NCBI GenBank assembly: GCA_001512965.1
Contig: LFRW01000022.1
Span: 1 to 62,108, forward strand
Direction: 5' to 3'
Length of the DNA stretch: 62,108 bases
Origin: Methanomicrobia archaeon DTU008
Lineage (GTDB): Archaea; Thermoplasmatota; Thermoplasmata; Methanomassiliicoccales; Methanomassiliicoccaceae
This document shows, piece after piece, positions 1 through 62,108 of the stretch. Numbering within the stretch: position 1 is the stretch's first letter; every line of letters begins with the position of its first letter. The position numbers and the translations under genes were made by a program. A model generated the notes under the pieces. The model was not told where the DNA came from and did not search any database. It worked only from the letters and a program-made list of their open reading frames with translations.

Positions 1-148
1 CAGGAATGATGAAGCGATCAGGGCGGGGGCGTACGAACGCTTTGTATGCATCCGCCTCTACGTTCATCATTGCCGAAGAACGCGAGGCATGTGGTCGAAG
101 CGAGAGGCCTGGATCGACCCAGCGTATCAGGTCGGGGCCGTTCCACAT
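1..148 (-). CDS. Partial hypothetical protein running off the left edge
   Basis: The minus strand stays open from an ATG at 148 to the window edge, giving at least 49 codons. The readable part includes NVEADAYKAF and FVRPRPDRF, which look like ordinary protein, but no family is recognised. It would be divergent from the RavA-like gene at 267, with the AT-rich stretch 150-225 serving both. No strong ribosome site precedes the ATG. The opposite strand is also open here and codes for nothing recognisable, so the call is tentative. Confidence 0.35.
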   Translation of the reverse strand, partial: MWNGPDLIRWVDPGLSLRPHASRSSAMMNVEADAYKAFVRPRPDRFIIP

Positions 149-202
149 CCTCTTTTCATTCAATAATGTGCTTGGACCTGATGCGTACATTCATCAAGTA
201 AA

Positions 203-217
203 CTTATAGAGATATAT
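203..217 (+). promoter_or_regulatory. TATA-like element before the AAA ATPase gene
   Basis: The AT-rich run TTATAGAGATATATT lies about 50-60 nt before the ATG at 267 and is the best TATA-like element in the leader. Such a spacing would leave a short untranslated leader. No operator-like repeat is seen beside it. Confidence 0.4.
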
Positions 218-266
218 TCTCAATCTCGTAAAAGGCCTTAAAAACGCATTCCCGAACTGGTGTGAG

Positions 267-1688
267 ATGATGAGGGACAAACTGATAACGCTTCGAGATG
301 AGCTCAACGCGAAGTTCAAAGAAAGGGAGGATGAGATCGCAGGCTCCCTGTTGGCCTTGATCTCCGGAGAGCATGTGCTCTTCATCGGTCCCCCTGGAAC
401 CGCCAAGAGCATGCTTGCGAAGGACATGTGCAGCTGCATTGATGAGGGTACCTTCTTCTATTACCTTCTGACAAGATTCACAACCCCTGACGAGATCTTC
501 GGCCCCTTGTCTCTCAGCTCGTTGCAGTCGGATATCTTCAGCAGGAAGGTGGAGGGCTATCTGCCGACCGCCCACGTCTCCTTCCTGGATGAGATATTCA
601 AATCCAACTCATCCATCCTGAACTCCCTGCTCACCATCCTGAACGAGCGCAAATATCACAACGGATCCGCCATACTTGATGTGCCATTGATCACCGTGTT
701 CGGCGCATCCAACGAACTGCCGGAGGAGAACGAATCCCTGGAGGCGCTGTACGACCGCTTCCTGTTCCGCTACTTCGTTGAATATGTGCAGGATGAGTCG
801 AACTTCGTCGACATCGTTACCAGCAATCCAGAGGAGTTCAAGCCGTCGGTCAGGTTGACCATAGACGAACTTTGCTGCATGAAGGAACGGTCCGCCGACC
901 TGCCCATAGATGAAGAGGTGATCGAGGCCCTGGTCGCCCTTAGGAGGGAGTTCCGCAACACCGGCGTGATAGTCTCAGACCGCAGGTGGAAGAAGATCGC
1001 GCAGGTGCTACGCGTTGCCTCCTACGCACTGGAGCGGAAAAGTGTGGACCGTACGATGCTGATGCTGCTCCAACACATGATGTGGAAGCGGCCCGAGGAG
1101 CTTCCCACCCTGCGCAAGCTGCTACTGGATGTCGCCATCTCTGGAGGGGTGGACCTTGAGAGGAGCGAAAAGGACCTACGCGACCTCCATGCGTCCACAG
1201 TCCTGATCAAGGACTACGTTCTTCCCCAGCCGGTCACCTGCCCCATGTGCGAGAGGGTCTTCCACAAGTGGAAGGAGATGAAGGAACATGCCTCCCGCAA
1301 TCCTGACCACTACTATGTATTGCCGGGCAGCGAGGAGCAGTACCAGCTGAGCTCCGTGCGCACATCTCCCCGCCATCTTCCCAACCTGATCGACAAGTTC
1401 GCCTCCATGGGAAAGCCGGTCAAGCTGACCATGCCCGCGGACCAGAAGGACCTCTACCTGAACGAGACGGATGAGTTCGAAGAGACCCTCAAGCTCCTCG
1501 AGAAGGACCTTCAGGCAGAAAGGGCGGCCCTGGTGAAGAGATTGGATGAAAATATCTGGCTGTCAACGAAGGATCGAGAGGACATGCTTTATCACTACGA
1601 TGCCAAGACGAGGTCCATGAGCAACATGAAACGGCTGCTCCAGGAAACCAGGGAACTGATCGTGTCTGAAGAACTCCAGTCCACCTGA
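267..1688 (+). CDS. MoxR/RavA-type AAA+ ATPase with C-terminal zinc-finger motif
   Basis: A 473-residue MoxR-family AAA+ ATPase. Walker A is GPPGTAKS (residues 41-48) and Walker B is SFLDEI (about 105-110), followed by the MoxR-typical N-S-LLTILNER stretch. RavA/MoxR proteins act as chaperone-like ATPases on membrane or metal-containing complexes together with a von Willebrand A partner, and that partner follows after only 7 nt. An unusual extra is a C2H2-like motif, CPMCERVFHKWKEMKEH, near residues 325-341, not part of the usual RavA core. The start is either of two adjacent ATGs (267 or 270). The substrate is unknown. Confidence 0.85.
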   Translation: MMRDKLITLRDELNAKFKEREDEIAGSLLALISGEHVLFIGPPGTAKSMLAKDMCSCIDEGTFFYYLLTRFTTPDEIFGPLSLSSLQSDIFSRKVEGYLPTAHVSFLDEIFKSNSSILNSLLTILNERKYHNGSAILDVPLITVFGASNELPEENESLEALYDRFLFRYFVEYVQDESNFVDIVTSNPEEFKPSVRLTIDELCCMKERSADLPIDEEVIEALVALRREFRNTGVIVSDRRWKKIAQVLRVASYALERKSVDRTMLMLLQHMMWKRPEELPTLRKLLLDVAISGGVDLERSEKDLRDLHASTVLIKDYVLPQPVTCPMCERVFHKWKEMKEHASRNPDHYYVLPGSEEQYQLSSVRTSPRHLPNLIDKFASMGKPVKLTMPADQKDLYLNETDEFEETLKLLEKDLQAERAALVKRLDENIWLSTKDREDMLYHYDAKTRSMSNMKRLLQETRELIVSEELQST

Positions 1689-1695
1689 GGTCGCC

Positions 1696-3144
1696 ATGGC
1701 GGGTAACGAGGTGAGGTGGAAGAAGATCGCCAACGATGATGCGGTTCGTCTTGTCGTTGGCAAGCCCAGACGCATACCGCGGCGGCGGCGCGAAGAGATC
1801 GCGGCGATACTGGCGCAGGAACTGGTGGGCTCCCGGCAGATAGTGGACGTAAGGAAGCACGCCGCGCGCCATGGTGCCTTCCACATCCTGCTCAAGGCCT
1901 TGAAGGAGATCCCTGAATGGGATCGCCTGAGAGAGATATCGCTCAAGAGCGACATACTTGCCATCCTGGCCCTGCGATACATCGCCGGAACGACCTTTGA
2001 CATTCTGGACCGCACCTTCGAACTGCCGATCGAGACCGTCGCACAGCAGAGCTATGCGGGCCTGACCGAGCTGACGTTGAGCTCATGGCGACGCAAGGCC
2101 GACGACGATCTGCTGGTAAAAGGAGTGGACGAGGTCACGGCATCCGATGTCCGGGGGGAGGTCCCGGACATGCTGTCCAGGGCGTACCATGAGGGACTGT
2201 CCCGGGCAGTTGAGGAACTTGAGGTATATCAAGAGATGATCGCCCGGATGAAGGAGATGCTCCCCCAGGGCGGAGAGGAGGAGTCCATAGAGAGGGTCCT
2301 TCTTGAGTACTTGAGCAGGGTCAATCAGTTCTCCGAGCTCATGCGGAGGAGCAAAGAGCTGCAACGCATCATAGATCTGATGGGGAAGCTGGATGTTGAG
2401 TACGGAGGAGCGAGCAAGGAGACCCGCAGCTTCACGACCTCGGAAGCGTACGACATCGGACCGTCCAAGGACGTTCAGCATCTGGTGCCCGTGGAGTTGA
2501 TCAAGCTCAAGGTGCCTATCTTGCGGACGTTGTTCCTGTCGCAGATGCTGGAAGGTCAGCTGCTCACCTACCGACTGAGAGGCCTGGATTGGACCCAGGA
2601 GCCAGAACCTGAGCGGCGTGGCCCGGTGATTGCCCTCATCGATGCCTCGGGATCCATGAGCGGGGAGCCTGAGCTCATCGCCAAAGCGTTCATACTCATG
2701 CTCGCCAGGCGCATGGAGCGAGAAGGGAGGGACATCAAGGTCATTCTATTCGCATCTGAGGACTGGAAGCTGGAGCTCAATCTTGCGGACAAGAAGAAGG
2801 CTGCCAAGAGCCTGCTGGACACGGTATGCCGTCACTTCGAAGGGAATACGGACTTCAACTCAGCCCTACGCACCGGCCTGGAGGTTCTGAGCAAGAAGGA
2901 GTACCGAGGAGCGGACGTTCTGTTCTTCACCGACGGGGAATCGAAGGTTACCGACCAGAACCTGGTCGATGAATGGAAGGCGCTCCGCAGGCGGACCGGT
3001 TCGAGAATACTCACCCTGATCGTCGGCTCCGACCAGGCTGGAGGCCTGGAGGACCTGTCCGATAAGACATGGATACTTCCCACCAGCACCTGGGATGTGG
3101 AGGGCAGTCCATCGAACCTTATCCGGATAATCGCCGAGGGATGA
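1696..3144 (+). CDS. VWA-domain protein, ViaA-like partner of the AAA+ ATPase
   Basis: A 482-residue protein whose C-terminal third is a von Willebrand A domain with an intact MIDAS motif, DASGSMSG, near residues 314-321, and a second acidic site at FFTDGESK. The N-terminal part is helical and has no recognised domain, as in ViaA/CoxE-type proteins. It starts 7 nt after the ATPase gene behind a GAGGTC ribosome site, so the two are co-transcribed and probably form a complex. In E. coli, RavA-ViaA is linked to respiratory complexes; whether this pair serves Fpo or a metalloenzyme here is open. Confidence 0.85.
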   Translation: MAGNEVRWKKIANDDAVRLVVGKPRRIPRRRREEIAAILAQELVGSRQIVDVRKHAARHGAFHILLKALKEIPEWDRLREISLKSDILAILALRYIAGTTFDILDRTFELPIETVAQQSYAGLTELTLSSWRRKADDDLLVKGVDEVTASDVRGEVPDMLSRAYHEGLSRAVEELEVYQEMIARMKEMLPQGGEEESIERVLLEYLSRVNQFSELMRRSKELQRIIDLMGKLDVEYGGASKETRSFTTSEAYDIGPSKDVQHLVPVELIKLKVPILRTLFLSQMLEGQLLTYRLRGLDWTQEPEPERRGPVIALIDASGSMSGEPELIAKAFILMLARRMEREGRDIKVILFASEDWKLELNLADKKKAAKSLLDTVCRHFEGNTDFNSALRTGLEVLSKKEYRGADVLFFTDGESKVTDQNLVDEWKALRRRTGSRILTLIVGSDQAGGLEDLSDKTWILPTSTWDVEGSPSNLIRIIAEG

Positions 3145-3216
3145 AGCTCGATCGTAACTCATCAAGTGCAGACCTTCGACTGCCAGATAGGGTTCGGCAT
3201 GATGGGCGTGAGCGAA

Positions 3217-3235
3217 CACCGACGTTTCATCGGTG
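3217..3235. terminator. Stem-loop between convergent genes
   Basis: CACCGA and TCGGTG form a 6-bp stem around a 7-nt loop, lying between the ends of the ViaA-like gene and the glycosyltransferase gene. There is no clear T-run after it on either strand, so a terminator role is only suggested by position. Confidence 0.3.
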
Positions 3236-3259
3236 GGCGGATGCGCGCCCTTCCATCCC

Positions 3260-4291
3260 CTAACCCCTGCATGCCGCCTGCACGCCCTCTATCATGTCGA
3301 CCGCACCCGCCAGGCTCCTCTCCCAGGTTGGATGCGCCTCCCATCGTCTGCGGGCGGCACGGCCCATCTCCTCCCTCAAGTCGTCATCGGACAAGGCTTG
3401 AAGATATCTTGCCACTGCCGCGTGGTCTCCGGGCGGGACCAGAAAGCCCTCGCGGCCATTGGCGACCAGTTCCCTTGCTCCGCCCTCTTGTCCGGCGATC
3501 ACGGGAACGCCGAAGCCCATGGCCTCGAGCAACGCGATGCCGAACCCCTCATAGCGGGAGGGCGTCGCCATCACGTCTGCCTGGCAATATCGCTCCCACA
3601 TGTCCGCCATCGGAACTGGACCAAGGAAGCGCACCCTGTCTCGCATTGGGCCCCTCATTAGGCCTCCCAGGGAGCGGAAGAAGTCTTCGTCGACGATGGA
3701 GCCCACCACATCCAGTCGAAATGGGAAGGGCATGAGTTCGGAGAGGGCGGCCAATAGGACGTCCAGGCCCTTGACCGGATGGATGTTCCCAACATGAAGT
3801 ATCCGCAGATCGCTTCCCCCCGGCAGACGCGGCCTTGGCAGGACATGGTCCCTTCCCGGATAAGCGACGGTCGCAGGCGGAAGGAGGGGATGCAGGGAAC
3901 GGCAGGCGGCCAGGGTGGCATGGCTGGTGCATATCACTGCGTCGACGCCCTTCAGGAAGGATCGCTCCATCGCATGGACGGTTTCATTCGATGAGGCGAG
4001 GCAGGCGCTGAGATTGTGGACCAATGCGACCACTGACCGCTCCCTCGAAGCGTTCAGCCCAAGGAGCGATGGGTGGCACAGCTCATCCTGAACTACGATG
4101 TCCTGCTCGTTCATCCATGAACGTACCTTCCGGTCGGCATGTTCGTCCCTTTCCGTGCATGGGTCCCGATGCAGCGGGAACACGTTCACATGATGGCCCC
4201 GTCGGCGAAGTTCGCGCACCAGCATCCGGTCGTACAGATACCCGCCGCTCAGCTGTTCGAGATCGCCGTATACCATCAAGCCGACCTTCAT
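3260..4291 (-). CDS. GT4-family glycosyltransferase
   Basis: A 343-residue retaining glycosyltransferase of the GT-B fold. The N-terminal acceptor domain begins MKVGLMVYGDL with the glycine-rich LSGGYLYD loop. The C-terminal nucleotide-sugar domain has the EX7E motif (E248 to E256, in RYEGFGIALLEAMG) and GGARELV. The ATG at 4291 is chosen because it overlaps the stop of the upstream pterin synthase gene (ATGA), which indicates translational coupling; a longer frame upstream exists but would cover that gene. Sugar and acceptor are not readable from sequence. Its operon partners raise the possibility of a glycosylated pterin product. Confidence 0.85.
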   Translation of the reverse strand: MKVGLMVYGDLEQLSGGYLYDRMLVRELRRRGHHVNVFPLHRDPCTERDEHADRKVRSWMNEQDIVVQDELCHPSLLGLNASRERSVVALVHNLSACLASSNETVHAMERSFLKGVDAVICTSHATLAACRSLHPLLPPATVAYPGRDHVLPRPRLPGGSDLRILHVGNIHPVKGLDVLLAALSELMPFPFRLDVVGSIVDEDFFRSLGGLMRGPMRDRVRFLGPVPMADMWERYCQADVMATPSRYEGFGIALLEAMGFGVPVIAGQEGGARELVANGREGFLVPPGDHAAVARYLQALSDDDLREEMGRAARRRWEAHPTWERSLAGAVDMIEGVQAACRG

Positions 4292-4659
4292 CCGTCGGTC
4301 CTCATCCCGTACGATGCCCAGGCATCGTCGCTCTCCCATACCTTGACCGACACCCATTTCGCCGCGGGAAGCCGTGCGGCGGTCATGCCCCATATCACCC
4401 GGGCAAGGCTTTCCACCGAAGGAGGGGAGCCAGAGAACTCAGGCAGATCGTTGAGCACCTTACCTTCCAGTCGCCCCAGTGCGTCCTCGAGTGCGATCGC
4501 CATGGTGTCCAGGTCCACGAGATAGCCATTGTCATCGAGCTCCTCCCCGGTCGCCACCAGCTCCACGACGTAAGGGTGCGAGTGGACCTCCCCTTCAGGG
4601 CCATCGACATCGAAGAAATGCATGGCCGACAGCCTTCTGCGCAATCCTGTCCGATACAT
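4288..4659 (-). CDS. 6-pyruvoyltetrahydropterin synthase/QueD-family protein
   Basis: A 123-residue protein of the PTPS/QueD (T-fold) family. The three zinc-binding histidines are visible as SAMHFF (H14) and EVHSHPY (H27, H29), and the SPPSVESLARVIW stretch holds the conserved Glu near the C-terminus. The N-terminus is compact and the usual HGH is HSH. The family acts on dihydroneopterin triphosphate or related pterins. It sits in the middle of a coupled three-gene operon, sharing bases with the dehydrogenase stop and with the glycosyltransferase start. ATG at 4662 is an alternative start. The exact reaction is not known. Confidence 0.75.
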   Translation of the reverse strand: MYRTGLRRRLSAMHFFDVDGPEGEVHSHPYVVELVATGEELDDNGYLVDLDTMAIALEDALGRLEGKVLNDLPEFSGSPPSVESLARVIWGMTAARLPAAKWVSVKVWESDDAWASYGMRTDG

Positions 4660-5681
4660 CATTCCCCTCCATACGATAGCAGGGCCTGCACAAGCCCATC
4701 GTCGCCTCTGTCGATAAGCTCGTACGCCTCCCCCGCATCCTCCACGTTGAATCGATGGGTGACCAGGCGGGACGGACGTATCTGCCGAACCATGTTCCAG
4801 CTCAGCCGAAGGCGGCGCCCCTTGTCCCATCTGCCAGTGAGGGAAGGGGCGATGTTGCTCACCTGGCTTCCGATGATGCGGAGCCTTCGCCGGTGGAACA
4901 CCTCCCCGAAATGCGCCTGAGCGGCCTTGTTCCCATACCAGGAGCCGACCACCACCCGCCCTTCGAAGCCAGTGAGCCTCATGGCAGTGTCCAGAGCGTC
5001 GGGGTTGCCGGAGAGTTCGAAGGTCAGGTCGGCCCCTCGTGCGCCGAAGGGGCAGGCCTTGACCAGTTCTCCATAAGGCGCAATGTCCAGGCAGGCGTGG
5101 CACCCCATCTCCTTCGAGAGCCGCTTCCGCAAGGGGTGTTTCTCCACCGCGGTGAGAGAACCCAGCGGCATGAGGGCCAGAACGGCAGTGGTCAGCAGGC
5201 CTATCGCCCCCTGCCCAACCATCAGGACGTCCTCCCCGACCAGCGGTGCGCCGTCCATCACCAGGGAGACCGCCGTCTCCATGCTCGGAAGCATGACGGC
5301 GTCCTCGGCGCCCAGGTCCGTCGGGACGGGGATGAGCTGATCGGCGGGGGATGAGAAATAGCTCTCATGCGGGTGGAATGCGAACACAAGCCTGTCCTCC
5401 AGCTCCCTTGGGACGCCCGCACCTCGATCCACTACCTGGCCCACGGTCGCATAGCCATACTTGAACGGATACCTGGCCGATCCGCTCAGAGATGACAGGG
5501 TGGCGTCCAGCGGTATACCGTCATCAAGCTGATGTCGATAGAACAGCATCTCCGTCCCTGCACTTATGGCCGATACGATCGAGCGTACCAATACCTCGCC
5601 GGGGGCTGGAAGCGGAAGCCTCTCTTCCCTAACCTCAACCTGGCGTGGACCTATGAAGTATAGCGAACGGCGTTTCACCAC
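4659..5681 (-). CDS. Medium-chain dehydrogenase/reductase, BchC-like
   Basis: A 340-residue MDR-fold oxidoreductase. The Rossmann dinucleotide site is GQGAIG (156-161). The N-terminal GroES-like domain has SAISAGTEMLFYR in place of the usual catalytic zinc segment with Cys, so the standard alcohol-dehydrogenase zinc ligand is missing. This is a feature of the MDR subgroup that includes the bacteriochlorophyllide dehydrogenase BchC. It is the first gene of the operon with the pterin synthase and GT4 genes. The substrate is unknown; a side-chain oxidation or reduction on a pterin derivative is a guess from context only. Confidence 0.8.
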   Translation of the reverse strand: MVKRRSLYFIGPRQVEVREERLPLPAPGEVLVRSIVSAISAGTEMLFYRHQLDDGIPLDATLSSLSGSARYPFKYGYATVGQVVDRGAGVPRELEDRLVFAFHPHESYFSSPADQLIPVPTDLGAEDAVMLPSMETAVSLVMDGAPLVGEDVLMVGQGAIGLLTTAVLALMPLGSLTAVEKHPLRKRLSKEMGCHACLDIAPYGELVKACPFGARGADLTFELSGNPDALDTAMRLTGFEGRVVVGSWYGNKAAQAHFGEVFHRRRLRIIGSQVSNIAPSLTGRWDKGRRLRLSWNMVRQIRPSRLVTHRFNVEDAGEAYELIDRGDDGLVQALLSYGGE

Positions 5682-5827
5682 ATTACAATTCCAGCTTGCG
5701 GCACATCAATGTAACTATTGGGGGCTCGAGATCGTTCAGATCGGCCGCTCCTTCCGATCCAGTGCATCGTCATCGCTGCATCGCTCGCCGTCTAACTCTT
5801 AAATATTTGAGCATTGCTTCGCCAATC

Positions 5828-6472
5828 ATGGCCTCAGGATGTCGGATCGAGATCTCCTACATCGACCCGGAGACATATGCCGCGATAGTGAATCATGATC
5901 TTCGCAAGAGCATATTGCGCACGCTATACGCCATGACGATCGACGGACCGACAACGAAGCAGGAGCTGGCCGACCGCCTTGAGGTCGGATACCATCAACT
6001 ATCCTATCAGCTGACCCATCAGCTTCAAGAGTTCTGGAGGGTGAAGGAGGAGCGAAAGATCCGCGGTACGCGTCTTGAGCTCATCGAACCGAGCCATCCC
6101 AGCTCCGTGTTCATCACCCTGGGGCGAGACGGGAAGCTGTTCATGGTAGACCCGCTGGCGAACCTGTTCGGCCCGCTCTCCAATGTCGGAACGCGATGTG
6201 ACGGGTGCTCTCCCCAGGAAGCGAAGCGTTGCCTACTCCATGTCGAGAAAAGCCCAAGCTTCACGGGCCATCCGACCGATGAGGAGAAGAGGGTGTTGAG
6301 CAACAACGAACGAAATGAGCCGCTGAGGGCCATGGACCTGGCGATCGTCTGCGCGCTGCGCGGCGTATCCACAGGAAACCGATGCGTGGTCTCGATACCG
6401 TGCGAGAGCTGTCCCTTTCTGCGCAGAGCCATCCGCATCGAGGATGAGGTTCCTGTCAGTGGCAAACCATAA
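5828..6472 (+). CDS. Winged-helix regulator with a Cys-rich C-terminal domain
   Basis: A 214-residue protein with an ArsR-like winged helix near residues 18-75 (NHDLRKSILRTLYAM, then TKQELADRLEVGYHQLSYQL). The C-terminal half carries two Cys clusters, RCDGCSPQEAKRC and RCVVSIPCESCPF, that could bind a metal or Fe-S cluster. The ATG at 5828 is preferred because a TATA-like CTTAAATATT lies about 25 nt upstream, which fits a leaderless transcript. It is followed after 25 nt by a COG0523 GTPase gene, so it may be a metal- or redox-responsive regulator of that gene. The ligand is inferred, not shown. Confidence 0.7.
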   Translation: MASGCRIEISYIDPETYAAIVNHDLRKSILRTLYAMTIDGPTTKQELADRLEVGYHQLSYQLTHQLQEFWRVKEERKIRGTRLELIEPSHPSSVFITLGRDGKLFMVDPLANLFGPLSNVGTRCDGCSPQEAKRCLLHVEKSPSFTGHPTDEEKRVLSNNERNEPLRAMDLAIVCALRGVSTGNRCVVSIPCESCPFLRRAIRIEDEVPVSGKP

Positions 6473-6497
6473 AATTGCAGGTACCGTTTCACGAGGG

Positions 6498-7568
6498 ATG
6501 AGTGGAAGCAGTGGGATCACTAGATTCGCGGTCATAGGCGGTTACCTAGGCGCAGGAAAGACCACCCTCACGGTGGCACTTGCCAAGAGGCTCAAGGCGA
6601 TCGGGAAGAACGTGGCCATCATCACCAACGATCAAGGCCATGCGTTGGTGGACACCGAGTATGCCAGGGGATCCGGTTTCGATGTCAGAGAGGTCATGGG
6701 CTGCTTCTGCTCCACCTTCCCCGAGTTCGTCAAGAGCGCGCGTTCCCTGGTCCAGGTATCTAGACCAGATGTCATTCTGGCCGAGCCTATCGGGACGTCG
6801 ACCAACATACTGTCGTCCGTCGTCGACCCTCTTCGATGCCAATACCCCGAGGAGTTCAGCGTCGCACCGTTCATGGTCGTGGTGGATGGCAGCCGAGCCT
6901 CTCAGCTCTCCGGAGACAAGTTGATCCCGGCGCATCAGGTAAGGGAGGCGGAGATAGTGCTCCTCTCCAAGATCGACCTTCTGGACAAGGATGCGTTGAA
7001 GAAGGCGGAGGAATCCGTAGCGGCCGTGGCCCCCGACGCTGTCATCGTTCCCTATTCCGCCAGGACCGGGGAGGGGCTGGACGATGTGCTCGGGATAATC
7101 CAGTCTACCGACCTCAGCCGGAAGAAGATGGAGGGCGAGGATTACCGTCTGTTCTCTGCGGAAAAGGAGTCGATGTCATGGTTCTCCTCCACCGCCACGA
7201 TCGTGCCAAAGGGGCGGGTGGACGCTTACGGGATGACCACCTCCTTGCTTCGCGGGGTCGCGGATGCCTTCCCGACCGCAGAGGTCGCCCATGTCAAGGT
7301 AACGGTTCTGTCCGAACAGGCAGGGGCGAAGATGTCCCTGGTGGGTGATTCGGCCCAGGTCGACGGCTTGCGGGGCGGGCGCTACTTCAGCGACCCGGCT
7401 CGCCTGATAGTGAACGCCCGCATAACCGCACAGCCTCAACAGCTAGGCAGCACCATGCGGTCGATCATCTCCTCCCTCAAGGAAAAGTTCCCGATGGAGA
7501 TAGATGACCTCACGGAGTCTTGCTACTCTCCCCGCCCGTCCGCCCCGACCTTCTTCACCGGCTTGTGA
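6498..7568 (+). CDS. G3E GTPase of the CobW/COG0523 type
   Basis: A 356-residue P-loop GTPase. Walker A is GGYLGAGKTT near residues 14-23, followed by MGCFCS, a variant of the GCxCC metal-binding motif of COG0523 proteins, and SKID as the guanine-specificity motif. These proteins deliver metal ions or help cofactor insertion. The start is the ATG at 6498 with GAGGG directly before it. The C-terminal half is longer and more diverged than in the short COG0523 proteins. Linkage to a Cys-rich regulator supports a metal role; the target enzyme is unknown. Confidence 0.8.
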   Translation: MSGSSGITRFAVIGGYLGAGKTTLTVALAKRLKAIGKNVAIITNDQGHALVDTEYARGSGFDVREVMGCFCSTFPEFVKSARSLVQVSRPDVILAEPIGTSTNILSSVVDPLRCQYPEEFSVAPFMVVVDGSRASQLSGDKLIPAHQVREAEIVLLSKIDLLDKDALKKAEESVAAVAPDAVIVPYSARTGEGLDDVLGIIQSTDLSRKKMEGEDYRLFSAEKESMSWFSSTATIVPKGRVDAYGMTTSLLRGVADAFPTAEVAHVKVTVLSEQAGAKMSLVGDSAQVDGLRGGRYFSDPARLIVNARITAQPQQLGSTMRSIISSLKEKFPMEIDDLTESCYSPRPSAPTFFTGL

Positions 7569-7694
7569 TGCGGGGAAAAGGTCGTTGCCGCCGACCCTTC
7601 ATCGCGGCGGGATCACCGTCATCTGTCCGCCGTGGCGACAAAGCTTAAATGCGTCCGACCGAAGTATCAACTGGCTGGACAAAGAGGGATCGCC

Positions 7695-8138
7695 ATGGTA
7701 GCGGTAGATGACATGAATCAGCGCATCCTCAAGCTTCTCAAGATGGACGGGAAGATGACGTACCGCGAGATCGCCTCGAAGCTTCGCCGCTCTCCGTCCA
7801 CGGTGAGGGACCGCATTAGGCGCATGGAGGATTACGGGGTCATTCTAGGTTACGCGACCATCGTCAACAACGAGCAGATGGGGGTGCATGCTGACGCCAT
7901 CGTCTTTGCCAATCTCTCTGAAGGGATAACCACGAAGGAGCTGCGCAAGCTCCAGGAAGTGGAAGGGGTCATGGAGGTGCTGATGGTAAGCGGCACCAAG
8001 AGGGTGATCATACGGATACACGCGACCGACAATCGCGCCCTAGATTCCATCATAAACAACGAGATCATCCCGCTTGGCCTTGAAGAGGTGGATGTGCGCA
8101 TCGTACTGGAGTCGCTGATGCGGTTCCCTGGCGTATAG
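7695..8138 (+). CDS. Lrp/AsnC-family transcription regulator
   Basis: A 147-residue Lrp/AsnC protein: N-terminal winged helix (DDMNQRILKLLKMDGKMTYREIA, then SPSTVRDRIRRME), followed by the alpha-beta RAM ligand domain with the VEGVMEVLMVSG core. Length and layout are standard. The ATG at 7695 is chosen because the HTH begins directly after it. A TATA-like GCTTAAAT lies about 50 nt upstream at 7642-7649. It is monocistronic, and two inverted repeats overlap its 3' end. The effector is probably an amino acid but cannot be read from sequence. Confidence 0.9.
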   Translation: MVAVDDMNQRILKLLKMDGKMTYREIASKLRRSPSTVRDRIRRMEDYGVILGYATIVNNEQMGVHADAIVFANLSEGITTKELRKLQEVEGVMEVLMVSGTKRVIIRIHATDNRALDSIINNEIIPLGLEEVDVRIVLESLMRFPGV

Positions 8139-8198
8139 GCCGGCTACCTGAAGTGTAGAAGTGAGGAGCTGAAACCGGCCTAGCGGGAATATTCCTGC
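8136..8198 (+). repeat. Two inverted repeats at the end of the lrp-like gene
   Basis: TAGGCCGG (8136-8143, overlapping the stop codon) is matched by CCGGCCTA (8175-8182). Directly after lies GCGGGAATATTCCTGC (8183-8198), which is self-complementary except for one G-T pair. They may act in transcript 3'-end formation or be a binding site. The rest of the gap up to 8350 holds only an AT-rich promoter, AATATTTATAAC near 8302-8313. Confidence 0.4.
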
Positions 8199-8349
8199 GA
8201 TTATTCTTAAATGAATTGAAAGTTCACATCCGTTCTGTGCACCCAGCATCGCGTTCGAAGCGCAGTCTCTACGATCCCATGCTAGTCTTAAGTATTATGA
8301 GAATATTTATAACGGCGACCGTAATGACCAGGTCTTCAGGTGCCCGGAG

Positions 8350-8982
8350 ATGACCTCTTACAAGCTTACCCTGATCCCGCAATTGCCAGATCTGGACGAG
8401 ATCCGGCAGATGAGAAAAAGGCTCGAACTCTCCCAGCGAGAGCTGGCATCCATGGCGGGAGTCTCGCAGTCCCTCATCGCCAAGATAGAAAAGGGCAGCA
8501 TCGACCCCTCTTACAAGAACGTTCGCAAGATCTTCGAGGCGTTCGAGAAGGTGTTGAAGAACAGGGCACTTGAGGGAAAGTCGACAGGCGCTCGCCTGAC
8601 CGTGGGCGACCTGGCCACCCGGGGAGTGGTCTCCATTTCGCCAGAGCAGACCCTGGCTGAAGCAGTGGATCTGATGGTGAAGGGGCGTTTCACCCAATTG
8701 CCAGTGATGGTGGGGGATCGCATCGTGGGCGGGATCACCGACGACCGCATACGCGATTACACCATAGAGGAAACGCGCAATCAGAGAAAGACATACGACG
8801 AGGTCATGCAGGTCAAGGTCGGGGACATCATGGATGCGCCATTCCCCATCCTCAGCGAGGACACCCCCATAGAGCTCGCATCCCTGCACCTGCAGAGGGA
8901 CGAGGCGGTGCTGGTCACCAGAAGAGGGAACATCGAAGGAATCCTCACCTCTGCAGACTTCCTTGACCTGGGATTGCACTGA
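8350..8982 (+). CDS. XRE-type HTH regulator with two CBS domains
   Basis: A 210-residue protein with an N-terminal Cro/C1-type helix-turn-helix (about residues 13-66: MRKRLELSQRELASMAGVSQSLIAKIEKG) and a CBS pair behind it (about 76-208; TRGVVSISPEQTLAEAVDLM and MDAPFPILSEDTPIELA). CBS pairs bind adenine nucleotides, so DNA binding may answer to energy state. This architecture is common and conserved in archaea. The TATA-like AATATTTATAAC lies about 40 nt upstream. The METTL5-like gene follows after 6 nt, indicating an operon with RNA-processing genes. Confidence 0.88.
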   Translation: MTSYKLTLIPQLPDLDEIRQMRKRLELSQRELASMAGVSQSLIAKIEKGSIDPSYKNVRKIFEAFEKVLKNRALEGKSTGARLTVGDLATRGVVSISPEQTLAEAVDLMVKGRFTQLPVMVGDRIVGGITDDRIRDYTIEETRNQRKTYDEVMQVKVGDIMDAPFPILSEDTPIELASLHLQRDEAVLVTRRGNIEGILTSADFLDLGLH

Positions 8983-8988
8983 GGCGGC

Positions 8989-9582
8989 ATGAAGAAGAAA
9001 GAGCTGGAGCGTGTTCTGCAGAACATTCCTCCGCATCGCTGCCCCCGGCCTTCCCTGGAGCAATATTGCACCCCGGCCAGCATCGCAGCTGATATCCTTT
9101 ATACCGCCACTATGCTAGGGGATATCGAGGGATGCAGGGTGGTCGACCTAGGATGCGGCACCGGCATATTCGCCATCGGGGCTTCCCTGATGGGGGCCTC
9201 TTCGGCGATAGGCGTGGACATCGATCCTAAAGCGGTTGAGGACGCCAGAGAGGCTGCCGAGCGCCTCGGGGCCGATGTGGAGTTCATGGTCGGCGATGTC
9301 AAGGAATTTCGGCGAGATGCCGATACCGTGATAATGAACCCGCCATTCGGCGCCCAGCGAAGGAAGGCGGACCGACCGTTCCTGGAGGCCGCTATAAGCA
9401 TGGCTCCCGTCGTATATTCGATACATAATGCCTCCACGACGCGATTCCTGGAGAGAATGATAGCTTCCCTTGACCGAAAGATAGCCTTCCAGAAAAGCTA
9501 TAAGTTTCAGATACCTCACCTGTTCGAGTTCCACGAGAAAAGCAAAAAGGACATCGATGTGGTGTTGTTACGCATTTGCTGA
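8989..9582 (+). CDS. METTL5-like RNA adenine methyltransferase
   Basis: A 197-residue class I SAM-dependent methyltransferase. The SAM site is VDLGCGTGIFAIGA (about residues 48-61), with the acidic GVDIDP, and catalytic motif IV is NPPFG, typical of N6-adenine methylases. The N-terminal LEQYCTPASIAADIL stretch and overall length match the archaeal counterpart of METTL5, which methylates small-subunit rRNA. It lies between the XRE-CBS gene and the exosome subunit csl4, consistent with an RNA role. rRNA as substrate is inferred from the family. Confidence 0.82.
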   Translation: MKKKELERVLQNIPPHRCPRPSLEQYCTPASIAADILYTATMLGDIEGCRVVDLGCGTGIFAIGASLMGASSAIGVDIDPKAVEDAREAAERLGADVEFMVGDVKEFRRDADTVIMNPPFGAQRRKADRPFLEAAISMAPVVYSIHNASTTRFLERMIASLDRKIAFQKSYKFQIPHLFEFHEKSKKDIDVVLLRIC

Positions 9583-9598
9583 TAGGATGTGATTCAAG

Positions 9599-10156
9599 AT
9601 GACCAAAAGGACCGTGGTGCCAGGCGAAGAGGTCGCCGTGGCCGAGGAATATATGCCCGACAGGGGCACATATGAATATGATGGAAAGATCTATTCCGCC
9701 CTAGCCGGAGAGCTGGAACTCGACAAGGAGAACATGGTCGCTCGTGTCCAGGCTGCAAACCCGATAAACTTGCTGAAGAGCGGCGATAGCGTGTTCTGCC
9801 GCGTGACCGACGTCCGGCCAGCCATGGCCATCTGTGAGATCATCGGGACCGAGGGCAAGGACAGGGCGATCACTGGAGAGACCTCCGCCACCATCCATAT
9901 CTCTAAACTATCCTCGGAATATGTGCAGGAGGTCGGCAAGGAGATGCGGCCTGGCGACCTGGTGCGCGCCAAGGTCATACAGACCGTGCCATCAGTCCAG
10001 CTGTCCACTCAAGAGCCGCACTTCGGCGTGGTCAAGGCGCTGTGCAAGAAATGTCGCAGCCCTCTCGTCTGCCAAGGGAGGTCCCTACGCTGCGATCCCT
10101 GTGAGCGCGTGGAGAACCGAAAGCTCGCTGACGATTATGGGGACGTCCATTTCTGA
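9599..10156 (+). CDS. csl4: Exosome subunit Csl4
   Basis: A 185-residue RNA-binding cap subunit of the archaeal exosome. It shows the three expected parts: an N-terminal domain (PGEEVAVAEEYMPDRGTYEYDG), a central S1 domain (SGDSVFCRVTDVRPAMA through GDLVRAKVI), and a C-terminal zinc ribbon with CKKC and CDPC. Csl4 recruits RNA to the Rrp41/42 core. The start has a GGATGTGATT ribosome site 6-7 nt upstream. It is the third gene of a likely RNA-processing operon. Confidence 0.92.
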   Translation: MTKRTVVPGEEVAVAEEYMPDRGTYEYDGKIYSALAGELELDKENMVARVQAANPINLLKSGDSVFCRVTDVRPAMAICEIIGTEGKDRAITGETSATIHISKLSSEYVQEVGKEMRPGDLVRAKVIQTVPSVQLSTQEPHFGVVKALCKKCRSPLVCQGRSLRCDPCERVENRKLADDYGDVHF

Positions 10157-10253
10157 ACGCCCCTTGAGGCGCCTGAGAGGCTTCCGGACCGGCCGATGAA
10201 ACAGCGGGAATAGCATTATAAGTAATATTGCGGATAGAGGCGGCAGGTGGAAG

Positions 10254-10430
10254 ATGGCCAAGAGCAATGACGACCTTATCAAGGAGATCAATGAGCTCAA
10301 GAGCGAGATGAAACAGATGAGAGAGCTCTTGAATATGCTTTTCACCATCGTCGTCGAACAAGAGGAGGACGATGGTGATGATTATGGCTATCCCATGCTC
10401 AGCCAGGATTCCCCGAGGTTCAATACCTGA
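10254..10430 (+). CDS. 58-residue coiled-coil miniprotein
   Basis: A small frame from ATG to TGA coding 58 residues. The first 30 form a charged amphipathic helix (DLIKEINELKSEMKQMRELL) suited to coiled-coil pairing, then a short hydrophobic patch (LFTIVV) and an acidic tail (VEQEEDDGDDYGY). A TATA-like CATTATAAGTAATATT lies about 30 nt upstream, and codon use looks like its neighbours. No family is recognised. It may be a small scaffold or regulatory subunit, independent of csl4 and the ThiI-like gene on either side. Confidence 0.6.
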   Translation: MAKSNDDLIKEINELKSEMKQMRELLNMLFTIVVEQEEDDGDDYGYPMLSQDSPRFNT

Positions 10431-10469
10431 GATGTTTTCGGAGATTATCCTTCGCATCGCTCGGACCCG

Positions 10470-11156
10470 ATGGAGGTAGGTGCATTGAGGATCGTGTGCC
10501 TGATCTCCGGGGGGATCGATTCTCCAGTTGCCGCATACACCTTGGCCCGAAACGGCGCCGAGGTGATCCTGTTGCACATGGACAACCGGCCTTATTCAGG
10601 GGAGCGGTCGGTGGATAAGGTCATCCGCCTGAGCGAAGCTCTCGAGGCGGCCATCGGGCAACCTCTGGAATTGTGGACGGCCCCCCATGGCATCAGTCAG
10701 CTTAGGATCTCTCAACATTGCCAGAGGAACCTGCATTGCGTACTATGCAAACGGACCATGCTCAAGGTGGCGCGGAACGTTGCCAGGAAGCTGGGGGCAG
10801 ATGCCATCGCCACCGGCGATTCCCTAGGTCAGGTCGCATCACAGACGCTTTACAACATCAACGCTGAGCAGGCAGGGCTGGGGTTCCCTGTTCTCCGTCC
10901 GCTGATCGGCCTGGACAAACTGGAGATCGAACGCCTGGCCAAGGAGATAGGTACCTACGAGATATCCATCGAGAAAGGAGACGGTTGCTCGATAGTGCCG
11001 ATCAGGCCGGCCACCATGGTCAGGCGAGGTCTGATAGCCGAGCAGGAAAGGCGTCTGGACCTCGAATCCCTCTCAGAGGAGATGGCGGAGGAGGCGTTTC
11101 CCCTTAAAATATCGAGCAAGCCTCGTACCTGGTCGGATCAAGCATGTCCACGGTAA
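10470..11156 (+). CDS. THUMP-less ThiI-like PP-loop sulfurtransferase
   Basis: A 228-residue PP-loop ATPase resembling the C-terminal half of ThiI. The ATP-binding motif is SGGIDSPVA (about residues 14-22), and a Cys-rich NLHCVLCKRTM lies near residue 90. Full ThiI has N-terminal ferredoxin-like and THUMP domains (about 400 residues), which are absent here. It may make 4-thiouridine in tRNA with a separate RNA-binding partner, or thiolate something else. The 3' end overlaps a convergent minus-strand gene by 53 nt. ATG at 10470 gives a few extra residues; the GTG/TTG codons just after it cannot be excluded. Confidence 0.75.
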   Translation: MEVGALRIVCLISGGIDSPVAAYTLARNGAEVILLHMDNRPYSGERSVDKVIRLSEALEAAIGQPLELWTAPHGISQLRISQHCQRNLHCVLCKRTMLKVARNVARKLGADAIATGDSLGQVASQTLYNINAEQAGLGFPVLRPLIGLDKLEIERLAKEIGTYEISIEKGDGCSIVPIRPATMVRRGLIAEQERRLDLESLSEEMAEEAFPLKISSKPRTWSDQACPR

Positions 11157-11355
11157 CGCGGCTGATGTATCTGGCCTGAACGCGGGAGATGTACAACGTG
11201 TTCTGGCCTATCTGAACCCTCAGGTCGGTCGCCTTGGGCTCCTTCATCTCGATCGGGACTATGACGGGGCCACCGCAAGATGTGGACACTCGGTAGTCAC
11301 GCTTGTTCTGAAGGATGTAATCGATGACCGCTTTATCTACCTGGATATCATGCAT
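11104..11355 (-). CDS. Small conserved-looking hypothetical protein
   Basis: An 83-residue protein (MHDIQVDKAVIDYILQNK at the N-terminus) with a beta-rich middle, VSTSCGGPVIVPIEMK. No family is recognised with certainty. Support for a real gene is a TATA-like TAAATACG about 25 nt before the ATG, in a short region divergent from nob1. Its 3' end overlaps the ThiI-like gene by 53 nt on the other strand, which is unusual in this compact but otherwise non-overlapping genome. Confidence 0.6.
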   Translation of the reverse strand: MHDIQVDKAVIDYILQNKRDYRVSTSCGGPVIVPIEMKEPKATDLRVQIGQNTLYISRVQARYISRVTVDMLDPTRYEACSIF

Positions 11356-11424
11356 GCCGGTTGAATCGACAGGGCGTATTTAGTGGTTGCGAAATATTAT
11401 CTCGACCATCGACAATGGACATCC

Positions 11425-11889
11425 GTGAAGTACGTCCTTGACACCTCTGCCCTGTTCGCCATGCAGGACCTGCCGCCGGACCCAGTTACGACCCCTGGGG
11501 TGATATCCGAACTGAAGAAGTATGGAGATCAGCGTCTAAGATACTGGGAAGATAGGTTGCCCGTCTCCATGCCATCGTCGGGATCGATGAAGAAGGTGAA
11601 GGAGCTGGCTACCGAAACGGGGGATGATGCCCGCCTCTCTCCCGTCGATATGGAGGTTCTTGCCTTGGCCATCGACCTGAAAGGCATCATCCTCACCGAT
11701 GATTACTCAATTCAAAATCTTGCGAGAGTGCTCGGGCTGAAATACAAGACCGTAGGGTTCAAGGGGATCAAAGAGGTCATACACTGGAAGTATCGCTGCC
11801 GCGGCTGTGGCAGGATCTTTGACAAGAATATGCCCGACTGCCCCATATGCGGAAGTCAACTTCGCTCGGTTCGCTCCGGGAAAGCATGA
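11425..11889 (+). CDS. nob1: Nob1-type rRNA endonuclease (PIN domain plus zinc ribbon)
   Basis: A 154-residue PIN-domain nuclease with acidic residues in VLDTSALF, SPVDMEVLALA and ILTDDYSIQN, followed by a rubredoxin-like zinc ribbon (CRGCGRIF, then CPICGS). This is the archaeal Nob1 layout; Nob1 trims the 3' end of 16S rRNA. The GTG at 11425 is chosen since it directly precedes KYVLDTSALF and lies about 28 nt after a TATA-like GAAATATTATC. A longer frame from the GTG at 11383 would include the promoter. Confidence 0.88.
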   Translation: MKYVLDTSALFAMQDLPPDPVTTPGVISELKKYGDQRLRYWEDRLPVSMPSSGSMKKVKELATETGDDARLSPVDMEVLALAIDLKGIILTDDYSIQNLARVLGLKYKTVGFKGIKEVIHWKYRCRGCGRIFDKNMPDCPICGSQLRSVRSGKA

Positions 11890-11901
11890 TGAGGGCATAT
11901 A

Positions 11902-12984
11902 TCAGGGGAAGACCGGACGCAGGCGGATCATCTTTCCCATGCGTCTTGCCCCAACCACTCCCATCGCCCATTCGGTGCGCCGTGAGGTCCCGAAGAACAA
12001 GGTGGCGAGGCGTTTGGTGTTGACCGCTGTTTGAAGCGGCTTGCCCACTTGCTGCCTCCACTCTCGTTCATATTCCTTCAGCGGTGTGCCGTCGCGCACA
12101 TAGGATGCTGCGGCCCTCCCAGCTATTCGCCCGCATATCATGGCGATCGGAATACCCCCGCCGTTGACGGCCATCACGTGCCCTGCCGCATCGCCCACAA
12201 GCAATGCGTTCTCCGATGCAGTCCGTGCGATCGGTCCATTGGACGGGACCATCTTTCCCACGGTGCGGGTGTTGACCTTAAGCCCCCTGTTCTTCAGGAA
12301 GTTATCGTAATATTCGATCAACCTACGCCCCGCCAGCTTAGGTGCATATCCGACACCTACATTGGCCCCATTCCCCTTCGGCAACACCCAGGCGTACGCT
12401 CCAGGGGCAACGCTTCCAAAGTGCATCTCCATGATCGGATCGAAATCCCCCTCCGCCTGGCCTGTAACGGCCGGATACATGTCCTTGTTGCGAGGGAAAC
12501 CGAGAGAACGGGCGACGGTCGACAGTGGGCCATCGGCTCCGATCACCACCTTGGCGCTCAACCGGCCTTGGTCCGTGATCACTTCGTTGCCTTCCACCCC
12601 GGTAACCCTCACCGAGGTTCTGACCTCGGCCCCGGCCTTCCGGGCCTTCTCCGACAGGAACTTGTCGAAGCGGTCGCGATCTGTGGTGTATCCAGCGAAC
12701 GGCACGTCCCAGTATCTCCCGCTTGGAGCGATCATCCGGAAGAGGTTCATCCGCCTGGACACCAATGTATCTGGCACTTCGAACAGCCCTTCCAGGTCTG
12801 GAACCTTTGGAAAGGTCGCCTTCATCTCCACGGTGTCGGGCATGAACTCTCCGCATGCGACCGGTTCGCCGATCACCTTCTTGCGCTCCAGGATCAGAAC
12901 GCTTACGCCGTTGAGAGCAGCGTGCTCCGCCGTCGTGGAGCCGGCCGGTCCGCCGCCAACCACTATGACATCATAATCGTTCAT
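11902..12984 (-). CDS. Geranylgeranyl reductase-family FAD protein
   Basis: A 360-residue flavoprotein with the N-terminal dinucleotide site VVGGGPAGSTTAEHAA and the family signature around CGEFMP, and GDAAGHVMAVNGGGI near residue 270 for FAD. Family members saturate the geranylgeranyl chains of archaeal ether lipids. The gene overlaps the GGPP synthase stop by 4 nt (ATGA), so both are translated together, which supports a lipid role. A second, more diverged family member lies at 50530. Confidence 0.85.
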   Translation of the reverse strand: MNDYDVIVVGGGPAGSTTAEHAALNGVSVLILERKKVIGEPVACGEFMPDTVEMKATFPKVPDLEGLFEVPDTLVSRRMNLFRMIAPSGRYWDVPFAGYTTDRDRFDKFLSEKARKAGAEVRTSVRVTGVEGNEVITDQGRLSAKVVIGADGPLSTVARSLGFPRNKDMYPAVTGQAEGDFDPIMEMHFGSVAPGAYAWVLPKGNGANVGVGYAPKLAGRRLIEYYDNFLKNRGLKVNTRTVGKMVPSNGPIARTASENALLVGDAAGHVMAVNGGGIPIAMICGRIAGRAAASYVRDGTPLKEYEREWRQQVGKPLQTAVNTKRLATLFFGTSRRTEWAMGVVGARRMGKMIRLRPVFP

Positions 12985-13952
12985 CTGTCCCTCGACAATA
13001 CCGTATCGGCTAGAGCTTTTAAGGCATCCTTGAACTCGCTCTCCGGGAGAACGTCCAGACTGGCGAGGGCCTTGATGCGCAGGTCTTCGGCATGCTTCCG
13101 CGCAACATCCACGGCGTCCGTGGCTTGCACAAGCCGGAGCGCTTCCTCAACCTCCTCCATGGTCTTTTCTTTCTTGCCGTATATCTCCCTCAGTCGTGCG
13201 GAGTTGGGATAGTGGCCCTGCATGGCGATCATCAACGGAAGGTTGGCCTTTCCGTCGAGGACGTCCATACCTCTCTTCTTGCCAAGATCGCTTTCATCCC
13301 CGATGATGTCCAGAATATCATCGACGATCTGGAAGGCGAGACCGATGTTGAGTCCATAAGTCCCCATGCCAGCTATCTGGTCTGGAGAGCCACCGCCGAT
13401 GTACGCACCTACTTGGGCAGAGGCCTCTATCGGCTTGGCGGTCTTGCCCGTGATTATGCGAAAGTAGGTATCGAAAGGCAGGCCAGAATCGTTCTCGATG
13501 ATCGTTTGTAACATTTCGCTCTCGGCCATCTGGGAGCAGGCATCGGCGACCAGCTCGACGATGTCCTCAGATTGCAGCAGCCCTCCAAGGCGGAAGCCCC
13601 GGACAAATAGAAAATCACCCGTTATCAATGCTCGCTGGGTACCATATTTGCGATATGCGGCGATAGAGCCTCTGCGGGTCTCTGCGCCATCGTTGATATC
13701 ATCATGGACCAGAGTAGCGCTATGGATTAGCTCAAAGGCGGCGGCCGCCATGATGGTCTTTTTAAGGTCGGTGCCACCAACCGCCCTGAACGATAAGAGG
13801 GCGATTCCAGGCCTCATGCGCTTACCTCCGGAGCTGATCGCATGCGTGGCGATCTCGGTTAGCAGAGGTTCCTTAGATCGCGTGTTCCGCATGATCTCTT
13901 CTTCGACCATGCGGAGTTCCTCTTTAATAGGCTGGTCCCAGCTCAAGGGCAT
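12981..13952 (-). CDS. Isoprenyl diphosphate synthase (GGPP synthase type)
   Basis: A 323-residue trans-prenyltransferase. Both aspartate-rich motifs are present: HDDINDGAETRRG (first) and QIVDDILDIIGDESDLGK (second). It condenses IPP with allylic diphosphates, probably to the C20 precursor of ether lipids. The ATG at 13952 is used because the protein then begins MPLSWDQPIKEELRMVEEE, as family members do, with TATA-like GGTTAAGTACG about 30 nt upstream. It is the first gene of the operon with the geranylgeranyl reductase. Confidence 0.9.
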   Translation of the reverse strand: MPLSWDQPIKEELRMVEEEIMRNTRSKEPLLTEIATHAISSGGKRMRPGIALLSFRAVGGTDLKKTIMAAAAFELIHSATLVHDDINDGAETRRGSIAAYRKYGTQRALITGDFLFVRGFRLGGLLQSEDIVELVADACSQMAESEMLQTIIENDSGLPFDTYFRIITGKTAKPIEASAQVGAYIGGGSPDQIAGMGTYGLNIGLAFQIVDDILDIIGDESDLGKKRGMDVLDGKANLPLMIAMQGHYPNSARLREIYGKKEKTMEEVEEALRLVQATDAVDVARKHAEDLRIKALASLDVLPESEFKDALKALADTVLSRDR

Positions 13953-14051
13953 GTGCCGACCTAATACGAATGCCGTACTTAACCGTTGCTGGCCGATACA
14001 ATTTGCCATGTCTGGCAAACTATATCTTCATCGTGCTGGAAGATAGTACCG

Positions 14052-14477
14052 ATGTATACTCAGGCGGAAAAGGAAAGTGCAGGAACCCTCGAGGCGTACA
14101 TTGACACAGGGATTGCTACCGTACCAGGGGACGCTTCCATCGGGGAAGCGTTAGACGTCATGATCGCCCACAACACCTCGGTCGTGATGGTCGTCGACGG
14201 CGATGAGGTCATCGGACTTCTGACCGCAGGCGATATGAGCTCGATGGTGGCGAGGGGGATCGACATCGAAACGAGGCGAGCAAGGGACTTTGCATCACTG
14301 TGTGAGATGAGCGGCAGTCGCCCTTGCACCCGCGTGAACCACGATGAGGACCCGATGAACGTCCTAAAGGTGATGCAGCACTGGGGGACCGACCGAGTTC
14401 TGGTTGTAAAAAATGAAAGGGTCGTCGGGACGGTGTCCGCCCTCGGAGCCTTAAAGAGTTGGAAGGAAAAGGTTTAG
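14052..14477 (+). CDS. CBS-domain pair protein
   Basis: A 141-residue protein made almost only of two CBS repeats (GIATVPGDASIGEALDVMIAHNTSVVMV, and NHDEDPMNVLKVMQHWGTDRVLVV). CBS pairs bind AMP, ATP or SAM. No DNA-binding domain is attached. The ATG at 14052 lies about 27 nt after a TATA-like ACTATATC. Its last 4 nt overlap the end of fpoN on the other strand. Partner and ligand are unknown. Confidence 0.82.
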   Translation: MYTQAEKESAGTLEAYIDTGIATVPGDASIGEALDVMIAHNTSVVMVVDGDEVIGLLTAGDMSSMVARGIDIETRRARDFASLCEMSGSRPCTRVNHDEDPMNVLKVMQHWGTDRVLVVKNERVVGTVSALGALKSWKEKV

Positions 14478-15940
14478 GCCATCGCCGGGAACAGCGTCCT
14501 CGCCGCTTCGGAGCAGAGGTCCAGCACAGGGTCGAAGAACAGACCCAGCACTATAGTGGCCACCATGCAGACGGCTATGGCAACGGTCAGGCTGACAGGT
14601 ACCTTGATCTTTGCAGTGCTCTCTCCCTTCTCCACGTACATGTACTTGATGACACGCACATAGTAGTAAAGGGACAGGGCAGAGTTGAGGACAAGTGCCA
14701 CGCCTAGCCACAGCATCCACTGGGTGATCTCGGCCGCTTGGACCGATGCCGAGAGCAGCACGACCTTGCTCATGAATCCAGACAGCGGAGGTATGCCAGC
14801 CAGCGCGAACATGAAGATGGCCATGGAGAACGCCATGAAGGGCGCCCTCTTCGCCAGTCCCTTGTAGTCCGCGACCGACTCCCCTATCGCCACATAGGCC
14901 AAGGCGGCAACCACGATGAAAGCCCCGCTCTTCATGAAAGCGTGGGTGATGATGTGGAATATGCCAGCAGTGATGGCGAAATCCCCCACCACGGTAGCGA
15001 GAGGTAGGGCCATCAGCATATAGCCCGCCTGGGCGATCGAGGAGTATGCAAGCATACGCTTGATGTTGGTCTGCGAGAGCGCGATCACGTTCCCGATGGT
15101 CATGGTCAATATGGCGACCACACCGACCACTATGTCCCAGTCAGCCTTGATGGCTATCAGGCCTACGATGAAGACCTTGAACATCACCACAAGGCCCATT
15201 TTCTTGGAGGCCGCGGCAAGGAAGGCCGATACTGGAGTGGGCGCTCCCTCATACACATCAGGGGCCCACATGTGGAAGGGTGCGATGGCTATCTTGAACC
15301 CGAATCCCGCGATGAGCAGGCCTACGGACAGGATGGTCGCCAGATCGATGCCTTGGGCAGCAAGGGCCTCGTTTATTCCGACAAGGGAAGTGGTGCCGGT
15401 CACGCCGAACAGCAGGGAAATACCGTACAGGGAGAGGGCAGAGGACAGGCCGCCTATGATGACGTACTTGACCGCTGCCTCCGAGCCACGCTTGTCCCTC
15501 TTTCGGAAGGCCACCAGGGCGTAGGTCGCCATGGATGCGATCTCGATGCCTATGTAGATCGTAAGCAGATCCTGGGCTGAGGCCACCAGCATCATGCCTG
15601 CCGTTGCCATCAGGATGAGGGTGAAATATTCGGCCAGATGCCGGTCATTCTCCACATATCTGGCGGATGCCAGGATGGCCACGAAGGCGACGCTCAGGAA
15701 CACCAGCGAGAAGACCGCCGCCAGTGCGTCGAAGACTATCAGGGGCGAGTTCTCGCTGCCTATCATGCCCGGGTATCCGTTGAGCAAGTAGTATACTACC
15801 ATCCCAGCGGATGCTGCTACGCCGACCAGCGAGATGCCGGCCAGGGCCCTGCTGGACTTAAGCAGCAGGTGCAGGGCGGGAATCGCCACCGCGAACAGGA
15901 TCAGGATGATCTCTGGGTAAATTGCTCCGTAGTCAAACAT
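14474..15940 (-). CDS. fpoN: F420H2/quinone-type dehydrogenase subunit FpoN
   Basis: A 488-residue membrane protein of the NuoN/antiporter-like family with about 14 hydrophobic segments. The conserved Glu of the proton channel is seen in YIGIEIASMATY and the Lys in AAASKKMGLVVMFK. It is the last gene of the fpo operon, starting one base after fpoM ends. In the Fpo complex it is one of three proton-pumping subunits coupled to electron transfer. Confidence 0.92.
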   Translation of the reverse strand: MFDYGAIYPEIILILFAVAIPALHLLLKSSRALAGISLVGVAASAGMVVYYLLNGYPGMIGSENSPLIVFDALAAVFSLVFLSVAFVAILASARYVENDRHLAEYFTLILMATAGMMLVASAQDLLTIYIGIEIASMATYALVAFRKRDKRGSEAAVKYVIIGGLSSALSLYGISLLFGVTGTTSLVGINEALAAQGIDLATILSVGLLIAGFGFKIAIAPFHMWAPDVYEGAPTPVSAFLAAASKKMGLVVMFKVFIVGLIAIKADWDIVVGVVAILTMTIGNVIALSQTNIKRMLAYSSIAQAGYMLMALPLATVVGDFAITAGIFHIITHAFMKSGAFIVVAALAYVAIGESVADYKGLAKRAPFMAFSMAIFMFALAGIPPLSGFMSKVVLLSASVQAAEITQWMLWLGVALVLNSALSLYYYVRVIKYMYVEKGESTAKIKVPVSLTVAIAVCMVATIVLGLFFDPVLDLCSEAARTLFPAMA

Positions 15941-15941
15941 T

Positions 15942-17462
15942 TTAGATCACCCCGTTGAGGGGCCACACCGACGGGATCGAAGGTGTGATAAGGTCTAGCG
16001 CAAAGGCTGGCCAGACACCGAACAGCACTATGAAGCCTAACAGCACCGCTAGTGGCAAGATCTCGAACCAGTAGGCATCGTGCATATGCTTGGTGTCGAT
16101 CTTGGTGGTCAGCTCGCCGAAGATGCTCCTCTGCATCGCCCACAGGTAGTAGGCCGCGGTGAGAGCCACGGTGGCGATGGGCACAAGGACCCAAACACCC
16201 CAGGTATCAAAGGTCGAGGTGAACACCATGAACTCGGCCAGGAAGCCCACCATTCCGGGCAGACCAAGAGATGCCATGAAGCCCATCATCATGACCGTTG
16301 CCAAGATCGGGACCTTTGGAGCCAGTCCGCCAAGGAGGGGTATCTCCCTGGTTCCAGCCTTGTGCTGGAACATGCCACACACCATGAAGAGGACTGCGGT
16401 GATCAGGCCGTGTGCGAACATCTGGAACACTGCAGCGGCAATGCCAAGCTGGCTGAGCGTTGCGATGCCCAGCATGACTATGCCCATGTGGGAGATGGAC
16501 GAATAAGCGACCATCTTCTTCAGGTCTGACTGGGCGAGACAGGCGAATGCACCATAGATGATGGAGACCACGCCGATCACGGCCATTATCAGCTGGAAGT
16601 CCACCGCTGCATCGGGCAGTGTGGGCAGGCATATCCTGATGATACCATAGGAACCCATCTTCAGCAGAAGACCGGCTAGCAGCACCGAACCAGCGGTAGG
16701 CGCCTGAACGTGAGCGTCAGGCAGCCAGGTGTGGAACGGTACCACAGGCATCTTCACGATGAATCCGAAGAACAGGGCTCCGAAGATCGCGATCTGCAGC
16801 ATATGGCCAAGCCCATCTCCCGCCACCCGCGCGATCAGCTGCATGTCGAACGTCCCGATCGCATCAACGGGGATCAGTCCGTCTGCCTTCAGCAGAGGTG
16901 CGGTGGTGAAGTACAGGGCGAAGATACCAAGCAACATTGCCAGCGACGCCACGTGGGTGTATATGAAGAACTTTATCGAGGCATATGCCCTGTTCATTCC
17001 TCCCCATATCGCTATGAGGAAGTACATCGGGATCAGAACGACTTCCCAGAAGATGTAGAAGACGAAGTAGTCCAGGGCGGTGAAGACGCCTAGGATACCC
17101 ACTTCAAGAAGCAGCATCAGACCCATGTACTGGTTCAGACGCTCCTCTACATCCCAGGAGAACAAGATGGCGAGGAACACCAACAGGGTGCTCAGGAAGA
17201 CCATGGTGACGCTCACGCCATCTATCCCAAGGTGGAAGTTGATTCCCAGGAAGCTGATCCATTCATAGTTCTCGACGAATTGGAAGCCTCCGCTGAGGGA
17301 GAATTCCGTCAGCATGAGGGTCACAAGGGCCAACGGTATGGCCGAGAAGACCAGGGCCACATACTTGGCCGCCTTGGGCGACCGTCCCAGCATGAAGGCC
17401 GCTATGGCTCCCAATAGGGGGAAGAGGATTAGTAGCGAGAGTATTGGTATATTCTCAAACAT
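15942..17462 (-). CDS. fpoM: Fpo complex subunit M
   Basis: A 506-residue antiporter-like membrane subunit (NuoM family). The proton-channel Glu is in YIFWEVVLIPMYF and the Lys in AGLLLKMGSYGIIRI. Many transmembrane helices are visible. It lies between fpoL and fpoN with 1-nt gaps, so all three pumping subunits are in one transcript. Length and motifs are normal. Confidence 0.93.
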   Translation of the reverse strand: MFENIPILSLLILFPLLGAIAAFMLGRSPKAAKYVALVFSAIPLALVTLMLTEFSLSGGFQFVENYEWISFLGINFHLGIDGVSVTMVFLSTLLVFLAILFSWDVEERLNQYMGLMLLLEVGILGVFTALDYFVFYIFWEVVLIPMYFLIAIWGGMNRAYASIKFFIYTHVASLAMLLGIFALYFTTAPLLKADGLIPVDAIGTFDMQLIARVAGDGLGHMLQIAIFGALFFGFIVKMPVVPFHTWLPDAHVQAPTAGSVLLAGLLLKMGSYGIIRICLPTLPDAAVDFQLIMAVIGVVSIIYGAFACLAQSDLKKMVAYSSISHMGIVMLGIATLSQLGIAAAVFQMFAHGLITAVLFMVCGMFQHKAGTREIPLLGGLAPKVPILATVMMMGFMASLGLPGMVGFLAEFMVFTSTFDTWGVWVLVPIATVALTAAYYLWAMQRSIFGELTTKIDTKHMHDAYWFEILPLAVLLGFIVLFGVWPAFALDLITPSIPSVWPLNGVI

Positions 17463-17463
17463 T

Positions 17464-19446
17464 TTAGATCACGCCTCCCACGTAGAAGAGGAGGATGACG
17501 ATTAGCGACACCCCCGCCACTATGACCGCCGCGTAGGACTGGACAAAGCCGGTCTGGCCCCTTCTGAGGAAGCCTCCAGCCCTTATCAAGCCAGCGCTTA
17601 TGCCGTTGATCAGCCCATCTATGATCCTGCGGTCGATGAAGTCGACCACCTTGGAGATGCCATAGATGACCTTCAGGCCGAACCAGTCGTAGGCCTTGGT
17701 GAACCCATAGCGAGCCAGCAGGACATTTGACATGGCTTTGCGGGCCGGGGTAGCCGTGAACACGGCAGGGTTAATCGTTCCTTTGTAGTAGACCAGGTAC
17801 GCGAGACCGATGCCCAGCACGGCTGCCAGGATGGATGCGTAGGTCAAGATGTTGGTGAACACGGCGACCAGTAGGTCTACGGCGCTCGCCTCGTGCGGGA
17901 CGAAACCCTCGAGCCCTGGCACAAGCACGGATTCGAAGCCCATCAGGAATGCGAATCCGGAGCCGAATGCAAGAACCGCAAGGATAGCAAGCGGAACCCA
18001 CATGACCTTTGGAGCCTCATGGGCATGATCGTAGGTATGCTGGTCCCTGGGCTTTCCTGCGAAGGTTAGGAACCACAGGCGGAACATGTAGAACGCCGTC
18101 AAGAACGCCGTGATCAGGCCAAAGGCGTACAGCAGGATGAACAATCCGTTATACTGGATGCCTTCGAACGCTGCCTCCAGCACCAGGTCCTTCGACCAGA
18201 AGCCGCTGAACGGAGGAATGCCGGCGATGGAGATACAGCCAATGAGCATGACCAGCGAGGTTATCTTCAACTTCTTTGACAGCCCGCCCATTAGCCGCAT
18301 GTCCTCCGTATGCGCAGCGTGGATGACCGCGCCCGCGCTCAGGAAGAGCAGGGCCTTGAAGAAGGCATGGTTCATCAGGTGGAAGGTGCCAGCAGCGTAG
18401 CCGACGTTGAAGTCCGCATGGTAATAGTAGATATACCCGCCAGCGCCCAGAGCCAGGAACATGTAGCCAAGCTGGCTGACGGTGGAGTACGCCAGGACCC
18501 TCTTGATGTTAGTGTTGTTGAGGGCCATGGTTGCGGCGAACAGGGCCGTGAACCCACCGATGAAGGCGATGAACAGCATCGTGTCAGGGGTTTCAACCAT
18601 TACAGGATAGGACCTTGCGACCAGGTATACACCGGCCTTGACCATCGTGGCAGCGTGAATGAGCGCCGATACTGTGGTCGGACCTTCCATGGCATCGGGA
18701 AGCCAGTCGTGCAGGGGGAATTGCGCGGACTTTCCTATGGCACCTCCAAAGATCATCAAAGTGCCGAAGGTGAGAAGCGCATCACCGCCTACGAAGGCGT
18801 CGACGTTGTTGAAGATGTGCGTGTAGTCAAGGTTGCCCTGGAAACCTATGAAGAAGACGAACAGCCCGATCATGAACATGATGTCGCCGATACGGGTCAC
18901 AAGGAACGCCTTCTTGGCGGCGGAAGCAGCCGAGGGCCGGGTGTTCCAGAAGCCGATGAGCAGGTAGGAGCAAAGACCCACCAGTTCCCAGAAGATGAAC
19001 ATCTGTAGGAAGTTGGAGGCAAGCACCAGGCCTAGCATCACGCTGATGAACAGGGAGATGACGGCATAGTAGCGCCTCTTCTTCTCTCCCTCTTCATGCA
19101 TGTAACCGAGCGAGTAGATCACCACAAGGGTCGAGATGAAGGCGACCACGATGAGCATCAGCGCGGATAGGTTGTCGATATAGATGCCCATGTTGAAGGT
19201 GAAGTTGAACTCACCGCTCTGCACAACCAGCCATTCCAAGGACTGTACGAATGGCGTCCCATCCCCTGTCGTCAAGGCCTCAAAGGCCACGGCAAGGGCG
19301 AGGACGAGGGAGATGGCCGTCATAAGGATGGCCACCGGGGCGCCGCCCTCCCATTTCTTGAACAGCCGGTTGCCCAAGAATCCTATCACCACGAAGGCGA
19401 TCAAGGGGAATATCGGGATCAACCAGGCATACTCTGCAAATGCCAT
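17464..19446 (-). CDS. fpoL: Fpo complex subunit L
   Basis: A 660-residue antiporter-like subunit (NuoL family), the largest pump, with Glu in FIFWELVGLCSYLLIGFW and Lys in HAATMVKAGVYLVARS. The C-terminal extension, predicted as the long lateral helix plus a last transmembrane segment, is present (IIDGLINGISAGLIRAGGFLRRG, then a hydrophobic end). The ATG at 19446 is chosen because GAGGTGG lies about 8 nt upstream; a GTG three codons earlier would overlap fpoK. Confidence 0.93.
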   Translation of the reverse strand: MAFAEYAWLIPIFPLIAFVVIGFLGNRLFKKWEGGAPVAILMTAISLVLALAVAFEALTTGDGTPFVQSLEWLVVQSGEFNFTFNMGIYIDNLSALMLIVVAFISTLVVIYSLGYMHEEGEKKRRYYAVISLFISVMLGLVLASNFLQMFIFWELVGLCSYLLIGFWNTRPSAASAAKKAFLVTRIGDIMFMIGLFVFFIGFQGNLDYTHIFNNVDAFVGGDALLTFGTLMIFGGAIGKSAQFPLHDWLPDAMEGPTTVSALIHAATMVKAGVYLVARSYPVMVETPDTMLFIAFIGGFTALFAATMALNNTNIKRVLAYSTVSQLGYMFLALGAGGYIYYYHADFNVGYAAGTFHLMNHAFFKALLFLSAGAVIHAAHTEDMRLMGGLSKKLKITSLVMLIGCISIAGIPPFSGFWSKDLVLEAAFEGIQYNGLFILLYAFGLITAFLTAFYMFRLWFLTFAGKPRDQHTYDHAHEAPKVMWVPLAILAVLAFGSGFAFLMGFESVLVPGLEGFVPHEASAVDLLVAVFTNILTYASILAAVLGIGLAYLVYYKGTINPAVFTATPARKAMSNVLLARYGFTKAYDWFGLKVIYGISKVVDFIDRRIIDGLINGISAGLIRAGGFLRRGQTGFVQSYAAVIVAGVSLIVILLFYVGGVI

Positions 19447-19448
19447 TT

Positions 19449-19751
19449 TTACCACCTCAGCAGATTGATCTTGTTAAGACTGATGGTGTCTCTGGTCTTG
19501 TACAGGTTCATGATGATGGCCAGACCGACCGCTACCTCCGCTGCAGCTATGGCGATTGATACCAGGGCGAAGATCGCTCCGTTCAAGCTGCCATAGAACG
19601 CGGAGAAGGCCACGAAATTGATGTTGGCCGCGTTCAGCATGACCTCGACGCTCATCAGGACCACTATGGCGTTCTTCTTGGTCAATACGCCAAGCGCTCC
19701 GATGACGAAGAGAATGCCCGAGAGGGCAAGGAAGTACTCTATCGGGATCAT
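19449..19751 (-). CDS. fpoK: Fpo complex subunit K
   Basis: A 100-residue membrane protein of the NuoK family with three hydrophobic segments. The conserved acidic residues inside the membrane are seen in VLMSVEVMLNAANINF and AIAAAEVAVGLAI. It overlaps the fpoJ2 stop (ATGA) and has a strong AGGAGGAGG site just before it. It forms part of the membrane arm linking the quinone/phenazine module to the pumps. Confidence 0.93.
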   Translation of the reverse strand: MIPIEYFLALSGILFVIGALGVLTKKNAIVVLMSVEVMLNAANINFVAFSAFYGSLNGAIFALVSIAIAAAEVAVGLAIIMNLYKTRDTISLNKINLLRW

Positions 19752-19993
19752 TTTTCTTCCTCCTCCTGGGCGATGAAAACGCCCCCAATCAGGGCTACGA
19801 ACAGCACGAAGCTGACCATCAGGACGGCTATGCCATAGGTGTTGAACATCGTGACACCTAGCTGAAAGTTGTCAGTATCTGCAAGCTCGCCTGCGGGCCA
19901 CTGCGTCATGAGCATGGAGCCCATCACGACTCCGATGAACAACACAGCTGCGACACCAGCGGCAAATTTGCCCCCTCTCCCGCGCTTATTCAT
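19748..19993 (-). CDS. fpoJ: Fpo subunit J, C-terminal part as a separate protein
   Basis: An 81-residue membrane protein with two hydrophobic segments (FAAGVAAVLFIGVVMGSML and YGIAVLMVSFVLFVALIGG). The latter matches the last helix of NuoJ-type proteins. It follows the gene for the first half of FpoJ, overlapping it by 8 nt. The split of J into two genes is known from other archaeal Fpo operons. The acidic EEEEK end is unremarkable. Confidence 0.85.
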   Translation of the reverse strand: MNKRGRGGKFAAGVAAVLFIGVVMGSMLMTQWPAGELADTDNFQLGVTMFNTYGIAVLMVSFVLFVALIGGVFIAQEEEEK

Positions 19994-20270
19994 AGCGATC
20001 GCCTCCTAGCAGACGGCGCTTGGTGAGCATGATACCGAACAGCATCAGCACCGACACCGCTCCTACGTAGATCAGGATCTGTATGATGCCCAGATACTCG
20101 GAGCCGAGAAGGATGTAGGTCGCCCCTACTCCCACGAACACCAACGACAGCCACATGACGCTGCGAACGATCTCCTTGCTCCAAATTACGGCAAGGGCAG
20201 CGATGATGGTTATGGCTGCGATGAGCAGGAACACCACAAGGTCCCATTCAACGGACCAGACAACAGCCAT
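19986..20270 (-). CDS. fpoJ: Fpo subunit J, N-terminal part
   Basis: A 94-residue membrane protein with three hydrophobic segments, including SLVFVGVGATYILLGSEYLG and IIQILIYVGAVSVLMLFGIML, the pi-bulge-type helix of NuoJ. The ATG at 20270 shares a base with the fpoI stop (TAATG). Together with the downstream 81-residue gene it makes the equivalent of one NuoJ. Confidence 0.88.
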   Translation of the reverse strand: MAVVWSVEWDLVVFLLIAAITIIAALAVIWSKEIVRSVMWLSLVFVGVGATYILLGSEYLGIIQILIYVGAVSVLMLFGIMLTKRRLLGGDRYE

Positions 20271-21022
20271 TACAATACCTCCTTCATGATCAGGGCATCC
20301 TTGGGGCATACCTCAAGGCACGTCTCGCAGGAAACGCACTTCTCGGAATCGAACACCGGCCTCTTGATGGGCCTGCCTTTCTCATTGACCCCGACCTCCA
20401 CCATCTTGACGGCGTCGACGGGGCAATCCTTTGCGCACCTGGAGCAGCCAATGCACTTCTTGTCCTCAACCTCTGGGATGTCCTTGTGTTCGATCCTACG
20501 GCTGGGCGTGGTCTTCTTACCCACCTCGGAGGGTAGCACCTCTTCGATGTGAACCTCATAACCAGGCTTCCATTCATGCTGGAGCTTGTATGGATCAAAG
20601 ATGGCTTCCTCACGAGTGTAGGTGGCCAGCTCATAGTCGGGAGTGACGATCATTGCATCGGTAGGGCAGTACTCGGCGCAATAGCCGCACATCATGCACC
20701 TGCCAACGTTCACACGAGGGCGTTTGACCTTCTTGACGGGCTCTCCCTCGTTCTTTTTAAGGTCATCCACCTCCACCAGGTCTATGCAACGGTTCGGACA
20801 TATGCGCATGCATATCCCGCACCCGATGCACTTGTCGAAGATGAGCCCTGGGCGCCCTCTGAACGCGTCGGGAAGAACCAACTTCTCCCAGGGATACAAT
20901 ACGGTCTGGGGGCGATTGACGCAGGCCTTGATGAACTGCTTCATGGTTATGTACATCGGCCTGAGGATGAAACCGGACAGCCCCAGCTCTTTTTCCTTTC
21001 TTGTCTGTTGCTTATCTGCCAT
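20270..21022 (-). CDS. fpoI: Fpo subunit I with four 4Fe-4S cluster motifs
   Basis: A 250-residue ferredoxin-like subunit. Four cluster motifs are readable: CIGCGICMRICP, CMMCGYCAEYCP, CIGCSRCAKDCP and CVSCETCLEVCP. Standard FpoI/NuoI has only the first two, so the C-terminal half is a second dicluster ferredoxin domain fused on. Since no FpoF (F420H2-oxidising) gene is in the operon, the extra domain could take electrons from ferredoxin or another donor. The ATG at 21022 follows directly from the fpoH stop (TAATG). A longer frame upstream runs into fpoH and is rejected. Confidence 0.92.
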   Translation of the reverse strand: MADKQQTRKEKELGLSGFILRPMYITMKQFIKACVNRPQTVLYPWEKLVLPDAFRGRPGLIFDKCIGCGICMRICPNRCIDLVEVDDLKKNEGEPVKKVKRPRVNVGRCMMCGYCAEYCPTDAMIVTPDYELATYTREEAIFDPYKLQHEWKPGYEVHIEEVLPSEVGKKTTPSRRIEHKDIPEVEDKKCIGCSRCAKDCPVDAVKMVEVGVNEKGRPIKRPVFDSEKCVSCETCLEVCPKDALIMKEVL

Positions 21023-22110
21023 TAGAACCACCCCATCGACTTGAAGAAGACCGCGATGAAGAGGTTGATCGCTGCCAGTGGAAGCAATCTCTTCCAGCAG
21101 ATGTTGAGGATCTGGTCGGTCCTGACACGGGGCAGTGCGGCCCTCGCCCAAATGAATATTGTGAATACTAACAGTACCTTGAGCAAGAACCACAATCCTG
21201 CAGGTATGAATTCTGGGAGCAGGCCGTCCCATCCACCAAGGAACAGAAGCGCTATCAGGGAGGAGCCCACGAATGCACGTGCATACTCGGACATCATGAT
21301 CAGTCCGAATCTCATTCCACCGTACTCGGTTCCCCATCCCTCAACCAGCTCGGCCTCGGCTTCGGGAAGGTCGAAGGGGACCCTCTCGATCTCTGAGATC
21401 ATTGAGATCAGGAAGACGAAGAAACCGATGATCAGCGGAATGATCAACCAGAGGTTCTCCTGCTGATATGTCACGATCTCCATTAGGCTCATGCTGCCGG
21501 TTAGCACGACGACGCTCGCCACGGACAGGAGCATGGGCACTTCATATGCGCAGGTCTGTGCGGCCGCCCTCATACCTCCGATGAGAGTGTACTTGTTGTT
21601 AGACGCCCAACCACCCAGCAGCACCGCGAAGGGTATAACCCCGAACAATGCCAGTGTAAGTATGAGGCTGAGGCTGGAGTTGGACATATAGAATCCCTGG
21701 CTGTACGGTATGGTCACGAACATGGCCATGGACACACCGATGATGAGGATTGGTGCCAGAGGATAGATGAGACGGTCCGCGGCATTCGGTACGATATACT
21801 CCTTGACCAAGACCTTGAACGCATCAGCAAAGTTCTGGAAGAGACCGAACGGCCCAACCTGGGTACCGACACGGTCCATGAACCTGCCGAGCATCTTTCG
21901 CTCTTGCCAAATGAGTGTGATCGATACCAACATGCCTACTATCAATATGATCAACGCCACCACGAGGATGGTGACGATGTTCAATACGCCTGGGCTGCCT
22001 AGCCATTCCGCCAGTGCATATATGTGGAGCCAATTCAGGATGGTCCCGATGACGTCCACCATCAGCCAGTGGACCAGGCCGCCCACTAATCCCCAAAGAT
22101 CAAGATACAT
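21022..22110 (-). CDS. fpoH: Fpo complex subunit H
   Basis: A 362-residue membrane subunit of the NuoH family with about eight to nine hydrophobic segments. The conserved acidic loop facing the electron acceptor is seen in EIERVPFDLPEAEAELVEGW. The ATG at 22110 is preferred, with GGTGATC before it; a GTG at 22119 overlapping the fpoD stop is an alternative. It anchors the hydrophilic arm and shapes the acceptor pocket, expected here to take methanophenazine or another membrane carrier. Confidence 0.93.
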   Translation of the reverse strand: MYLDLWGLVGGLVHWLMVDVIGTILNWLHIYALAEWLGSPGVLNIVTILVVALIILIVGMLVSITLIWQERKMLGRFMDRVGTQVGPFGLFQNFADAFKVLVKEYIVPNAADRLIYPLAPILIIGVSMAMFVTIPYSQGFYMSNSSLSLILTLALFGVIPFAVLLGGWASNNKYTLIGGMRAAAQTCAYEVPMLLSVASVVVLTGSMSLMEIVTYQQENLWLIIPLIIGFFVFLISMISEIERVPFDLPEAEAELVEGWGTEYGGMRFGLIMMSEYARAFVGSSLIALLFLGGWDGLLPEFIPAGLWFLLKVLLVFTIFIWARAALPRVRTDQILNICWKRLLPLAAINLFIAVFFKSMGWF

Positions 22111-22115
22111 GGTGA

Positions 22116-23201
22116 TCACCGATCCGTTTCGCCCATGCAGACGTCAAGCATCCCCAAGATCGAAGGGACATCAGCGATCTTGGAGCCCTTAAGGAGCTGA
22201 GGCGTAGCAGAAAGTATCACGAACAGTGGGCTCCTGACCGACAGACGATAGGGCTTGTCGGTGCCATCCCCCACCAAATACATCAGACTCTCTCCTCTCG
22301 GGTCCTCCATCCTCGCAATTGCTGTTCCAACCGGTGCAGCACGCGGCGGCTTGACTCTTATCGGTCCCGACTTGGGCATCTTCTTCAGGATGTCCCTCAC
22401 TATGTTGACTGATTCCTGCATCTCCATCATGCGTACCCTGTAACGTGCCCAAGTATCGCAGGCATCGTGGGTGCACATTTGCCAATCGAGTTCGTCGTAG
22501 ACCTCGTAAGGATCGTTGTGGCGTATGTCATACTTCACGCCGCTCGCCCTCAGGACAGGGCCAGTGATACCAGCGTTGATGGCGTCCTTAGCAGACATGT
22601 AGCCAAGGCCTTCCATCCTCATGCGGAACAACTTGCTCTTGTCGATCAGCATGTCGTATTCCTTAAGCCGCTTCTCGAAGTAATCGAGGGTCCTTTCGAG
22701 GTCCCTTACCCAATTCTCCGGAGCATCGTTCCTGACCCCGCCTATACGGCAGTAGTTATAGGTCATCCTGGCTCCGCAGAGGGATGTGAACAGATCCAGG
22801 AACAGCTCCCTATCCCTCGTGGCGTAGAGGAAGACCGTAAGGTTACCAAGGTCAGTGCCTATGGCAGCAAGCCACATCAGATGGCTGCCTATTCTCTGGA
22901 GCTCATCGGACATGGCCCGGATGTACTTGGCCCTTTCCGGCACCTCGATATCCATGAGCTTCTCCACGGTCATACAATAAACATGGCTCCACGTGAACGA
23001 GGAACCGTAGCAAAGCCGGTCGGCCATGGGGATGATCTGAGGGTAAGTACGGTTCTCGACCATCTTCTCCCAGCCGCGGTGCAGGTACCCGATGACGGGC
23101 TCAGAATCCACGATGGTCTCGCCATCGACCTTGACCCTCATATTCCACAACCCGTGGGTCATGGGGTGCTGAGGGCCCATGTTGATCCACATCTCTGCCA
23201 T
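22116..23201 (-). CDS. fpoD: Fpo complex subunit D
   Basis: A 361-residue hydrophilic subunit of the NuoD/49-kDa family, related to hydrogenase large subunits but without their nickel-binding cysteines. The N-terminal loop that forms the acceptor pocket is visible as NMGPQHPMTHG. An AAGGAGGGC ribosome site precedes the ATG. It pairs with FpoB around the last iron-sulfur cluster. Confidence 0.93.
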   Translation of the reverse strand: MAEMWINMGPQHPMTHGLWNMRVKVDGETIVDSEPVIGYLHRGWEKMVENRTYPQIIPMADRLCYGSSFTWSHVYCMTVEKLMDIEVPERAKYIRAMSDELQRIGSHLMWLAAIGTDLGNLTVFLYATRDRELFLDLFTSLCGARMTYNYCRIGGVRNDAPENWVRDLERTLDYFEKRLKEYDMLIDKSKLFRMRMEGLGYMSAKDAINAGITGPVLRASGVKYDIRHNDPYEVYDELDWQMCTHDACDTWARYRVRMMEMQESVNIVRDILKKMPKSGPIRVKPPRAAPVGTAIARMEDPRGESLMYLVGDGTDKPYRLSVRSPLFVILSATPQLLKGSKIADVPSILGMLDVCMGETDR

Positions 23202-23202
23202 T

Positions 23203-23664
23203 TCAAAGCCCTCCTTCGGAGCAGTCCTTCCTCATCGGGAAGAACTTGTAATCCTCTGGAAGCAAGAGTCTCTTCAGATTGGGATGACCTTTGAAGATGA
23301 TACCGAACATGTCATAGGTCTCCCTCTCATGCCAGTTGGCTCCTCCCCAGAGCGGGGTCACCGAGTCAACAACAGGCTCGTCGTGAGGCAGGTCGACAAC
23401 GATTTCCAGAGTGATATTGCTCTCGTACGATGTAATATGATAAACCGTTTGGAACTTGTCGCATCTGTCCACACCGCTAACCAGGCTGCAGTGGCAAAAT
23501 CCTAGCTCATCTTTCAAGAGCTTGCACAGATTGAACAGGATCGACCGGTCAGCAGTCATGTAGAGGCGGCGAGCTTCCATCCTTGCGTCATCGAAGACGA
23601 CATCGGGGAAGGCCTGCGAGACTTTGTCCCGTACCTGTTCAACAGAATAAGTGACGTTTTCCAC
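23203..23664 (-). CDS. fpoC: Fpo complex subunit C
   Basis: A 153-residue protein of the NuoC/30-kDa family with the family end signature [21 protein letters not shown] then LLPEDY. It begins with GTG at 23664, preceded by GAGGTGGG. It is a structural subunit of the hydrophilic arm, standard in length for the archaeal forms. Confidence 0.92.
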
Positions 23665-23673
23665 TTTCCCACC

Positions 23674-24237
23674 TCAGTCCTGAAGGAACTCGCCTACCTT
23701 GGAGTTCTTTAGTTTCTGGTGCAGTTTCAAGAAGCCGTCGATCATGGCCTCTGGGCGAGGTGGGCATCCAGGAATGTAGACGTCCACCGGGATGAAGGTG
23801 TCGACGCCCTGAACGACATTATAAGAGTCATACCAGGGACCACCGGTCATTGCGCATTCGCCCATGGCTATGACCCACTTGGGGTCGGGCATCTCCTCGT
23901 AGAGCCTGCGCAGGGACGGCCGCAGCTTCTTGGAGACCCAGCCGTTCACCAGCAGGACATCGCACTGACGGGGAGAAGAACGGAAGACCATTCCTAGCCT
24001 CTCATTGTCAAAACGTGGGCTTGAACACGCTGCCATCTCAAGGGCGCAACAGGCGATGCCAAAGTGGAGCGGATATATCGAGTTCCTGACTCCGTAGTTG
24101 AAGAAGGGCTGTGCCACCTTGTCAACAGCCTTCTTCACACCAGTTGCCTTTGTGAGTTCACGGATGACACCCTTGGACCAGTCCATGAATTCCTGAGCAC
24201 TCATGGCGACCGCATGAGGTTGCAAGCTTAGATCCAT
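23674..24237 (-). CDS. fpoB: Fpo complex subunit B
   Basis: A 187-residue subunit of the NuoB/PSST family. The four cysteines for the last [4Fe-4S] cluster (N2-type) are present in CCALEMAAC-type context: [17 protein letters not shown] and PGCPPRPEA. It reduces the membrane carrier together with FpoD. The ATG at 24237 follows AAGGAGGATAAG and overlaps the fpoA end by 10 nt. Confidence 0.93.
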
Positions 24238-24587
24238 ATCTTATCCTCCTTCTTCAAGGCATAGAAGGCGCCGACCAACATGAGGCTGAAGAACGCGAGC
24301 ATGATTATCTTTGCTTCCTCGGCAAGAGCATCGAAGTTGAGGGCCCAGATCAATAAAAACACGGTGATGACGTCAAAGACTACGAAAATAATGGCGTACA
24401 TATAGAATTGGAAATGGAATTGGACCTGTGCCTCTCCGATCGGTACCTCGCCGCACTCGTAGGTCTCCCCCTTCAACGCTGTGTGCCTGGTTGGCCTGAA
24501 AAGATCGTTGAGCCAGAAAGCGATGACGGGGATCGCAAGTGCAATCACGATGTAGATTGCTATTGGCAAATAGTCGTCCAAGAGCAT
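24228..24587 (-). CDS. fpoA: Fpo complex subunit A
   Basis: A 119-residue membrane protein of the NuoA family with three hydrophobic segments and the conserved loop [20 protein letters not shown]. It is the first gene of the operon. The ATG at 24587 lies about 26 nt after a clear TATA box, so the transcript is probably leaderless at this end. Confidence 0.92.
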
Positions 24588-24608
24588 TGGAGGGAGAATA
24601 GTTGGCCT

Positions 24609-24618
24609 CTATAAATAC
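24609..24618 (-). promoter_or_regulatory. TATA box of the fpo operon
   Basis: GTATTTATAG on the minus strand, centred about 26 nt before the fpoA ATG, is the only good promoter before the 12 coupled fpo genes. The 200-nt AT-rich gap upstream of it also holds the TATA-like TTTTATAGG (24697-24705) and a GGCTC/GAGCC inverted repeat, not otherwise explained. Confidence 0.65.
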
Positions 24619-24812
24619 GTTGTCTCAATAATTGTTCACTGGCTCCTATGGCCAATATCTTGAAAAGAGCCATGCTAAAGATAAATTATTCTCAATTTTT
24701 ATAGGTCGCTACCATGTGTCATTTTATGGATCGGAGGACCATTCCGCTTTAGAAACGGAGAACGTTAATATCTTCGGAAAGGAGAAAGAGGGGGATGACA
24801 AGAGGGGAGGTC

Positions 24813-25325
24813 ATGAGGATCGCCGTTTTCACCGAAGACCTGTATGAAGATGTGGAGTTCTGGTATCCGTTCTATCGATTGATGGAAGCGGGCCACCAGC
24901 CCGTGGTGATCGGTTCCGGAAAGAAGGATGGGCACTCAGGAAAGCATGGGACCCTGAACAAGGTGGACATGGGCATCGCAGAGGCCCGCGCAGGCTCCTT
25001 CGACGGCGTCATAGTCCCAGGAGGTTATGCGCCAGATCGCATGCGGCTCCATCCAGGGTTCTCGACGTTCGTGAAGGACATCCATGACAGCGACAAGTTG
25101 GTCGCGTCACTCTGCCATGGCCCGTGGATCCTTGCATCGGCTGGCATCCTGAAAGGCAAACGCGTAACCTGCTGGCCATCCCTGAAGGACGACATGATCA
25201 ATGCAGGAGCCGAATACACGGACCAGGAAGTGGTGGTGGATGGGAACATCATAACCTCTCGATGCCCAGACGACCTTCCCGCGTTCATGCGCGAAGTGAT
25301 AAGGTATTTAGAAGGTAAGTCGTAA
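24813..25325 (+). CDS. DJ-1/PfpI-family protein
   Basis: A 170-residue DJ-1/PfpI-like protein. The nucleophile-elbow cysteine lies in ASLCHGPWIL, and the acidic residue that lowers its pKa in TEDLYEDVEF. Family members act as glyoxalases, deglycases or proteases; the exact activity cannot be read off. The ATG at 24813 has GGGGAGG ahead of it; an ATG at 24795 in the same frame is possible. It stands alone, divergent from fpo. Confidence 0.85.
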   Translation: MRIAVFTEDLYEDVEFWYPFYRLMEAGHQPVVIGSGKKDGHSGKHGTLNKVDMGIAEARAGSFDGVIVPGGYAPDRMRLHPGFSTFVKDIHDSDKLVASLCHGPWILASAGILKGKRVTCWPSLKDDMINAGAEYTDQEVVVDGNIITSRCPDDLPAFMREVIRYLEGKS

Positions 25326-25420
25326 GAGCCGCCTCACGACCAGAGAAGAGGACAACTGATTTATCATAACGTGCATTACTGCCATTGTTCAGCGATCACC
25401 GCTCTACATTTGGTGGTACA

Positions 25421-26230
25421 ATGGTCAAGAAGATCGGATTCATAGGCGCGGGCAATATGGCGGAAGCCCTGATGAGGGGAATCATCGAATCCGGTGAGGC
25501 GACCCCTCCCGAGATCATTGCCAGTGAGGTCGTGGACGCACGGCGCGATTATGTCACCAAGACGCTGGAGATCTCCGCGGTTCCTGACAACACCATCGTG
25601 GCCAGGGAATCGAATGTGATCGTCCTCGCCGTCAAGCCCAATGTGGTCGCAGCCGTCCTTGACGAGCTCAGGCCATTTCTTACTGCCGATCACTTGTTGA
25701 TCTCGATCGCAGCCGGGGTCAAGATATCCTATATCGAGTCGCATCTGAACTGGGGTGTAAGGGTCATCCGCGTCATGCCGAACCAGCCTTGCCTGGTCGG
25801 CGCATCCGCATCCGGTTATGCCCTGGGAAAATCGGCGCGAAAGGAGGATCAGGAACTTGTTCAGAGGATCCTCGAATCGGTTGGTGTGGCCTTCGTCATG
25901 GAGGAGAAGCTTCTTGATGCGGTCACAGGCCTTAGCGGGAGCGGACCCGCCTACGTGTACATGATGATAGAGGCGCTCGCTGACGGCGGAGTATTGTGCG
26001 GACTGCCTCGCGACGTCGCCGTCACGCTGGCTGCCCAGACCGTGTTCGGCGCGGCCAAGACGGTACTGGAGACCAAGATGCACCCCGCCTCCCTGAAGGA
26101 CACCGTGGCCTCCCCCGGCGGAACCACCATCGAGGGATTGAGGGTGCTGGAAGAGGGCGGTCTGCGTGGCATCGTGATCGATGCTGTCGAAGCGGCCGCC
26201 AAGAAATCCCAGGAGCTGGGGAAGAGCTGA
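25421..26230 (+). CDS. proC: Pyrroline-5-carboxylate reductase
   Basis: A 269-residue reductase for the last step of proline synthesis. The NADPH site is [12 protein letters not shown] (about residues 5-16). The C-terminal dimer domain has the family signature [24 protein letters not shown] and [10 protein letters not shown]. The ATG at 25421 places the Rossmann site at the N-terminus as is normal. It converges on the radical SAM gene with no gap. Confidence 0.92.
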
Positions 26231-27958
26231 TCAAGCTCGCTTCATGCGGGATCGGCCCCTGAGTATCCCCATCGCTGCCCTTGGTATCGAGCGTAGGATG
26301 GTGGGGCTGTCCCAAACCAGATCCCTCTTTTGGCAGATGGTCGATTCCATAAGCTCCTCACCCCGCCGCTTGAGATCGGCCATGACCTCCTTTCTTTCGC
26401 CTTCCGGCAGCTTCATCGCGGCGTCGACCTCCACCAATAGCTTCCTGGCCTCCTTGGACCGTTGCGACCTGAGGAGGTGCTCTTCTTCGGTCATCAAGCC
26501 TACGTCCCTTCGCACGTCGTTGAGCCTATCGGCCGCATCGTAAGAGGTCTCTGCGATCATGTCCCGGGTCATCCATATCGTCTCATAGGACAGCACATCC
26601 TTCCAGTTGGGAGACGGAAGCCGAGCGCGGTGCTCTTCCAAGGTGCGGGCGAACAGCCGGTAGCCAAATCTTTCCGGGTTCTCGAAGGCGATGCTCCCTG
26701 GATCGAGGAAGGGTGCCAGGGGGGACGTGAAAACTGCCAGGCGCGGATCGTTTCCATTCTGCTGATAGAGCCGCAGCGTGTAATCGGCAGAGCCGATGGC
26801 GGATTCCCTCGTCTGCTCCGGCAGGCCGATCATGAAGAAGATGTCGAATCGCTGACATCCGTTCTTCAGTGCTGCGGAGATGCTGTTCTCCAGGCCAGCA
26901 TTGTCGAATCTCCTCCCCAAGGCATATCGCACCTTCTCGTCGTGAGAGTCGGGAGAGAACTGGATGCTATATCGGGAGAACGTCCGTTCGGCCTCCTTGA
27001 AGAAGGACTCAGGAGCCGGAGTGAACAGTTCCAGCACCACATGGCTGTCCAGGTCCAGACGGCGGCATTCCGCGAAGAACCTTTCCGCGTAATCGCCCCC
27101 ATTCTGCCGGACGTCGCCGACCACGAACACGGGTGCGTTTATGTAGCTCTCTATGTTGGCGATGTCCTGGGCCACCTTCTCGGGGCTGCGGAAGGCTGGC
27201 TTGCTACGGCCGAGAACGCGGCGCATCGCGCCGCAGCTCCCCCCACATACCGCGCAGGCCAGCGAGCAGCCGCGGACCGTGAACGCAGAGGTTATGGGGA
27301 AACGGTCCCAGTCCTTGAACGGCTTTGCGCCCTCCAGGTCACGGTGCCTTATCACAGACCGCACGATCCAGCCATAGTCGATGTCGAGGGCGTCCATGCT
27401 GTCAGGGACGTAGCTGAGCTCGTTGACATGCGTTCCCGATGCGTCCTTCCATGTCAGATTGGGGACCTTGGAGAGATCGCCGCCCTTATCCAGGGCGTCC
27501 ATCAGATGAAGGAGCGGGACCTCCGTGGAATCGCCTCGCAGCACGAGATCGACCTGCGGATACCTGATAAGCTCCTCATGGAAATAGGAGGATGAGAAGC
27601 CGCCGAACAGGATCTTCGAGCTAGGATGCAGGCGACGCAATATCTCTGCGATCGCCAGAGAGCCATGGGCGTGAGGGAGCCAATGCAGGTCTATGCCGAA
27701 CACCGCCGAGTCCAGACGGTCAAGGAACCGCTCTACGTCCAGGTTGCGGTCGTTGAGCATCATGGATGCCAGATTGATTATCCTGACCCGATAGCCGGCC
27801 TTGGACAGTTGTACCGCCATGGTGGTGAAACCGAACGGGTACATCTCGAAGACGGGCGTTGAGGGCACCAGATCGCTGACCGGGCCATAGAACATGGATT
27901 CCTTGCGGAAATCATAGACGCTTGGAGCGTGGATCAGTATGAGGTCTTCCTTCGGCAT
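26231..27958 (-). CDS. B12-binding-type radical SAM protein, Ta0216-like
   Basis: A 575-residue protein with an N-terminal Rossmann-like cobalamin-binding-type region (about 45-150) and a radical SAM core. The cluster motif is RGCSLACAVCGGS, the CxxxCxxC signature. The C-terminal 120 residues are helical and charged. It resembles a family described from Thermoplasma (Ta0216) whose reaction is unknown. It is the last gene behind marker 11 and uppS, 50 nt after uppS, suggesting a role near lipid or methanogenic cofactor chemistry; this is only context. The classic DxHxxG cobalamin motif is not obvious. Confidence 0.75.
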   Translation of the reverse strand: MPKEDLILIHAPSVYDFRKESMFYGPVSDLVPSTPVFEMYPFGFTTMAVQLSKAGYRVRIINLASMMLNDRNLDVERFLDRLDSAVFGIDLHWLPHAHGSLAIAEILRRLHPSSKILFGGFSSSYFHEELIRYPQVDLVLRGDSTEVPLLHLMDALDKGGDLSKVPNLTWKDASGTHVNELSYVPDSMDALDIDYGWIVRSVIRHRDLEGAKPFKDWDRFPITSAFTVRGCSLACAVCGGSCGAMRRVLGRSKPAFRSPEKVAQDIANIESYINAPVFVVGDVRQNGGDYAERFFAECRRLDLDSHVVLELFTPAPESFFKEAERTFSRYSIQFSPDSHDEKVRYALGRRFDNAGLENSISAALKNGCQRFDIFFMIGLPEQTRESAIGSADYTLRLYQQNGNDPRLAVFTSPLAPFLDPGSIAFENPERFGYRLFARTLEEHRARLPSPNWKDVLSYETIWMTRDMIAETSYDAADRLNDVRRDVGLMTEEEHLLRSQRSKEARKLLVEVDAAMKLPEGERKEVMADLKRRGEELMESTICQKRDLVWDSPTILRSIPRAAMGILRGRSRMKRA

Positions 27959-28008
27959 TCGTTCACCTTGGAGCGGCCACCCAACGGGGAAGGTTCACAA
28001 AAACCTTG

Positions 28009-28818
28009 TCATTTTCCAAACCGGCGTTGACGCAGTTGATAGGACCGGATCGCTCTCAAGAAATCGATCTTCCTGAACCCAGGCCAGTATACATCAGTGA
28101 AGTACAGCTCGGAGTAAGCCAGCTGCCATAGCAGGAAGTTGGATATGCGCTCCTCTCCCGAGGTCCTCAGGATGAGGTCGGGATCTGGAAGGTCGGCGGT
28201 ATAAAGGAAGTTGGAGAATGTGCGTTCATCGATGTCCTCGACATCGAGATTGCCGTCCTTCACCTCCTGGGCTATCCTCTTTATCGCATGGATTATCTCT
28301 TGGCGAGACCCATAGGCGGTGGCGAGATTATAGTAGAAGTTGGAATAATCGGCAGTGGCGTTCTCTGCGAACTCTATGGCCTTGATGACCCCCTCCGGCA
28401 GAAGGTCCCTCTGCCCTAAAACCCTGACCTTGATGCCATGGCGGTGCACCCGCTCATCCTTTCCCAGACGATAGAAGTTTTCTTCGAACATCTGCATCAA
28501 GGAATCGACCTCCCCCTCGTCGCGCTCGAAGTTCTCGGTGCTGAAAGCGTAGACGGTCAGCACCTTCACTCCAAGCTCCATGCACCAATCCAGCACCTCC
28601 TCGAGCTTGTCCTTCCCTTTGAGATGCCCTTCAGTGGGCGTTAGACCGAACCCTTTGGCGAAGCGCCGGTTCCCGTCCATGATTACGGCCACGTGGTGCG
28701 GCACCTCGTGCTCCTTGACCTCTTTGAGGAGGCGCTTCTCGTAGGTCTGGTAAGCCGTATTGGCTATCACCCGCGAGATCTCGCTCTTTATGGCGTTTGC
28801 TTCCTTGAGAGGTTCCAT
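28009..28818 (-). CDS. uppS: Cis-prenyltransferase (undecaprenyl diphosphate synthase family)
   Basis: A 269-residue cis-prenyltransferase with the substrate site HVAVIMDGNRRFAKG (about residues 41-55), the TVYAFSTENFERDEGEVD segment, and the C-terminal signature DLILRTSGEERISNFLLWQLAYSE. In archaea it makes the polyprenol carrier for protein glycosylation. It starts 11 nt after the marker-11 gene behind GGGGGAG, so they are co-transcribed. Confidence 0.92.
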   Translation of the reverse strand: MEPLKEANAIKSEISRVIANTAYQTYEKRLLKEVKEHEVPHHVAVIMDGNRRFAKGFGLTPTEGHLKGKDKLEEVLDWCMELGVKVLTVYAFSTENFERDEGEVDSLMQMFEENFYRLGKDERVHRHGIKVRVLGQRDLLPEGVIKAIEFAENATADYSNFYYNLATAYGSRQEIIHAIKRIAQEVKDGNLDVEDIDERTFSNFLYTADLPDPDLILRTSGEERISNFLLWQLAYSELYFTDVYWPGFRKIDFLRAIRSYQLRQRRFGK

Positions 28819-28829
28819 GACTCCCCCAT

Positions 28830-29783
28830 CTAGGTGTCAAAGTCGCCAAGCAGTCCGGCGGCGGCTATGCCCATGTCGAAGCAGCCGATGCCCGCGACCG
28901 CCCCGATGCTTCCCCGTTTTCCGGTCACTTCGATCAAGCGAATGCCGTTGGCCTCCGCTGCCTTCACGGCATCCTCCACCTTCATGATCTCCTTCTTTGC
29001 CCTGAGCCCGTATTCCTTGGCCCCTTCTGGTATCACCAGGCCTTGATAGACCGCGATCGTGGTGTTCTCCGAAAAGGTGTTCTCCCGGACGAAGTTTACG
29101 ACATATTCGGTCAATGCGTCCAGGTCCTTCGGTTCGACGGCGAAGGATATTCCGACGGCCACGCAGTTGGTGGTCTTCTCCGGCACATCTGGGTTGAGCT
29201 GTATGATCTTGTGCTCCAAATAGTGTCCCAGCGGAGCGGAGTTGGCCAATTTGAGCATGAGGACCCATGATGCGCCCTTTTCCTTGGTGTCAGTGTCATC
29301 CACCGCATATATGACTCTAACCATCTTAGGGGTCACTACCGATACCTCGATGCGATGAGCGCCCCCTATCTTTGCATCGTCCGGATATACCGCCTCGATG
29401 ACGCCGGGCCCCTGAGGCATGCATGCCCCTATGCCAACGCTGGCGCCGGCCAGACCTACCCATGTGGTGCGGACGCGATCGCCCTCCACCTTCAAGGACC
29501 TGAGGCCCTGTCCGCCTAGGTCCTTGGAGGCTGGCCCGAACCTGACCTCCCTCTCGCCTATGATGGCGTCCATGATCAGTGTGGTGCCCTCCACCCTGAC
29601 GTCTGTTAGGGCGCCGCCCGCTCGCCGGCGGTTGGCGGCATCCCACTCCACGGGCCCCTTGGCGGAGCATTCCTCTATGATCATGGCCTTGCCGTTATCC
29701 TCATCCACCAGAGTGTAGATGCCCCGGCAGAACATCTTACCATATTTCTTGGCGATATCGTCCGGTCTGAGTATCTGGCTCAT
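28830..29783 (-). CDS. Methanogenesis marker protein 11-like
   Basis: A 317-residue protein matching my recollection of methanogenesis marker 11. The central motif VDDTDTKEKGASWVLMLKLAN is shared with the tRNA-Ile2 agmatinylcytidine synthetase (TiaS) family, suggesting a nucleotide-dependent modification enzyme. The family is found in methanogens and its reaction is not established. A TATA-like CATATTTATGG lies about 45 nt upstream and GGAG before the ATG. It heads the operon with uppS and the radical SAM gene. Confidence 0.72.
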   Translation of the reverse strand: MSQILRPDDIAKKYGKMFCRGIYTLVDEDNGKAMIIEECSAKGPVEWDAANRRRAGGALTDVRVEGTTLIMDAIIGEREVRFGPASKDLGGQGLRSLKVEGDRVRTTWVGLAGASVGIGACMPQGPGVIEAVYPDDAKIGGAHRIEVSVVTPKMVRVIYAVDDTDTKEKGASWVLMLKLANSAPLGHYLEHKIIQLNPDVPEKTTNCVAVGISFAVEPKDLDALTEYVVNFVRENTFSENTTIAVYQGLVIPEGAKEYGLRAKKEIMKVEDAVKAAEANGIRLIEVTGKRGSIGAVAGIGCFDMGIAAAGLLGDFDT

Positions 29784-29881
29784 ATGGTCAACTCCAAAAT
29801 TGGGCGGCCTTCAATAAGGGTGCCCATAAATATGATTTTGGTTTCAAGTTTGGCCATCGTGGCACCGTCCAGCATGGTCGC

Positions 29882-30775
29882 CTATGTTGGCCTGATGGCG
29901 GTAGCGGCCTTTTCGTCGAGAACGTCCAGCTGCCTCTGCTCATAACGCCTAGCCGCGCGCTCCATCCCTGGAGGTGCATCGTCGACATGGTTCATGACAA
30001 CGGTCCGTGAAGGCAGGTCGCTTAGATCGAGCAGGCGGCTATCCCTCCCTGGCCTTCGGTAGATCATGAATCTGCCCTTTATCCCAAGGACGTCCCCGGC
30101 ATGATGGCCGGAAGTGCGGGCCAGGGCGGGAGGCGTCCGCGGGTATGACCTCATCGGATATCCGTCGAGATGCATTATATCCTCGTCCATGATCTCGCGC
30201 CACGCTGCGACGCGGCGGAGATGAGTGGCTATGGCGTTCTCGATGATGTCTCGAGAGGGAGGGTGGGTCCACTGGGCTGCGATCCTAGAGATCCTGATCT
30301 CCTGGGGCAGCCTGAATCGCGCCGAGGTCTCCTTCTCGAGGCGCCTGGCCTCCTGGCGATCGCGGCACATCAGGACCGGGACTATGGCGTCCGCCCCCTG
30401 CTCTATGCCTCGCCGGCGAAGTCGGGCGGCCGATGTCATTCCGACCTTGACCAACGTGCCGAAGGCGGCGAGGTACACGACATGGCGCCGCCCGCAGAAA
30501 TCGTTGTGCTCACATCCGTCCCCGATGCACTGTGGCTCGAAGACGCATCTCTGCACATCGGCCCAGCTCCCCATGCATTCCCGGCACTGATGGAAACGGC
30601 CGACTGGCCTCCGGGTCGGGCAGGGGCGATAATCGCCATCGAAGCTCCCGATGCATCGGCGGTCTTCCGATACGTCCATGTTCAATCGATCGAGCGGCAG
30701 CAGGACCACCTCGCCAATGTCGACATCATAGGCCTCTAGGCGGGGAGTGAAGTCCTCCCATGAAAAGTCCAACAT
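29882..30775 (-). CDS. DUF2797 protein with GIY-YIG-like region
   Basis: A 297-residue protein. The N-terminal part has several Cys pairs (CRECMGSW, CVFEPQCIGDGCEHNDFCGRR written here in pieces), consistent with zinc binding. The following HVVYLAAFGTLVKVGMTS resembles the GIY-YIG nuclease start, with R in the next helix (ARLRRRGIEQGAD). This fits DUF2797, of unknown function. ATG at 30775 is used; a GTG at 30823, 26 nt after a TATA-like CTAAATAG, would suit a leaderless start and add 16 residues. Confidence 0.68.
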   Translation of the reverse strand: MLDFSWEDFTPRLEAYDVDIGEVVLLPLDRLNMDVSEDRRCIGSFDGDYRPCPTRRPVGRFHQCRECMGSWADVQRCVFEPQCIGDGCEHNDFCGRRHVVYLAAFGTLVKVGMTSAARLRRRGIEQGADAIVPVLMCRDRQEARRLEKETSARFRLPQEIRISRIAAQWTHPPSRDIIENAIATHLRRVAAWREIMDEDIMHLDGYPMRSYPRTPPALARTSGHHAGDVLGIKGRFMIYRRPGRDSRLLDLSDLPSRTVVMNHVDDAPPGMERAARRYEQRQLDVLDEKAATAIRPT

Positions 30776-30866
30776 ATGGTATGCCGGCCTATCGGCTTGT
30801 CCTGCGTCGATCGGAACGTGCACGCTCGTACTAAGTGGGAGAGCTATTTAGCCTATCGCAATAGCC

Positions 30867-31535
30867 TCACTCGTCGCCCGGCCCTTCGTCGAGGACCTCA
30901 TGCTCCTCGGCCTTGCTGAGGAATTGTGCAGGGACCTCGCCGATGAGGTAGACCGTCCGAGCGGCCCGCTGTATCTCCATACCGCTTTCCATTGCCCTCT
31001 TGGCATCTATTTCCAGTATGACCGGGGTATCGGTCCTGACCCGTCCCGCGTTGTATGCGTCGGCATAGGTCTTGGAAAGATGGACCATCTTGCGATCGGA
31101 GGGTTTGAGGCCCGTCTCCAATATGATGTCCGCCTCCTCCTCGGTGGTGGGATAATACAGGCGATCGGGTATGTTGTCGGTAGGAAGGCGAAGGTCCAGA
31201 TCGATCGTATGGCCATACGTCGCCCTGATCAGGTCCGTGCTGCTCTGATACCGTCCCTTGGGGTCGGTCTCGATGAGCGCGATGATGTGATGCGGCCTCA
31301 GCCAGTGATACCGCGGATTGTTCTTCTTTACGGCATATATGAACTCACGCATGGGGACGAATCCTTGCTCGTCCATGTGCAATCCGAACTTTTCGGGGAA
31401 GTGGCGCAGCGCTCCTGCCATCGTACGGCCTATCCTCTCCAGCTCCTGGTCGCTCATGAGGAACTTGCCTGGCTCGCCACACACCGGGCAGGCATCCCCT
31501 CTGAAATAACCATGGACGGTACACTCACGCAGCAT
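30867..31535 (-). CDS. kptA: RNA 2'-phosphotransferase Tpt1/KptA with N-terminal zinc ribbon
   Basis: A 222-residue enzyme that removes 2'-phosphates from RNA using NAD. The catalytic Arg-His-Arg-Arg set fits RYHWLRPHHI, IRATYGHTID and VHLSKTYADAYNAGRVR. The first 25 residues form a zinc-ribbon-like CTVHGYFRGDACPVCGE, an archaeal extra. The ATG at 31535 lies about 29 nt after TATA-like CATTTAAGC. No partner gene is linked. Confidence 0.87.
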   Translation of the reverse strand: MLRECTVHGYFRGDACPVCGEPGKFLMSDQELERIGRTMAGALRHFPEKFGLHMDEQGFVPMREFIYAVKKNNPRYHWLRPHHIIALIETDPKGRYQSSTDLIRATYGHTIDLDLRLPTDNIPDRLYYPTTEEEADIILETGLKPSDRKMVHLSKTYADAYNAGRVRTDTPVILEIDAKRAMESGMEIQRAARTVYLIGEVPAQFLSKAEEHEVLDEGPGDE

Positions 31536-31667
31536 TCGGCAGGGATTATGGGATGGTGTGCTTAAATGTTTTCATCGTCAGCGGATAGATGGCGGGCCTC
31601 GCGTTACGGCTGCATCAACGGGTTTCTGACATTAGGCGCCGACCGTCGAGGCCGATCTAGGTCGTAG

Positions 31668-31800
31668 GACATCGGACCGTCCGATGTATGCCTTGCCGGC
31701 AAGGCGATCGTTCATGAACGAGACGGACGCCTCTCCCGATCGTCCATGACATTGTATGTGCAGCCCCTCCGGGCAGTGGAACCGCTCCGTCCGTCTCGGG
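31668..31800. other. Cluster of inverted repeats between folD and kptA
   Basis: The 274-nt gap holds four elements: CATCGGA-CCG-TCCGATG (31670-31686); the perfect palindrome GCCTTGCCGGCAAGGC (31690-31705); CGTTCATGAACG (31709-31720); and an 11-bp long-range pair, CGAGACGGACG (31719-31729) with CGTCCGTCTCG (31788-31798), enclosing a smaller GCCC/GGGC hairpin. On the minus strand it follows folD after 10 nt, so it may be its structured 3' region, a processed RNA, or a terminator. No coding frame is convincing here. Confidence 0.4.
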
Positions 31801-31809
31801 TTGCCGCCT

Positions 31810-32697
31810 TCAATCGGCCTCTAGAGCCCTGGAGGCCGATAGGACGGTGTTCTTCATCAGCATGACGATGGTCATCGGACCCACGCCCCCTGGGACCGGG
31901 GTTATGGCCGATGCCTTCTCCTTTACCGCTTCAAAGTCCACGTCCCCGACCCAGCGATATCCCCTTTTAGCCGAAGGGTCATCGATGCGGTTCGAACCCA
32001 CGTCGATCACCACCGCGCCCTCCCTCACCATGTCCGCCTTGATGAACTGGGGCGAGCCCATCGCAGCGACGAGGATGTCCGCCGACCGGGTGATGGATGC
32101 CAGGTCTCGGGTGCGGGAATGAGCTATGGTGACCGTTGCGTTGGCCCCCTTCCTCTTCTGGACGAGGATCGCGGCAACTGGCTTTCCGACGATGTTGCTC
32201 CGCCCCACCACGACCACATGCTTTCCCTCGGGGTCCACTCCAGAGCGTATCAGCATTTCCTGGATGCCATGAGGGGTGCACGGAAGGAAACCAGGCTCTC
32301 CGATGAGCATCTTGCCGACGTTGATGGGGTGGAATCCGTCCACATCCTTGTTCGGATCGATCCGGAGTATGACCTTGTTCTCATCGATGTGCTTCGGCAG
32401 AGGCAGTTGGACCAGTATGCCATGGATGCGTGGATCGGCGTTCAGTGAATCGATCAGGGCGAGAAGTTCCTCCTCCGAGGTGTCGGCCGGTTTCACTATA
32501 GTCTGCGAGAACAGTCCAAGCTCTTCGCATGCCTTCCCCTTCATGCGCACATACGATTGGGAAGCGGGGTCCTCTCCCACCAGCACCACGGCGAGGCCAG
32601 GCGTGACTCCCTTCTCCTTGAGGCTGGCTATATCTTTCCTAAGCTCCTGCCTGATCTGTTCGGCTATCTCGGCTCCACTGATTATCTTCGCAGACAT
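31810..32697 (-). CDS. folD: Methylene-THF dehydrogenase/methenyl-THF cyclohydrolase
   Basis: A 295-residue bifunctional FolD. The catalytic YVRMK (Tyr and Lys), the QLPLPKHID loop, the NADP site [11 protein letters not shown] and the C-terminal [16 protein letters not shown] are all intact. It interconverts methylene-, methenyl- and 10-formyl-THF. It is divergent from fhs, the formate-THF ligase, across a 294-nt gap. Both use bacterial-type THF rather than the archaeal methanopterin. The ATG at 32697 lies about 40 nt after its AT-rich promoter. Confidence 0.94.
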
Positions 32698-32735
32698 TGA
32701 ACGACCCGTTCTCGGTTAGACCTTGTTCTCTAATT

Positions 32736-32753
32736 AATATTGCGAATATTGCG
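32736..32753 (-). promoter_or_regulatory. Tandem repeat at the folD promoter
   Basis: Two adjacent copies of AATATTGCG (32736-32744 and 32745-32753) lie just upstream of, and overlap, the TATA-like AATATTAATTAG of folD. The same core, AATATTGC, forms the palindrome before the hdrA-metF operon. Together they look like sites for a shared regulator. The remaining gap to fhs shows only the fhs TATA-like TTTTTTAATTGAA at 32957-32969. Confidence 0.45.
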
Positions 32754-32991
32754 CTCAGCCTTGACCCAGGTGGCTGGCCGCTGAACGGATGACCCGTCGA
32801 CGTTCAAAGCTCGATGAAGGCATGGGTCCCTTGTTCGCTGAAGGAGCGGCAGGCGCACCGGACATGAGGACACATCGTCGATGGATGAGCGGTTCGCGGA
32901 CACCTGACGGCGGCACTCTGAACGACCGCTTCGACCGCCCCCGTTCGTCCTATGACCTTTTTTAATTGAACCGTCGATACCTGGAAGGCCA

Positions 32992-34674
32992 ATGAAGACC
33001 GACGTAGACATCTCCCAGGACATAGTCGCACAGCCCATCGAAAGCATCGCCGCATCGTTGGGCCTGGGAAGGGACGACCTGCACCTGTACGGACGCTACA
33101 TGGCAAAGGTGCCCCTTGACGTACTGCGGCGGTTCGACGACCGGCCGGACGGAAAGCTTGTGCTGGTGACCGCGATAACCGCCACCAAGGCAGGAGAGGG
33201 CAAGACCGTCACCTCCATCGGACTGATGCAGGCCTTGGGAAAACTAGGCGTGAAAGTCATGGGAGCGTTGAGGGAGCCGTCCATGGGGCCCGTGTTCGGT
33301 ATAAAGGGCGGTGCCACCGGAGGGGGCATGTCCCAGGTGTATCCCATGTGGGACATCAACCTCCATTTCACCGGAGACATTCACGCCGTGTCGGCCGCGC
33401 ACAATCTGCTGTCGGCCATGGTGGAGAACCACATCACCAAGGGAAACGAGCTGAACATAGATGTGACGAGAGTTGTGTGGAAAAAGGCCATCGACACAAA
33501 CTGCAGGGAGCTGAGAAACATCGTGGTGGGGTTGGGCGGCCGCGCTCAGGGCGGGGTGCCTCATGAGAGCGGCTTCATCATCACGGCCGCATCGGAGATC
33601 AGTGCCGTTCTCGCCCTGGCGACCTCCGTCGCTGACCTCCGGGCCCGTCTGGAGGATATGGTGGTCGCGTACAACATGGACGGGGAGCCCGTCAGGGCCC
33701 GTCAGTTGAAATGCGTCGGAGCCATGGTGCTCCTCCTGAAGGATGCCATAAACCCCAACCTCGTGCAGACCCTGGAGGGGCAGCCGGTGTTCGTCCACGG
33801 CTTTCCGTTCGCAAACGTGGCCCATGGCAACAATTCCCTGCTAGCCACAAAATATGCGCTCAAGCTTGCCGACGTCGTTGTGACCGAGGGCGGCTTCGCC
33901 ACCGATCTGGGAGCGGAGAAGTTCTTCGACATCGTCTGCCGCCAGGGGGGCTTCAGGCCGGACTGCGCGGTCATCGTGGCGTCCATAAGGGCGCTGAAGA
34001 TGCATGGCGGCGCCTGCCTGGAGGATGTCCTGGAGTGTGACGAGCCCAACCTGGATGCCCTTGAGAAGGGGTTTGCCAACCTGGATAAACATATCGACAA
34101 CATCCGCCGATACGGGGTGCCTGCGGTCGTGGCGATAAATCAATTCCCTTCCGACGCGCAGGAAGAGATCGATCTTGTCCAGGCTCACTGCGCCAGCCTC
34201 GGAGTCCCCTGCGCGCTGTCCAATGTGTTCACCGAAGGCGGAGAAGGGGGCAGGAAGCTGGCCGAGACCGTCATGGAGGTGCTGAGAACGCAGAGTAGCG
34301 ACTTCCGGTTCCTCTACGATGTGGAGATGCCCATCCGGGACAAGATCAAGAAGATCGCCACCGAGATCTATGGAGCCGATGATGTCCGGTACATCGGAAC
34401 CGCGGCAAGGGACATCAGGGCCATAGAGCTGGCGGGAGGAGAGCATCTGCCGATATGCATGGCCAAGACCCAAATGTCCCTCTCCGACGACCCGCGCCTC
34501 AAAGGCGCTCCCCGAGGATGGGTCCTGACCGTGAGGGAGGTTTTGCTGTCAGCGGGTGCTCGCTTCATAGTCCCATTGTGCGGAAGCATGATGCTCATCC
34601 CCGGCCTGCCTAGTCGACCGGCCGCGGAGCACATAGACTATACTGACGAGGGGCGCATCATCGGGCTTAGTTAG
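32992..34674 (+). CDS. fhs: Formate-tetrahydrofolate ligase
   Basis: A 560-residue enzyme of normal bacterial length that makes 10-formyl-THF from formate, ATP and THF. The ATP-binding loop is TKAGEGKTV near residues 65-73, preceded by KLVLVTAITA, and LREPSMGPVFGIKGGATGGG follows. The start has GGAAGG upstream. It is the entry step of the methyl branch with folD next to it. Its stop overlaps the convergent DUF3786 gene by 8 nt. Confidence 0.94.
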   Translation: MKTDVDISQDIVAQPIESIAASLGLGRDDLHLYGRYMAKVPLDVLRRFDDRPDGKLVLVTAITATKAGEGKTVTSIGLMQALGKLGVKVMGALREPSMGPVFGIKGGATGGGMSQVYPMWDINLHFTGDIHAVSAAHNLLSAMVENHITKGNELNIDVTRVVWKKAIDTNCRELRNIVVGLGGRAQGGVPHESGFIITAASEISAVLALATSVADLRARLEDMVVAYNMDGEPVRARQLKCVGAMVLLLKDAINPNLVQTLEGQPVFVHGFPFANVAHGNNSLLATKYALKLADVVVTEGGFATDLGAEKFFDIVCRQGGFRPDCAVIVASIRALKMHGGACLEDVLECDEPNLDALEKGFANLDKHIDNIRRYGVPAVVAINQFPSDAQEEIDLVQAHCASLGVPCALSNVFTEGGEGGRKLAETVMEVLRTQSSDFRFLYDVEMPIRDKIKKIATEIYGADDVRYIGTAARDIRAIELAGGEHLPICMAKTQMSLSDDPRLKGAPRGWVLTVREVLLSAGARFIVPLCGSMMLIPGLPSRPAAEHIDYTDEGRIIGLS

Positions 34675-35278
34675 ACAGGGCTTCGACGGCGCGGGACAGC
34701 ATGTCCAGGACTAGAGTTCCGATCTCGGCTAGATCCTCCACCGGTAAATGAAGAGGCGCGCTTCTATCGAACAATACGTTGGCCGATCCATCCATCTCAT
34801 CGTCGCCCGCCCATACCACCACTGCTACCGGCACCTTGGGAAACACATCGAGCCTGACCGAAGTATCCCCCATGGACAGTCTCTTCCCGCCGAGGCGCAT
34901 GGCGGCCGCCAACAGCGATCCAGGCCGATGCTGGAAGAGAGATGCGACCTCATCGATGATGCGTCGCTTGAACGCGCCGTAATATGCGTGGCCACCGGGC
35001 AACTGGAGGAAGGAGGTCCATTCGCTCGACGGGACTGCCGCACCGACGCCGGCAAGATAGTGCAGCACCAGCATGGTTTCCATGGTCGCGGCGCCCTTTC
35101 CGCCGACCGAGACCGTTCGGGACCGGGCGTCGACGACCGCTTCGCGACCTAGGAACGATAACGTCAGGCGGCCGTCGTCAAGGTGGGCGGGAGCGTTCCT
35201 CGCGGCCTCCTCAAGGCCTCTGCACGTCAACCCTTTCCAGGCAAGTTCAAGGGCATATCGATAGCCGTCCCCCTTCAT
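34667..35278 (-). CDS. DUF3786-like protein
   Basis: A 203-residue protein with the features of DUF3786: an N-terminal YRYALELAWKGLTCRG, a middle LHYLAGVGAAVPSSEWTSFLQLPGG, and a C-terminal VPVAVVVWAGDDEMDGSANVLFD. This family is found in anaerobes, often with corrinoid or Wood-Ljungdahl genes, but its function is unknown. It follows the deacetylase gene with a 4-nt ATGA overlap and runs against fhs. Confidence 0.72.
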   Translation of the reverse strand: MKGDGYRYALELAWKGLTCRGLEEAARNAPAHLDDGRLTLSFLGREAVVDARSRTVSVGGKGAATMETMLVLHYLAGVGAAVPSSEWTSFLQLPGGHAYYGAFKRRIIDEVASLFQHRPGSLLAAAMRLGGKRLSMGDTSVRLDVFPKVPVAVVVWAGDDEMDGSANVLFDRSAPLHLPVEDLAEIGTLVLDMLSRAVEALSN

Positions 35279-36114
35279 CTCGATCGCTCCGGTCGGCCTT
35301 GATGCTTGCCGGCCTCGACATGTTCTTCCAGCGTGGCGAACTCGATCCCCAAGTCAAGAGCACCTTCCAGAACCGCCCTTACATCGTCCAGGTTCGCCCT
35401 CACCTCTCGCTCGCCCAGCCGCCTGGCGAAGGTCTCCACCACATGCCAGCTATGAGTTGCGATGACCATCAGGCCGTCATCATACTGGTCGAGAAGGTGG
35501 AGGTAGTCCTCAGGCCGCCGCTTGCCCTCGTGCATGGGCCATAGGTAGGAGTGGATCGGCTTTCCCCGGGCGTCGACCCCCCTGGCCAAGGGCGCCTCGG
35601 TCAGTCCGCAGGGGAGGGCGCGGAGCCCGATCTTTCCCCCCTCGATATCATCGGTGGCGCTTGAATCGTATAGATACCCGCGCTCGGCCAAAAGCTTATG
35701 GAGGGACCCGTCGGCGTGCTGATATGGGGCGCGGAACCCTCTGGGGATGCGTCCCGTGAGGGCCAGTATCCCCTCTGCCGCCCTGTCGAGGATGTCTCCC
35801 TTCCCCTCATAGGCATACCCCTCCCAGGTAAGGTCCTCATGGGAGAGGCCGTGCGATGCCACCTCATGACCTCGGAGCAGGTCCCGCAGGTCGAGGTCCA
35901 TGGCGATGTGTTGAGCGGTCTCGGCCTCCAAGAAGAAAGTGCCCTTGATGTCCAGATTGTCGAGCAGTTCCACCAGAAGGGCCAGTCCCCGAGCGGATGA
36001 TGAGAAGCGCGGAGAGGCGTCGCCGTCCCGGGGCGACGACCCGGCGGCCGTCCTCCCCGGCATTGGGACGTTCACGTCCCGGTCCACATCCACTGTGAAG
36101 GCCGCCCTGCGCAT
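35275..36114 (-). CDS. Polysaccharide deacetylase-family protein
   Basis: A 279-residue NodB-fold protein. The catalytic acid and metal residues are TVDVDRD at the N-terminus and HGLSH (HxxxH) near the middle, and GFRAPYQ gives the RxxxP motif. The family removes acetyl groups from amino sugars. No signal peptide is seen, so it acts in the cytosol or on lipid-linked sugars. The ATG at 36114 lies about 28 nt after a TATA-like GATATACAC. It is coupled to the DUF3786 gene and divergent from hdrA1. Confidence 0.8.
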   Translation of the reverse strand: MRRAAFTVDVDRDVNVPMPGRTAAGSSPRDGDASPRFSSSARGLALLVELLDNLDIKGTFFLEAETAQHIAMDLDLRDLLRGHEVASHGLSHEDLTWEGYAYEGKGDILDRAAEGILALTGRIPRGFRAPYQHADGSLHKLLAERGYLYDSSATDDIEGGKIGLRALPCGLTEAPLARGVDARGKPIHSYLWPMHEGKRRPEDYLHLLDQYDDGLMVIATHSWHVVETFARRLGEREVRANLDDVRAVLEGALDLGIEFATLEEHVEAGKHQGRPERSR

Positions 36115-36187
36115 GACCCGTGTACCGGGCAATAGTGTATATCATTATGTTCCCTTCGCATCGTCCCGACGCGGCGCGAGAAGCGTT

Positions 36188-36203
36188 AAATATTGCAATA
36201 TTT
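36188..36203 (+). promoter_or_regulatory. Palindrome over the TATA region of the hdrA-metF operon
   Basis: AAATATTGCAATATTT is a perfect 16-bp palindrome, 23-38 nt before the GTG at 36226, so it covers the expected TATA box. A protein bound here would block transcription. Its half, AATATTGC, recurs twice at the folD promoter. Confidence 0.55.
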
Positions 36204-36225
36204 TTGGAAGCCGGGAGGCCGGTCG

Positions 36226-37224
36226 GTGAAGAGCAGCGGCGATGGAGTTCTGATAATTGGTGGAGGGGCGGCAGGCTGTGCAGCCGCCGCGGAGCTGTCC
36301 CGCCACGGGATTCCATCCACGATCGTGGAGGCATCGGAGAGGCTGGGAGGTCTGGCAGGGTCCCATTGCTGCAAGAGCACCGATCGCTGCGAGCGCTGCG
36401 ACGCCTGCGCTCCCATAGATGTCCGAAGGGAGGTCCTGAACTCTGCGAACGTGACCGTGCTGACGTCGTCCAGGGTCTTCGCCGCTGAGGAGGATGGAGC
36501 GGGGCTGCTCGTTCGAATCTCGAGGCCGGAGGGCGTGGCCGAGATGCGATTCGATTCCGTCATCGTGGCGATCGGCGCCACTCCCTTCGACCCCGCCCTC
36601 GATTCCCGACTAGGACATGGTTCGGTGCCCGGAGTGCTATCCTCCCTGGAGGTGGATCGAGCGGTTCGCGAGGGCTCGTTCCATATCCCAGACGGGTCCA
36701 GCCTTGCGGTGGTATTGTGCGTCGGGTCTCGGGACGTCGTTCGCGGTGCGCCATACTGCTCCAAGGCCTGCTGCAAGTATGCGTACCACCTGACCAGACA
36801 CCTGCAGTCCGCGAACGACGGTCTGGCCGTCACGTTCTTCTACATGGACTGGCGGCCTCTGGACGGGGACCTGTCCGCGCTCTGCCGATGGGGCATGGCC
36901 GGAACGAGGACCGTCCGCTCCCGGCCCGCCGAGATCGTGGAGAGGGATGGCCGTCCTGTCGTGCGCTATGCCGACCCGATGGAATGCCTGCGAGAGGATG
37001 CGTTCGATATGGTGATGCTCGCGGTAGGCATGCTGCCGCCACGGGACAACGAGGAGCTGGCCGCGATCCTGGGGGTCCCCCTGGACGACCTTGGCTTCTT
37101 CCTTCCTGACAACGGCAGGGTGCTGGCGGCGGGGTGCTGCACCGGACCCAAGGACATCGATGAGAGCGTCAAGGAAGGCATCGCCGCCGCCGGCAGGGCG
37201 ATGGCGATCATGGAGGGGCCATGA
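36226..37224 (+). CDS. HdrA-like flavoprotein, first subunit
   Basis: A 332-residue protein matching the FAD-binding core of HdrA. It shows VLIIGGGAAGCAAAAELS (FAD site), a Cys group HCCKSTDRCERCDAC, the HdrA signature VGSRD-x-YCSKACCKYAYHLT, FFYMDWRPLDGDL, and AAGCCTGPKDIDESVKEG near the end. HdrA bifurcates electrons in methanogens and in some acetogens. The GTG at 36226 has GGGAGG 7 nt upstream. The N-terminal and C-terminal ferredoxin parts of a full HdrA (about 650 residues) are missing here and a second gene follows with a 4-nt overlap. Confidence 0.82.
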   Translation: MKSSGDGVLIIGGGAAGCAAAAELSRHGIPSTIVEASERLGGLAGSHCCKSTDRCERCDACAPIDVRREVLNSANVTVLTSSRVFAAEEDGAGLLVRISRPEGVAEMRFDSVIVAIGATPFDPALDSRLGHGSVPGVLSSLEVDRAVREGSFHIPDGSSLAVVLCVGSRDVVRGAPYCSKACCKYAYHLTRHLQSANDGLAVTFFYMDWRPLDGDLSALCRWGMAGTRTVRSRPAEIVERDGRPVVRYADPMECLREDAFDMVMLAVGMLPPRDNEELAAILGVPLDDLGFFLPDNGRVLAAGCCTGPKDIDESVKEGIAAAGRAMAIMEGP

Positions 37225-38213
37225 GGACCGTGGTGATCGCGGGGTGCGGAACCGAGGCGCGGACCGTGGCAGACGAGGTGGTCCGGCAGGGAGGGAGGGC
37301 AGTCCTGCTGTGCAAGGAGCCATCCGGCATCGCCGACCGGCCGAACGGCCGCATGGAGGTGAAGGCGTCGAGCCTGATCGCGGTCCGAGGAGCGCCAGGA
37401 AGGATGACCGCCGTGACTGAGGATGGAGATGTGGAGTGTTCCTCTGTGATCGTCGCGGACGAACCGGCGTCAGTGGCCCTCATGCCGTGGACGACGCCCC
37501 TTCGAAGCCTGCCAGAAGGCAGGGGGCCGAGAGGAACTGTCGTCTTGGACCTTCGCGGAGGGCCCGACCGCCGGGGGAGGGCCCATGCGCTGGAGGCAGC
37601 GATCGAAATGCTGGCCGATGGAACGAAGGTCGTCGTCCTGGTCGATGAAGTATTGGCGTATGGGCACGACGAGCTGCTGTATCGCCAGGCCCAGCAGGCC
37701 GGAGCGCTGTTCATACGCCCCCTAGCGGTCGAGCGGGAGGGGCAGCGCATGGATGTCATGGACAGCATCAGCGGCGCCATCATCTCCATCTTCCCCGACA
37801 TGGTCGTGTCCGAGACCGCTGTGAACCAACCCTGCACAGACCGGGGATCGGTCAGCATGGGGCCGCTGTCCACCTATCGCCGGGGCGTCCTGAGGCTGCG
37901 TGCGAACCTGCTCGAGGACGAGCTAAGGACGGAGGCCCGGGCCGCCGCTGCGATCGCCCTTCGTCCTCCTGCGGAGATGCCTCGTCCGGCAATGGTGGAT
38001 GAGGGGAAATGTTCAGCTTGCCTGACCTGCGTGCGTATCTGCCCGTTCCGCGCGGCCTACATGAACGCCGATGGGAAGGCCCGCATAGACGGCGACAGGT
38101 GCATGGCCTGCGGCAAGTGCGCAGCGGCCTGCGCCGGCAAGGCCATCGCATTGCCCGGTAGCACCGATACGGATCTTGACGCCCGCATCGTGGCTGCCAT
38201 GGAGGGAGAATGA
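37221..38213 (+). CDS. HdrA-like second subunit with ferredoxin domain
   Basis: A 330-residue protein with a degenerate N-terminal Rossmann region (VVIAGCGTEARTVADEVV), the HdrA-like middle (EVLAYGHDELLYRQAQQAGALFIRP), and a C-terminal ferredoxin pair: CSACLTCVRICP and CMACGKCAAACAG. It corresponds to the rest of HdrA, as if the FAD core were duplicated and split between two genes. It couples to hdrA1 (ATGA) and to the MvhD-like gene. It would pass electrons between the flavin subunit and ferredoxin. The exact path is inferred. Confidence 0.75.
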   Translation: MRTVVIAGCGTEARTVADEVVRQGGRAVLLCKEPSGIADRPNGRMEVKASSLIAVRGAPGRMTAVTEDGDVECSSVIVADEPASVALMPWTTPLRSLPEGRGPRGTVVLDLRGGPDRRGRAHALEAAIEMLADGTKVVVLVDEVLAYGHDELLYRQAQQAGALFIRPLAVEREGQRMDVMDSISGAIISIFPDMVVSETAVNQPCTDRGSVSMGPLSTYRRGVLRLRANLLEDELRTEARAAAAIALRPPAEMPRPAMVDEGKCSACLTCVRICPFRAAYMNADGKARIDGDRCMACGKCAAACAGKAIALPGSTDTDLDARIVAAMEGE

Positions 38214-38611
38214 ACAAGGTAGTGACACTGATATGCTCCGCTGCACTGGGTGCTCTGGAGCTTGCCAAGGAGAACGATATCGTCATCACAGACACGGCAG
38301 TGGTGGAGGTCCCCTGCTCTGGCCGAGTGGACGAGGCGACCATATTGAGAACGTTGAGGCAGGGCGCGCAGGCGGTCCTGGTGGTCGGGTGCCTCGCAAG
38401 CAATTGCCGCTTCAGCACCGGGAACTTCGAGGCCCACCGAAACGTCGACGAGGCAAAGCGGATCCTGGAGGAGATAGGCCTGTCGCCTTCCAGGGTAGAG
38501 ATGGTCGAAGTGTCCTCGGCCCAGTACATGAAGCTGGTCGAAGCGATGGAGATGATGGCGGACAGGGCCGGAGAGCTGGGGCCGATAAGACTGCTGGAAG
38601 GAGACCCATGA
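38210..38611 (+). CDS. MvhD/FlpD-like electron-transfer subunit
   Basis: A 133-residue protein of the MvhD/FlpD family, which carries a [2Fe-2S] cluster and links HdrA to an electron donor. The PCSGRVDEATIL and VGCLASNCRFSTGN motifs are present. The N-terminal CxxC of usual MvhD is reduced to one Cys (LICSAALGALELA). It lies between the HdrA-like genes and metV, with ATGA overlaps on both sides. The pattern equals the acetogen MetFV-HdrA-MvhD arrangement. Confidence 0.85.
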   Translation: MNKVVTLICSAALGALELAKENDIVITDTAVVEVPCSGRVDEATILRTLRQGAQAVLVVGCLASNCRFSTGNFEAHRNVDEAKRILEEIGLSPSRVEMVEVSSAQYMKLVEAMEMMADRAGELGPIRLLEGDP

Positions 38612-39294
38612 TAATCGCCGAGAGGAAGGGGCTCGATCGGATCATCGAGATGCTTGATGGTCGCCGTTCCATACTGGTGGCAGGATGCCGCTCATGCGTT
38701 TCCGTGTGCCAAGCGGGAGGGGAGAGAGAGGTCGTCGCGCTGGCCGAGGCGCTGCGATTGCATGCCGCCTCTAAGGGGATGGACCGGAGCATCGATACAG
38801 TCACGATAGAGAGGCAATGCGAGAAGGAATGGGTCATGGAGATCGCGCCGCTCATCGAGGGGAAGGACGCGATACTGTCGATGGCGTGCGGCGTCGGAGC
38901 CCAGATCATGCAGCAGGCCTTTACCGATGTCCAGGTGTTCCCTGGATTGAACACGGAAGGCATGGGGGCCCCCGAGGTGCAGGGAGTCTACGAGGAGAGA
39001 TGCGGCGGCTGTGGCGATTGCGTGCTCCACCTGACGGGCGGCATATGCCCTGTCGCCCGTTGCTCGAAATCCCTCCTCAACGGACCCTGCGGAGGCTCCC
39101 AGGATGGAAGATGCGAGATCGATCCGGAGAAGCCCTGCGCATGGGACATGATATATCGATCGCTTGTCCGCCTCGGACGGCCAGACCTGCTGGAGATCAA
39201 CATACCGCCCAAGGACTGGTCGCATTCGCATCATGGGGGGCCACGCCGCGTGGTCAGGAAGAGGGCCGTGCTGAGCGAGGAGGAAGTCGCATGA
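38608..39294 (+). CDS. metV: MetV-like zinc/iron-sulfur partner of MetF
   Basis: A 228-residue Cys-rich protein homologous to MetV of acetogens. It has ILVAGCRSCVSVCQAGG near the N-terminus, CGGCGDCVLHLTGGICPVARC, and the C-terminal signature LLNGPCGGSQDGRCEI then CAWDMIYRSLVRLGR. MetV binds MetF and iron-sulfur clusters, allowing electrons from other donors than NADH to reduce methylene-THF. The ATG at 38608 overlaps the mvhD stop, and metF follows with the same overlap. Confidence 0.88.
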   Translation: MIIAERKGLDRIIEMLDGRRSILVAGCRSCVSVCQAGGEREVVALAEALRLHAASKGMDRSIDTVTIERQCEKEWVMEIAPLIEGKDAILSMACGVGAQIMQQAFTDVQVFPGLNTEGMGAPEVQGVYEERCGGCGDCVLHLTGGICPVARCSKSLLNGPCGGSQDGRCEIDPEKPCAWDMIYRSLVRLGRPDLLEINIPPKDWSHSHHGGPRRVVRKRAVLSEEEVA

Positions 39295-40205
39295 CGGATT
39301 GCCGCAGCAATCTGCAGCGAGTTCTGGATTCTGGTAATTTCGCCGTGACTGCCGAGATAGGGCCCCCGAAATCGGCCAGCGGCGAAGCCGTCCAGCGTCG
39401 CGCCCGGTTGCTGAAAGGTCATGCCGATGCGTTCAACCTGACAGACAACCAGACCGCGACGGTCCGCCTCAGCAGCATGGCATCGGCCGTTCTGTGCATG
39501 CAAGAGGGCGTAGAACCGGTCTTGCAGATGACCTGCCGGGACCGAAACCGCATCGCCCTGCAATCCGATCTGCTCGGCGCCGCGTCGCTGGGCATACGCA
39601 ATATACTATGCCTGTCCGGAGACCATCCGAGGTTCGGCAACCAGAAAGGAGCGAAGGGCGTTTACGATCTGGACCCGGTGCAGGAACTTATGGTGTTCCG
39701 CATGATGAGGGACGAGGGCAAGGTATGGGGAGGGGACACCCTCGAGCAAGCGCCACAGGTGTTCCTGGGGGCGGTCGCCAATCCTTTCGCCGACCCTCTC
39801 GATCTTCGCGCCGTGCGTCTGGCGAAGAAGGTCGATGCTGGCGCTGAGTTCGTGCAGACCCAGGCGGTGTTCGACCTTGACCGGTTCGAGAGGTTCATGA
39901 AGCAGGTCAGGGAAAGGCATCTGGATGAAAGGGCGCACATCCTGGCAGGAGTCATACCATTGCGCTCCGCCGGAGCTGCGCGTTACATGAGGGACCGGGT
40001 TCCGGGCATGTCCGTACCCGATGAGGTCGTCGATCGTATGAGCAAGGCTGCGGATCAAAGGGATGAGGGCATCGAAATATGCCTGGAGACCATAGAACGT
40101 CTGCGGTCGATCGAGGGAGTGCATGGCATACATATCATGGCAATAGGATGGGAAGATATCGTGCCAGAGATAGTGGATAGATCCGGCCTGTCGCAACGCC
40201 CCTGA
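39291..40205 (+). CDS. metF: Methylene-THF reductase MetF
   Basis: A 304-residue TIM-barrel flavoprotein. Motifs are TAEIGPPK at the N-terminus, MTCRDRNRIALQSDLLGA, and LCLSGDHPRFG (FAD/substrate loop). The ATG at 39291 is fixed by the ATGA overlap with metV and by the protein's natural beginning; a longer frame upstream lies inside metV. It reduces methylene-THF to methyl-THF. It ends the hdrA1-hdrA2-mvhD-metV-metF operon. A weak GATGT/ACATC stem lies just after the stop. Confidence 0.9.
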   Translation: MTDCRSNLQRVLDSGNFAVTAEIGPPKSASGEAVQRRARLLKGHADAFNLTDNQTATVRLSSMASAVLCMQEGVEPVLQMTCRDRNRIALQSDLLGAASLGIRNILCLSGDHPRFGNQKGAKGVYDLDPVQELMVFRMMRDEGKVWGGDTLEQAPQVFLGAVANPFADPLDLRAVRLAKKVDAGAEFVQTQAVFDLDRFERFMKQVRERHLDERAHILAGVIPLRSAGAARYMRDRVPGMSVPDEVVDRMSKAADQRDEGIEICLETIERLRSIEGVHGIHIMAIGWEDIVPEIVDRSGLSQRP

Positions 40206-40302
40206 AGGGATGTCCCGAACATCAGAATAAAAAGTTGGCCATGAGGCCAGCTATGGATTGTGCTCCCCCTGGAGAGCGGCCCTACATCCAGTAGAACCGT
40301 CT

Positions 40303-40389
40303 TCAACCGTTGATCGGGAAGCCCCAGTTGATCGCGATGTAGGTGAACGCTATCACCGCGAACGCCTTCAGATAGGTAAAGCTGAACAT
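40303..40389 (-). CDS. 28-residue hydrophobic miniprotein, copy 1
   Basis: A tiny gene coding 28 residues, MFSFTYLKAFAVIAFTYIAI followed by NWGFPING. The middle is hydrophobic enough for one membrane helix, with a conserved W-G-F-P end. The ribosome site AAGGAGGTGA (40405-40396) is a perfect 10-base match to the anti-SD, 6 nt from the ATG. A near-identical copy lies 213 nt upstream. The promoter has ATAAATA and a TATC-N6-GATA palindrome. No family is recognised. Conservation of protein ends with silent third-base changes between copies shows that both are translated genes. Confidence 0.8.
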   Translation of the reverse strand: MFSFTYLKAFAVIAFTYIAINWGFPING

Positions 40390-40450
40390 TCCTTTTCACC
40401 TCCTTTTTCACTTTCCCCACCGGGGTTGCTCCTATCTTGGGAGATAATAG

Positions 40451-40474
40451 TATTTATGGTTATCTAATTAGATA
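40451..40474 (-). promoter_or_regulatory. TATA box plus TATC-N6-GATA palindrome, copy 1
   Basis: Minus strand: the perfect palindrome TATCTAATTAGATA (40461-40474) ends 3 nt before ATAAATA (40451-40457). The identical arrangement is found before the second miniprotein. The site is placed just upstream of TATA, where activators act. Confidence 0.6.
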
Positions 40475-40601
40475 CTTAGGATATACCTCTCCTGATTGAT
40501 GCCTTGACGATAAAAATACCAAGGACGCCGTCAGGGGAGAGGAACTACGAAGAGAAAATGTATAGAAAAAATCAAAAAAGGATTTCGATCCCTTTGGCGG
40601 C

Positions 40602-40691
40602 TCAGGTCACAAAGTTCGGGAATCCCCAGTTGATCGCGATGTATGTGATCGCGATCACTGCAAATACCTTCAGATAGGTAAAGCTGAACAT
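40602..40691 (-). CDS. 29-residue hydrophobic miniprotein, copy 2
   Basis: Codes 29 residues, MFSFTYLKVFAVIAITYIAI followed by NWGFPNFVT. It matches copy 1 at 23 of the first 25 positions and differs only in the last residues and at two hydrophobic positions. The AAGGAGGTGA ribosome site (40707-40698) is again perfect and 6 nt from the ATG. The encoded peptide would be a single membrane-spanning helix with a W-G-F-P end. It is upstream of copy 1 and has its own promoter, so the pair arose by tandem duplication including the promoter. Confidence 0.8.
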   Translation of the reverse strand: MFSFTYLKVFAVIAITYIAINWGFPNFVT

Positions 40692-40763
40692 TCCTTTTCA
40701 CCTCCTTTTCGTTTTTCCCACGATTTTTTCCTACCGGGAGTGATGATTCCTTGGAACGTCTGC

Positions 40764-40787
40764 TATTTATCCCTATCTCTAATGATA
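40764..40787 (-). promoter_or_regulatory. TATA box plus TATC-N6-GATA element, copy 2
   Basis: Minus strand: TATC and GATA (40774-40787, inner bases TCTAAT on the plus strand) lie 3 nt from ATAAATA (40764-40770). Spacing from palindrome to TATA equals copy 1, while the inner bases differ, as expected for a bound dyad. Confidence 0.55.
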
Positions 40788-40880
40788 ACTATATTTAATC
40801 AAACGCCGATTATCGCGCTTTCCCACATGATCGGCGGACTATGCATGGCCGTTATCATCTCAGGCGAGGCGGTGTTGGTT

Positions 40881-40890
40881 GAAAAAGAAG
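40881..40890 (-). terminator. T-rich run after the Cys-rich protein gene
   Basis: On the minus strand CTTCTTTTTC lies about 50 nt past the stop at 40937, the kind of pyrimidine run that ends archaeal transcription. The rest of the gap 40702-40936 contains only the promoter of miniprotein copy 2. Confidence 0.35.
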
Positions 40891-40936
40891 GGGAAAGGGT
40901 TTAGTGACGTTTCCGAGCCTTGGTGGCCGTGTCCGG

Positions 40937-42913
40937 TTAGCACGTCTCGAACTCTAGCAGCACCCCTCCGATGGCCAGCTTCCCCTCACCGAAGACGAAG
41001 GAGCTGTCGTCAAGGTACAGTTCCTGTCCCTCGAGGTAGATGAGGAATGCGTCGATGTGTACCACGACCTCCTCGCAGCCGAAGCAGAAGTACAGGTCGT
41101 CATGGTCGAAGGCGCTGTCAGCAGACTCGAGGGTCATCTCCCTGACCTCTCCCTGTGCGCACTTGGAGGTGTCGACATGGATGGCCAGATCGAAGTACTC
41201 GGCGTCGCAGAAGCAGTCGTTGGACCAGACCATTCCGCTGAAGTGCAGGTCGGTGTACACATCAATGGTGCTCCTCTCAGCCGTGTTGGTCACAACGACC
41301 GTCTGGCAGTAGGAGAACGCGGTCTCGACGTAGAGGGTGGAGCACTCACCGAACGGGAGCTCATCGCAGCTCTCCATCTCAGCGACGGTCTCGATCGTGA
41401 TCACGTCGGGATAGAGAGGCAGGAAGAGGGGGGCGTATGCATAGACGCCGTCGACTCCCGCATCGTCGTCATAGTTGCAGATCTCGACGTAGGCCTGGTT
41501 GCGGAACATGAAGTTGGCAAGGCCAGCGAGCTCTAGGTCGTCGATGGTGAAGGTCACCTCATACGGGTAGTAGAAGCACTCTCCAGGGAAGAGCATGGGC
41601 TTGCAGGAGGTGTCGACCTCGACGCAGGCGATGTCCACCCAGTTGTCACCATCGAAGGCAGCCATGGACACATCGGGTTCGATGCAGAGCATCTGTATGG
41701 TGTCGATGATCCTCAGCCCGTCAGTGGGGTAGCAACCGGTGTTGGTGACCTTGATGGCCCCAGCCACGGTCAGGGTGTGCACGTCGTCGGTGCACTCGAC
41801 CTCTATGATCCTGGGCTCGATGCTGTTCTCATCGATGGGTCCCTCGCCGATGTATACAAGCTCCTCAGGGTCTGCCTCGTATCTGATGTACTCGGTCCAG
41901 TAGGTCACAGCAGCGGTCTTGTCGACGCAGAGGGTGGTCTCATCATCGCCAGTGTAGACGATCAATGGGGCCTCAGCGAACAGGCACTGCATGGTGTCGA
42001 GCGGCATCAGAGTGACCTGGTTGGCGATGCAGAAGGTGCAGAGCCTTGGTGCCTCGCGGTTCTCCAGGAGGAACTTGACGCAGATGTCCCACTCATTGCA
42101 CTCGTTTCCACCGAGCACCCATGGGCCGACATCGGTCAGCGGTGTGGCGGCGAACCCAGCTGGAATGCTGAAGTAGTCTTCGATCTCAGCGCACTCGTCG
42201 ACGAATATGCAGTCCATCTTGCACGGCAGGTCAAACTCGGCGCACGCCTGGACTCCGCAAGCGGATCCGACGTTCCCCTCGAGGTTGGTGATGGTCACGT
42301 CAGCGACGTTGCGAAGCTCGCACTCGATCCACTCGCTGCCGAACAGGACCTCGTAGCAGTAGGTGTAGCACTCGCCGGCCTGCAGGACAGGCTTCGCGCT
42401 GACGTCCACGCAGACGGTAGCGATGTCAACGAAGCAGCAGCCGTTCCATGCCTGGACGGTGTCGGTGATGGCAAGGCCCTCAGTGGGGCTGGACCCAGTG
42501 TTGGTGACGGTGATGTAACCACGGACGCCGAACACCTCATCAACACAGACATACCTGTCGACATGTATGTTGTAGGACAGTTCGACACATTCACCGGGCT
42601 CGATCTGCATCTCACAGACGTCCTCTTCAAGGCACTTCTCGATCTCCCAGCTGTATACAGTTCTCTTCTCCCAGAATCCAGTAGCGGTCTTGGTGGCCGT
42701 TATCGTGGTTGCTGATGGTACAGGGTTGTTGGGTGTTTCATCTATAGGGTCCTCCCCCCCTGTCTGGGGGTCGTTCACCCCTGGAAGATTGTTCTTATCC
42801 CCCTCATCCGCACTCCCTGTGGAGAGCGGGCCCTGATCCAATGCCACCACGAAGGCGGTCATTACGATCGCTAGAGCTACCGCTAGGGCAGCTATCTTGC
42901 TTGCTTTCTTCAT
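40937..42913 (-). CDS. Secreted Cys-rich acidic repeat protein
   Basis: A 658-residue protein with a signal peptide (MKKASKIAALAVALAIVMTA, cleaved near residue 25), a Gly/Pro/Asp-rich linker, and then about 580 residues of beta-type sequence rich in Asp, Glu and Cys (37 Cys in all). Three modules recur, at about residues 136 (VTNTGSSPTEGLAITDTVQ), 388 (VTNTGCYPTDGLRIIDTIQ) and 541 (VTNTAERSTIDVYTDLHFS), like DUF11-type cell-surface domains. No C-terminal anchor is present. It is probably a disulfide-linked surface or S-layer-associated protein. GGGGGG lies before the ATG. Confidence 0.8.
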   Translation of the reverse strand: MKKASKIAALAVALAIVMTAFVVALDQGPLSTGSADEGDKNNLPGVNDPQTGGEDPIDETPNNPVPSATTITATKTATGFWEKRTVYSWEIEKCLEEDVCEMQIEPGECVELSYNIHVDRYVCVDEVFGVRGYITVTNTGSSPTEGLAITDTVQAWNGCCFVDIATVCVDVSAKPVLQAGECYTYCYEVLFGSEWIECELRNVADVTITNLEGNVGSACGVQACAEFDLPCKMDCIFVDECAEIEDYFSIPAGFAATPLTDVGPWVLGGNECNEWDICVKFLLENREAPRLCTFCIANQVTLMPLDTMQCLFAEAPLIVYTGDDETTLCVDKTAAVTYWTEYIRYEADPEELVYIGEGPIDENSIEPRIIEVECTDDVHTLTVAGAIKVTNTGCYPTDGLRIIDTIQMLCIEPDVSMAAFDGDNWVDIACVEVDTSCKPMLFPGECFYYPYEVTFTIDDLELAGLANFMFRNQAYVEICNYDDDAGVDGVYAYAPLFLPLYPDVITIETVAEMESCDELPFGECSTLYVETAFSYCQTVVVTNTAERSTIDVYTDLHFSGMVWSNDCFCDAEYFDLAIHVDTSKCAQGEVREMTLESADSAFDHDDLYFCFGCEEVVVHIDAFLIYLEGQELYLDDSSFVFGEGKLAIGGVLLEFETC

Positions 42914-42982
42914 TCAAACCCCCCTTGAAAGTGTTTGCGATGTTTGTTGGGAGCAATTATCTAAAAAAGGTTTCTATGAAAA

Positions 42983-43007
42983 AGAGATAATAATATCAAT
43001 TAAGATA
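42983..43007 (-). promoter_or_regulatory. TATC-N6-GATA element before the Cys-rich protein gene
   Basis: TATCAATTAAGATA (42994-43007) is a third TATC-N6-GATA dyad, 81 nt before the start codon (72 and 83 nt for the miniproteins). The TATA-like TTATTATC follows at 42990-42983. This suggests one regulator for all three genes. Confidence 0.5.
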
Positions 43008-43089
43008 ACAGTTCCGCCCAGGTCCATATCCAGAGCCAGATCGTTCTACGAACCCTTGTGGGCAAGAAAAAACAGTGGGATGGTGATAT

Positions 43090-43836
43090 CTAGCACATGC
43101 CCGAGTACTCGCACCAACGGCAAAGGGGCCCCTTCCGCCGGGGAAAGCGGTTGCATCCTTCGATGCTCTCGATGAGGGCCGAGGTTTCCGATTCGAGAAT
43201 CTCCAGCTCTCCCTTGGTACGTTCGCTGCGGAGTTCCCGGTCGTGCGCTAGATGGTGCCATACCAGTTGAACCTCCTTCACATCAGGGAGGGAGCGTCGC
43301 AGGCCTATCTCGTACAGTGCCAGCTGCCGGTCCCTTCGAAGATCGGCTGGCGAGGGTAGCCTCTGTCCAGTCTTGTAGTCATGGATCTCATATACGCCGT
43401 CCCCGAGACAGGTGATCCGGTCGACATATCCGATCATGTCATGCTCCCTGGTGCCAAATATGGAAAACCTGAGCTCATGCTCCAGACCAACCGTCGTCCC
43501 TTCCCTGAAGGGGTGGTGCCTGCGATAATACGCCAGAAGCATCGCCTCCGCCTTGAGCTCATATTCGGCCGCCGAAGCGTTCCTCCTGGCAATGAAGATG
43601 GAATCTCTGAAGAGCTCGTCCCATAGGCCTCTCATGTACGCCACCAGCTCCTCCGGCTCCATCGATCGCCCCCCGCCCGTCCTGGAGTACAGGTGCTCGA
43701 GGGCCCCGTGAACCACTGAACCGGTGAAAGCCTCTATGCTCATCGCATCCATCTCGATCCCGTCGATATAGCGCAACCTGTAACGATGAGGGCATTGCTC
43801 GTAGATGCTCAGTCGAGAATGGGAATAAGGTTCCAT
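43090..43836 (-). CDS. RecB/AddB-like PD-(D/E)XK nuclease with Fe-S-type cysteines
   Basis: A 248-residue nuclease. The N-terminal CPHRYRLRYIDGI, the GSVVHGALE helix, and the catalytic triad GYVDRI and YEIHDYKTG (D, E-x-K) are visible. The C-terminal CRWCEYSGMC together with a further Cys could hold a 4Fe-4S cluster as in AddB and Cas4. The ATG at 43836 lies about 31 nt after the TATA-like CTTATAGCA. No CRISPR or recombination gene is next to it, so it is likely a DNA-repair exonuclease. Confidence 0.8.
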   Translation of the reverse strand: MEPYSHSRLSIYEQCPHRYRLRYIDGIEMDAMSIEAFTGSVVHGALEHLYSRTGGGRSMEPEELVAYMRGLWDELFRDSIFIARRNASAAEYELKAEAMLLAYYRRHHPFREGTTVGLEHELRFSIFGTREHDMIGYVDRITCLGDGVYEIHDYKTGQRLPSPADLRRDRQLALYEIGLRRSLPDVKEVQLVWHHLAHDRELRSERTKGELEILESETSALIESIEGCNRFPRRKGPLCRWCEYSGMC

Positions 43837-44016
43837 GTGACGCGATGGGCTGACGTCCCTTTTGCTATAAGTGAACATCAGTGTGAAACGCTTTGGAAGA
43901 GACTGTGGGAGCTCATCATCTGCGATGGAGGGAGGCGAGCGGATATGCTGATGGGCATGCGTGGGGGGCGGTTCCGGCAGAACCGCCGCTGGCCGACACC
44001 CCGTTCCTTCGGAGCC

Positions 44017-44793
44017 TCACGCCCGCAGGAAGTCGTCGCAGTACAGCTGCTCGTTAAGCAGGATCTGCCCTGTCTTCAACACCTTCATTAGTTCCTCATC
44101 CTCAGGGTCTAGGATGGCGGCGGAGAGTCCAGCGCCCATGAGCATGGCGAGGAACGTCCTGTTCAGGAGGCTGCGCTGCTTGGTGCCGTTCGATATGTTG
44201 CTCAGACCGACCACGGTTCGAGGTGCCGGCTCGTTCAGCGACTGGAACATCTGCAACGCCTGTATGACCTTGCGGCCCTGGTCCTGGGCAGCGCCGACCG
44301 GCAGGACCAATGGGTCGAGAAGCAGACGCTCCGGCATGATGTCCATCTCCATGGCCTTGGTCATCATCAACATGGCCATCTCCGCCCTGGCATCCGCGGA
44401 GTTCGGGACACCTTTCTCATCCATGCAGAGGCAGATTATCTCCGCATCATATTCCCGGCACAGGGGGAAGAACCCATCCATCTTCTTCTCCTCTGCAGTG
44501 GTGGAGTTCATGATCACCTTGTCGCGGGCGGCCTTCAACCCGGCCTCCATCGTCTTTATCCCGGAGGTGTCGATGCACAGGGGCACTGACACCGCGTCCT
44601 GGACCGTGCGCACGAGCCACTCCATCGCAGCAGGGGCGTCATCCCTCCCCGGGCCGACGTTGACGTCAAGGGCCTGAGCTCCATGCTCCACTTGCCGCAC
44701 GGCCAGGTCCTGTATGAACTTCGCATCTCGCTTATCGATGGCCTTCCCAACCGAGGTGAAGAGGCCGTTGATCCTCTCGCTGATGATGAGCAT
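44017..44793 (-). CDS. acsE: Methyl-THF:corrinoid protein methyltransferase AcsE
   Basis: A 258-residue TIM-barrel of the pterin-binding family. It matches AcsE of acetogens over its whole length: MLIISERINGLFTSVGKAI at the start, ALDVNVGP, IMNSTTAEEKK, LLLDPLVLPVGAAQD, GLSNISNGTKQRSLLNRTF (active-site Asn) and ILLNEQLYCDDFLR. It moves the methyl group from methyl-THF to a corrinoid protein. No corrinoid iron-sulfur protein is in the window. The promoter shares an AT-rich stretch (44818-44836) with the plus-strand region before purH. Confidence 0.9.
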   Translation of the reverse strand: MLIISERINGLFTSVGKAIDKRDAKFIQDLAVRQVEHGAQALDVNVGPGRDDAPAAMEWLVRTVQDAVSVPLCIDTSGIKTMEAGLKAARDKVIMNSTTAEEKKMDGFFPLCREYDAEIICLCMDEKGVPNSADARAEMAMLMMTKAMEMDIMPERLLLDPLVLPVGAAQDQGRKVIQALQMFQSLNEPAPRTVVGLSNISNGTKQRSLLNRTFLAMLMGAGLSAAILDPEDEELMKVLKTGQILLNEQLYCDDFLRA

Positions 44794-44844
44794 GGTCTCA
44801 CGACCAGAGCGGGGCCATGGTTAAAAGATTTTTTTCACGATTGA

Positions 44845-45072
44845 TGAGTGGCGACCTGTTGGTGGGGAGAGACGAGCGTCGAGCGTCCTCGACAAGGCAC
44901 CACGCATCTTCTGGATCCGGTCAAGGGCTCCAACGGTTCGCTCCTGGGCGGGAAAGCCATCGGTTCGCAGGTCCGGTATCGCACATGGCGAAAGGGTCCA
45001 CGGCCAGTGGAGCGTGGAGGCGAGCCTTGGTGGGGAAAGGGCACCAGACGGTGGAGCCCTCGCCCAGCTCAA
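44845..45072 (+). ncRNA. Candidate structured RNA or leader before purH
   Basis: The 330 nt before purH holds no sensible protein. A TATA-like GGTTAAAAGA at 44819 would start a transcript near 44848. The two ends can pair (TGGCGA near 44849 with TCGCC-A near 45061), and inside are GTCGAG-CGTC-CTCGAC, CCACGC pairing with GCGTGG far downstream, and TCCAC-GGCCA-GTGGA. It is followed by a T-rich GTTTTTATT. It could be a stand-alone RNA or a purH leader. It does not fit the RNase P, SRP or THF riboswitch consensus that I recall. Confidence 0.35.
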
Positions 45073-45150
45073 GAATGTTTTTATTCAGGCCGGCATTATA
45101 GCGATGGCAATCCTTATGAGATTGGCCCCATTCACCTTGGAGGCATCCAA

Positions 45151-46704
45151 TTGGTCAAGATCGAACGCGCGCTCATCAGCGTCTCGGACAAGAGCGGGGT
45201 CGTGGAATTCGCTCGCGATCTCAGCGACATGGGAGTTGAAATCGTATCCACCGGCGGCACCGCCACCCTCTTGGAGAACAACGGACTGAAGACCATCGGC
45301 ATCTCCGACGTGACCGGGTTCCCCGAGATGTTGGATGGAAGGGTAAAGACCCTACACCCCAACATCCATGCTGGCCTTCTGGCCCGACGAGACGTCCCGG
45401 AGCACATGTCCAAGCTTGCAGAGATGGGGATCCGCCCCATCGACATGGTCGTGGTGAACCTTTACCCGTTCAGGGACACCGTCCTCAAACCCGGCGTTTC
45501 CCTTGAGGAGATCATCGAGAACATCGACATAGGGGGGCCGTCCATGATAAGGGCGGCGGCAAAGAACTACCGCTCCGTCGCTGTCGTAACCAACCCTGGA
45601 AGGTATGGCAGCATCGTGGAAGAGATGAGGAGCACCGGGGAGGTGAGCGAAGCGACGCTGCGATCCCTGATGCTGGAGGCCTTCCAATGCACCGCCCAGT
45701 ATGATGCCCTTATCGCGCAGCATCTCGGGGGAGCGTTCGACGGCCCACAGTTCCCGGACCGCCTCACCCTGGGGTTCGAGAAGGTGCAGGACCTACGCTA
45801 TGGCGAAAACCCGTCCCAGGCTGCGGCGTTCTACGCGAACCCGTTCGCTGCCGGGGTGGACGCCAGCCGCATGACACAGCTTCACGGCAAGGAGCTGTCG
45901 TTCAACAACATTCTGGACATGGAGTCTGCCCTGAACCTGTTGAGGGAGTTCGAGGACCGCCCTACCGCAGTGGTCATCAAGCACACCAATCCCTGCGGGA
46001 TCGCCTCGGCCGATGATATCTACGACGCGTTCATGGTGGCATATAACGTCGATCCGCTGGCAGCCTTCGGATGCGTCATCGGCCTGAACCGTAAGTGCGA
46101 CGTGCGCACCGCGGAGGAGATCGGCAAGCACTTCGTGGAGATCGTCTTCGCCCCAGAGTTCGAGCCGGAAGCGCTGGAGATCCTCAAGAGGAAGAAGAAC
46201 ATACGTCTCATGCTGACCGGGGGCCCCATAGTCCACGATGATGTTCCCAGGTTCAAGTACAAGTTCGTGAAGGGCGGACTGCTGGTACAGACCGTGGACA
46301 ACACGGTGCTCGACCCTGCGACCCTCAAGGTCGCGACGGAGCGTTCACCGACCGATGAAGAGATACGCACCATGATGTTCGCGTGGAAGGTGGTCAAGCA
46401 CGTCTGGTCCAACAGCGTGATCCTGGCCAAGGGGGAACAGGTCGTGGGCATCGGTGCTGGGCAGATGTCCCGTGTGGATTCCTCGTTCATCGCGGCCCAC
46501 AAGGCCGGCGACAAGGCCAAGGGTTCCGTGATCGCATCGGACGCCTTCTTCCCGTTCCGGGACGGAGTTGACGAGGCCGCAAAGGCAGGCGCCACCGCGA
46601 TCATCCAGCCAGGCGGGTCCATCCGCGACGCAGAGGTCATCCAGGCGGCGAACGAGCACGGGATGGCCATGGTGTTCACCGGATCAAGGGTCTTCCGGCA
46701 CTGA
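45151..46704 (+). CDS. purH: Bifunctional AICAR formyltransferase/IMP cyclohydrolase
   Basis: A 517-residue PurH of standard length. The N-terminal cyclohydrolase part begins ERALISVSDKSGVVEFA and contains STGGTATLL; the transformylase part has the catalytic KHTNPCG and FRDGVDEAAKAGATAIIQPGGSIRD. It uses 10-formyl-THF, unlike the PurP/PurO route of most methanogens. The start is the TTG at 45151, with GGAGG at 45139-45143, and the natural N-terminus follows. An in-frame extension further upstream is open only by chance. A likely TATA is near 45074. Confidence 0.9.
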   Translation: MVKIERALISVSDKSGVVEFARDLSDMGVEIVSTGGTATLLENNGLKTIGISDVTGFPEMLDGRVKTLHPNIHAGLLARRDVPEHMSKLAEMGIRPIDMVVVNLYPFRDTVLKPGVSLEEIIENIDIGGPSMIRAAAKNYRSVAVVTNPGRYGSIVEEMRSTGEVSEATLRSLMLEAFQCTAQYDALIAQHLGGAFDGPQFPDRLTLGFEKVQDLRYGENPSQAAAFYANPFAAGVDASRMTQLHGKELSFNNILDMESALNLLREFEDRPTAVVIKHTNPCGIASADDIYDAFMVAYNVDPLAAFGCVIGLNRKCDVRTAEEIGKHFVEIVFAPEFEPEALEILKRKKNIRLMLTGGPIVHDDVPRFKYKFVKGGLLVQTVDNTVLDPATLKVATERSPTDEEIRTMMFAWKVVKHVWSNSVILAKGEQVVGIGAGQMSRVDSSFIAAHKAGDKAKGSVIASDAFFPFRDGVDEAAKAGATAIIQPGGSIRDAEVIQAANEHGMAMVFTGSRVFRH

Positions 46705-46898
46705 ACAACCCCTTCCAAACGATTTCCCATTTCCCTATTTCTGATATGAGAAAGGCTATCAGAATTCACGCACGGTCATAAATTATATCTACATCCAAGA
46801 ACGGGTATGGAAGGTCATGCGCGCAGCCTGGTCCCGATGAACTTATCTGCAGCCGGATCGATGCTGGCGTGTTCGTACGAAGAAAAGGCGGCCAAGAT

Positions 46899-48365
46899 AT
46901 GGAACGGAAGATACCGAGATGCATGAGCACACAGCATCCTGACAACGTGCACCTCCCATTCTTTGCAGAATCCGCCGAACTGGGCGGGGAGGATGAGATA
47001 CAGGAGGCGTACTATGCGTTCTCTCACCTGGGATGCGATGAACAGATGTGGGATTGCGAGGGCAAGGAGGTGGACAACTTCGTTGTGAAGAAGCTCCTCT
47101 CCAAGTACGAGTGGTACTTCCGCCAGAACCAGCTTGGCAAGGACGTGTTCCTCACGCTCAGGGTGCCGAATCCCTCGATTGAAAAGGACGAAGCCAAGAT
47201 CCTGCTGGAGACGCTGGAATCGATACCAAGGTCCTTCGACACCGCTAGGCTGTTCTATCAGGACGATGTGCCGCCCATCTTCGAGGTCATCCTGCCGATG
47301 ACGTCCTCCGCGGCCTCCTTGGACCGCATCTACCGCTACTATCACGACTTCGTGGTCGGCAAGCAGAACCTATCATTCCGCGAAGGTGACATCACCATCG
47401 CCGAGTGGATCGGCACGTTCGAGCCGGCCAGCATCAACGTGATCCCGCTTTTCGAGGACCTCAAGAACATGCAACGGTCCGACGCCATAACCCGTGAGTA
47501 CCTGAAGGACAAGGATGTGGAATACCAGCGGGTGTTCCTGGCAAGATCGGACCCGGCGATGAACTATGGTCAGGTGTCCGCGATACTCATGAACAAGATG
47601 GCGCTGCACCGCCTTCAGCTGCTGGAGGAGGAGCTGTCCATTCCGATATGCCCGATTATCGGGGTCGGCTCAGCACCGTTCCGGGGCAACTTGAGGCCAG
47701 ACAATGTCGACCATATCATGAGCGAATATCCATCGGTTCAGACCTTCACCGTGCAGTCTGCGTTCAAGTTCGATTACCCCCATGAGCAGGTAATGGAGGG
47801 CATACATGCCCTAAACGAGGGTTCCCGGAGCAAGGCCAAAGAGGTCGATGAGGAGAGGTGTCAGCAGGTCATCGAGCGCTGCACCGAAGCCTATAGGGAG
47901 TCTCTCATCAAGGTCGCCCCCCTCATAAACGAGGTCTCGGCGTTCGTCCCCCGCAGACGGAAGAGGAAGCTGCACATAGGCCTGTTCGGATACTCCCGAA
48001 GCTTGGAGGGTGTGAAGCTGCCCCGGGCCATCGGATTCTGCTGTTCCTTCTACTCCCTGGGTATTCCTCCCGAGGTCCTAGGACTTGACGGATTATCGGA
48101 AAGGGATATCGATTTCATCAGGGAGGTGTCTCCTCACTTCGACGGAAATATGCGCGACGCCCTGCGATTCATGAACCCAGAGTCCATGAGGCTCCTTCCG
48201 GAGAAGGTGACCCGGGCAGTGGAGGCGCTGGACCTGGACTATCAGATCGATGAGGAGCACCATGCCCTCACCACCCATATCATGAAGGCCCTGCGCTCCG
48301 ATGGAGGCAAGGGGATCGAGGAGGCCGTCCTCAGGGCGGCGAACCTGAGAGGCTTCCTAGGTTGA
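46899..48365 (+). CDS. ppcA: Archaeal-type phosphoenolpyruvate carboxylase
   Basis: A 488-residue PEP carboxylase of the small archaeal class, which turns PEP and bicarbonate into oxaloacetate. The N-terminus MERKIPRCMSTQHPDNVHLPF is diagnostic, and PRRRKRKLHIGLFGYSR and IGVGSAPFRGNL are further family motifs. The ATG at 46899 gives that natural start. The only strong promoter (CATAAATTATATC, 46777-46789) is over 100 nt upstream, leaving a leader of about 90 nt; a CTGATA/TATCAG inverted repeat lies just before it at 46741-46762. Confidence 0.9.
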   Translation: MERKIPRCMSTQHPDNVHLPFFAESAELGGEDEIQEAYYAFSHLGCDEQMWDCEGKEVDNFVVKKLLSKYEWYFRQNQLGKDVFLTLRVPNPSIEKDEAKILLETLESIPRSFDTARLFYQDDVPPIFEVILPMTSSAASLDRIYRYYHDFVVGKQNLSFREGDITIAEWIGTFEPASINVIPLFEDLKNMQRSDAITREYLKDKDVEYQRVFLARSDPAMNYGQVSAILMNKMALHRLQLLEEELSIPICPIIGVGSAPFRGNLRPDNVDHIMSEYPSVQTFTVQSAFKFDYPHEQVMEGIHALNEGSRSKAKEVDEERCQQVIERCTEAYRESLIKVAPLINEVSAFVPRRRKRKLHIGLFGYSRSLEGVKLPRAIGFCCSFYSLGIPPEVLGLDGLSERDIDFIREVSPHFDGNMRDALRFMNPESMRLLPEKVTRAVEALDLDYQIDEEHHALTTHIMKALRSDGGKGIEEAVLRAANLRGFLG

Positions 48366-48453
48366 GATGATTCCATCGAGGCGCCATTTATTCCGATATT
48401 AATGTTTATCGCCCAGGCTTTATCTATCTGTCAGACGATTAGCCGACGATCGT

Positions 48454-48579
48454 ATGGATGGGAGAGCCGAAATCGGGGGATACGGTCCAAGGCACATGAT
48501 CTACTTGCGGCGTCGTGCCGACTGGGAGTACCTCGTTGAAGATTACGAGTCCATGGAAGAAGACGACGATTGGAGCTAA
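48454..48579 (+). CDS. 41-residue acidic miniprotein
   Basis: A short frame of 41 residues starting at ATG 48454, about 30 nt after the TATA-like CTTTATCTA. It contains RHMIYLRRRADWEYLVEDYE and ends in an acidic EEDDDWS tail. No homologue is recognised. The leaderless spacing and the absence of other coding potential in this gap support a gene, but its small size leaves doubt. Confidence 0.45.
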   Translation: MDGRAEIGGYGPRHMIYLRRRADWEYLVEDYESMEEDDDWS

Positions 48580-48594
48580 GCATCACGCCCAGGT

Positions 48595-48620
48595 ACATGA
48601 GCGTTATATAACGCTCATGT
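48595..48620 (+). promoter_or_regulatory. 26-bp perfect palindrome over the TATA box of the corrinoid activator gene
   Basis: The half-site ACATGAGCGTTAT is followed at once by its exact reverse complement, giving 26 bp with no mismatch. The centre TTATATAA is the TATA box, 26 nt from the ATG at 48634. A dimeric repressor bound here would block TBP. It is the most perfect operator-like site in the window. Confidence 0.75.
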
Positions 48621-48633
48621 CATTGTTCGGTGC

Positions 48634-50469
48634 ATGGCTCATAGGGTGACCTTCTTTCCAGGCAATGTTACAACAGAGGTGGAGGAAGGTGAGACCGTCC
48701 TCGACGCTGCCGTGGCCGCGGGAGTTCACATCGACGCATCGTGCGGAGGAGCAGGCACCTGCGGCAAATGCCGCGTCCTGGTGGAGGGCCCCCATCGCCC
48801 GGTCGAGACGGGGGCGGACGGCCACGTCCTTGCATGTCAGGTCATCCCTGAGGGAGAGTTGTACGTCTTCGTTCCTGCCGGTAGAGAAGTGCGCAAGGGG
48901 AAGATCCATGCCATATACTCCAATGCCGCGTTCGAGGTGCGGGAGCCCCTGGCGGAGAGCATCCTGGTCGAGATGGAGAGGCCGTCACTGGACGACAACC
49001 TTGCAGACCTGGAGAGGCTGAAGTGCGCCCTGGGGCGCCCAGATGCCCGGATCGCACTGACGGCGCTGCGGAGATTGCCCCAGACATTGAGAGGGTCCGA
49101 TTGGCGCGCCGTTGCCACTTTGGCCCGCGACGGGAGCGCGGAGGAGATCATAGAGGTCAGGCCATCCGGGGATGTCAAGGACCTCGGCCTGGCCGTCGAC
49201 ATAGGGACCACGACGGTGGCCATAGAGCTCGTGGACCTGCGCTCCGGCAAGGTGCTCGCCCAGGCATCGGATTACAATCGCCAGATGGTGGCTGGGGAAG
49301 ACGTCCTGGCCCGCATAGCGTATGCCGAGGAGAAGGGGCAGGAGCGGCTGCAGGACCTCATCGTCGGAACGCTCAATGGCCTGATCGAGAGGCTGTGCTC
49401 CCCGACGGATTGTGGCGCCTCGGACGGCCATGGGCATCGAGCCGAGGACATCATCGCACTATCGATCGGAGCCAATCCCGCGATGGTGCATCTGCTTCTC
49501 GGTCTTGAGCCAAGGAGCATCAGATATGAGCCATACATCCCGGTTGTGCACGTTCCTCCGATCTCCAGGGCGATGGACATAGGGTTGCGCGCCCATCCTC
49601 ATGCCCCGGTATACTGCATTCCTGGCCGTGCCGCCTATGTAGGCGGGGACGTGACGGCCGACGTCCTACTGTCCGGCATGCATCTCAAGGATGAGCTGGC
49701 CCTGTTGATCGATGTCGGGACGAACGGCGAGGTGGTGCTCGGCAACCGCGAATGGATGCTCACGTGTTCGACCTCCGCCGGCCCCGCCTTTGAAGGGGGA
49801 GAGGTGTCCTGTGGCATGCGGGCCATGAGCGGGGCGATAGATGCCGTGAGGATGACCGGCGGCGACCTGGAATTCAGCACGATCGACTCGGGCGAACCGG
49901 TCGGCATCTGCGGCTCTGGCCTCATCGACCTTGTGGCCCAGATGCTTCTGGGAGGCTGGATAGACCGCAAGGGCCGCATCGTGGCCGACGCCTCGGGGAG
50001 GCGCCGCGATGTGGACGGCGTTCCGTCGATCGTTCTCCATTCCGGGGAGGAGGAGATATCGATCAACGAGGATGACATCGCCAACATCCTCCGCACCAAG
50101 GCGGCGATATATGCTGGCTGCTCGGTCCTGTTGGACAGCGTAGCCCTAGACTTCGGCGACGTGGAGAGGGTCTACATCGCGGGAGGGTTCGGAAGCCATA
50201 TCGATGTGGAGAACGCGCAGACCATAGGCCTTCTGCCCGACCTTCCAAGGGAGAGGTTCGAGTTCATCGGAAACGGCTCCCTGGGCGGGGCAAGGATGTG
50301 CCTCCTATCATCGAAAGCGCGGGAGAGCGCGCATTCGATCTTCGAGTCATTGACCTATGTTGACCTATCGTCCTCGTCGAAGTTCTTCGACCAGTATTCG
50401 TCCGCGCTGTTCCTGCCCCACACCGACCTGGATCAATTCCCATCGGTAAGGGAGCGATTGGAACGATGA
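48634..50469 (+). CDS. Corrinoid protein reductive activator (RACo/AcsV type)
   Basis: A 611-residue protein. An N-terminal plant-type [2Fe-2S] ferredoxin has ligands Cys37, Cys43, Cys46 and Cys68 (SCGGAGTCGKC, then LACQ). A linker region and an ASKHA ATPase-like domain follow, beginning LAVDIGTTTVAIELVDL near residue 186 (DUF4445). RACo re-reduces inactive Co(II) corrinoids of methyltransferases using ATP. Methanogens normally use RamA, with 4Fe-4S clusters, so this is the bacterial type. It is probably the partner of the AcsE system, though other methyltransferases could be served. Confidence 0.87.
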   Translation: MAHRVTFFPGNVTTEVEEGETVLDAAVAAGVHIDASCGGAGTCGKCRVLVEGPHRPVETGADGHVLACQVIPEGELYVFVPAGREVRKGKIHAIYSNAAFEVREPLAESILVEMERPSLDDNLADLERLKCALGRPDARIALTALRRLPQTLRGSDWRAVATLARDGSAEEIIEVRPSGDVKDLGLAVDIGTTTVAIELVDLRSGKVLAQASDYNRQMVAGEDVLARIAYAEEKGQERLQDLIVGTLNGLIERLCSPTDCGASDGHGHRAEDIIALSIGANPAMVHLLLGLEPRSIRYEPYIPVVHVPPISRAMDIGLRAHPHAPVYCIPGRAAYVGGDVTADVLLSGMHLKDELALLIDVGTNGEVVLGNREWMLTCSTSAGPAFEGGEVSCGMRAMSGAIDAVRMTGGDLEFSTIDSGEPVGICGSGLIDLVAQMLLGGWIDRKGRIVADASGRRRDVDGVPSIVLHSGEEEISINEDDIANILRTKAAIYAGCSVLLDSVALDFGDVERVYIAGGFGSHIDVENAQTIGLLPDLPRERFEFIGNGSLGGARMCLLSSKARESAHSIFESLTYVDLSSSSKFFDQYSSALFLPHTDLDQFPSVRERLER

Positions 50470-50529
50470 GCTTGGGGACCGCTAGCGACCCTGGAAGGGT
50501 TAAATATCGCTGCTGGCTTGTTCCCGAGC

Positions 50530-51696
50530 ATGGAACCGCAGCTGGTGGTCGTGGGGGCTGGCCCTGCCGGCTCCACCGTGGCGGCGAACGCCTCTGGATT
50601 GGATACCGTCATCGTGGAGGAGCATCCCGAGGTCGGGTCGCCCGTCCAGTGCACTGGTCTCGTTCATCCCCGCGTAGTGGACATGGCCTCAGCGTCTGAA
50701 ACTGTCATAAATACGATCACCGGGCTCAAACTGTTCTTTCCGGGAGGAAGGATGCTGGAGATCCCGACGGATGAGCCCAAGGCCATGGTGATCGATCGCC
50801 GTCGGTTCGACGAGTTGCTATCCTCCAGGGCCGTCGACCGAGGGGCTAGACTCATGACCGGACATCGGTTCAAGGGTTTCGAGCGCATCCCCGGCGGCCT
50901 CAAGGTCACGCTTGAAGGGCCGGAAGGCCTAGCATGCGTGGAAACGCCACTGCTGGTCGGGGCCGACGGTTGCAGATCGAGCGTGGCCAGGGAGGCGGGC
51001 CTGGGACCATGCATGGAGGTCGTCAGAGGCATACAGGTGGAACTGGATGTTCGGCTTGAGGACCAGGGGAAGGTCGAGGTATACCTTGGCAACAAAGTTG
51101 CCCCAGGGTTCTTCGCCTGGGTGCTGCCCTGCGGCGATACCGCCCGCATTGGCCTTGGCGTATCGAACGGTCATGGCGCTCCCAGCGGATATCTCTCCGC
51201 CCTGCTCAAGAGACGCGGGTTGGACGGTACGAGGAGGACCGCCCTGGTGTCCGGAGCCATCCCCATCGGGCCGCCCAAGAGGACCGTCGCGGACAATGTC
51301 CTCCTGGTCGGCGATGCTGCCGCCCAGGTCAAACCCCTGTCGGGTGGGGGGATCCTCCTAGGGATGAGGTCTGCGAAGGTTGCCGCTGCCGTCGCTGAGG
51401 CATCGGTCGCCAATGGCGACCTCTCGGCGCGCTCCCTCTCCGCATATGAGGAGGGATGGAGAGCCGATGTCGGGAAGGAGGTGGAACGCGGAATGCTCAT
51501 CCGCAAGATATTCGTCGGCATGACCGATAAGAAGCTGGACGAGATCGGTCGGATGATGGACCGGGAAGACGTCAGGTCGATCCTTGCCACCGGAGACATC
51601 GATTACCCGTCTCGATTGGCGGCGCCGATGATCAAGGCCCTTCCTTCTCTCCTCAAGTTCTCTCCTTTCGCCATCGGAAGGCTGTTGCGGGGCTAG
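50530..51696 (+). CDS. Geranylgeranyl reductase-family FAD protein, second copy
   Basis: A 388-residue flavoprotein with the N-terminal site VVGAGPAGSTVAANA, the family signature GSPVQCTGLVHPRV, and the second FAD site NVLLVGDAAAQVKPLSGGGI. It is a paralogue of the gene at 11902 but not linked to lipid genes. The ATG at 50530 lies about 28 nt after TATA-like GGTTAAATATCG. It may reduce another isoprenoid chain, for example a membrane quinone-like carrier or dolichol; this is a guess. Confidence 0.82.
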   Translation: MEPQLVVVGAGPAGSTVAANASGLDTVIVEEHPEVGSPVQCTGLVHPRVVDMASASETVINTITGLKLFFPGGRMLEIPTDEPKAMVIDRRRFDELLSSRAVDRGARLMTGHRFKGFERIPGGLKVTLEGPEGLACVETPLLVGADGCRSSVAREAGLGPCMEVVRGIQVELDVRLEDQGKVEVYLGNKVAPGFFAWVLPCGDTARIGLGVSNGHGAPSGYLSALLKRRGLDGTRRTALVSGAIPIGPPKRTVADNVLLVGDAAAQVKPLSGGGILLGMRSAKVAAAVAEASVANGDLSARSLSAYEEGWRADVGKEVERGMLIRKIFVGMTDKKLDEIGRMMDREDVRSILATGDIDYPSRLAAPMIKALPSLLKFSPFAIGRLLRG

Positions 51697-51731
51697 CAAA
51701 GGATATAACCCCTAGCGGCAGTGGGCGTGGC

Positions 51732-52751
51732 GTGCTTCTAGCCAAGATACCGCGCGGCGAGGCGGAGGCGTTCCGCAAGAAGTTGGCCCGGAGAGGCATC
51801 GTGAGAAAGGACCGCCGCATCTTCGAACGCGACGGTTTTGTACTGATACCGTTGAAGGATGACGTCGACGTCGCAGAGGTCGTTCACCTGGGGGGCGAGA
51901 TCGAGGAAGGCGACGCCGAGGAGAGGGATTGCTACCGCTCGCCGTTCGACGTGGCGTGCGAGGTGCTCTCCCGCCCGGAACTGGTAGGCATGCTGCCGAG
52001 GAAGTGGGAGAAGGTGGGGGACGTTCTCATCCTGAGGCTCCCTGAGGAGTTGTTGCCGTTCCGAAGGGAGGTCGCGTCCGCCTATGCGCAGGCGGTGGGC
52101 GCCCGGACCGTCCTCCGCGAGGCGGGATGCATCGACGGCATATACCGCCAGCCCAAGATGGAGGTGCTGTTCGGGAAGGACACCGAGACCGTGCACTTCG
52201 AGAACGGCCTGAGGTACAAGCTGGATACCGCGCAGCTGATGTTCTCGTCCGGCAACATCGATGAGAAGCTCCGCATCGCCTCCCTTGACTGCAGGGGGGA
52301 GACCGTTGTGGACATGTTCGCCGGCATTGGCTACTGGACCTTACCGTTCGCATGCCATGCACATGCAGAAAGGGTAATCGCCTGCGAGATCAATCCTGTG
52401 GCCTTCGACTATCTGAAGGAGAATGTGGCGCTGAACGGCGTCGAGCATATCGTCCAGCCTGTGCTGGGCGACAACAGGGACCTTCAAGGGGAAGGCTTCG
52501 CGGACAGGGTGATGATGGGGTACGTCCGGACCACGCATAGGTTCCTGGACAAGGCGTTCTCTCTCGTGCGGCCCGGGGGTATCATACATTATCAGGATAC
52601 GTTCCCTCTCGTCGTCTACCCAGATCAGGCCATGGATCGCCTGGAACGGGCTGCCGGAGGAAGGCGGATAAGGATACTGTTCTCCCGGGAGGTCAAGTCA
52701 TACTCCCCGGGCGTATCGCACATGGTCCTGGACGTCCAGGTTCTGGACTAG
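51732..52751 (+). CDS. taw2: Taw2-like tRNA wybutosine aminocarboxypropyl transferase
   Basis: A 339-residue class I methyltransferase-fold protein of the Trm5/Tyw2 group. The cofactor site is VVDMFAGIGYWTLPFA, then ACEINPVAFDYLKENVALNGV. The motif GDNRDLQGEGFADRVMMGYV points to Taw2 (GDNR, DRVxMG) rather than Trm5 (NPP). It adds the aminocarboxypropyl group from SAM to the wyosine base at position 37 of tRNA-Phe. GTG at 51732 is the start. The end overlaps the next, convergent gene by 4 nt. Confidence 0.8.
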   Translation: MLLAKIPRGEAEAFRKKLARRGIVRKDRRIFERDGFVLIPLKDDVDVAEVVHLGGEIEEGDAEERDCYRSPFDVACEVLSRPELVGMLPRKWEKVGDVLILRLPEELLPFRREVASAYAQAVGARTVLREAGCIDGIYRQPKMEVLFGKDTETVHFENGLRYKLDTAQLMFSSGNIDEKLRIASLDCRGETVVDMFAGIGYWTLPFACHAHAERVIACEINPVAFDYLKENVALNGVEHIVQPVLGDNRDLQGEGFADRVMMGYVRTTHRFLDKAFSLVRPGGIIHYQDTFPLVVYPDQAMDRLERAAGGRRIRILFSREVKSYSPGVSHMVLDVQVLD

Positions 52752-54265
52752 GCGCGCGTGACCTTCTCGCCGCTTCCCGCCGCCTCGAGGAGGAGATGGA
52801 GCGCCTCGTGATACTCATCGCCGGTGGATGACATCAACCTTTGAACGAACGGAGAAAGGTAGTTCCCGAAGTCAATCTCCTCGCGGGTGAACTGCCATGA
52901 CAGGGAGGAATCCTCCCCCATTGCCACCAGGAAAGCGTAAGATACGGAGCGCAGGTCATGACTAGAGCCCCTGGACTTCGTGATAAGTCGGATCACGGCC
53001 GCCTTTCCCTCAGTGAGATAAACCCTGGCGAGCCTATCGGCGTGCGAGGCCGCCGGACCAAGGCCTGCAAATCGGGGGAGCTGGGCCGTGATGCCCCTTG
53101 ACCGCTCCATGCGCTTGGCCTCTGCCACCGCCTGGGCGGGGGTAAGCTCACGGCCTTCCTTGGCCAGCTGCTCGAGGGTTTCGGGTGAGGCCACCTGTGC
53201 CAGGAGTTCCCTGCTATGATCGGCCCAAAGGTCGGCCAGCAGATTGGCCGCCTGATCGGAACGCGTTACCACCGCCATGGGATGATCGGCCAGGAATCCG
53301 GACACCGCTTCGATCTCCGCTTCGCCGCCCCGCAGTCTCGAGAGGAACGCCGATCGGTCGCTGCCGAGGCAGGTCTCCCCTATTATGTAGATCTCCTTTC
53401 CAGATTCACGTATCCTCTTGAGACGCTCGGCAGCGTTCTCCTTCAAGAAAGCAGCATCGGTCATCTCTCCCCGCCTATACCTGGCGGCCAGATCGGCGCT
53501 CACCCGGGATTCGTGGGTCAGATCGCAGCCTTCCCCGTGAAGCTCGAAAGGAACATCGAACTCGAAATCGTCGGTGGGGTCCGCGGCCGCGATGCGGCTG
53601 GCGAGAACGTGAAGCGTATTCACATCTCCGGCGCAGTCAGGGCAGATCTCCAGAGCGACGTTGGCACTCTTCCATCGAACCCTCAATCGTTCCACGGCAT
53701 CACGGTGAGGGCAGCGATGCTCATCATCCATTTCGTAAGGCAGAAGGGAGATCGCTTCTTCCACGTACTGTGCTGGCGGATCAGGGCCGTCAGGCGAGCA
53801 GAATATGTGGTCCTCCATGGAATACATGTGCAGGCGATCGTGCTCCGCGATCTTCCAGAACGCCATCAGCCTCAGTTCGGGATGGTCGAAGTTCTGCACT
53901 CCTATCAGCTTGTCCCTCTCGACCTTGCCTCGGACAGCGTAGCTGACGTCTCCCATTGGAGTCTTGGCCGCAGCGAGGTAGGGCACCTTGCCAGCCTCGG
54001 CCAGGGAGATCGTTGCCGCGTATGCGCGAACCAACTGATCGCCCCAGTTCATTGCGAACTCGAGCTTCTTAGGGTCATCCTTCTTGGCCGCGACCTTGTG
54101 CATCTTGTCCACGGACTTTCGGATGGTGCATCGTCTGCAGTTACGGGCACATTCCGGCATGAGCAGTTCAGGGTCCTCGGCCAGACGGCGGGACCTTTCC
54201 AGAATGTCCTTCTCCAGGGTCTTGGGGGTCTTCTTCACGCCCCGGAACCGTGCCCTCCTTCCCAT
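52748..54265 (-). CDS. Large archaeal hypothetical protein with Cys pairs (possibly DUF530-like)
   Basis: A 505-residue soluble protein of unknown function. An N-terminal Cys group (CARNCRRCTIRKSV) and further Cys-His pairs (HRCPHRDAVERL, ICPDCAGD) suggest zinc or Fe-S binding. The C-terminal half is helical with a SHADRLARVYLTEG stretch. It resembles the archaeal DUF530 family in length and Cys layout, but this is from memory. It starts 31 nt before a divergent region shared with the DUF835 gene. Confidence 0.6.
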   Translation of the reverse strand: MGRRARFRGVKKTPKTLEKDILERSRRLAEDPELLMPECARNCRRCTIRKSVDKMHKVAAKKDDPKKLEFAMNWGDQLVRAYAATISLAEAGKVPYLAAAKTPMGDVSYAVRGKVERDKLIGVQNFDHPELRLMAFWKIAEHDRLHMYSMEDHIFCSPDGPDPPAQYVEEAISLLPYEMDDEHRCPHRDAVERLRVRWKSANVALEICPDCAGDVNTLHVLASRIAAADPTDDFEFDVPFELHGEGCDLTHESRVSADLAARYRRGEMTDAAFLKENAAERLKRIRESGKEIYIIGETCLGSDRSAFLSRLRGGEAEIEAVSGFLADHPMAVVTRSDQAANLLADLWADHSRELLAQVASPETLEQLAKEGRELTPAQAVAEAKRMERSRGITAQLPRFAGLGPAASHADRLARVYLTEGKAAVIRLITKSRGSSHDLRSVSYAFLVAMGEDSSLSWQFTREEIDFGNYLSPFVQRLMSSTGDEYHEALHLLLEAAGSGEKVTRA

Positions 54266-54500
54266 GGTCCACCCCTAGGAGGAAAGAGCGGTTAAAACAT
54301 TCGGTCCCATGATCTCTCCTGAACGCCACTGGGCATTGTCCACATGTAGGCGGGCGTCATGGGAAAGGCCTGCCTCGGCTCCGTGCTGCTCCGCGGGACC
54401 ATGCAGGTCATGCATCATGGGCATGTGGATGGCCCCTGAAGAGGATCGTCGTCCGACCGGTGCCGAGGACTGCGGATGGAGCGGTGACTTCTCGCCTGCA

Positions 54501-55259
54501 ATGGCCCTGTCAAAGAATATTTATGAACGCATCCCATTGCAGCGCCGGGATGCATTGACAGAGGGGCGGGATTACTATCGGGGCCTTATCAAGGGCTACG
54601 AGGAAGGCCTGAACCGCGCCTGGGATGAACTTATCGGATTGACGACGAAGGGATACTCCTCGCGCGAGATTCAGGTAATGGCGAAGAGCAAACGGCAGTC
54701 CATCGGTCAGATCGTTCGGGAGCGAAAGATCAGGGTGCGGAACGAGACTGGCGTGGACCTGTTCATGCAGACATCCAATGCGATGACGTCGGAGGTCCTC
54801 CCTGGAAGAGCCTTCCTCATAGAATCCGGGATGGGCAACGCATTGAAGGTCTTCGACGAGCTTCTTGCATCAGGATATGACGGCCTGATAATATCGAGGA
54901 AGTATCCCGGCGACATAAGGAACCATATCTCGGGTGACCCGCAGATGATGTGGCTGACGCGACAGGAGAGGGGGATGGGGGTCGATTACCCATGCCTATC
55001 TCCATCCGACCAGGGGGTCATAAGCAGCACCGTGATTAGGTTCATGAGGGAAGGAGAGCGCCGCGTGGTGATGTTCGAAGGGGTCGACTACATGCTATTG
55101 CAAGGCAACGACTTCCAGGCCGTGGCCAAGTTCCTGCATGGGCTGATAGACCATGCGATATCCACTCGCAGCATCCTGTTGATACCAATAAACCCGGTCG
55201 CTTTCGAGGAGAAAGACCTGCGAAAGTTAGAGAACATCGCCTATGTGCTCTCATCCTGA
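54501..55259 (+). CDS. DUF835-domain protein
   Basis: A 252-residue protein. The first half carries a LuxR-like helix pattern (IGLTTKGYSSREIQVMAKSKRQS). The C-terminal half fits DUF835, an archaeal domain of unknown role in signalling, with GRAFLIES, GLIISRKYP, RRVVMFEGVDYML and ILLIPINP. The start is uncertain: ATG at 54501 is chosen, but a TATA-like AATATTTATG at 54517-54526 lies inside it, so a TTG at 54555 is a real alternative. The 3' end overlaps alba by 19 nt. Confidence 0.7.
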   Translation: MALSKNIYERIPLQRRDALTEGRDYYRGLIKGYEEGLNRAWDELIGLTTKGYSSREIQVMAKSKRQSIGQIVRERKIRVRNETGVDLFMQTSNAMTSEVLPGRAFLIESGMGNALKVFDELLASGYDGLIISRKYPGDIRNHISGDPQMMWLTRQERGMGVDYPCLSPSDQGVISSTVIRFMREGERRVVMFEGVDYMLLQGNDFQAVAKFLHGLIDHAISTRSILLIPINPVAFEEKDLRKLENIAYVLSS

Positions 55260-55534
55260 GCATGGGCGAGGACGATCGTGATGGACGATACCTTCATCAT
55301 CCGTCCATCGTCAGCGGCCACTTCCTCGGTGCCGATCGATACGTCCGCCTTGACGTTCTTCACGTATCGGCGGCGCACTATCTCCGCAACGTCCACGGCT
55401 TTGCTGATGGCTTTCCCGCGAGCCTTGATGATGACCTCAGAGGAGCCTTCCTTGAACTGCGAGGTCACGGCCAAGATGTAGCTGGAGACAGGCTTGTTCC
55501 CCACGAACACTATGTTATCGTCGCCGTTCAGCAT
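55241..55534 (-). CDS. albA: DNA/RNA-binding protein Alba
   Basis: A 97-residue Alba chromatin protein. The N-terminal IVFVGNKPVSSYILAV includes the conserved Lys near the nucleic-acid surface, followed by IIKARGKAISKAVDVAEIVRRR. Alba packs DNA and RNA as dimers in archaea. It runs convergent to the DUF835 gene and lies 18 nt from the Bat-like regulator on the same strand, so both may be in one transcript. Confidence 0.92.
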   Translation of the reverse strand: MLNGDDNIVFVGNKPVSSYILAVTSQFKEGSSEVIIKARGKAISKAVDVAEIVRRRYVKNVKADVSIGTEEVAADDGRMMKVSSITIVLAHAQDEST

Positions 55535-55552
55535 GATCGCCCCTGCTTGCGC

Positions 55553-56191
55553 TCAGTACTGCCGGTGCTCTTCAAAGTACCGCTGCATTATACGCCGCTG
55601 CCCCTTTCGAAGTATCTCCGACAGCGTCGAGATGGATATGCCGAACTGATCGGCCAATTCCTTCAAGCCTATGCGTCTAGGGTGATCGAAATAGCCCCTC
55701 TCGAAGGCCATGCGGGTGATCTGTTCCTGCCTCATGGTCAGATCGTCATTGTCGGCGATCTCCGTCAGCCTCACAAGCTTGGGATCTGCGTTAAGCTTCT
55801 CCAGGGACTCTATCAGTTCCTTGAACGCGGACTTCTTTGTCACCAGCATCGTCCATTGCATCCGCCCATCCGAGGTGGTGGTGGACCGGGTGAGGAAGCA
55901 CTCGGTCCCGGCGAGCACCCGGCATACCATGCACTGATTCGTGGAGAACGCCGCCAGCACCTTCGCTTTGTTTATCGCGCTGACGTCCACGTTGAATATG
56001 TTGGGGTTCTTGCGAACCGACTCGATGACCTTTGGGAGGTCCTCGGCGTTCTGTACCTCTATCTGGACAAGATCGCGGACCTCGGCATCGACCAATTTCG
56101 AATTGATCAGCTTCACCACGGACGGGTATTGATTCACCACCTCCGTGATCCAATTGTCTGGCATGGCCAGTGTTATACTGCCCTCCATCAT
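55553..56191 (-). CDS. Bat-type regulator with C-terminal HTH-10
   Basis: A 212-residue protein with a C-terminal HTH-10 domain (RRIGLKELADQFGISISTLSE, then ILRKGQRRIMQRYF) as in haloarchaeal bacterio-opsin activator-like regulators. The N-terminal part (about residues 1-130) has two Cys in the NQCMVCRVLAGTECF segment that could sense metals or redox state. It lies upstream of alba and downstream of the glutamate dehydrogenase gene. Confidence 0.82.
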   Translation of the reverse strand: MMEGSITLAMPDNWITEVVNQYPSVVKLINSKLVDAEVRDLVQIEVQNAEDLPKVIESVRKNPNIFNVDVSAINKAKVLAAFSTNQCMVCRVLAGTECFLTRSTTTSDGRMQWTMLVTKKSAFKELIESLEKLNADPKLVRLTEIADNDDLTMRQEQITRMAFERGYFDHPRRIGLKELADQFGISISTLSEILRKGQRRIMQRYFEEHRQY

Positions 56192-56213
56192 GCATTAACA
56201 CCTATCAACACCT

Positions 56214-57488
56214 TCAGGGATAGATCCCTCTCAACTTGGTCGCCTGAACGACCTCTCCCACCGCCAGGAGGTACGCCGCGGTCCTCATGTCCACCTCCCT
56301 TGCCCCAGCAGTGGCATAGACTCGGGCGAAGGCGTAGGTCATGATGTCGTTCAGACGGTTCTTGATCTCAGCATTGGACCAGAAGAGGAATTGCAGATCC
56401 TGCACCCATTCGAAGTAGGATACCGTCACCCCCCCAGCATTGCACAGAATGTCCGGTATCAGCAGTATTCCCTTTTCATAGAGGATCTGGTCCGCCTCGG
56501 GCGTGGTCGGCCCGTTGGCGCCCTCGGCCACGATGCGTGCCCCAATACGGTCGGCGTTCGCCGAGGTGATCACGTTCTCCAAGGCGGCAGGCACCAGAAC
56601 TGTGCAATCTAGCTCCAACAGTTCATCATTGGTTATGCTCGTCGCCCCTGGATAGCCCATCACCGAACCGGTGAGCCGCTTGTGCTCGTGCACGCTCACG
56701 GGGTCGAGCCCGGCTGGATCGTATATGCCGCCAGAGGAGTCGGAGAGGGCGACTATCTTCAGACCGAGCTCGTCCCTCAAGAGGCGGGCGGCGTTCCATC
56801 CGACATTGCCGAAGCCTTGCACCACGGCGGTGGCCTCGCTGGACCTCAGACCTGCCATGGCCATCGCCTCCCTGACACAGTAGGTCAGCCCTCGTGATGT
56901 CGCCTCTTCCCTTCCCTCGGAGCCGCCGAGCGACAAGGGTTTCCCGGTGACCACGCCGGGAACCGAGTACCCGACGTTCATGGAATATGTGTCCATGATC
57001 CATGCCATCACCTGGGAGTCGGTGTACATGTCCGGCGCTGGTATGTCGACGTGCGGCCCTATGATGGGCATGATCTCTGACGCGTACCGCCGCGTCATTC
57101 TCTCCAGCTCTCCCCTGCTCATCTTCTTGGGATCGCATATCACGCCGCCCTTGGAACCGCCGTATGGAAGTCCGACCGTGGCACATTTCCATGTCATCCA
57201 CATGGCCAATGCGCGAACCTCATCAAGTGTTACCGCGGGATGATACCGCACCCCTCCCTTGCACGGCCCCCTGGCGAAGTTGTGCTGGACACGAAAACCC
57301 GTGAAGACCTTGATGGTGCCGTCGTCCATCGTTACCGGGAAGTTCACCGTGAACTCCCGCTTGGGCCGGGTCATGAGGTCGATCATTCCTTGATCTAGGC
57401 CAAGCAGTTCCCCCACCCGCTGCACCTGACTGATCGCCACCTGATATGGACCGGCCTGATCGCCCACAGCTATACCTCCCCAACCCAT
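56214..57488 (-). CDS. gdhA: Glutamate dehydrogenase
   Basis: A 424-residue enzyme linking 2-oxoglutarate and ammonia to glutamate. The substrate-binding stretch GPCKGGVRYHPAVTLDEVRALAMWMTWKCA with the catalytic Lys region, GGSKGGVICDP, and the Rossmann fold TAVVQGFGNVGWNAARLL are all present. It is of hexameric, archaeal length. The cofactor choice (NAD or NADP) is not obvious from the site. It starts divergent from polX. Confidence 0.93.
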   Translation of the reverse strand: MGWGGIAVGDQAGPYQVAISQVQRVGELLGLDQGMIDLMTRPKREFTVNFPVTMDDGTIKVFTGFRVQHNFARGPCKGGVRYHPAVTLDEVRALAMWMTWKCATVGLPYGGSKGGVICDPKKMSRGELERMTRRYASEIMPIIGPHVDIPAPDMYTDSQVMAWIMDTYSMNVGYSVPGVVTGKPLSLGGSEGREEATSRGLTYCVREAMAMAGLRSSEATAVVQGFGNVGWNAARLLRDELGLKIVALSDSSGGIYDPAGLDPVSVHEHKRLTGSVMGYPGATSITNDELLELDCTVLVPAALENVITSANADRIGARIVAEGANGPTTPEADQILYEKGILLIPDILCNAGGVTVSYFEWVQDLQFLFWSNAEIKNRLNDIMTYAFARVYATAGAREVDMRTAAYLLAVGEVVQATKLRGIYP

Positions 57489-57561
57489 TCGACCTTAACG
57501 GGCGTAAGTCCGAGATGCGTTCATCAAATTTATAGACGAGCTTTGTTGATTATAATGTTCG

Positions 57562-59286
57562 TTGAGCAACGCCGAGATCGCTCAGATGCTCCATGAGTTC
57601 GCAGACCTGATGGAGCTGCAGGGAGATGTGTTCAAGCAGAACGCCTATCGTCGGGCCGCGCGTGGAGTGGAAGCTCTGGAGGAGGACATCCGCCAGGTCA
57701 TCGAGGAAGGAAGGCTGGAGCAGATCCCGGGCGTCGGCAAGGGCATCGCATTGAGGATCCGGGAGATGGTGGAGACCGGCGGCTCCAAGGAGCTCGAGAA
57801 GCTAAGGCTCTCCTTCCCTCCGGGCCTGTCAGAGGTCATGATGGTCCCAGAGGTCGGACCGCGCACCGCGGCAAGGCTGTACCGCGAGCTTGGCGTGACG
57901 AACCTTGAGCAACTGAAGAGAGCGGCCATGGAACATAGGATACGCGAGCTTCCTGGCTTCGGGGAGCGTTCGGAAGAGAACATCCTGAAGGGGATCGATC
58001 TGGTGGAGCGACATGGTCGCCGCATGCTGCTGTCCGACGCTCTAGCGAAAGGTGAGGCGCTGGCAGAGCATGTTCGCTCTTCGGGCTTCCCCCTTGTCTC
58101 GGTGGCGGGTTCCATGCGACGTATGAGGGAGACCGTGGGGGACGTGGACATCCTCGTGGGGACCGACCGGCCCGATGAGGCCATGAAGGTGTTCGTGTCG
58201 TACCCGCATGTCGAAAGTACGATCGTCCGGGGAGGTAGGAAGACGAGCGTACGGCTTGCCGACGGTACCCAGGCGGACATGCGCGTCGTTCCTGAAGCCA
58301 GCTACGGCGCCGCGCTGCAATATTTCACCGGCTCGAAGGAGCATAACATCAAATTGCGCAGGTTGGCCATCCGCAAGGGGCTCCGGCTCAACGAATACGG
58401 CCTGTTCGATGCCAGCGGCAACAACCTGGTCGCCGGCAAGCCGGAGGAGGAGATATATCGGTTGCTCGGCCTGCAGCCCATGCCTCCCGAGCTCCGAGAG
58501 GACCGGGGGGAGATCGAAGCGGCGGCCGAAGGGCGCCTTCCCGTGCTGGTCGAGCAAGGCGACATACGGGGCGACCTTCACATCCACACCGTGATGAGCG
58601 ACGGCCACGGGACCATGAGGGAGATGGTCATGGCGGCGATGAAGCGCGGGTACGAATATGTCGGGCTCACCGATCATTCCGCATCGCTGCATGTCGCCCA
58701 CGGCCTCGATGACGACGAGCTACTGGCCTCCATCGAGCAGGCCCATCGGCTCGGCGATGAACTGGGATTTCCGATATTGCGGGGCGCCGAGGTGGACATA
58801 CTGGAGGATGGCACGCTCGATTATCCCAAAGAAGTGCTGGACCAGCTTGACTACGTGATAGGCTCGGTGCATACCCGTTTCAAGATGGGGGTCGATGAGA
58901 TGACCGAACGGGTGGTCCGGGCCATCCGCAGCGGCCGCATGAACATTCTCGGCCACCCCACGGGGAGGCTGCTGGGACGAAGGGAGGCGTACTCCATAGA
59001 TCTGGACACGGTCATGGACGAGGCAAGGGAGAACAGGGTGGCGCTGGAGGTGAACGGCTTCCCCGACCGGCTGGACCTTAACGACGTCAACTGCCGAAAG
59101 GCGAAGGAGAAGGGCGTGATGGTGGTCCTGAACACCGATGCGCACCGGGAAGCGAACCTGTCCAACATGCGACTTGCGGTAGGGACGGCTCGGAGAGGAT
59201 GGCTGGAGCCTGAGAACGTGCTCAACTGTCTTCCCTATTCGCAGCTCAAGGCCGTGCTGTCGCGCAAAACGGACGAAAGTATTTGA
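57562..59286 (+). CDS. polX: Family X DNA polymerase with PHP domain
   Basis: A 574-residue PolX. N-terminal helix-hairpin-helix repeats (LEQIPGVGKGIALRIREM, ELPGFGERSEENI) precede the polymerase site RETVGDVDILVG and ADMRVV (catalytic Asp residues), and the C-terminal PHP domain has GDLHIHTVMSDG, GLTDHSAS and LNTDAHRE. It serves base-excision gap filling with 3'-5' exonuclease activity in relatives. The start is TTG at 57562, with TATA-like TTTATAGAC about 30 nt upstream. Confidence 0.92.
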   Translation: MSNAEIAQMLHEFADLMELQGDVFKQNAYRRAARGVEALEEDIRQVIEEGRLEQIPGVGKGIALRIREMVETGGSKELEKLRLSFPPGLSEVMMVPEVGPRTAARLYRELGVTNLEQLKRAAMEHRIRELPGFGERSEENILKGIDLVERHGRRMLLSDALAKGEALAEHVRSSGFPLVSVAGSMRRMRETVGDVDILVGTDRPDEAMKVFVSYPHVESTIVRGGRKTSVRLADGTQADMRVVPEASYGAALQYFTGSKEHNIKLRRLAIRKGLRLNEYGLFDASGNNLVAGKPEEEIYRLLGLQPMPPELREDRGEIEAAAEGRLPVLVEQGDIRGDLHIHTVMSDGHGTMREMVMAAMKRGYEYVGLTDHSASLHVAHGLDDDELLASIEQAHRLGDELGFPILRGAEVDILEDGTLDYPKEVLDQLDYVIGSVHTRFKMGVDEMTERVVRAIRSGRMNILGHPTGRLLGRREAYSIDLDTVMDEARENRVALEVNGFPDRLDLNDVNCRKAKEKGVMVVLNTDAHREANLSNMRLAVGTARRGWLEPENVLNCLPYSQLKAVLSRKTDESI

Positions 59287-59319
59287 CCCGGCCAAGTGCT
59301 TAATGCCTCTGGTCTTAGC

Positions 59320-60252
59320 ATGAACGTTGATGAGGTGGCGAGTTCCATCAAGAGGATGGAGATAAGGGGCGCCGGGCTGATCGCCCGCTCGGCGGCGGAA
59401 GCGCTAAAGCACGCCGCCCAGGAATACCGGGGGGACGATGTGGCGGCCTTACGTCAGAAGCTGGAGAAGAGCAGGAGGACCCTCGTGGAATCCCGCCCCA
59501 CCGCCATATCGTTATGGAACGCCGTGCAGGCCACGATGCGTGGGGCGCAAGACGCGGCATCGGTGGAGGAGTTGCGGGACATCGTGTCGTCCAACGCCGA
59601 TCGTTTCATCGAACGCTCGTCCCGTGCGGTGGAGACCATAGGGAAGTTCGGGGCGAAAAGACTGAAAGATGGCATGAGGGTGATGACCCATTGCAACAGC
59701 AAGGCGGCCCTCAGCGTGATCAAGACCGCTCACGCCAATGGCCTGGACATCGAGGTGTATGCCACCGAATCCCGACCGTGGAGGCAGGGCCTTCTAACGG
59801 TGAAGGACCTGAGCGACGCGGGAGTGCCTTGCACCCTGATAATCGATTCAGCGATGCGCTGGGCCATGAAGGACGTCGATGCGGTCTTCGTAGGCGCCGA
59901 CACCATATGTTCGAACGGCGCGCTGATAAACAAGATCGGTACGTCACAGATGGCCATGGCCGCCAGTGATTCGCGCGTTCCCTTCATGGTATGCGCCGAG
60001 ACGTACAAGTTCTCGCCCCGCACCTTGAGCGGGGAGATGGTCGAGATCGAGGAGAGGGATGCTTCGGAGGTCGTCGATCCAAACCTTCTGCCTCCAGGGG
60101 TGAGGATCAGGAACCCCGTGTTCGATGCCACTCCTCCCGAGTACATCGATTCGCTGATAACCGAGGTAGGGGTCATCTCTCCCTATGCCGCATACGAGGT
60201 CATAGTCAGGGAGTTCGGGCAGACGAGCATATTCGAGGATATGGAGGACTGA
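59320..60252 (+). CDS. Ribose-1,5-bisphosphate isomerase
   Basis: A 310-residue protein of the eIF2B-related isomerase family (e2b2). The catalytic Cys is in VMTHCNSKAAL, and the catalytic Asp in GADTICSNGALINKIGT. It converts ribose-1,5-bisphosphate to ribulose-1,5-bisphosphate in the archaeal AMP pathway. ATG at 59320 is the natural start (MNVDEVASSIKRMEIRGAG). RuBisCO follows after 2 nt. Confidence 0.93.
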   Translation: MNVDEVASSIKRMEIRGAGLIARSAAEALKHAAQEYRGDDVAALRQKLEKSRRTLVESRPTAISLWNAVQATMRGAQDAASVEELRDIVSSNADRFIERSSRAVETIGKFGAKRLKDGMRVMTHCNSKAALSVIKTAHANGLDIEVYATESRPWRQGLLTVKDLSDAGVPCTLIIDSAMRWAMKDVDAVFVGADTICSNGALINKIGTSQMAMAASDSRVPFMVCAETYKFSPRTLSGEMVEIEERDASEVVDPNLLPPGVRIRNPVFDATPPEYIDSLITEVGVISPYAAYEVIVREFGQTSIFEDMED

Positions 60253-60254
60253 GT

Positions 60255-61493
60255 ATGGAATATTCGGACCGCTACCTGCATCTGGGCGAGAGCGTCGACC
60301 CGGACGAGTACGTCATATGCAAGTACAAGATGAAGACCGAGCTGGACCCAAGGAAGGCCGCCGTGGCTATAGCCACGGAGCAGTCCACCGGCACATGGAC
60401 CGGGATATCCACCCTGAACGACACCATCCTCGAACGATACGGCGCCAAGGTGACGGACATCTCTGGCAACGTGGCCACGATCGCCTTCCCGGCCGATGAT
60501 TTCTCCATCGACATCGGAGGCATCCCCCAGGTGCTCAGCGTCATCGCGGGCAACCTCTTCGGCCTGGAAGCCCTTAAGGGTGTGAGGCTGGAGGACGTGT
60601 TCTTTCCCCGCTCCATATTGGAGCAGTTCAAGGGACCCAAGTTCGGCATCCAGGGAATGAGGGACATCCTGAAACGTCCGAAGAAGCCGCTTGTCGGCAC
60701 AATAGTCAAACCGAAGATCGGGTTGCCGCCCCAGGGCTATGCCGACTACATCTACGAGTCAGGGATGGGGGGCCTGACCAATGGCAAGGACGACGAGACG
60801 CTGTCCAATCAAAGGTTCTGCCCCCTGGAGGACCGTGTGGTCGCCGTAGCGGAGGCCATCGACCGCGTCAAGGACGAGACGGGGCACACCATGATGCATG
60901 CGATCAACGTCTCCACCAACGGACATCAGATCCTGGAGGTCGCTGAGAGGGCCCAGGAACTTGGGGCGTCGGAGCTCATGGTCGATGTGATAACCTGCGG
61001 TTTCGCAGCGGTGCAGGCGCTCGCCGAAGACCCGTCCATAAAGGTGCCCATCCATGTACACCGGACGATGCATGGGGCCATCACCCGCAACCCGGACCTA
61101 GGCATCGCAATGGTGGTGTTCTCCAAGCTGGTGCGCATGTGCGGCGGCGACGCCCTTCACGTTGGCACGTTCGGAGTGGGGAAGATGAGCGGGGCGGCTG
61201 ATGAGGACCTTGCCAATCAGAAGGCATGCGTCGATACCGGCGTGCCATACAAGCCCGTGATGCCTGTATGTTCTGGAGGCATGCATCCCGCCCTCGTCGA
61301 GCCGCTGGTGAAGATAACCGGCCTGGACGTTCAGATCCAGGCGGGCGGTGGAGTGGCTGGCCATCCTGGAGGGGTCCGCGGTGGCGCAATGGCCATGTCC
61401 CAGGCGGTGGACGCCGCCTCGGCCGGCATCGCCCTGAAGGACTATGCGGCAGATCACAAGGAACTGAGGGAAGCGATCGAGAAGTGGGGATGA
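60255..61493 (+). CDS. rbcL: Type III ribulose bisphosphate carboxylase
   Basis: A 412-residue archaeal RuBisCO large subunit. Active-site residues are all present: GTIVKPKIGLPP (Lys175 equivalent), GGLTNGKDDE (carbamylated Lys), HVHRTMHGA, HVGTFGVGKMSG, PVCSGGMHP and GGGVAGHPGGVRGGA. The ATG at 60255 lies 2 nt after the isomerase stop. It makes two 3-phosphoglycerate from RuBP and CO2, in nucleotide salvage and not in a full Calvin cycle, as no phosphoribulokinase is seen. It overlaps the next gene (ATGA). Confidence 0.95.
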   Translation: MEYSDRYLHLGESVDPDEYVICKYKMKTELDPRKAAVAIATEQSTGTWTGISTLNDTILERYGAKVTDISGNVATIAFPADDFSIDIGGIPQVLSVIAGNLFGLEALKGVRLEDVFFPRSILEQFKGPKFGIQGMRDILKRPKKPLVGTIVKPKIGLPPQGYADYIYESGMGGLTNGKDDETLSNQRFCPLEDRVVAVAEAIDRVKDETGHTMMHAINVSTNGHQILEVAERAQELGASELMVDVITCGFAAVQALAEDPSIKVPIHVHRTMHGAITRNPDLGIAMVVFSKLVRMCGGDALHVGTFGVGKMSGAADEDLANQKACVDTGVPYKPVMPVCSGGMHPALVEPLVKITGLDVQIQAGGGVAGHPGGVRGGAMAMSQAVDAASAGIALKDYAADHKELREAIEKWG

Positions 61494-62108
61494 ACATGCA
61501 ACTGAAAGCGAAGTATATCGACATGGAATCGGCCGAATACACCTGCGTTCTGCATGTGGATGACGCCAGGGAGATGGGGGTAAGAGAGCAGGACCGCGTC
61601 AGGGTCAAGCACGAACGCAGTTCCGTGGTCACATTGGTCCACACCACCGATACGGTGGTCCAGCCTGGTGAAGTGGGCATCCTTGGACGTGCGTACGTCG
61701 AGCTTGGACCGGAGGCCGACGAGGTCATCGAAGTGGTCGCGACGTCCAGGCCCGCCTCGGTGGAGTTCATCAAGAAGAAGATGGCTGGAAAGGAGCTTTC
61801 GACCTCCGAGATACGTACGATCGTCAACGACATCGCCGAGCACAATCTGAGCAACATCGAGCTTACCGCATACGTCACCTCGTTGGAGATCAACGGTATG
61901 AACATCAGAGAGACCGCAGACCTCACCATGGCCATGGTGGAGACGGGTGAGGTCGTCGAGTTCGACCGGTCCCCCGTGTTCGACTTCCACTCCATAGGAG
62001 GATGTCCCGGCAACAAGATCACGCTTCTGGTCGTTCCCATAGTGGCAGCGGCCGGCCTGCTGATACCCAAGACCTCGTCCCGGGCGATAAGTTCAGCGGC
62101 GGGAACTT
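61490..62108 (+). CDS. deoA: AMP phosphorylase, N-terminal part
   Basis: The first 206 residues of an AMP phosphorylase, cut off by the right edge. The N-terminal domain typical of the archaeal class is complete, followed by VFDFHSIGGCPGNKITLLVV and IPKTSSRAISSAAGT, the phosphate and nucleotide site. It releases the base from AMP to give ribose-1,5-bisphosphate for the isomerase. The ATG at 61490 overlaps the RuBisCO stop. With its two neighbours it makes the entire AMP-to-3-phosphoglycerate route. Confidence 0.94.
   Translation, partial: MNMQLKAKYIDMESAEYTCVLHVDDAREMGVREQDRVRVKHERSSVVTLVHTTDTVVQPGEVGILGRAYVELGPEADEVIEVVATSRPASVEFIKKKMAGKELSTSEIRTIVNDIAEHNLSNIELTAYVTSLEINGMNIRETADLTMAMVETGEVVEFDRSPVFDFHSIGGCPGNKITLLVVPIVAAAGLLIPKTSSRAISSAAGT

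Follow-up and report, generated by a model that had tools for sequence, protein, structure and literature searches.

The nearest working analogue of the locus described here is the SlaA/SlaB pair of the Sulfolobales, in which a secreted, beta-rich coat protein lacking a membrane segment is combined with a separately encoded anchor (PMC6911244). SlaB possesses beta-sandwich and coiled-coil domains in addition to its transmembrane helix (PMC6911244). In micrographs, the Methanomassiliicoccus-type envelope is composed of a thin dense layer and a thick transparent layer, and its make-up is uncharacterised (PMC5628862, PMC4243693).

The window, meaning the whole 62,108-nucleotide stretch of DNA that was analysed, comes from a methanogen of the Methanomassiliicoccales in whose genome mcrA is present. 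It encodes two tandem miniproteins directly beside a putative surface protein, SLP. Compared with SlaB, the miniproteins consist of a helix only, are twinned, and have their own promoter each. We propose, at somewhat short of an even chance, that both miniproteins are made in very large amounts and serve SLP either as membrane anchors in trans or as its obligate partners in the membrane.

Twin miniprotein genes

The two genes are the following:

40602 to 40691, minus strand: miniprotein gene copy A, 29 aa (ORF, homologues in 6 of 6 genomes of the genus, purifying selection)
40303 to 40389, minus strand: miniprotein gene copy B, 28 aa (ORF, homologues, base differences from copy A)

Copy A is translated as MFSFTYLKVFAVIAITYIAINWGFPNFVT and copy B as MFSFTYLKAFAVIAFTYIAINWGFPING. 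A preliminary description of this DNA had reported twin hydrophobic peptides with an N-W-G-F-P end. This description holds in its main points. The peptides are indeed tandem, membrane-type twins, but NWGFP is not terminal and is followed by a variable tail of 3-4 residues (NFVT or ING). The 24 codons that the two copies share contain 8 base differences, of which 6 are synonymous, in keeping with the earlier remark that third-base changes mostly leave the protein unaltered.

For the 9 copies of the genus that can be aligned, pS averages 0.59 and pN 0.13 in the annotated frame. This contrast is gone in the other frames, one of which was scorable in only 7 of 36 pairs. Under a random-substitution null, equally few amino-acid changes arose in at most 0.25% of trials for 4 of the 6 tested pairs. 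The fifth pair, which differs at just 3 bases, gave 10% of trials, and a synonymous excess was absent between G000B and G004B (58% of null trials). The purifying selection on the miniproteins indicates that they evolve as coding genes; their codon usage is too short a sample for judging expression. The miniproteins are real, conserved, and of membrane type. They appear to be single-helix microproteins that would insert into the membrane.

The preliminary description had proposed a search for relatives as a check. A peptide-profile search recovered the family in all six genomes of the genus (g1), with twins in G000, G001, G003, and G004 and a single copy in G002 and G005; a convincing match was present in 0 of the 141 other genomes of the order. 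A lack of conservation, which the preliminary description had named as refuting its reading, is therefore not what is seen. Records carrying the gene include RumEn M1, UBA345, UBA386, and two more Euryarchaeota MAGs. Weak profile matches outside the family, in G383 and G028, were rejected as antisense to other genes, and two viral-contig pattern matches were attributed to chance. The peptides had no matching family in Pfam, NCBIfam, PHROG, or PDB.

In six genomes of two other genera of the family, g3 and g4, the slot after SLP is in every case occupied by a hydrophobic peptide of 27-34 aa with a similar Shine-Dalgarno (SD) site (for example, MFEMVYFTGSVIFLAATWTYVRMKAGRR and MFALPYSFFYSTGVVFFAAWTTIAASGWLPFF), and this peptide is twinned in three of them (G007, G008, and G009). 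Genus g3 appears to be Methanomassiliicoccus itself. The g3 and g4 peptides are scarcely alike to the window's twins (hhalign probability 3.9%).

Promoters, 5' regions, and Shine-Dalgarno sites

Each copy is its own unit, composed of a strong TATA promoter, a C/G hairpin, an open SD, and the peptide:

40764 to 40782, minus strand: BRE/TATA-type promoter of copy A (TTAGAGATAGGGATAAATA; conserved alignment columns)
40716 to 40739, minus strand: hairpin predicted at the 5' end of the copy A transcript (fold at the inferred start site)
40698 to 40707, minus strand: Shine-Dalgarno site of copy A (complementarity to 16S over 9 contiguous bases)
40451 to 40467, minus strand: BRE/TATA-type promoter of copy B (TTAGATAACCATAAATA; conserved alignment columns)
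40415 to 40425, minus strand: hairpin predicted at the 5' end of the copy B transcript (CCCCGGTGGGG; fold at the inferred start site)
40396 to 40405, minus strand: Shine-Dalgarno site of copy B (complementarity to the 16S 3' end)

A promoter/5'UTR model matches copy A at 40689-40782 (E 2.2e-13) and copy B at 40387-40471 (E 1.6e-16). Among the 147 genomes of the order, it recovers exactly 20 copies. The worst E of these is 2.4e-12 and the next match has 4.6e-4; as the model was built from the same 20 copies, their scores carry no weight here, and the result is that no further copies appear. The 5' regions are alike across the genera (AGATAAnnATAAATA, a C/G hairpin, and GGAGGTGA). The regulatory sequence of the microprotein is better conserved than the peptide, and such genes would escape protein searches. 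Weaker model matches (0.03-0.07) lie just upstream of SLP in G007 and G009, a hint that SLP may be co-regulated with the miniproteins.

Transcription starts were placed by TATA spacing, at 24 bases counted from the TATA end, and the predicted start falls on the C/G hairpin in 20 of 20 copies. The first 24 nt have a mean fold energy of -7.1 kcal/mol, versus -2.0 in shuffles. The hairpin is based on per-sequence folds at a fixed position and not on covariation; RNAalifold did not find a consensus structure on an ungroomed alignment of the 5' regions. Each mRNA is thus predicted to begin with a hairpin, which is followed by a short purine-rich stretch that carries the near-perfect SD and then by the peptide.

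Both twins carry AAGGAGGTGA, then 6 nt, and then ATG, with the equal spacing that had been noted before. Theirs are the only exact AAGGAGGTGA sites within the window. Across the 1.76-Mb genome, AAGGAGGTGA-N3-9-ATG occurs at just 5 sites, two of which are the twins, and a reversed-pattern control gave 0 sites genome-wide. The 16S 3' end of the genome is GGATCACCTCCTA, so contiguous anti-SD pairing spans 9 bases, AGGAGGTGA, and not the 10 originally described. In folding predictions, the SD is unpaired with a probability of 0.53-0.99 across the 20 copies. The signals for very high expression seen in the preliminary description, a near-perfect SD and now also a strong promoter, are present, and judging by them the twins are probably very strongly translated and expressed.

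A third miniprotein copy with a complete promoter/hairpin/SD unit was observed in G009, far from SLP (G009:C5:151079; L119 8080). This stand-alone copy indicates that the unit can move as a cassette.

The neighbouring surface protein and its linkage to the miniproteins

The proposed partner is encoded next to the twins:

40937 to 42913, minus strand: SLP, a 658-aa secreted all-beta surface protein (synteny, hydropathy, AlphaFold2)

SLP lies immediately upstream of the miniproteins, on the same strand, in 6 of 6 genomes of the genus. Its orthologues in g3 and g4 have 36-42% identity, and the SLP-miniprotein synteny covers 12 genomes. Hydropathy gives one strongly hydrophobic segment, at the N-terminus, and no transmembrane segment after the signal; a strongly hydrophobic C-terminal segment is absent from all SLP orthologues. 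Behind the N-terminal segment, A35-D36-x-G38 is nearly invariant and would be a fitting site for signal peptidase, and the signal peptide is presumably cleaved. The AlphaFold2 model is a nearly all-beta chain (pLDDT 77, pTM 0.50), for which a fold search returned generic multi-Ig matches only (query TM-score 0.06-0.15). By sequence, SLP matches DUF11-type repeats, though weakly and short of the curated cut-off. Secretion, the all-beta fold, and these weak repeats are the reasons for calling SLP S-layer-like, and it is likely the coat protein of this archaeal family.

Several further observations concern the SLP gene. Its own 5' region is strongly conserved between the window (42914-43010) and G001-G004 (CATAGAAACCTTTTTTAGATAATTGCTCCCAACAAAC ... 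CAAGGGGGGTTTGAATG). This region lacks a canonical SD and may form a CAAAC/GTTTG hairpin. In five g3 genomes (L083, L084, L085, L086, and L087), the codon that aligns to the initiating ATG of SLP is ACG, and an in-frame upstream ATG, GTG, or TTG is absent from 4 of these 5 loci; the ACG is possibly a conserved non-AUG start of the surface protein. In G003 (RumEn M1), SLP is split into two frames near residue 214 (L013 around 5925), which is either a sequencing error or a real frameshift. Elsewhere in g1 (G002:C10, G004:C1; L089, L090) there are larger SLP paralogues, open frames of 755-1078 aa in which SLP-like domains are repeated, and the searches used found no miniprotein gene near them.

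SLP and the peptide are present together in 12 genomes and missing together at 3 intact sites. The joint absences are in G010 (g3), G006 (g2), and G017 (another family), where the flanking genes are intact and adjacent; at the empty site of G010, PDDEXK and metF are ~120 bp apart. G013 is uninformative, its locus being missing from an incomplete assembly, and G017 has a partial SLP relative elsewhere in the genome. This pattern indicates that SLP and the peptides are gained or lost as a single block, the third copy in G009 being the exception.

On the other side of the twins, a metF-type reductase, a DUF5981 partner, and an Fe-S protein (window 36193-40205) form a block that is conserved in most of the family and missing beside SLP in G001 and G005. 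A functional link to metF was rejected because the miniprotein genes remain in G001 and G005 without metF there. A leader peptide or attenuator was also rejected, the gene downstream of the twins (metF, plus strand) being convergent.

A relative of the miniproteins is fused to another protein in G008. This genome encodes a 655-aa secreted protein with a signal peptide and a parallel beta-helix (PF13229), at the C-terminus of which a Pro-rich linker is followed by PYSFYYSSGVVFFASWTTVA and a tail. Over 27 aa, the fused segment shares 63% identity with the free-standing miniprotein of G008 (E 1e-12, single comparison), and it occupies the position expected of a membrane anchor in a displayed protein. 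The sole fusion partner is this beta-helix protein, not SLP.

Possible roles of the miniproteins and comparison with known systems

The preliminary description had offered two roles, a subunit of a membrane complex or an envelope component. In the SLP context, an envelope component fits best; a subunit of an ordinary membrane (energy) complex is not supported, as genes of this kind are not linked to the twins across the genomes. The decisive context beyond that description is the unanchored SLP, the shared promoter/5'UTR unit, the occurrence of this unit in other genera with different peptides, and the fusion. As membrane anchors, the twins would act as follows. SLP would be exported and its signal peptide removed, after which no membrane segment would remain. 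The 28-aa helices would be made in a large, duplicated amount from short mRNAs with a 5' hairpin and an open near-perfect SD, and these helices, in the membrane, would hold SLP there.

Topology is the main difficulty of the anchor model. Positive-inside charges predict N-out/C-in for the g3 peptides (KAGRR tail), whereas for the twins of the window, with K8 alone, they favour N-in/C-out. Anchors should conserve their topology, so the opposite predictions count against anchoring. The strong divergence of the peptides between genera, the lone G009 copy, and a fusion that is not to SLP also stand against it. An uncleaved SLP signal would itself anchor the protein and would thus argue against an anchor in trans.

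The anchor proposal can be extended to a coat with minimal 28-aa trans anchors, in which the lattice protein and the transmembrane helix are encoded by separate genes. The anchor gene would be present in two over-translated copies, and its sequence would change from genus to genus behind a fixed promoter/5'UTR. This extension is less likely than not. If true, the coat anchor would be an unusually small one encoded by a separate gene. The SLP-miniprotein module offers two concrete candidates for the Methanomassiliicoccus-type envelope.

Modulation of larger membrane machinery is a common role of small membrane proteins. The linkage to SLP and the joint presence and absence would also fit if the miniproteins regulated SLP or helped in its export or assembly (acting on the translocon, oligosaccharyltransferase, or signal peptidase) and were not a structural anchor. 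However, the duplicated genes and their signals for very high expression suggest a stoichiometric and not a catalytic role, and the beta-helix fusion puts the segment in a displayed protein; we regard such a role as unlikely. Somewhat less probable again is an independent, abundant component of the envelope or membrane, structural or pore-like, that is merely encoded and regulated beside SLP. The third G009 copy, with its full regulatory unit away from SLP, is consistent with such a component, as is the outer membrane suggested for M. luminyensis (PMC4243693), whereas the joint absence with SLP at three intact loci and the fusion to a surface protein argue against it.

Enzyme-subunit, toxin, and viral explanations are less likely than these two. 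In size and hydrophobicity the peptides would suit a CydX- or KdpF-style subunit of a membrane-bound enzyme or transporter, but no gene for either is a constant neighbour across the compared genomes, and they have no significant Pfam/NCBIfam profile match to known small membrane subunits; this role is quite improbable. Type I toxins usually have restrained translation, through antisense RNA or mRNA structure. Being tandem, short, hydrophobic, and intergenic, the miniproteins resemble several bacterial type I toxins (PMC8309996), but toxin-like peptides silenced by antisense RNA are very improbable given the strong promoter and open near-perfect SD in 20 of 20 copies and the fixed linkage to SLP. 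A spike and a small membrane protein are a known viral gene pair and the SLP-miniprotein module comes and goes as a unit, but a domesticated viral envelope pair is the least probable explanation, with no PHROG match below E 0.05 for the peptides, only chance matches in viral contigs, and no viral genes alongside.

As candidate anchors or membrane partners of SLP, the miniproteins can be set beside several described systems. Like archaeal C-terminal transmembrane/PGF-CTERM anchors, they have a short stretch of hydrophobic residues, accompanied in g3 by a basic tail, and one relative (in G008) is likewise C-terminal on a secreted protein. Unlike these anchors, they are free-standing genes, and no NCBIfam CTERM family matched them at E 1 or E 10. 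CydX and KdpF are similar in having ~30 aa and one hydrophobic helix, but the miniproteins are linked to a surface protein and not an enzyme, and a profile match is lacking. Ldr, Ibs, and TisB are also tandem small hydrophobic intergenic peptides; the miniproteins differ from them in the open near-perfect SD and the fixed linkage to one surface-protein gene. SLP itself is a candidate S-layer protein, which would be secreted and beta-rich and would form a surface lattice; its signal-like N-terminus, all-beta model, and weak DUF11-type repeat are the features observed. The domains that define SlaB are absent from ORFs of 28 and 29 aa with one hydrophobic stretch, and the miniproteins are therefore not SlaB-type members. 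Their linkage and joint presence and absence with SLP would fit a separately encoded membrane anchor of an S-layer protein.
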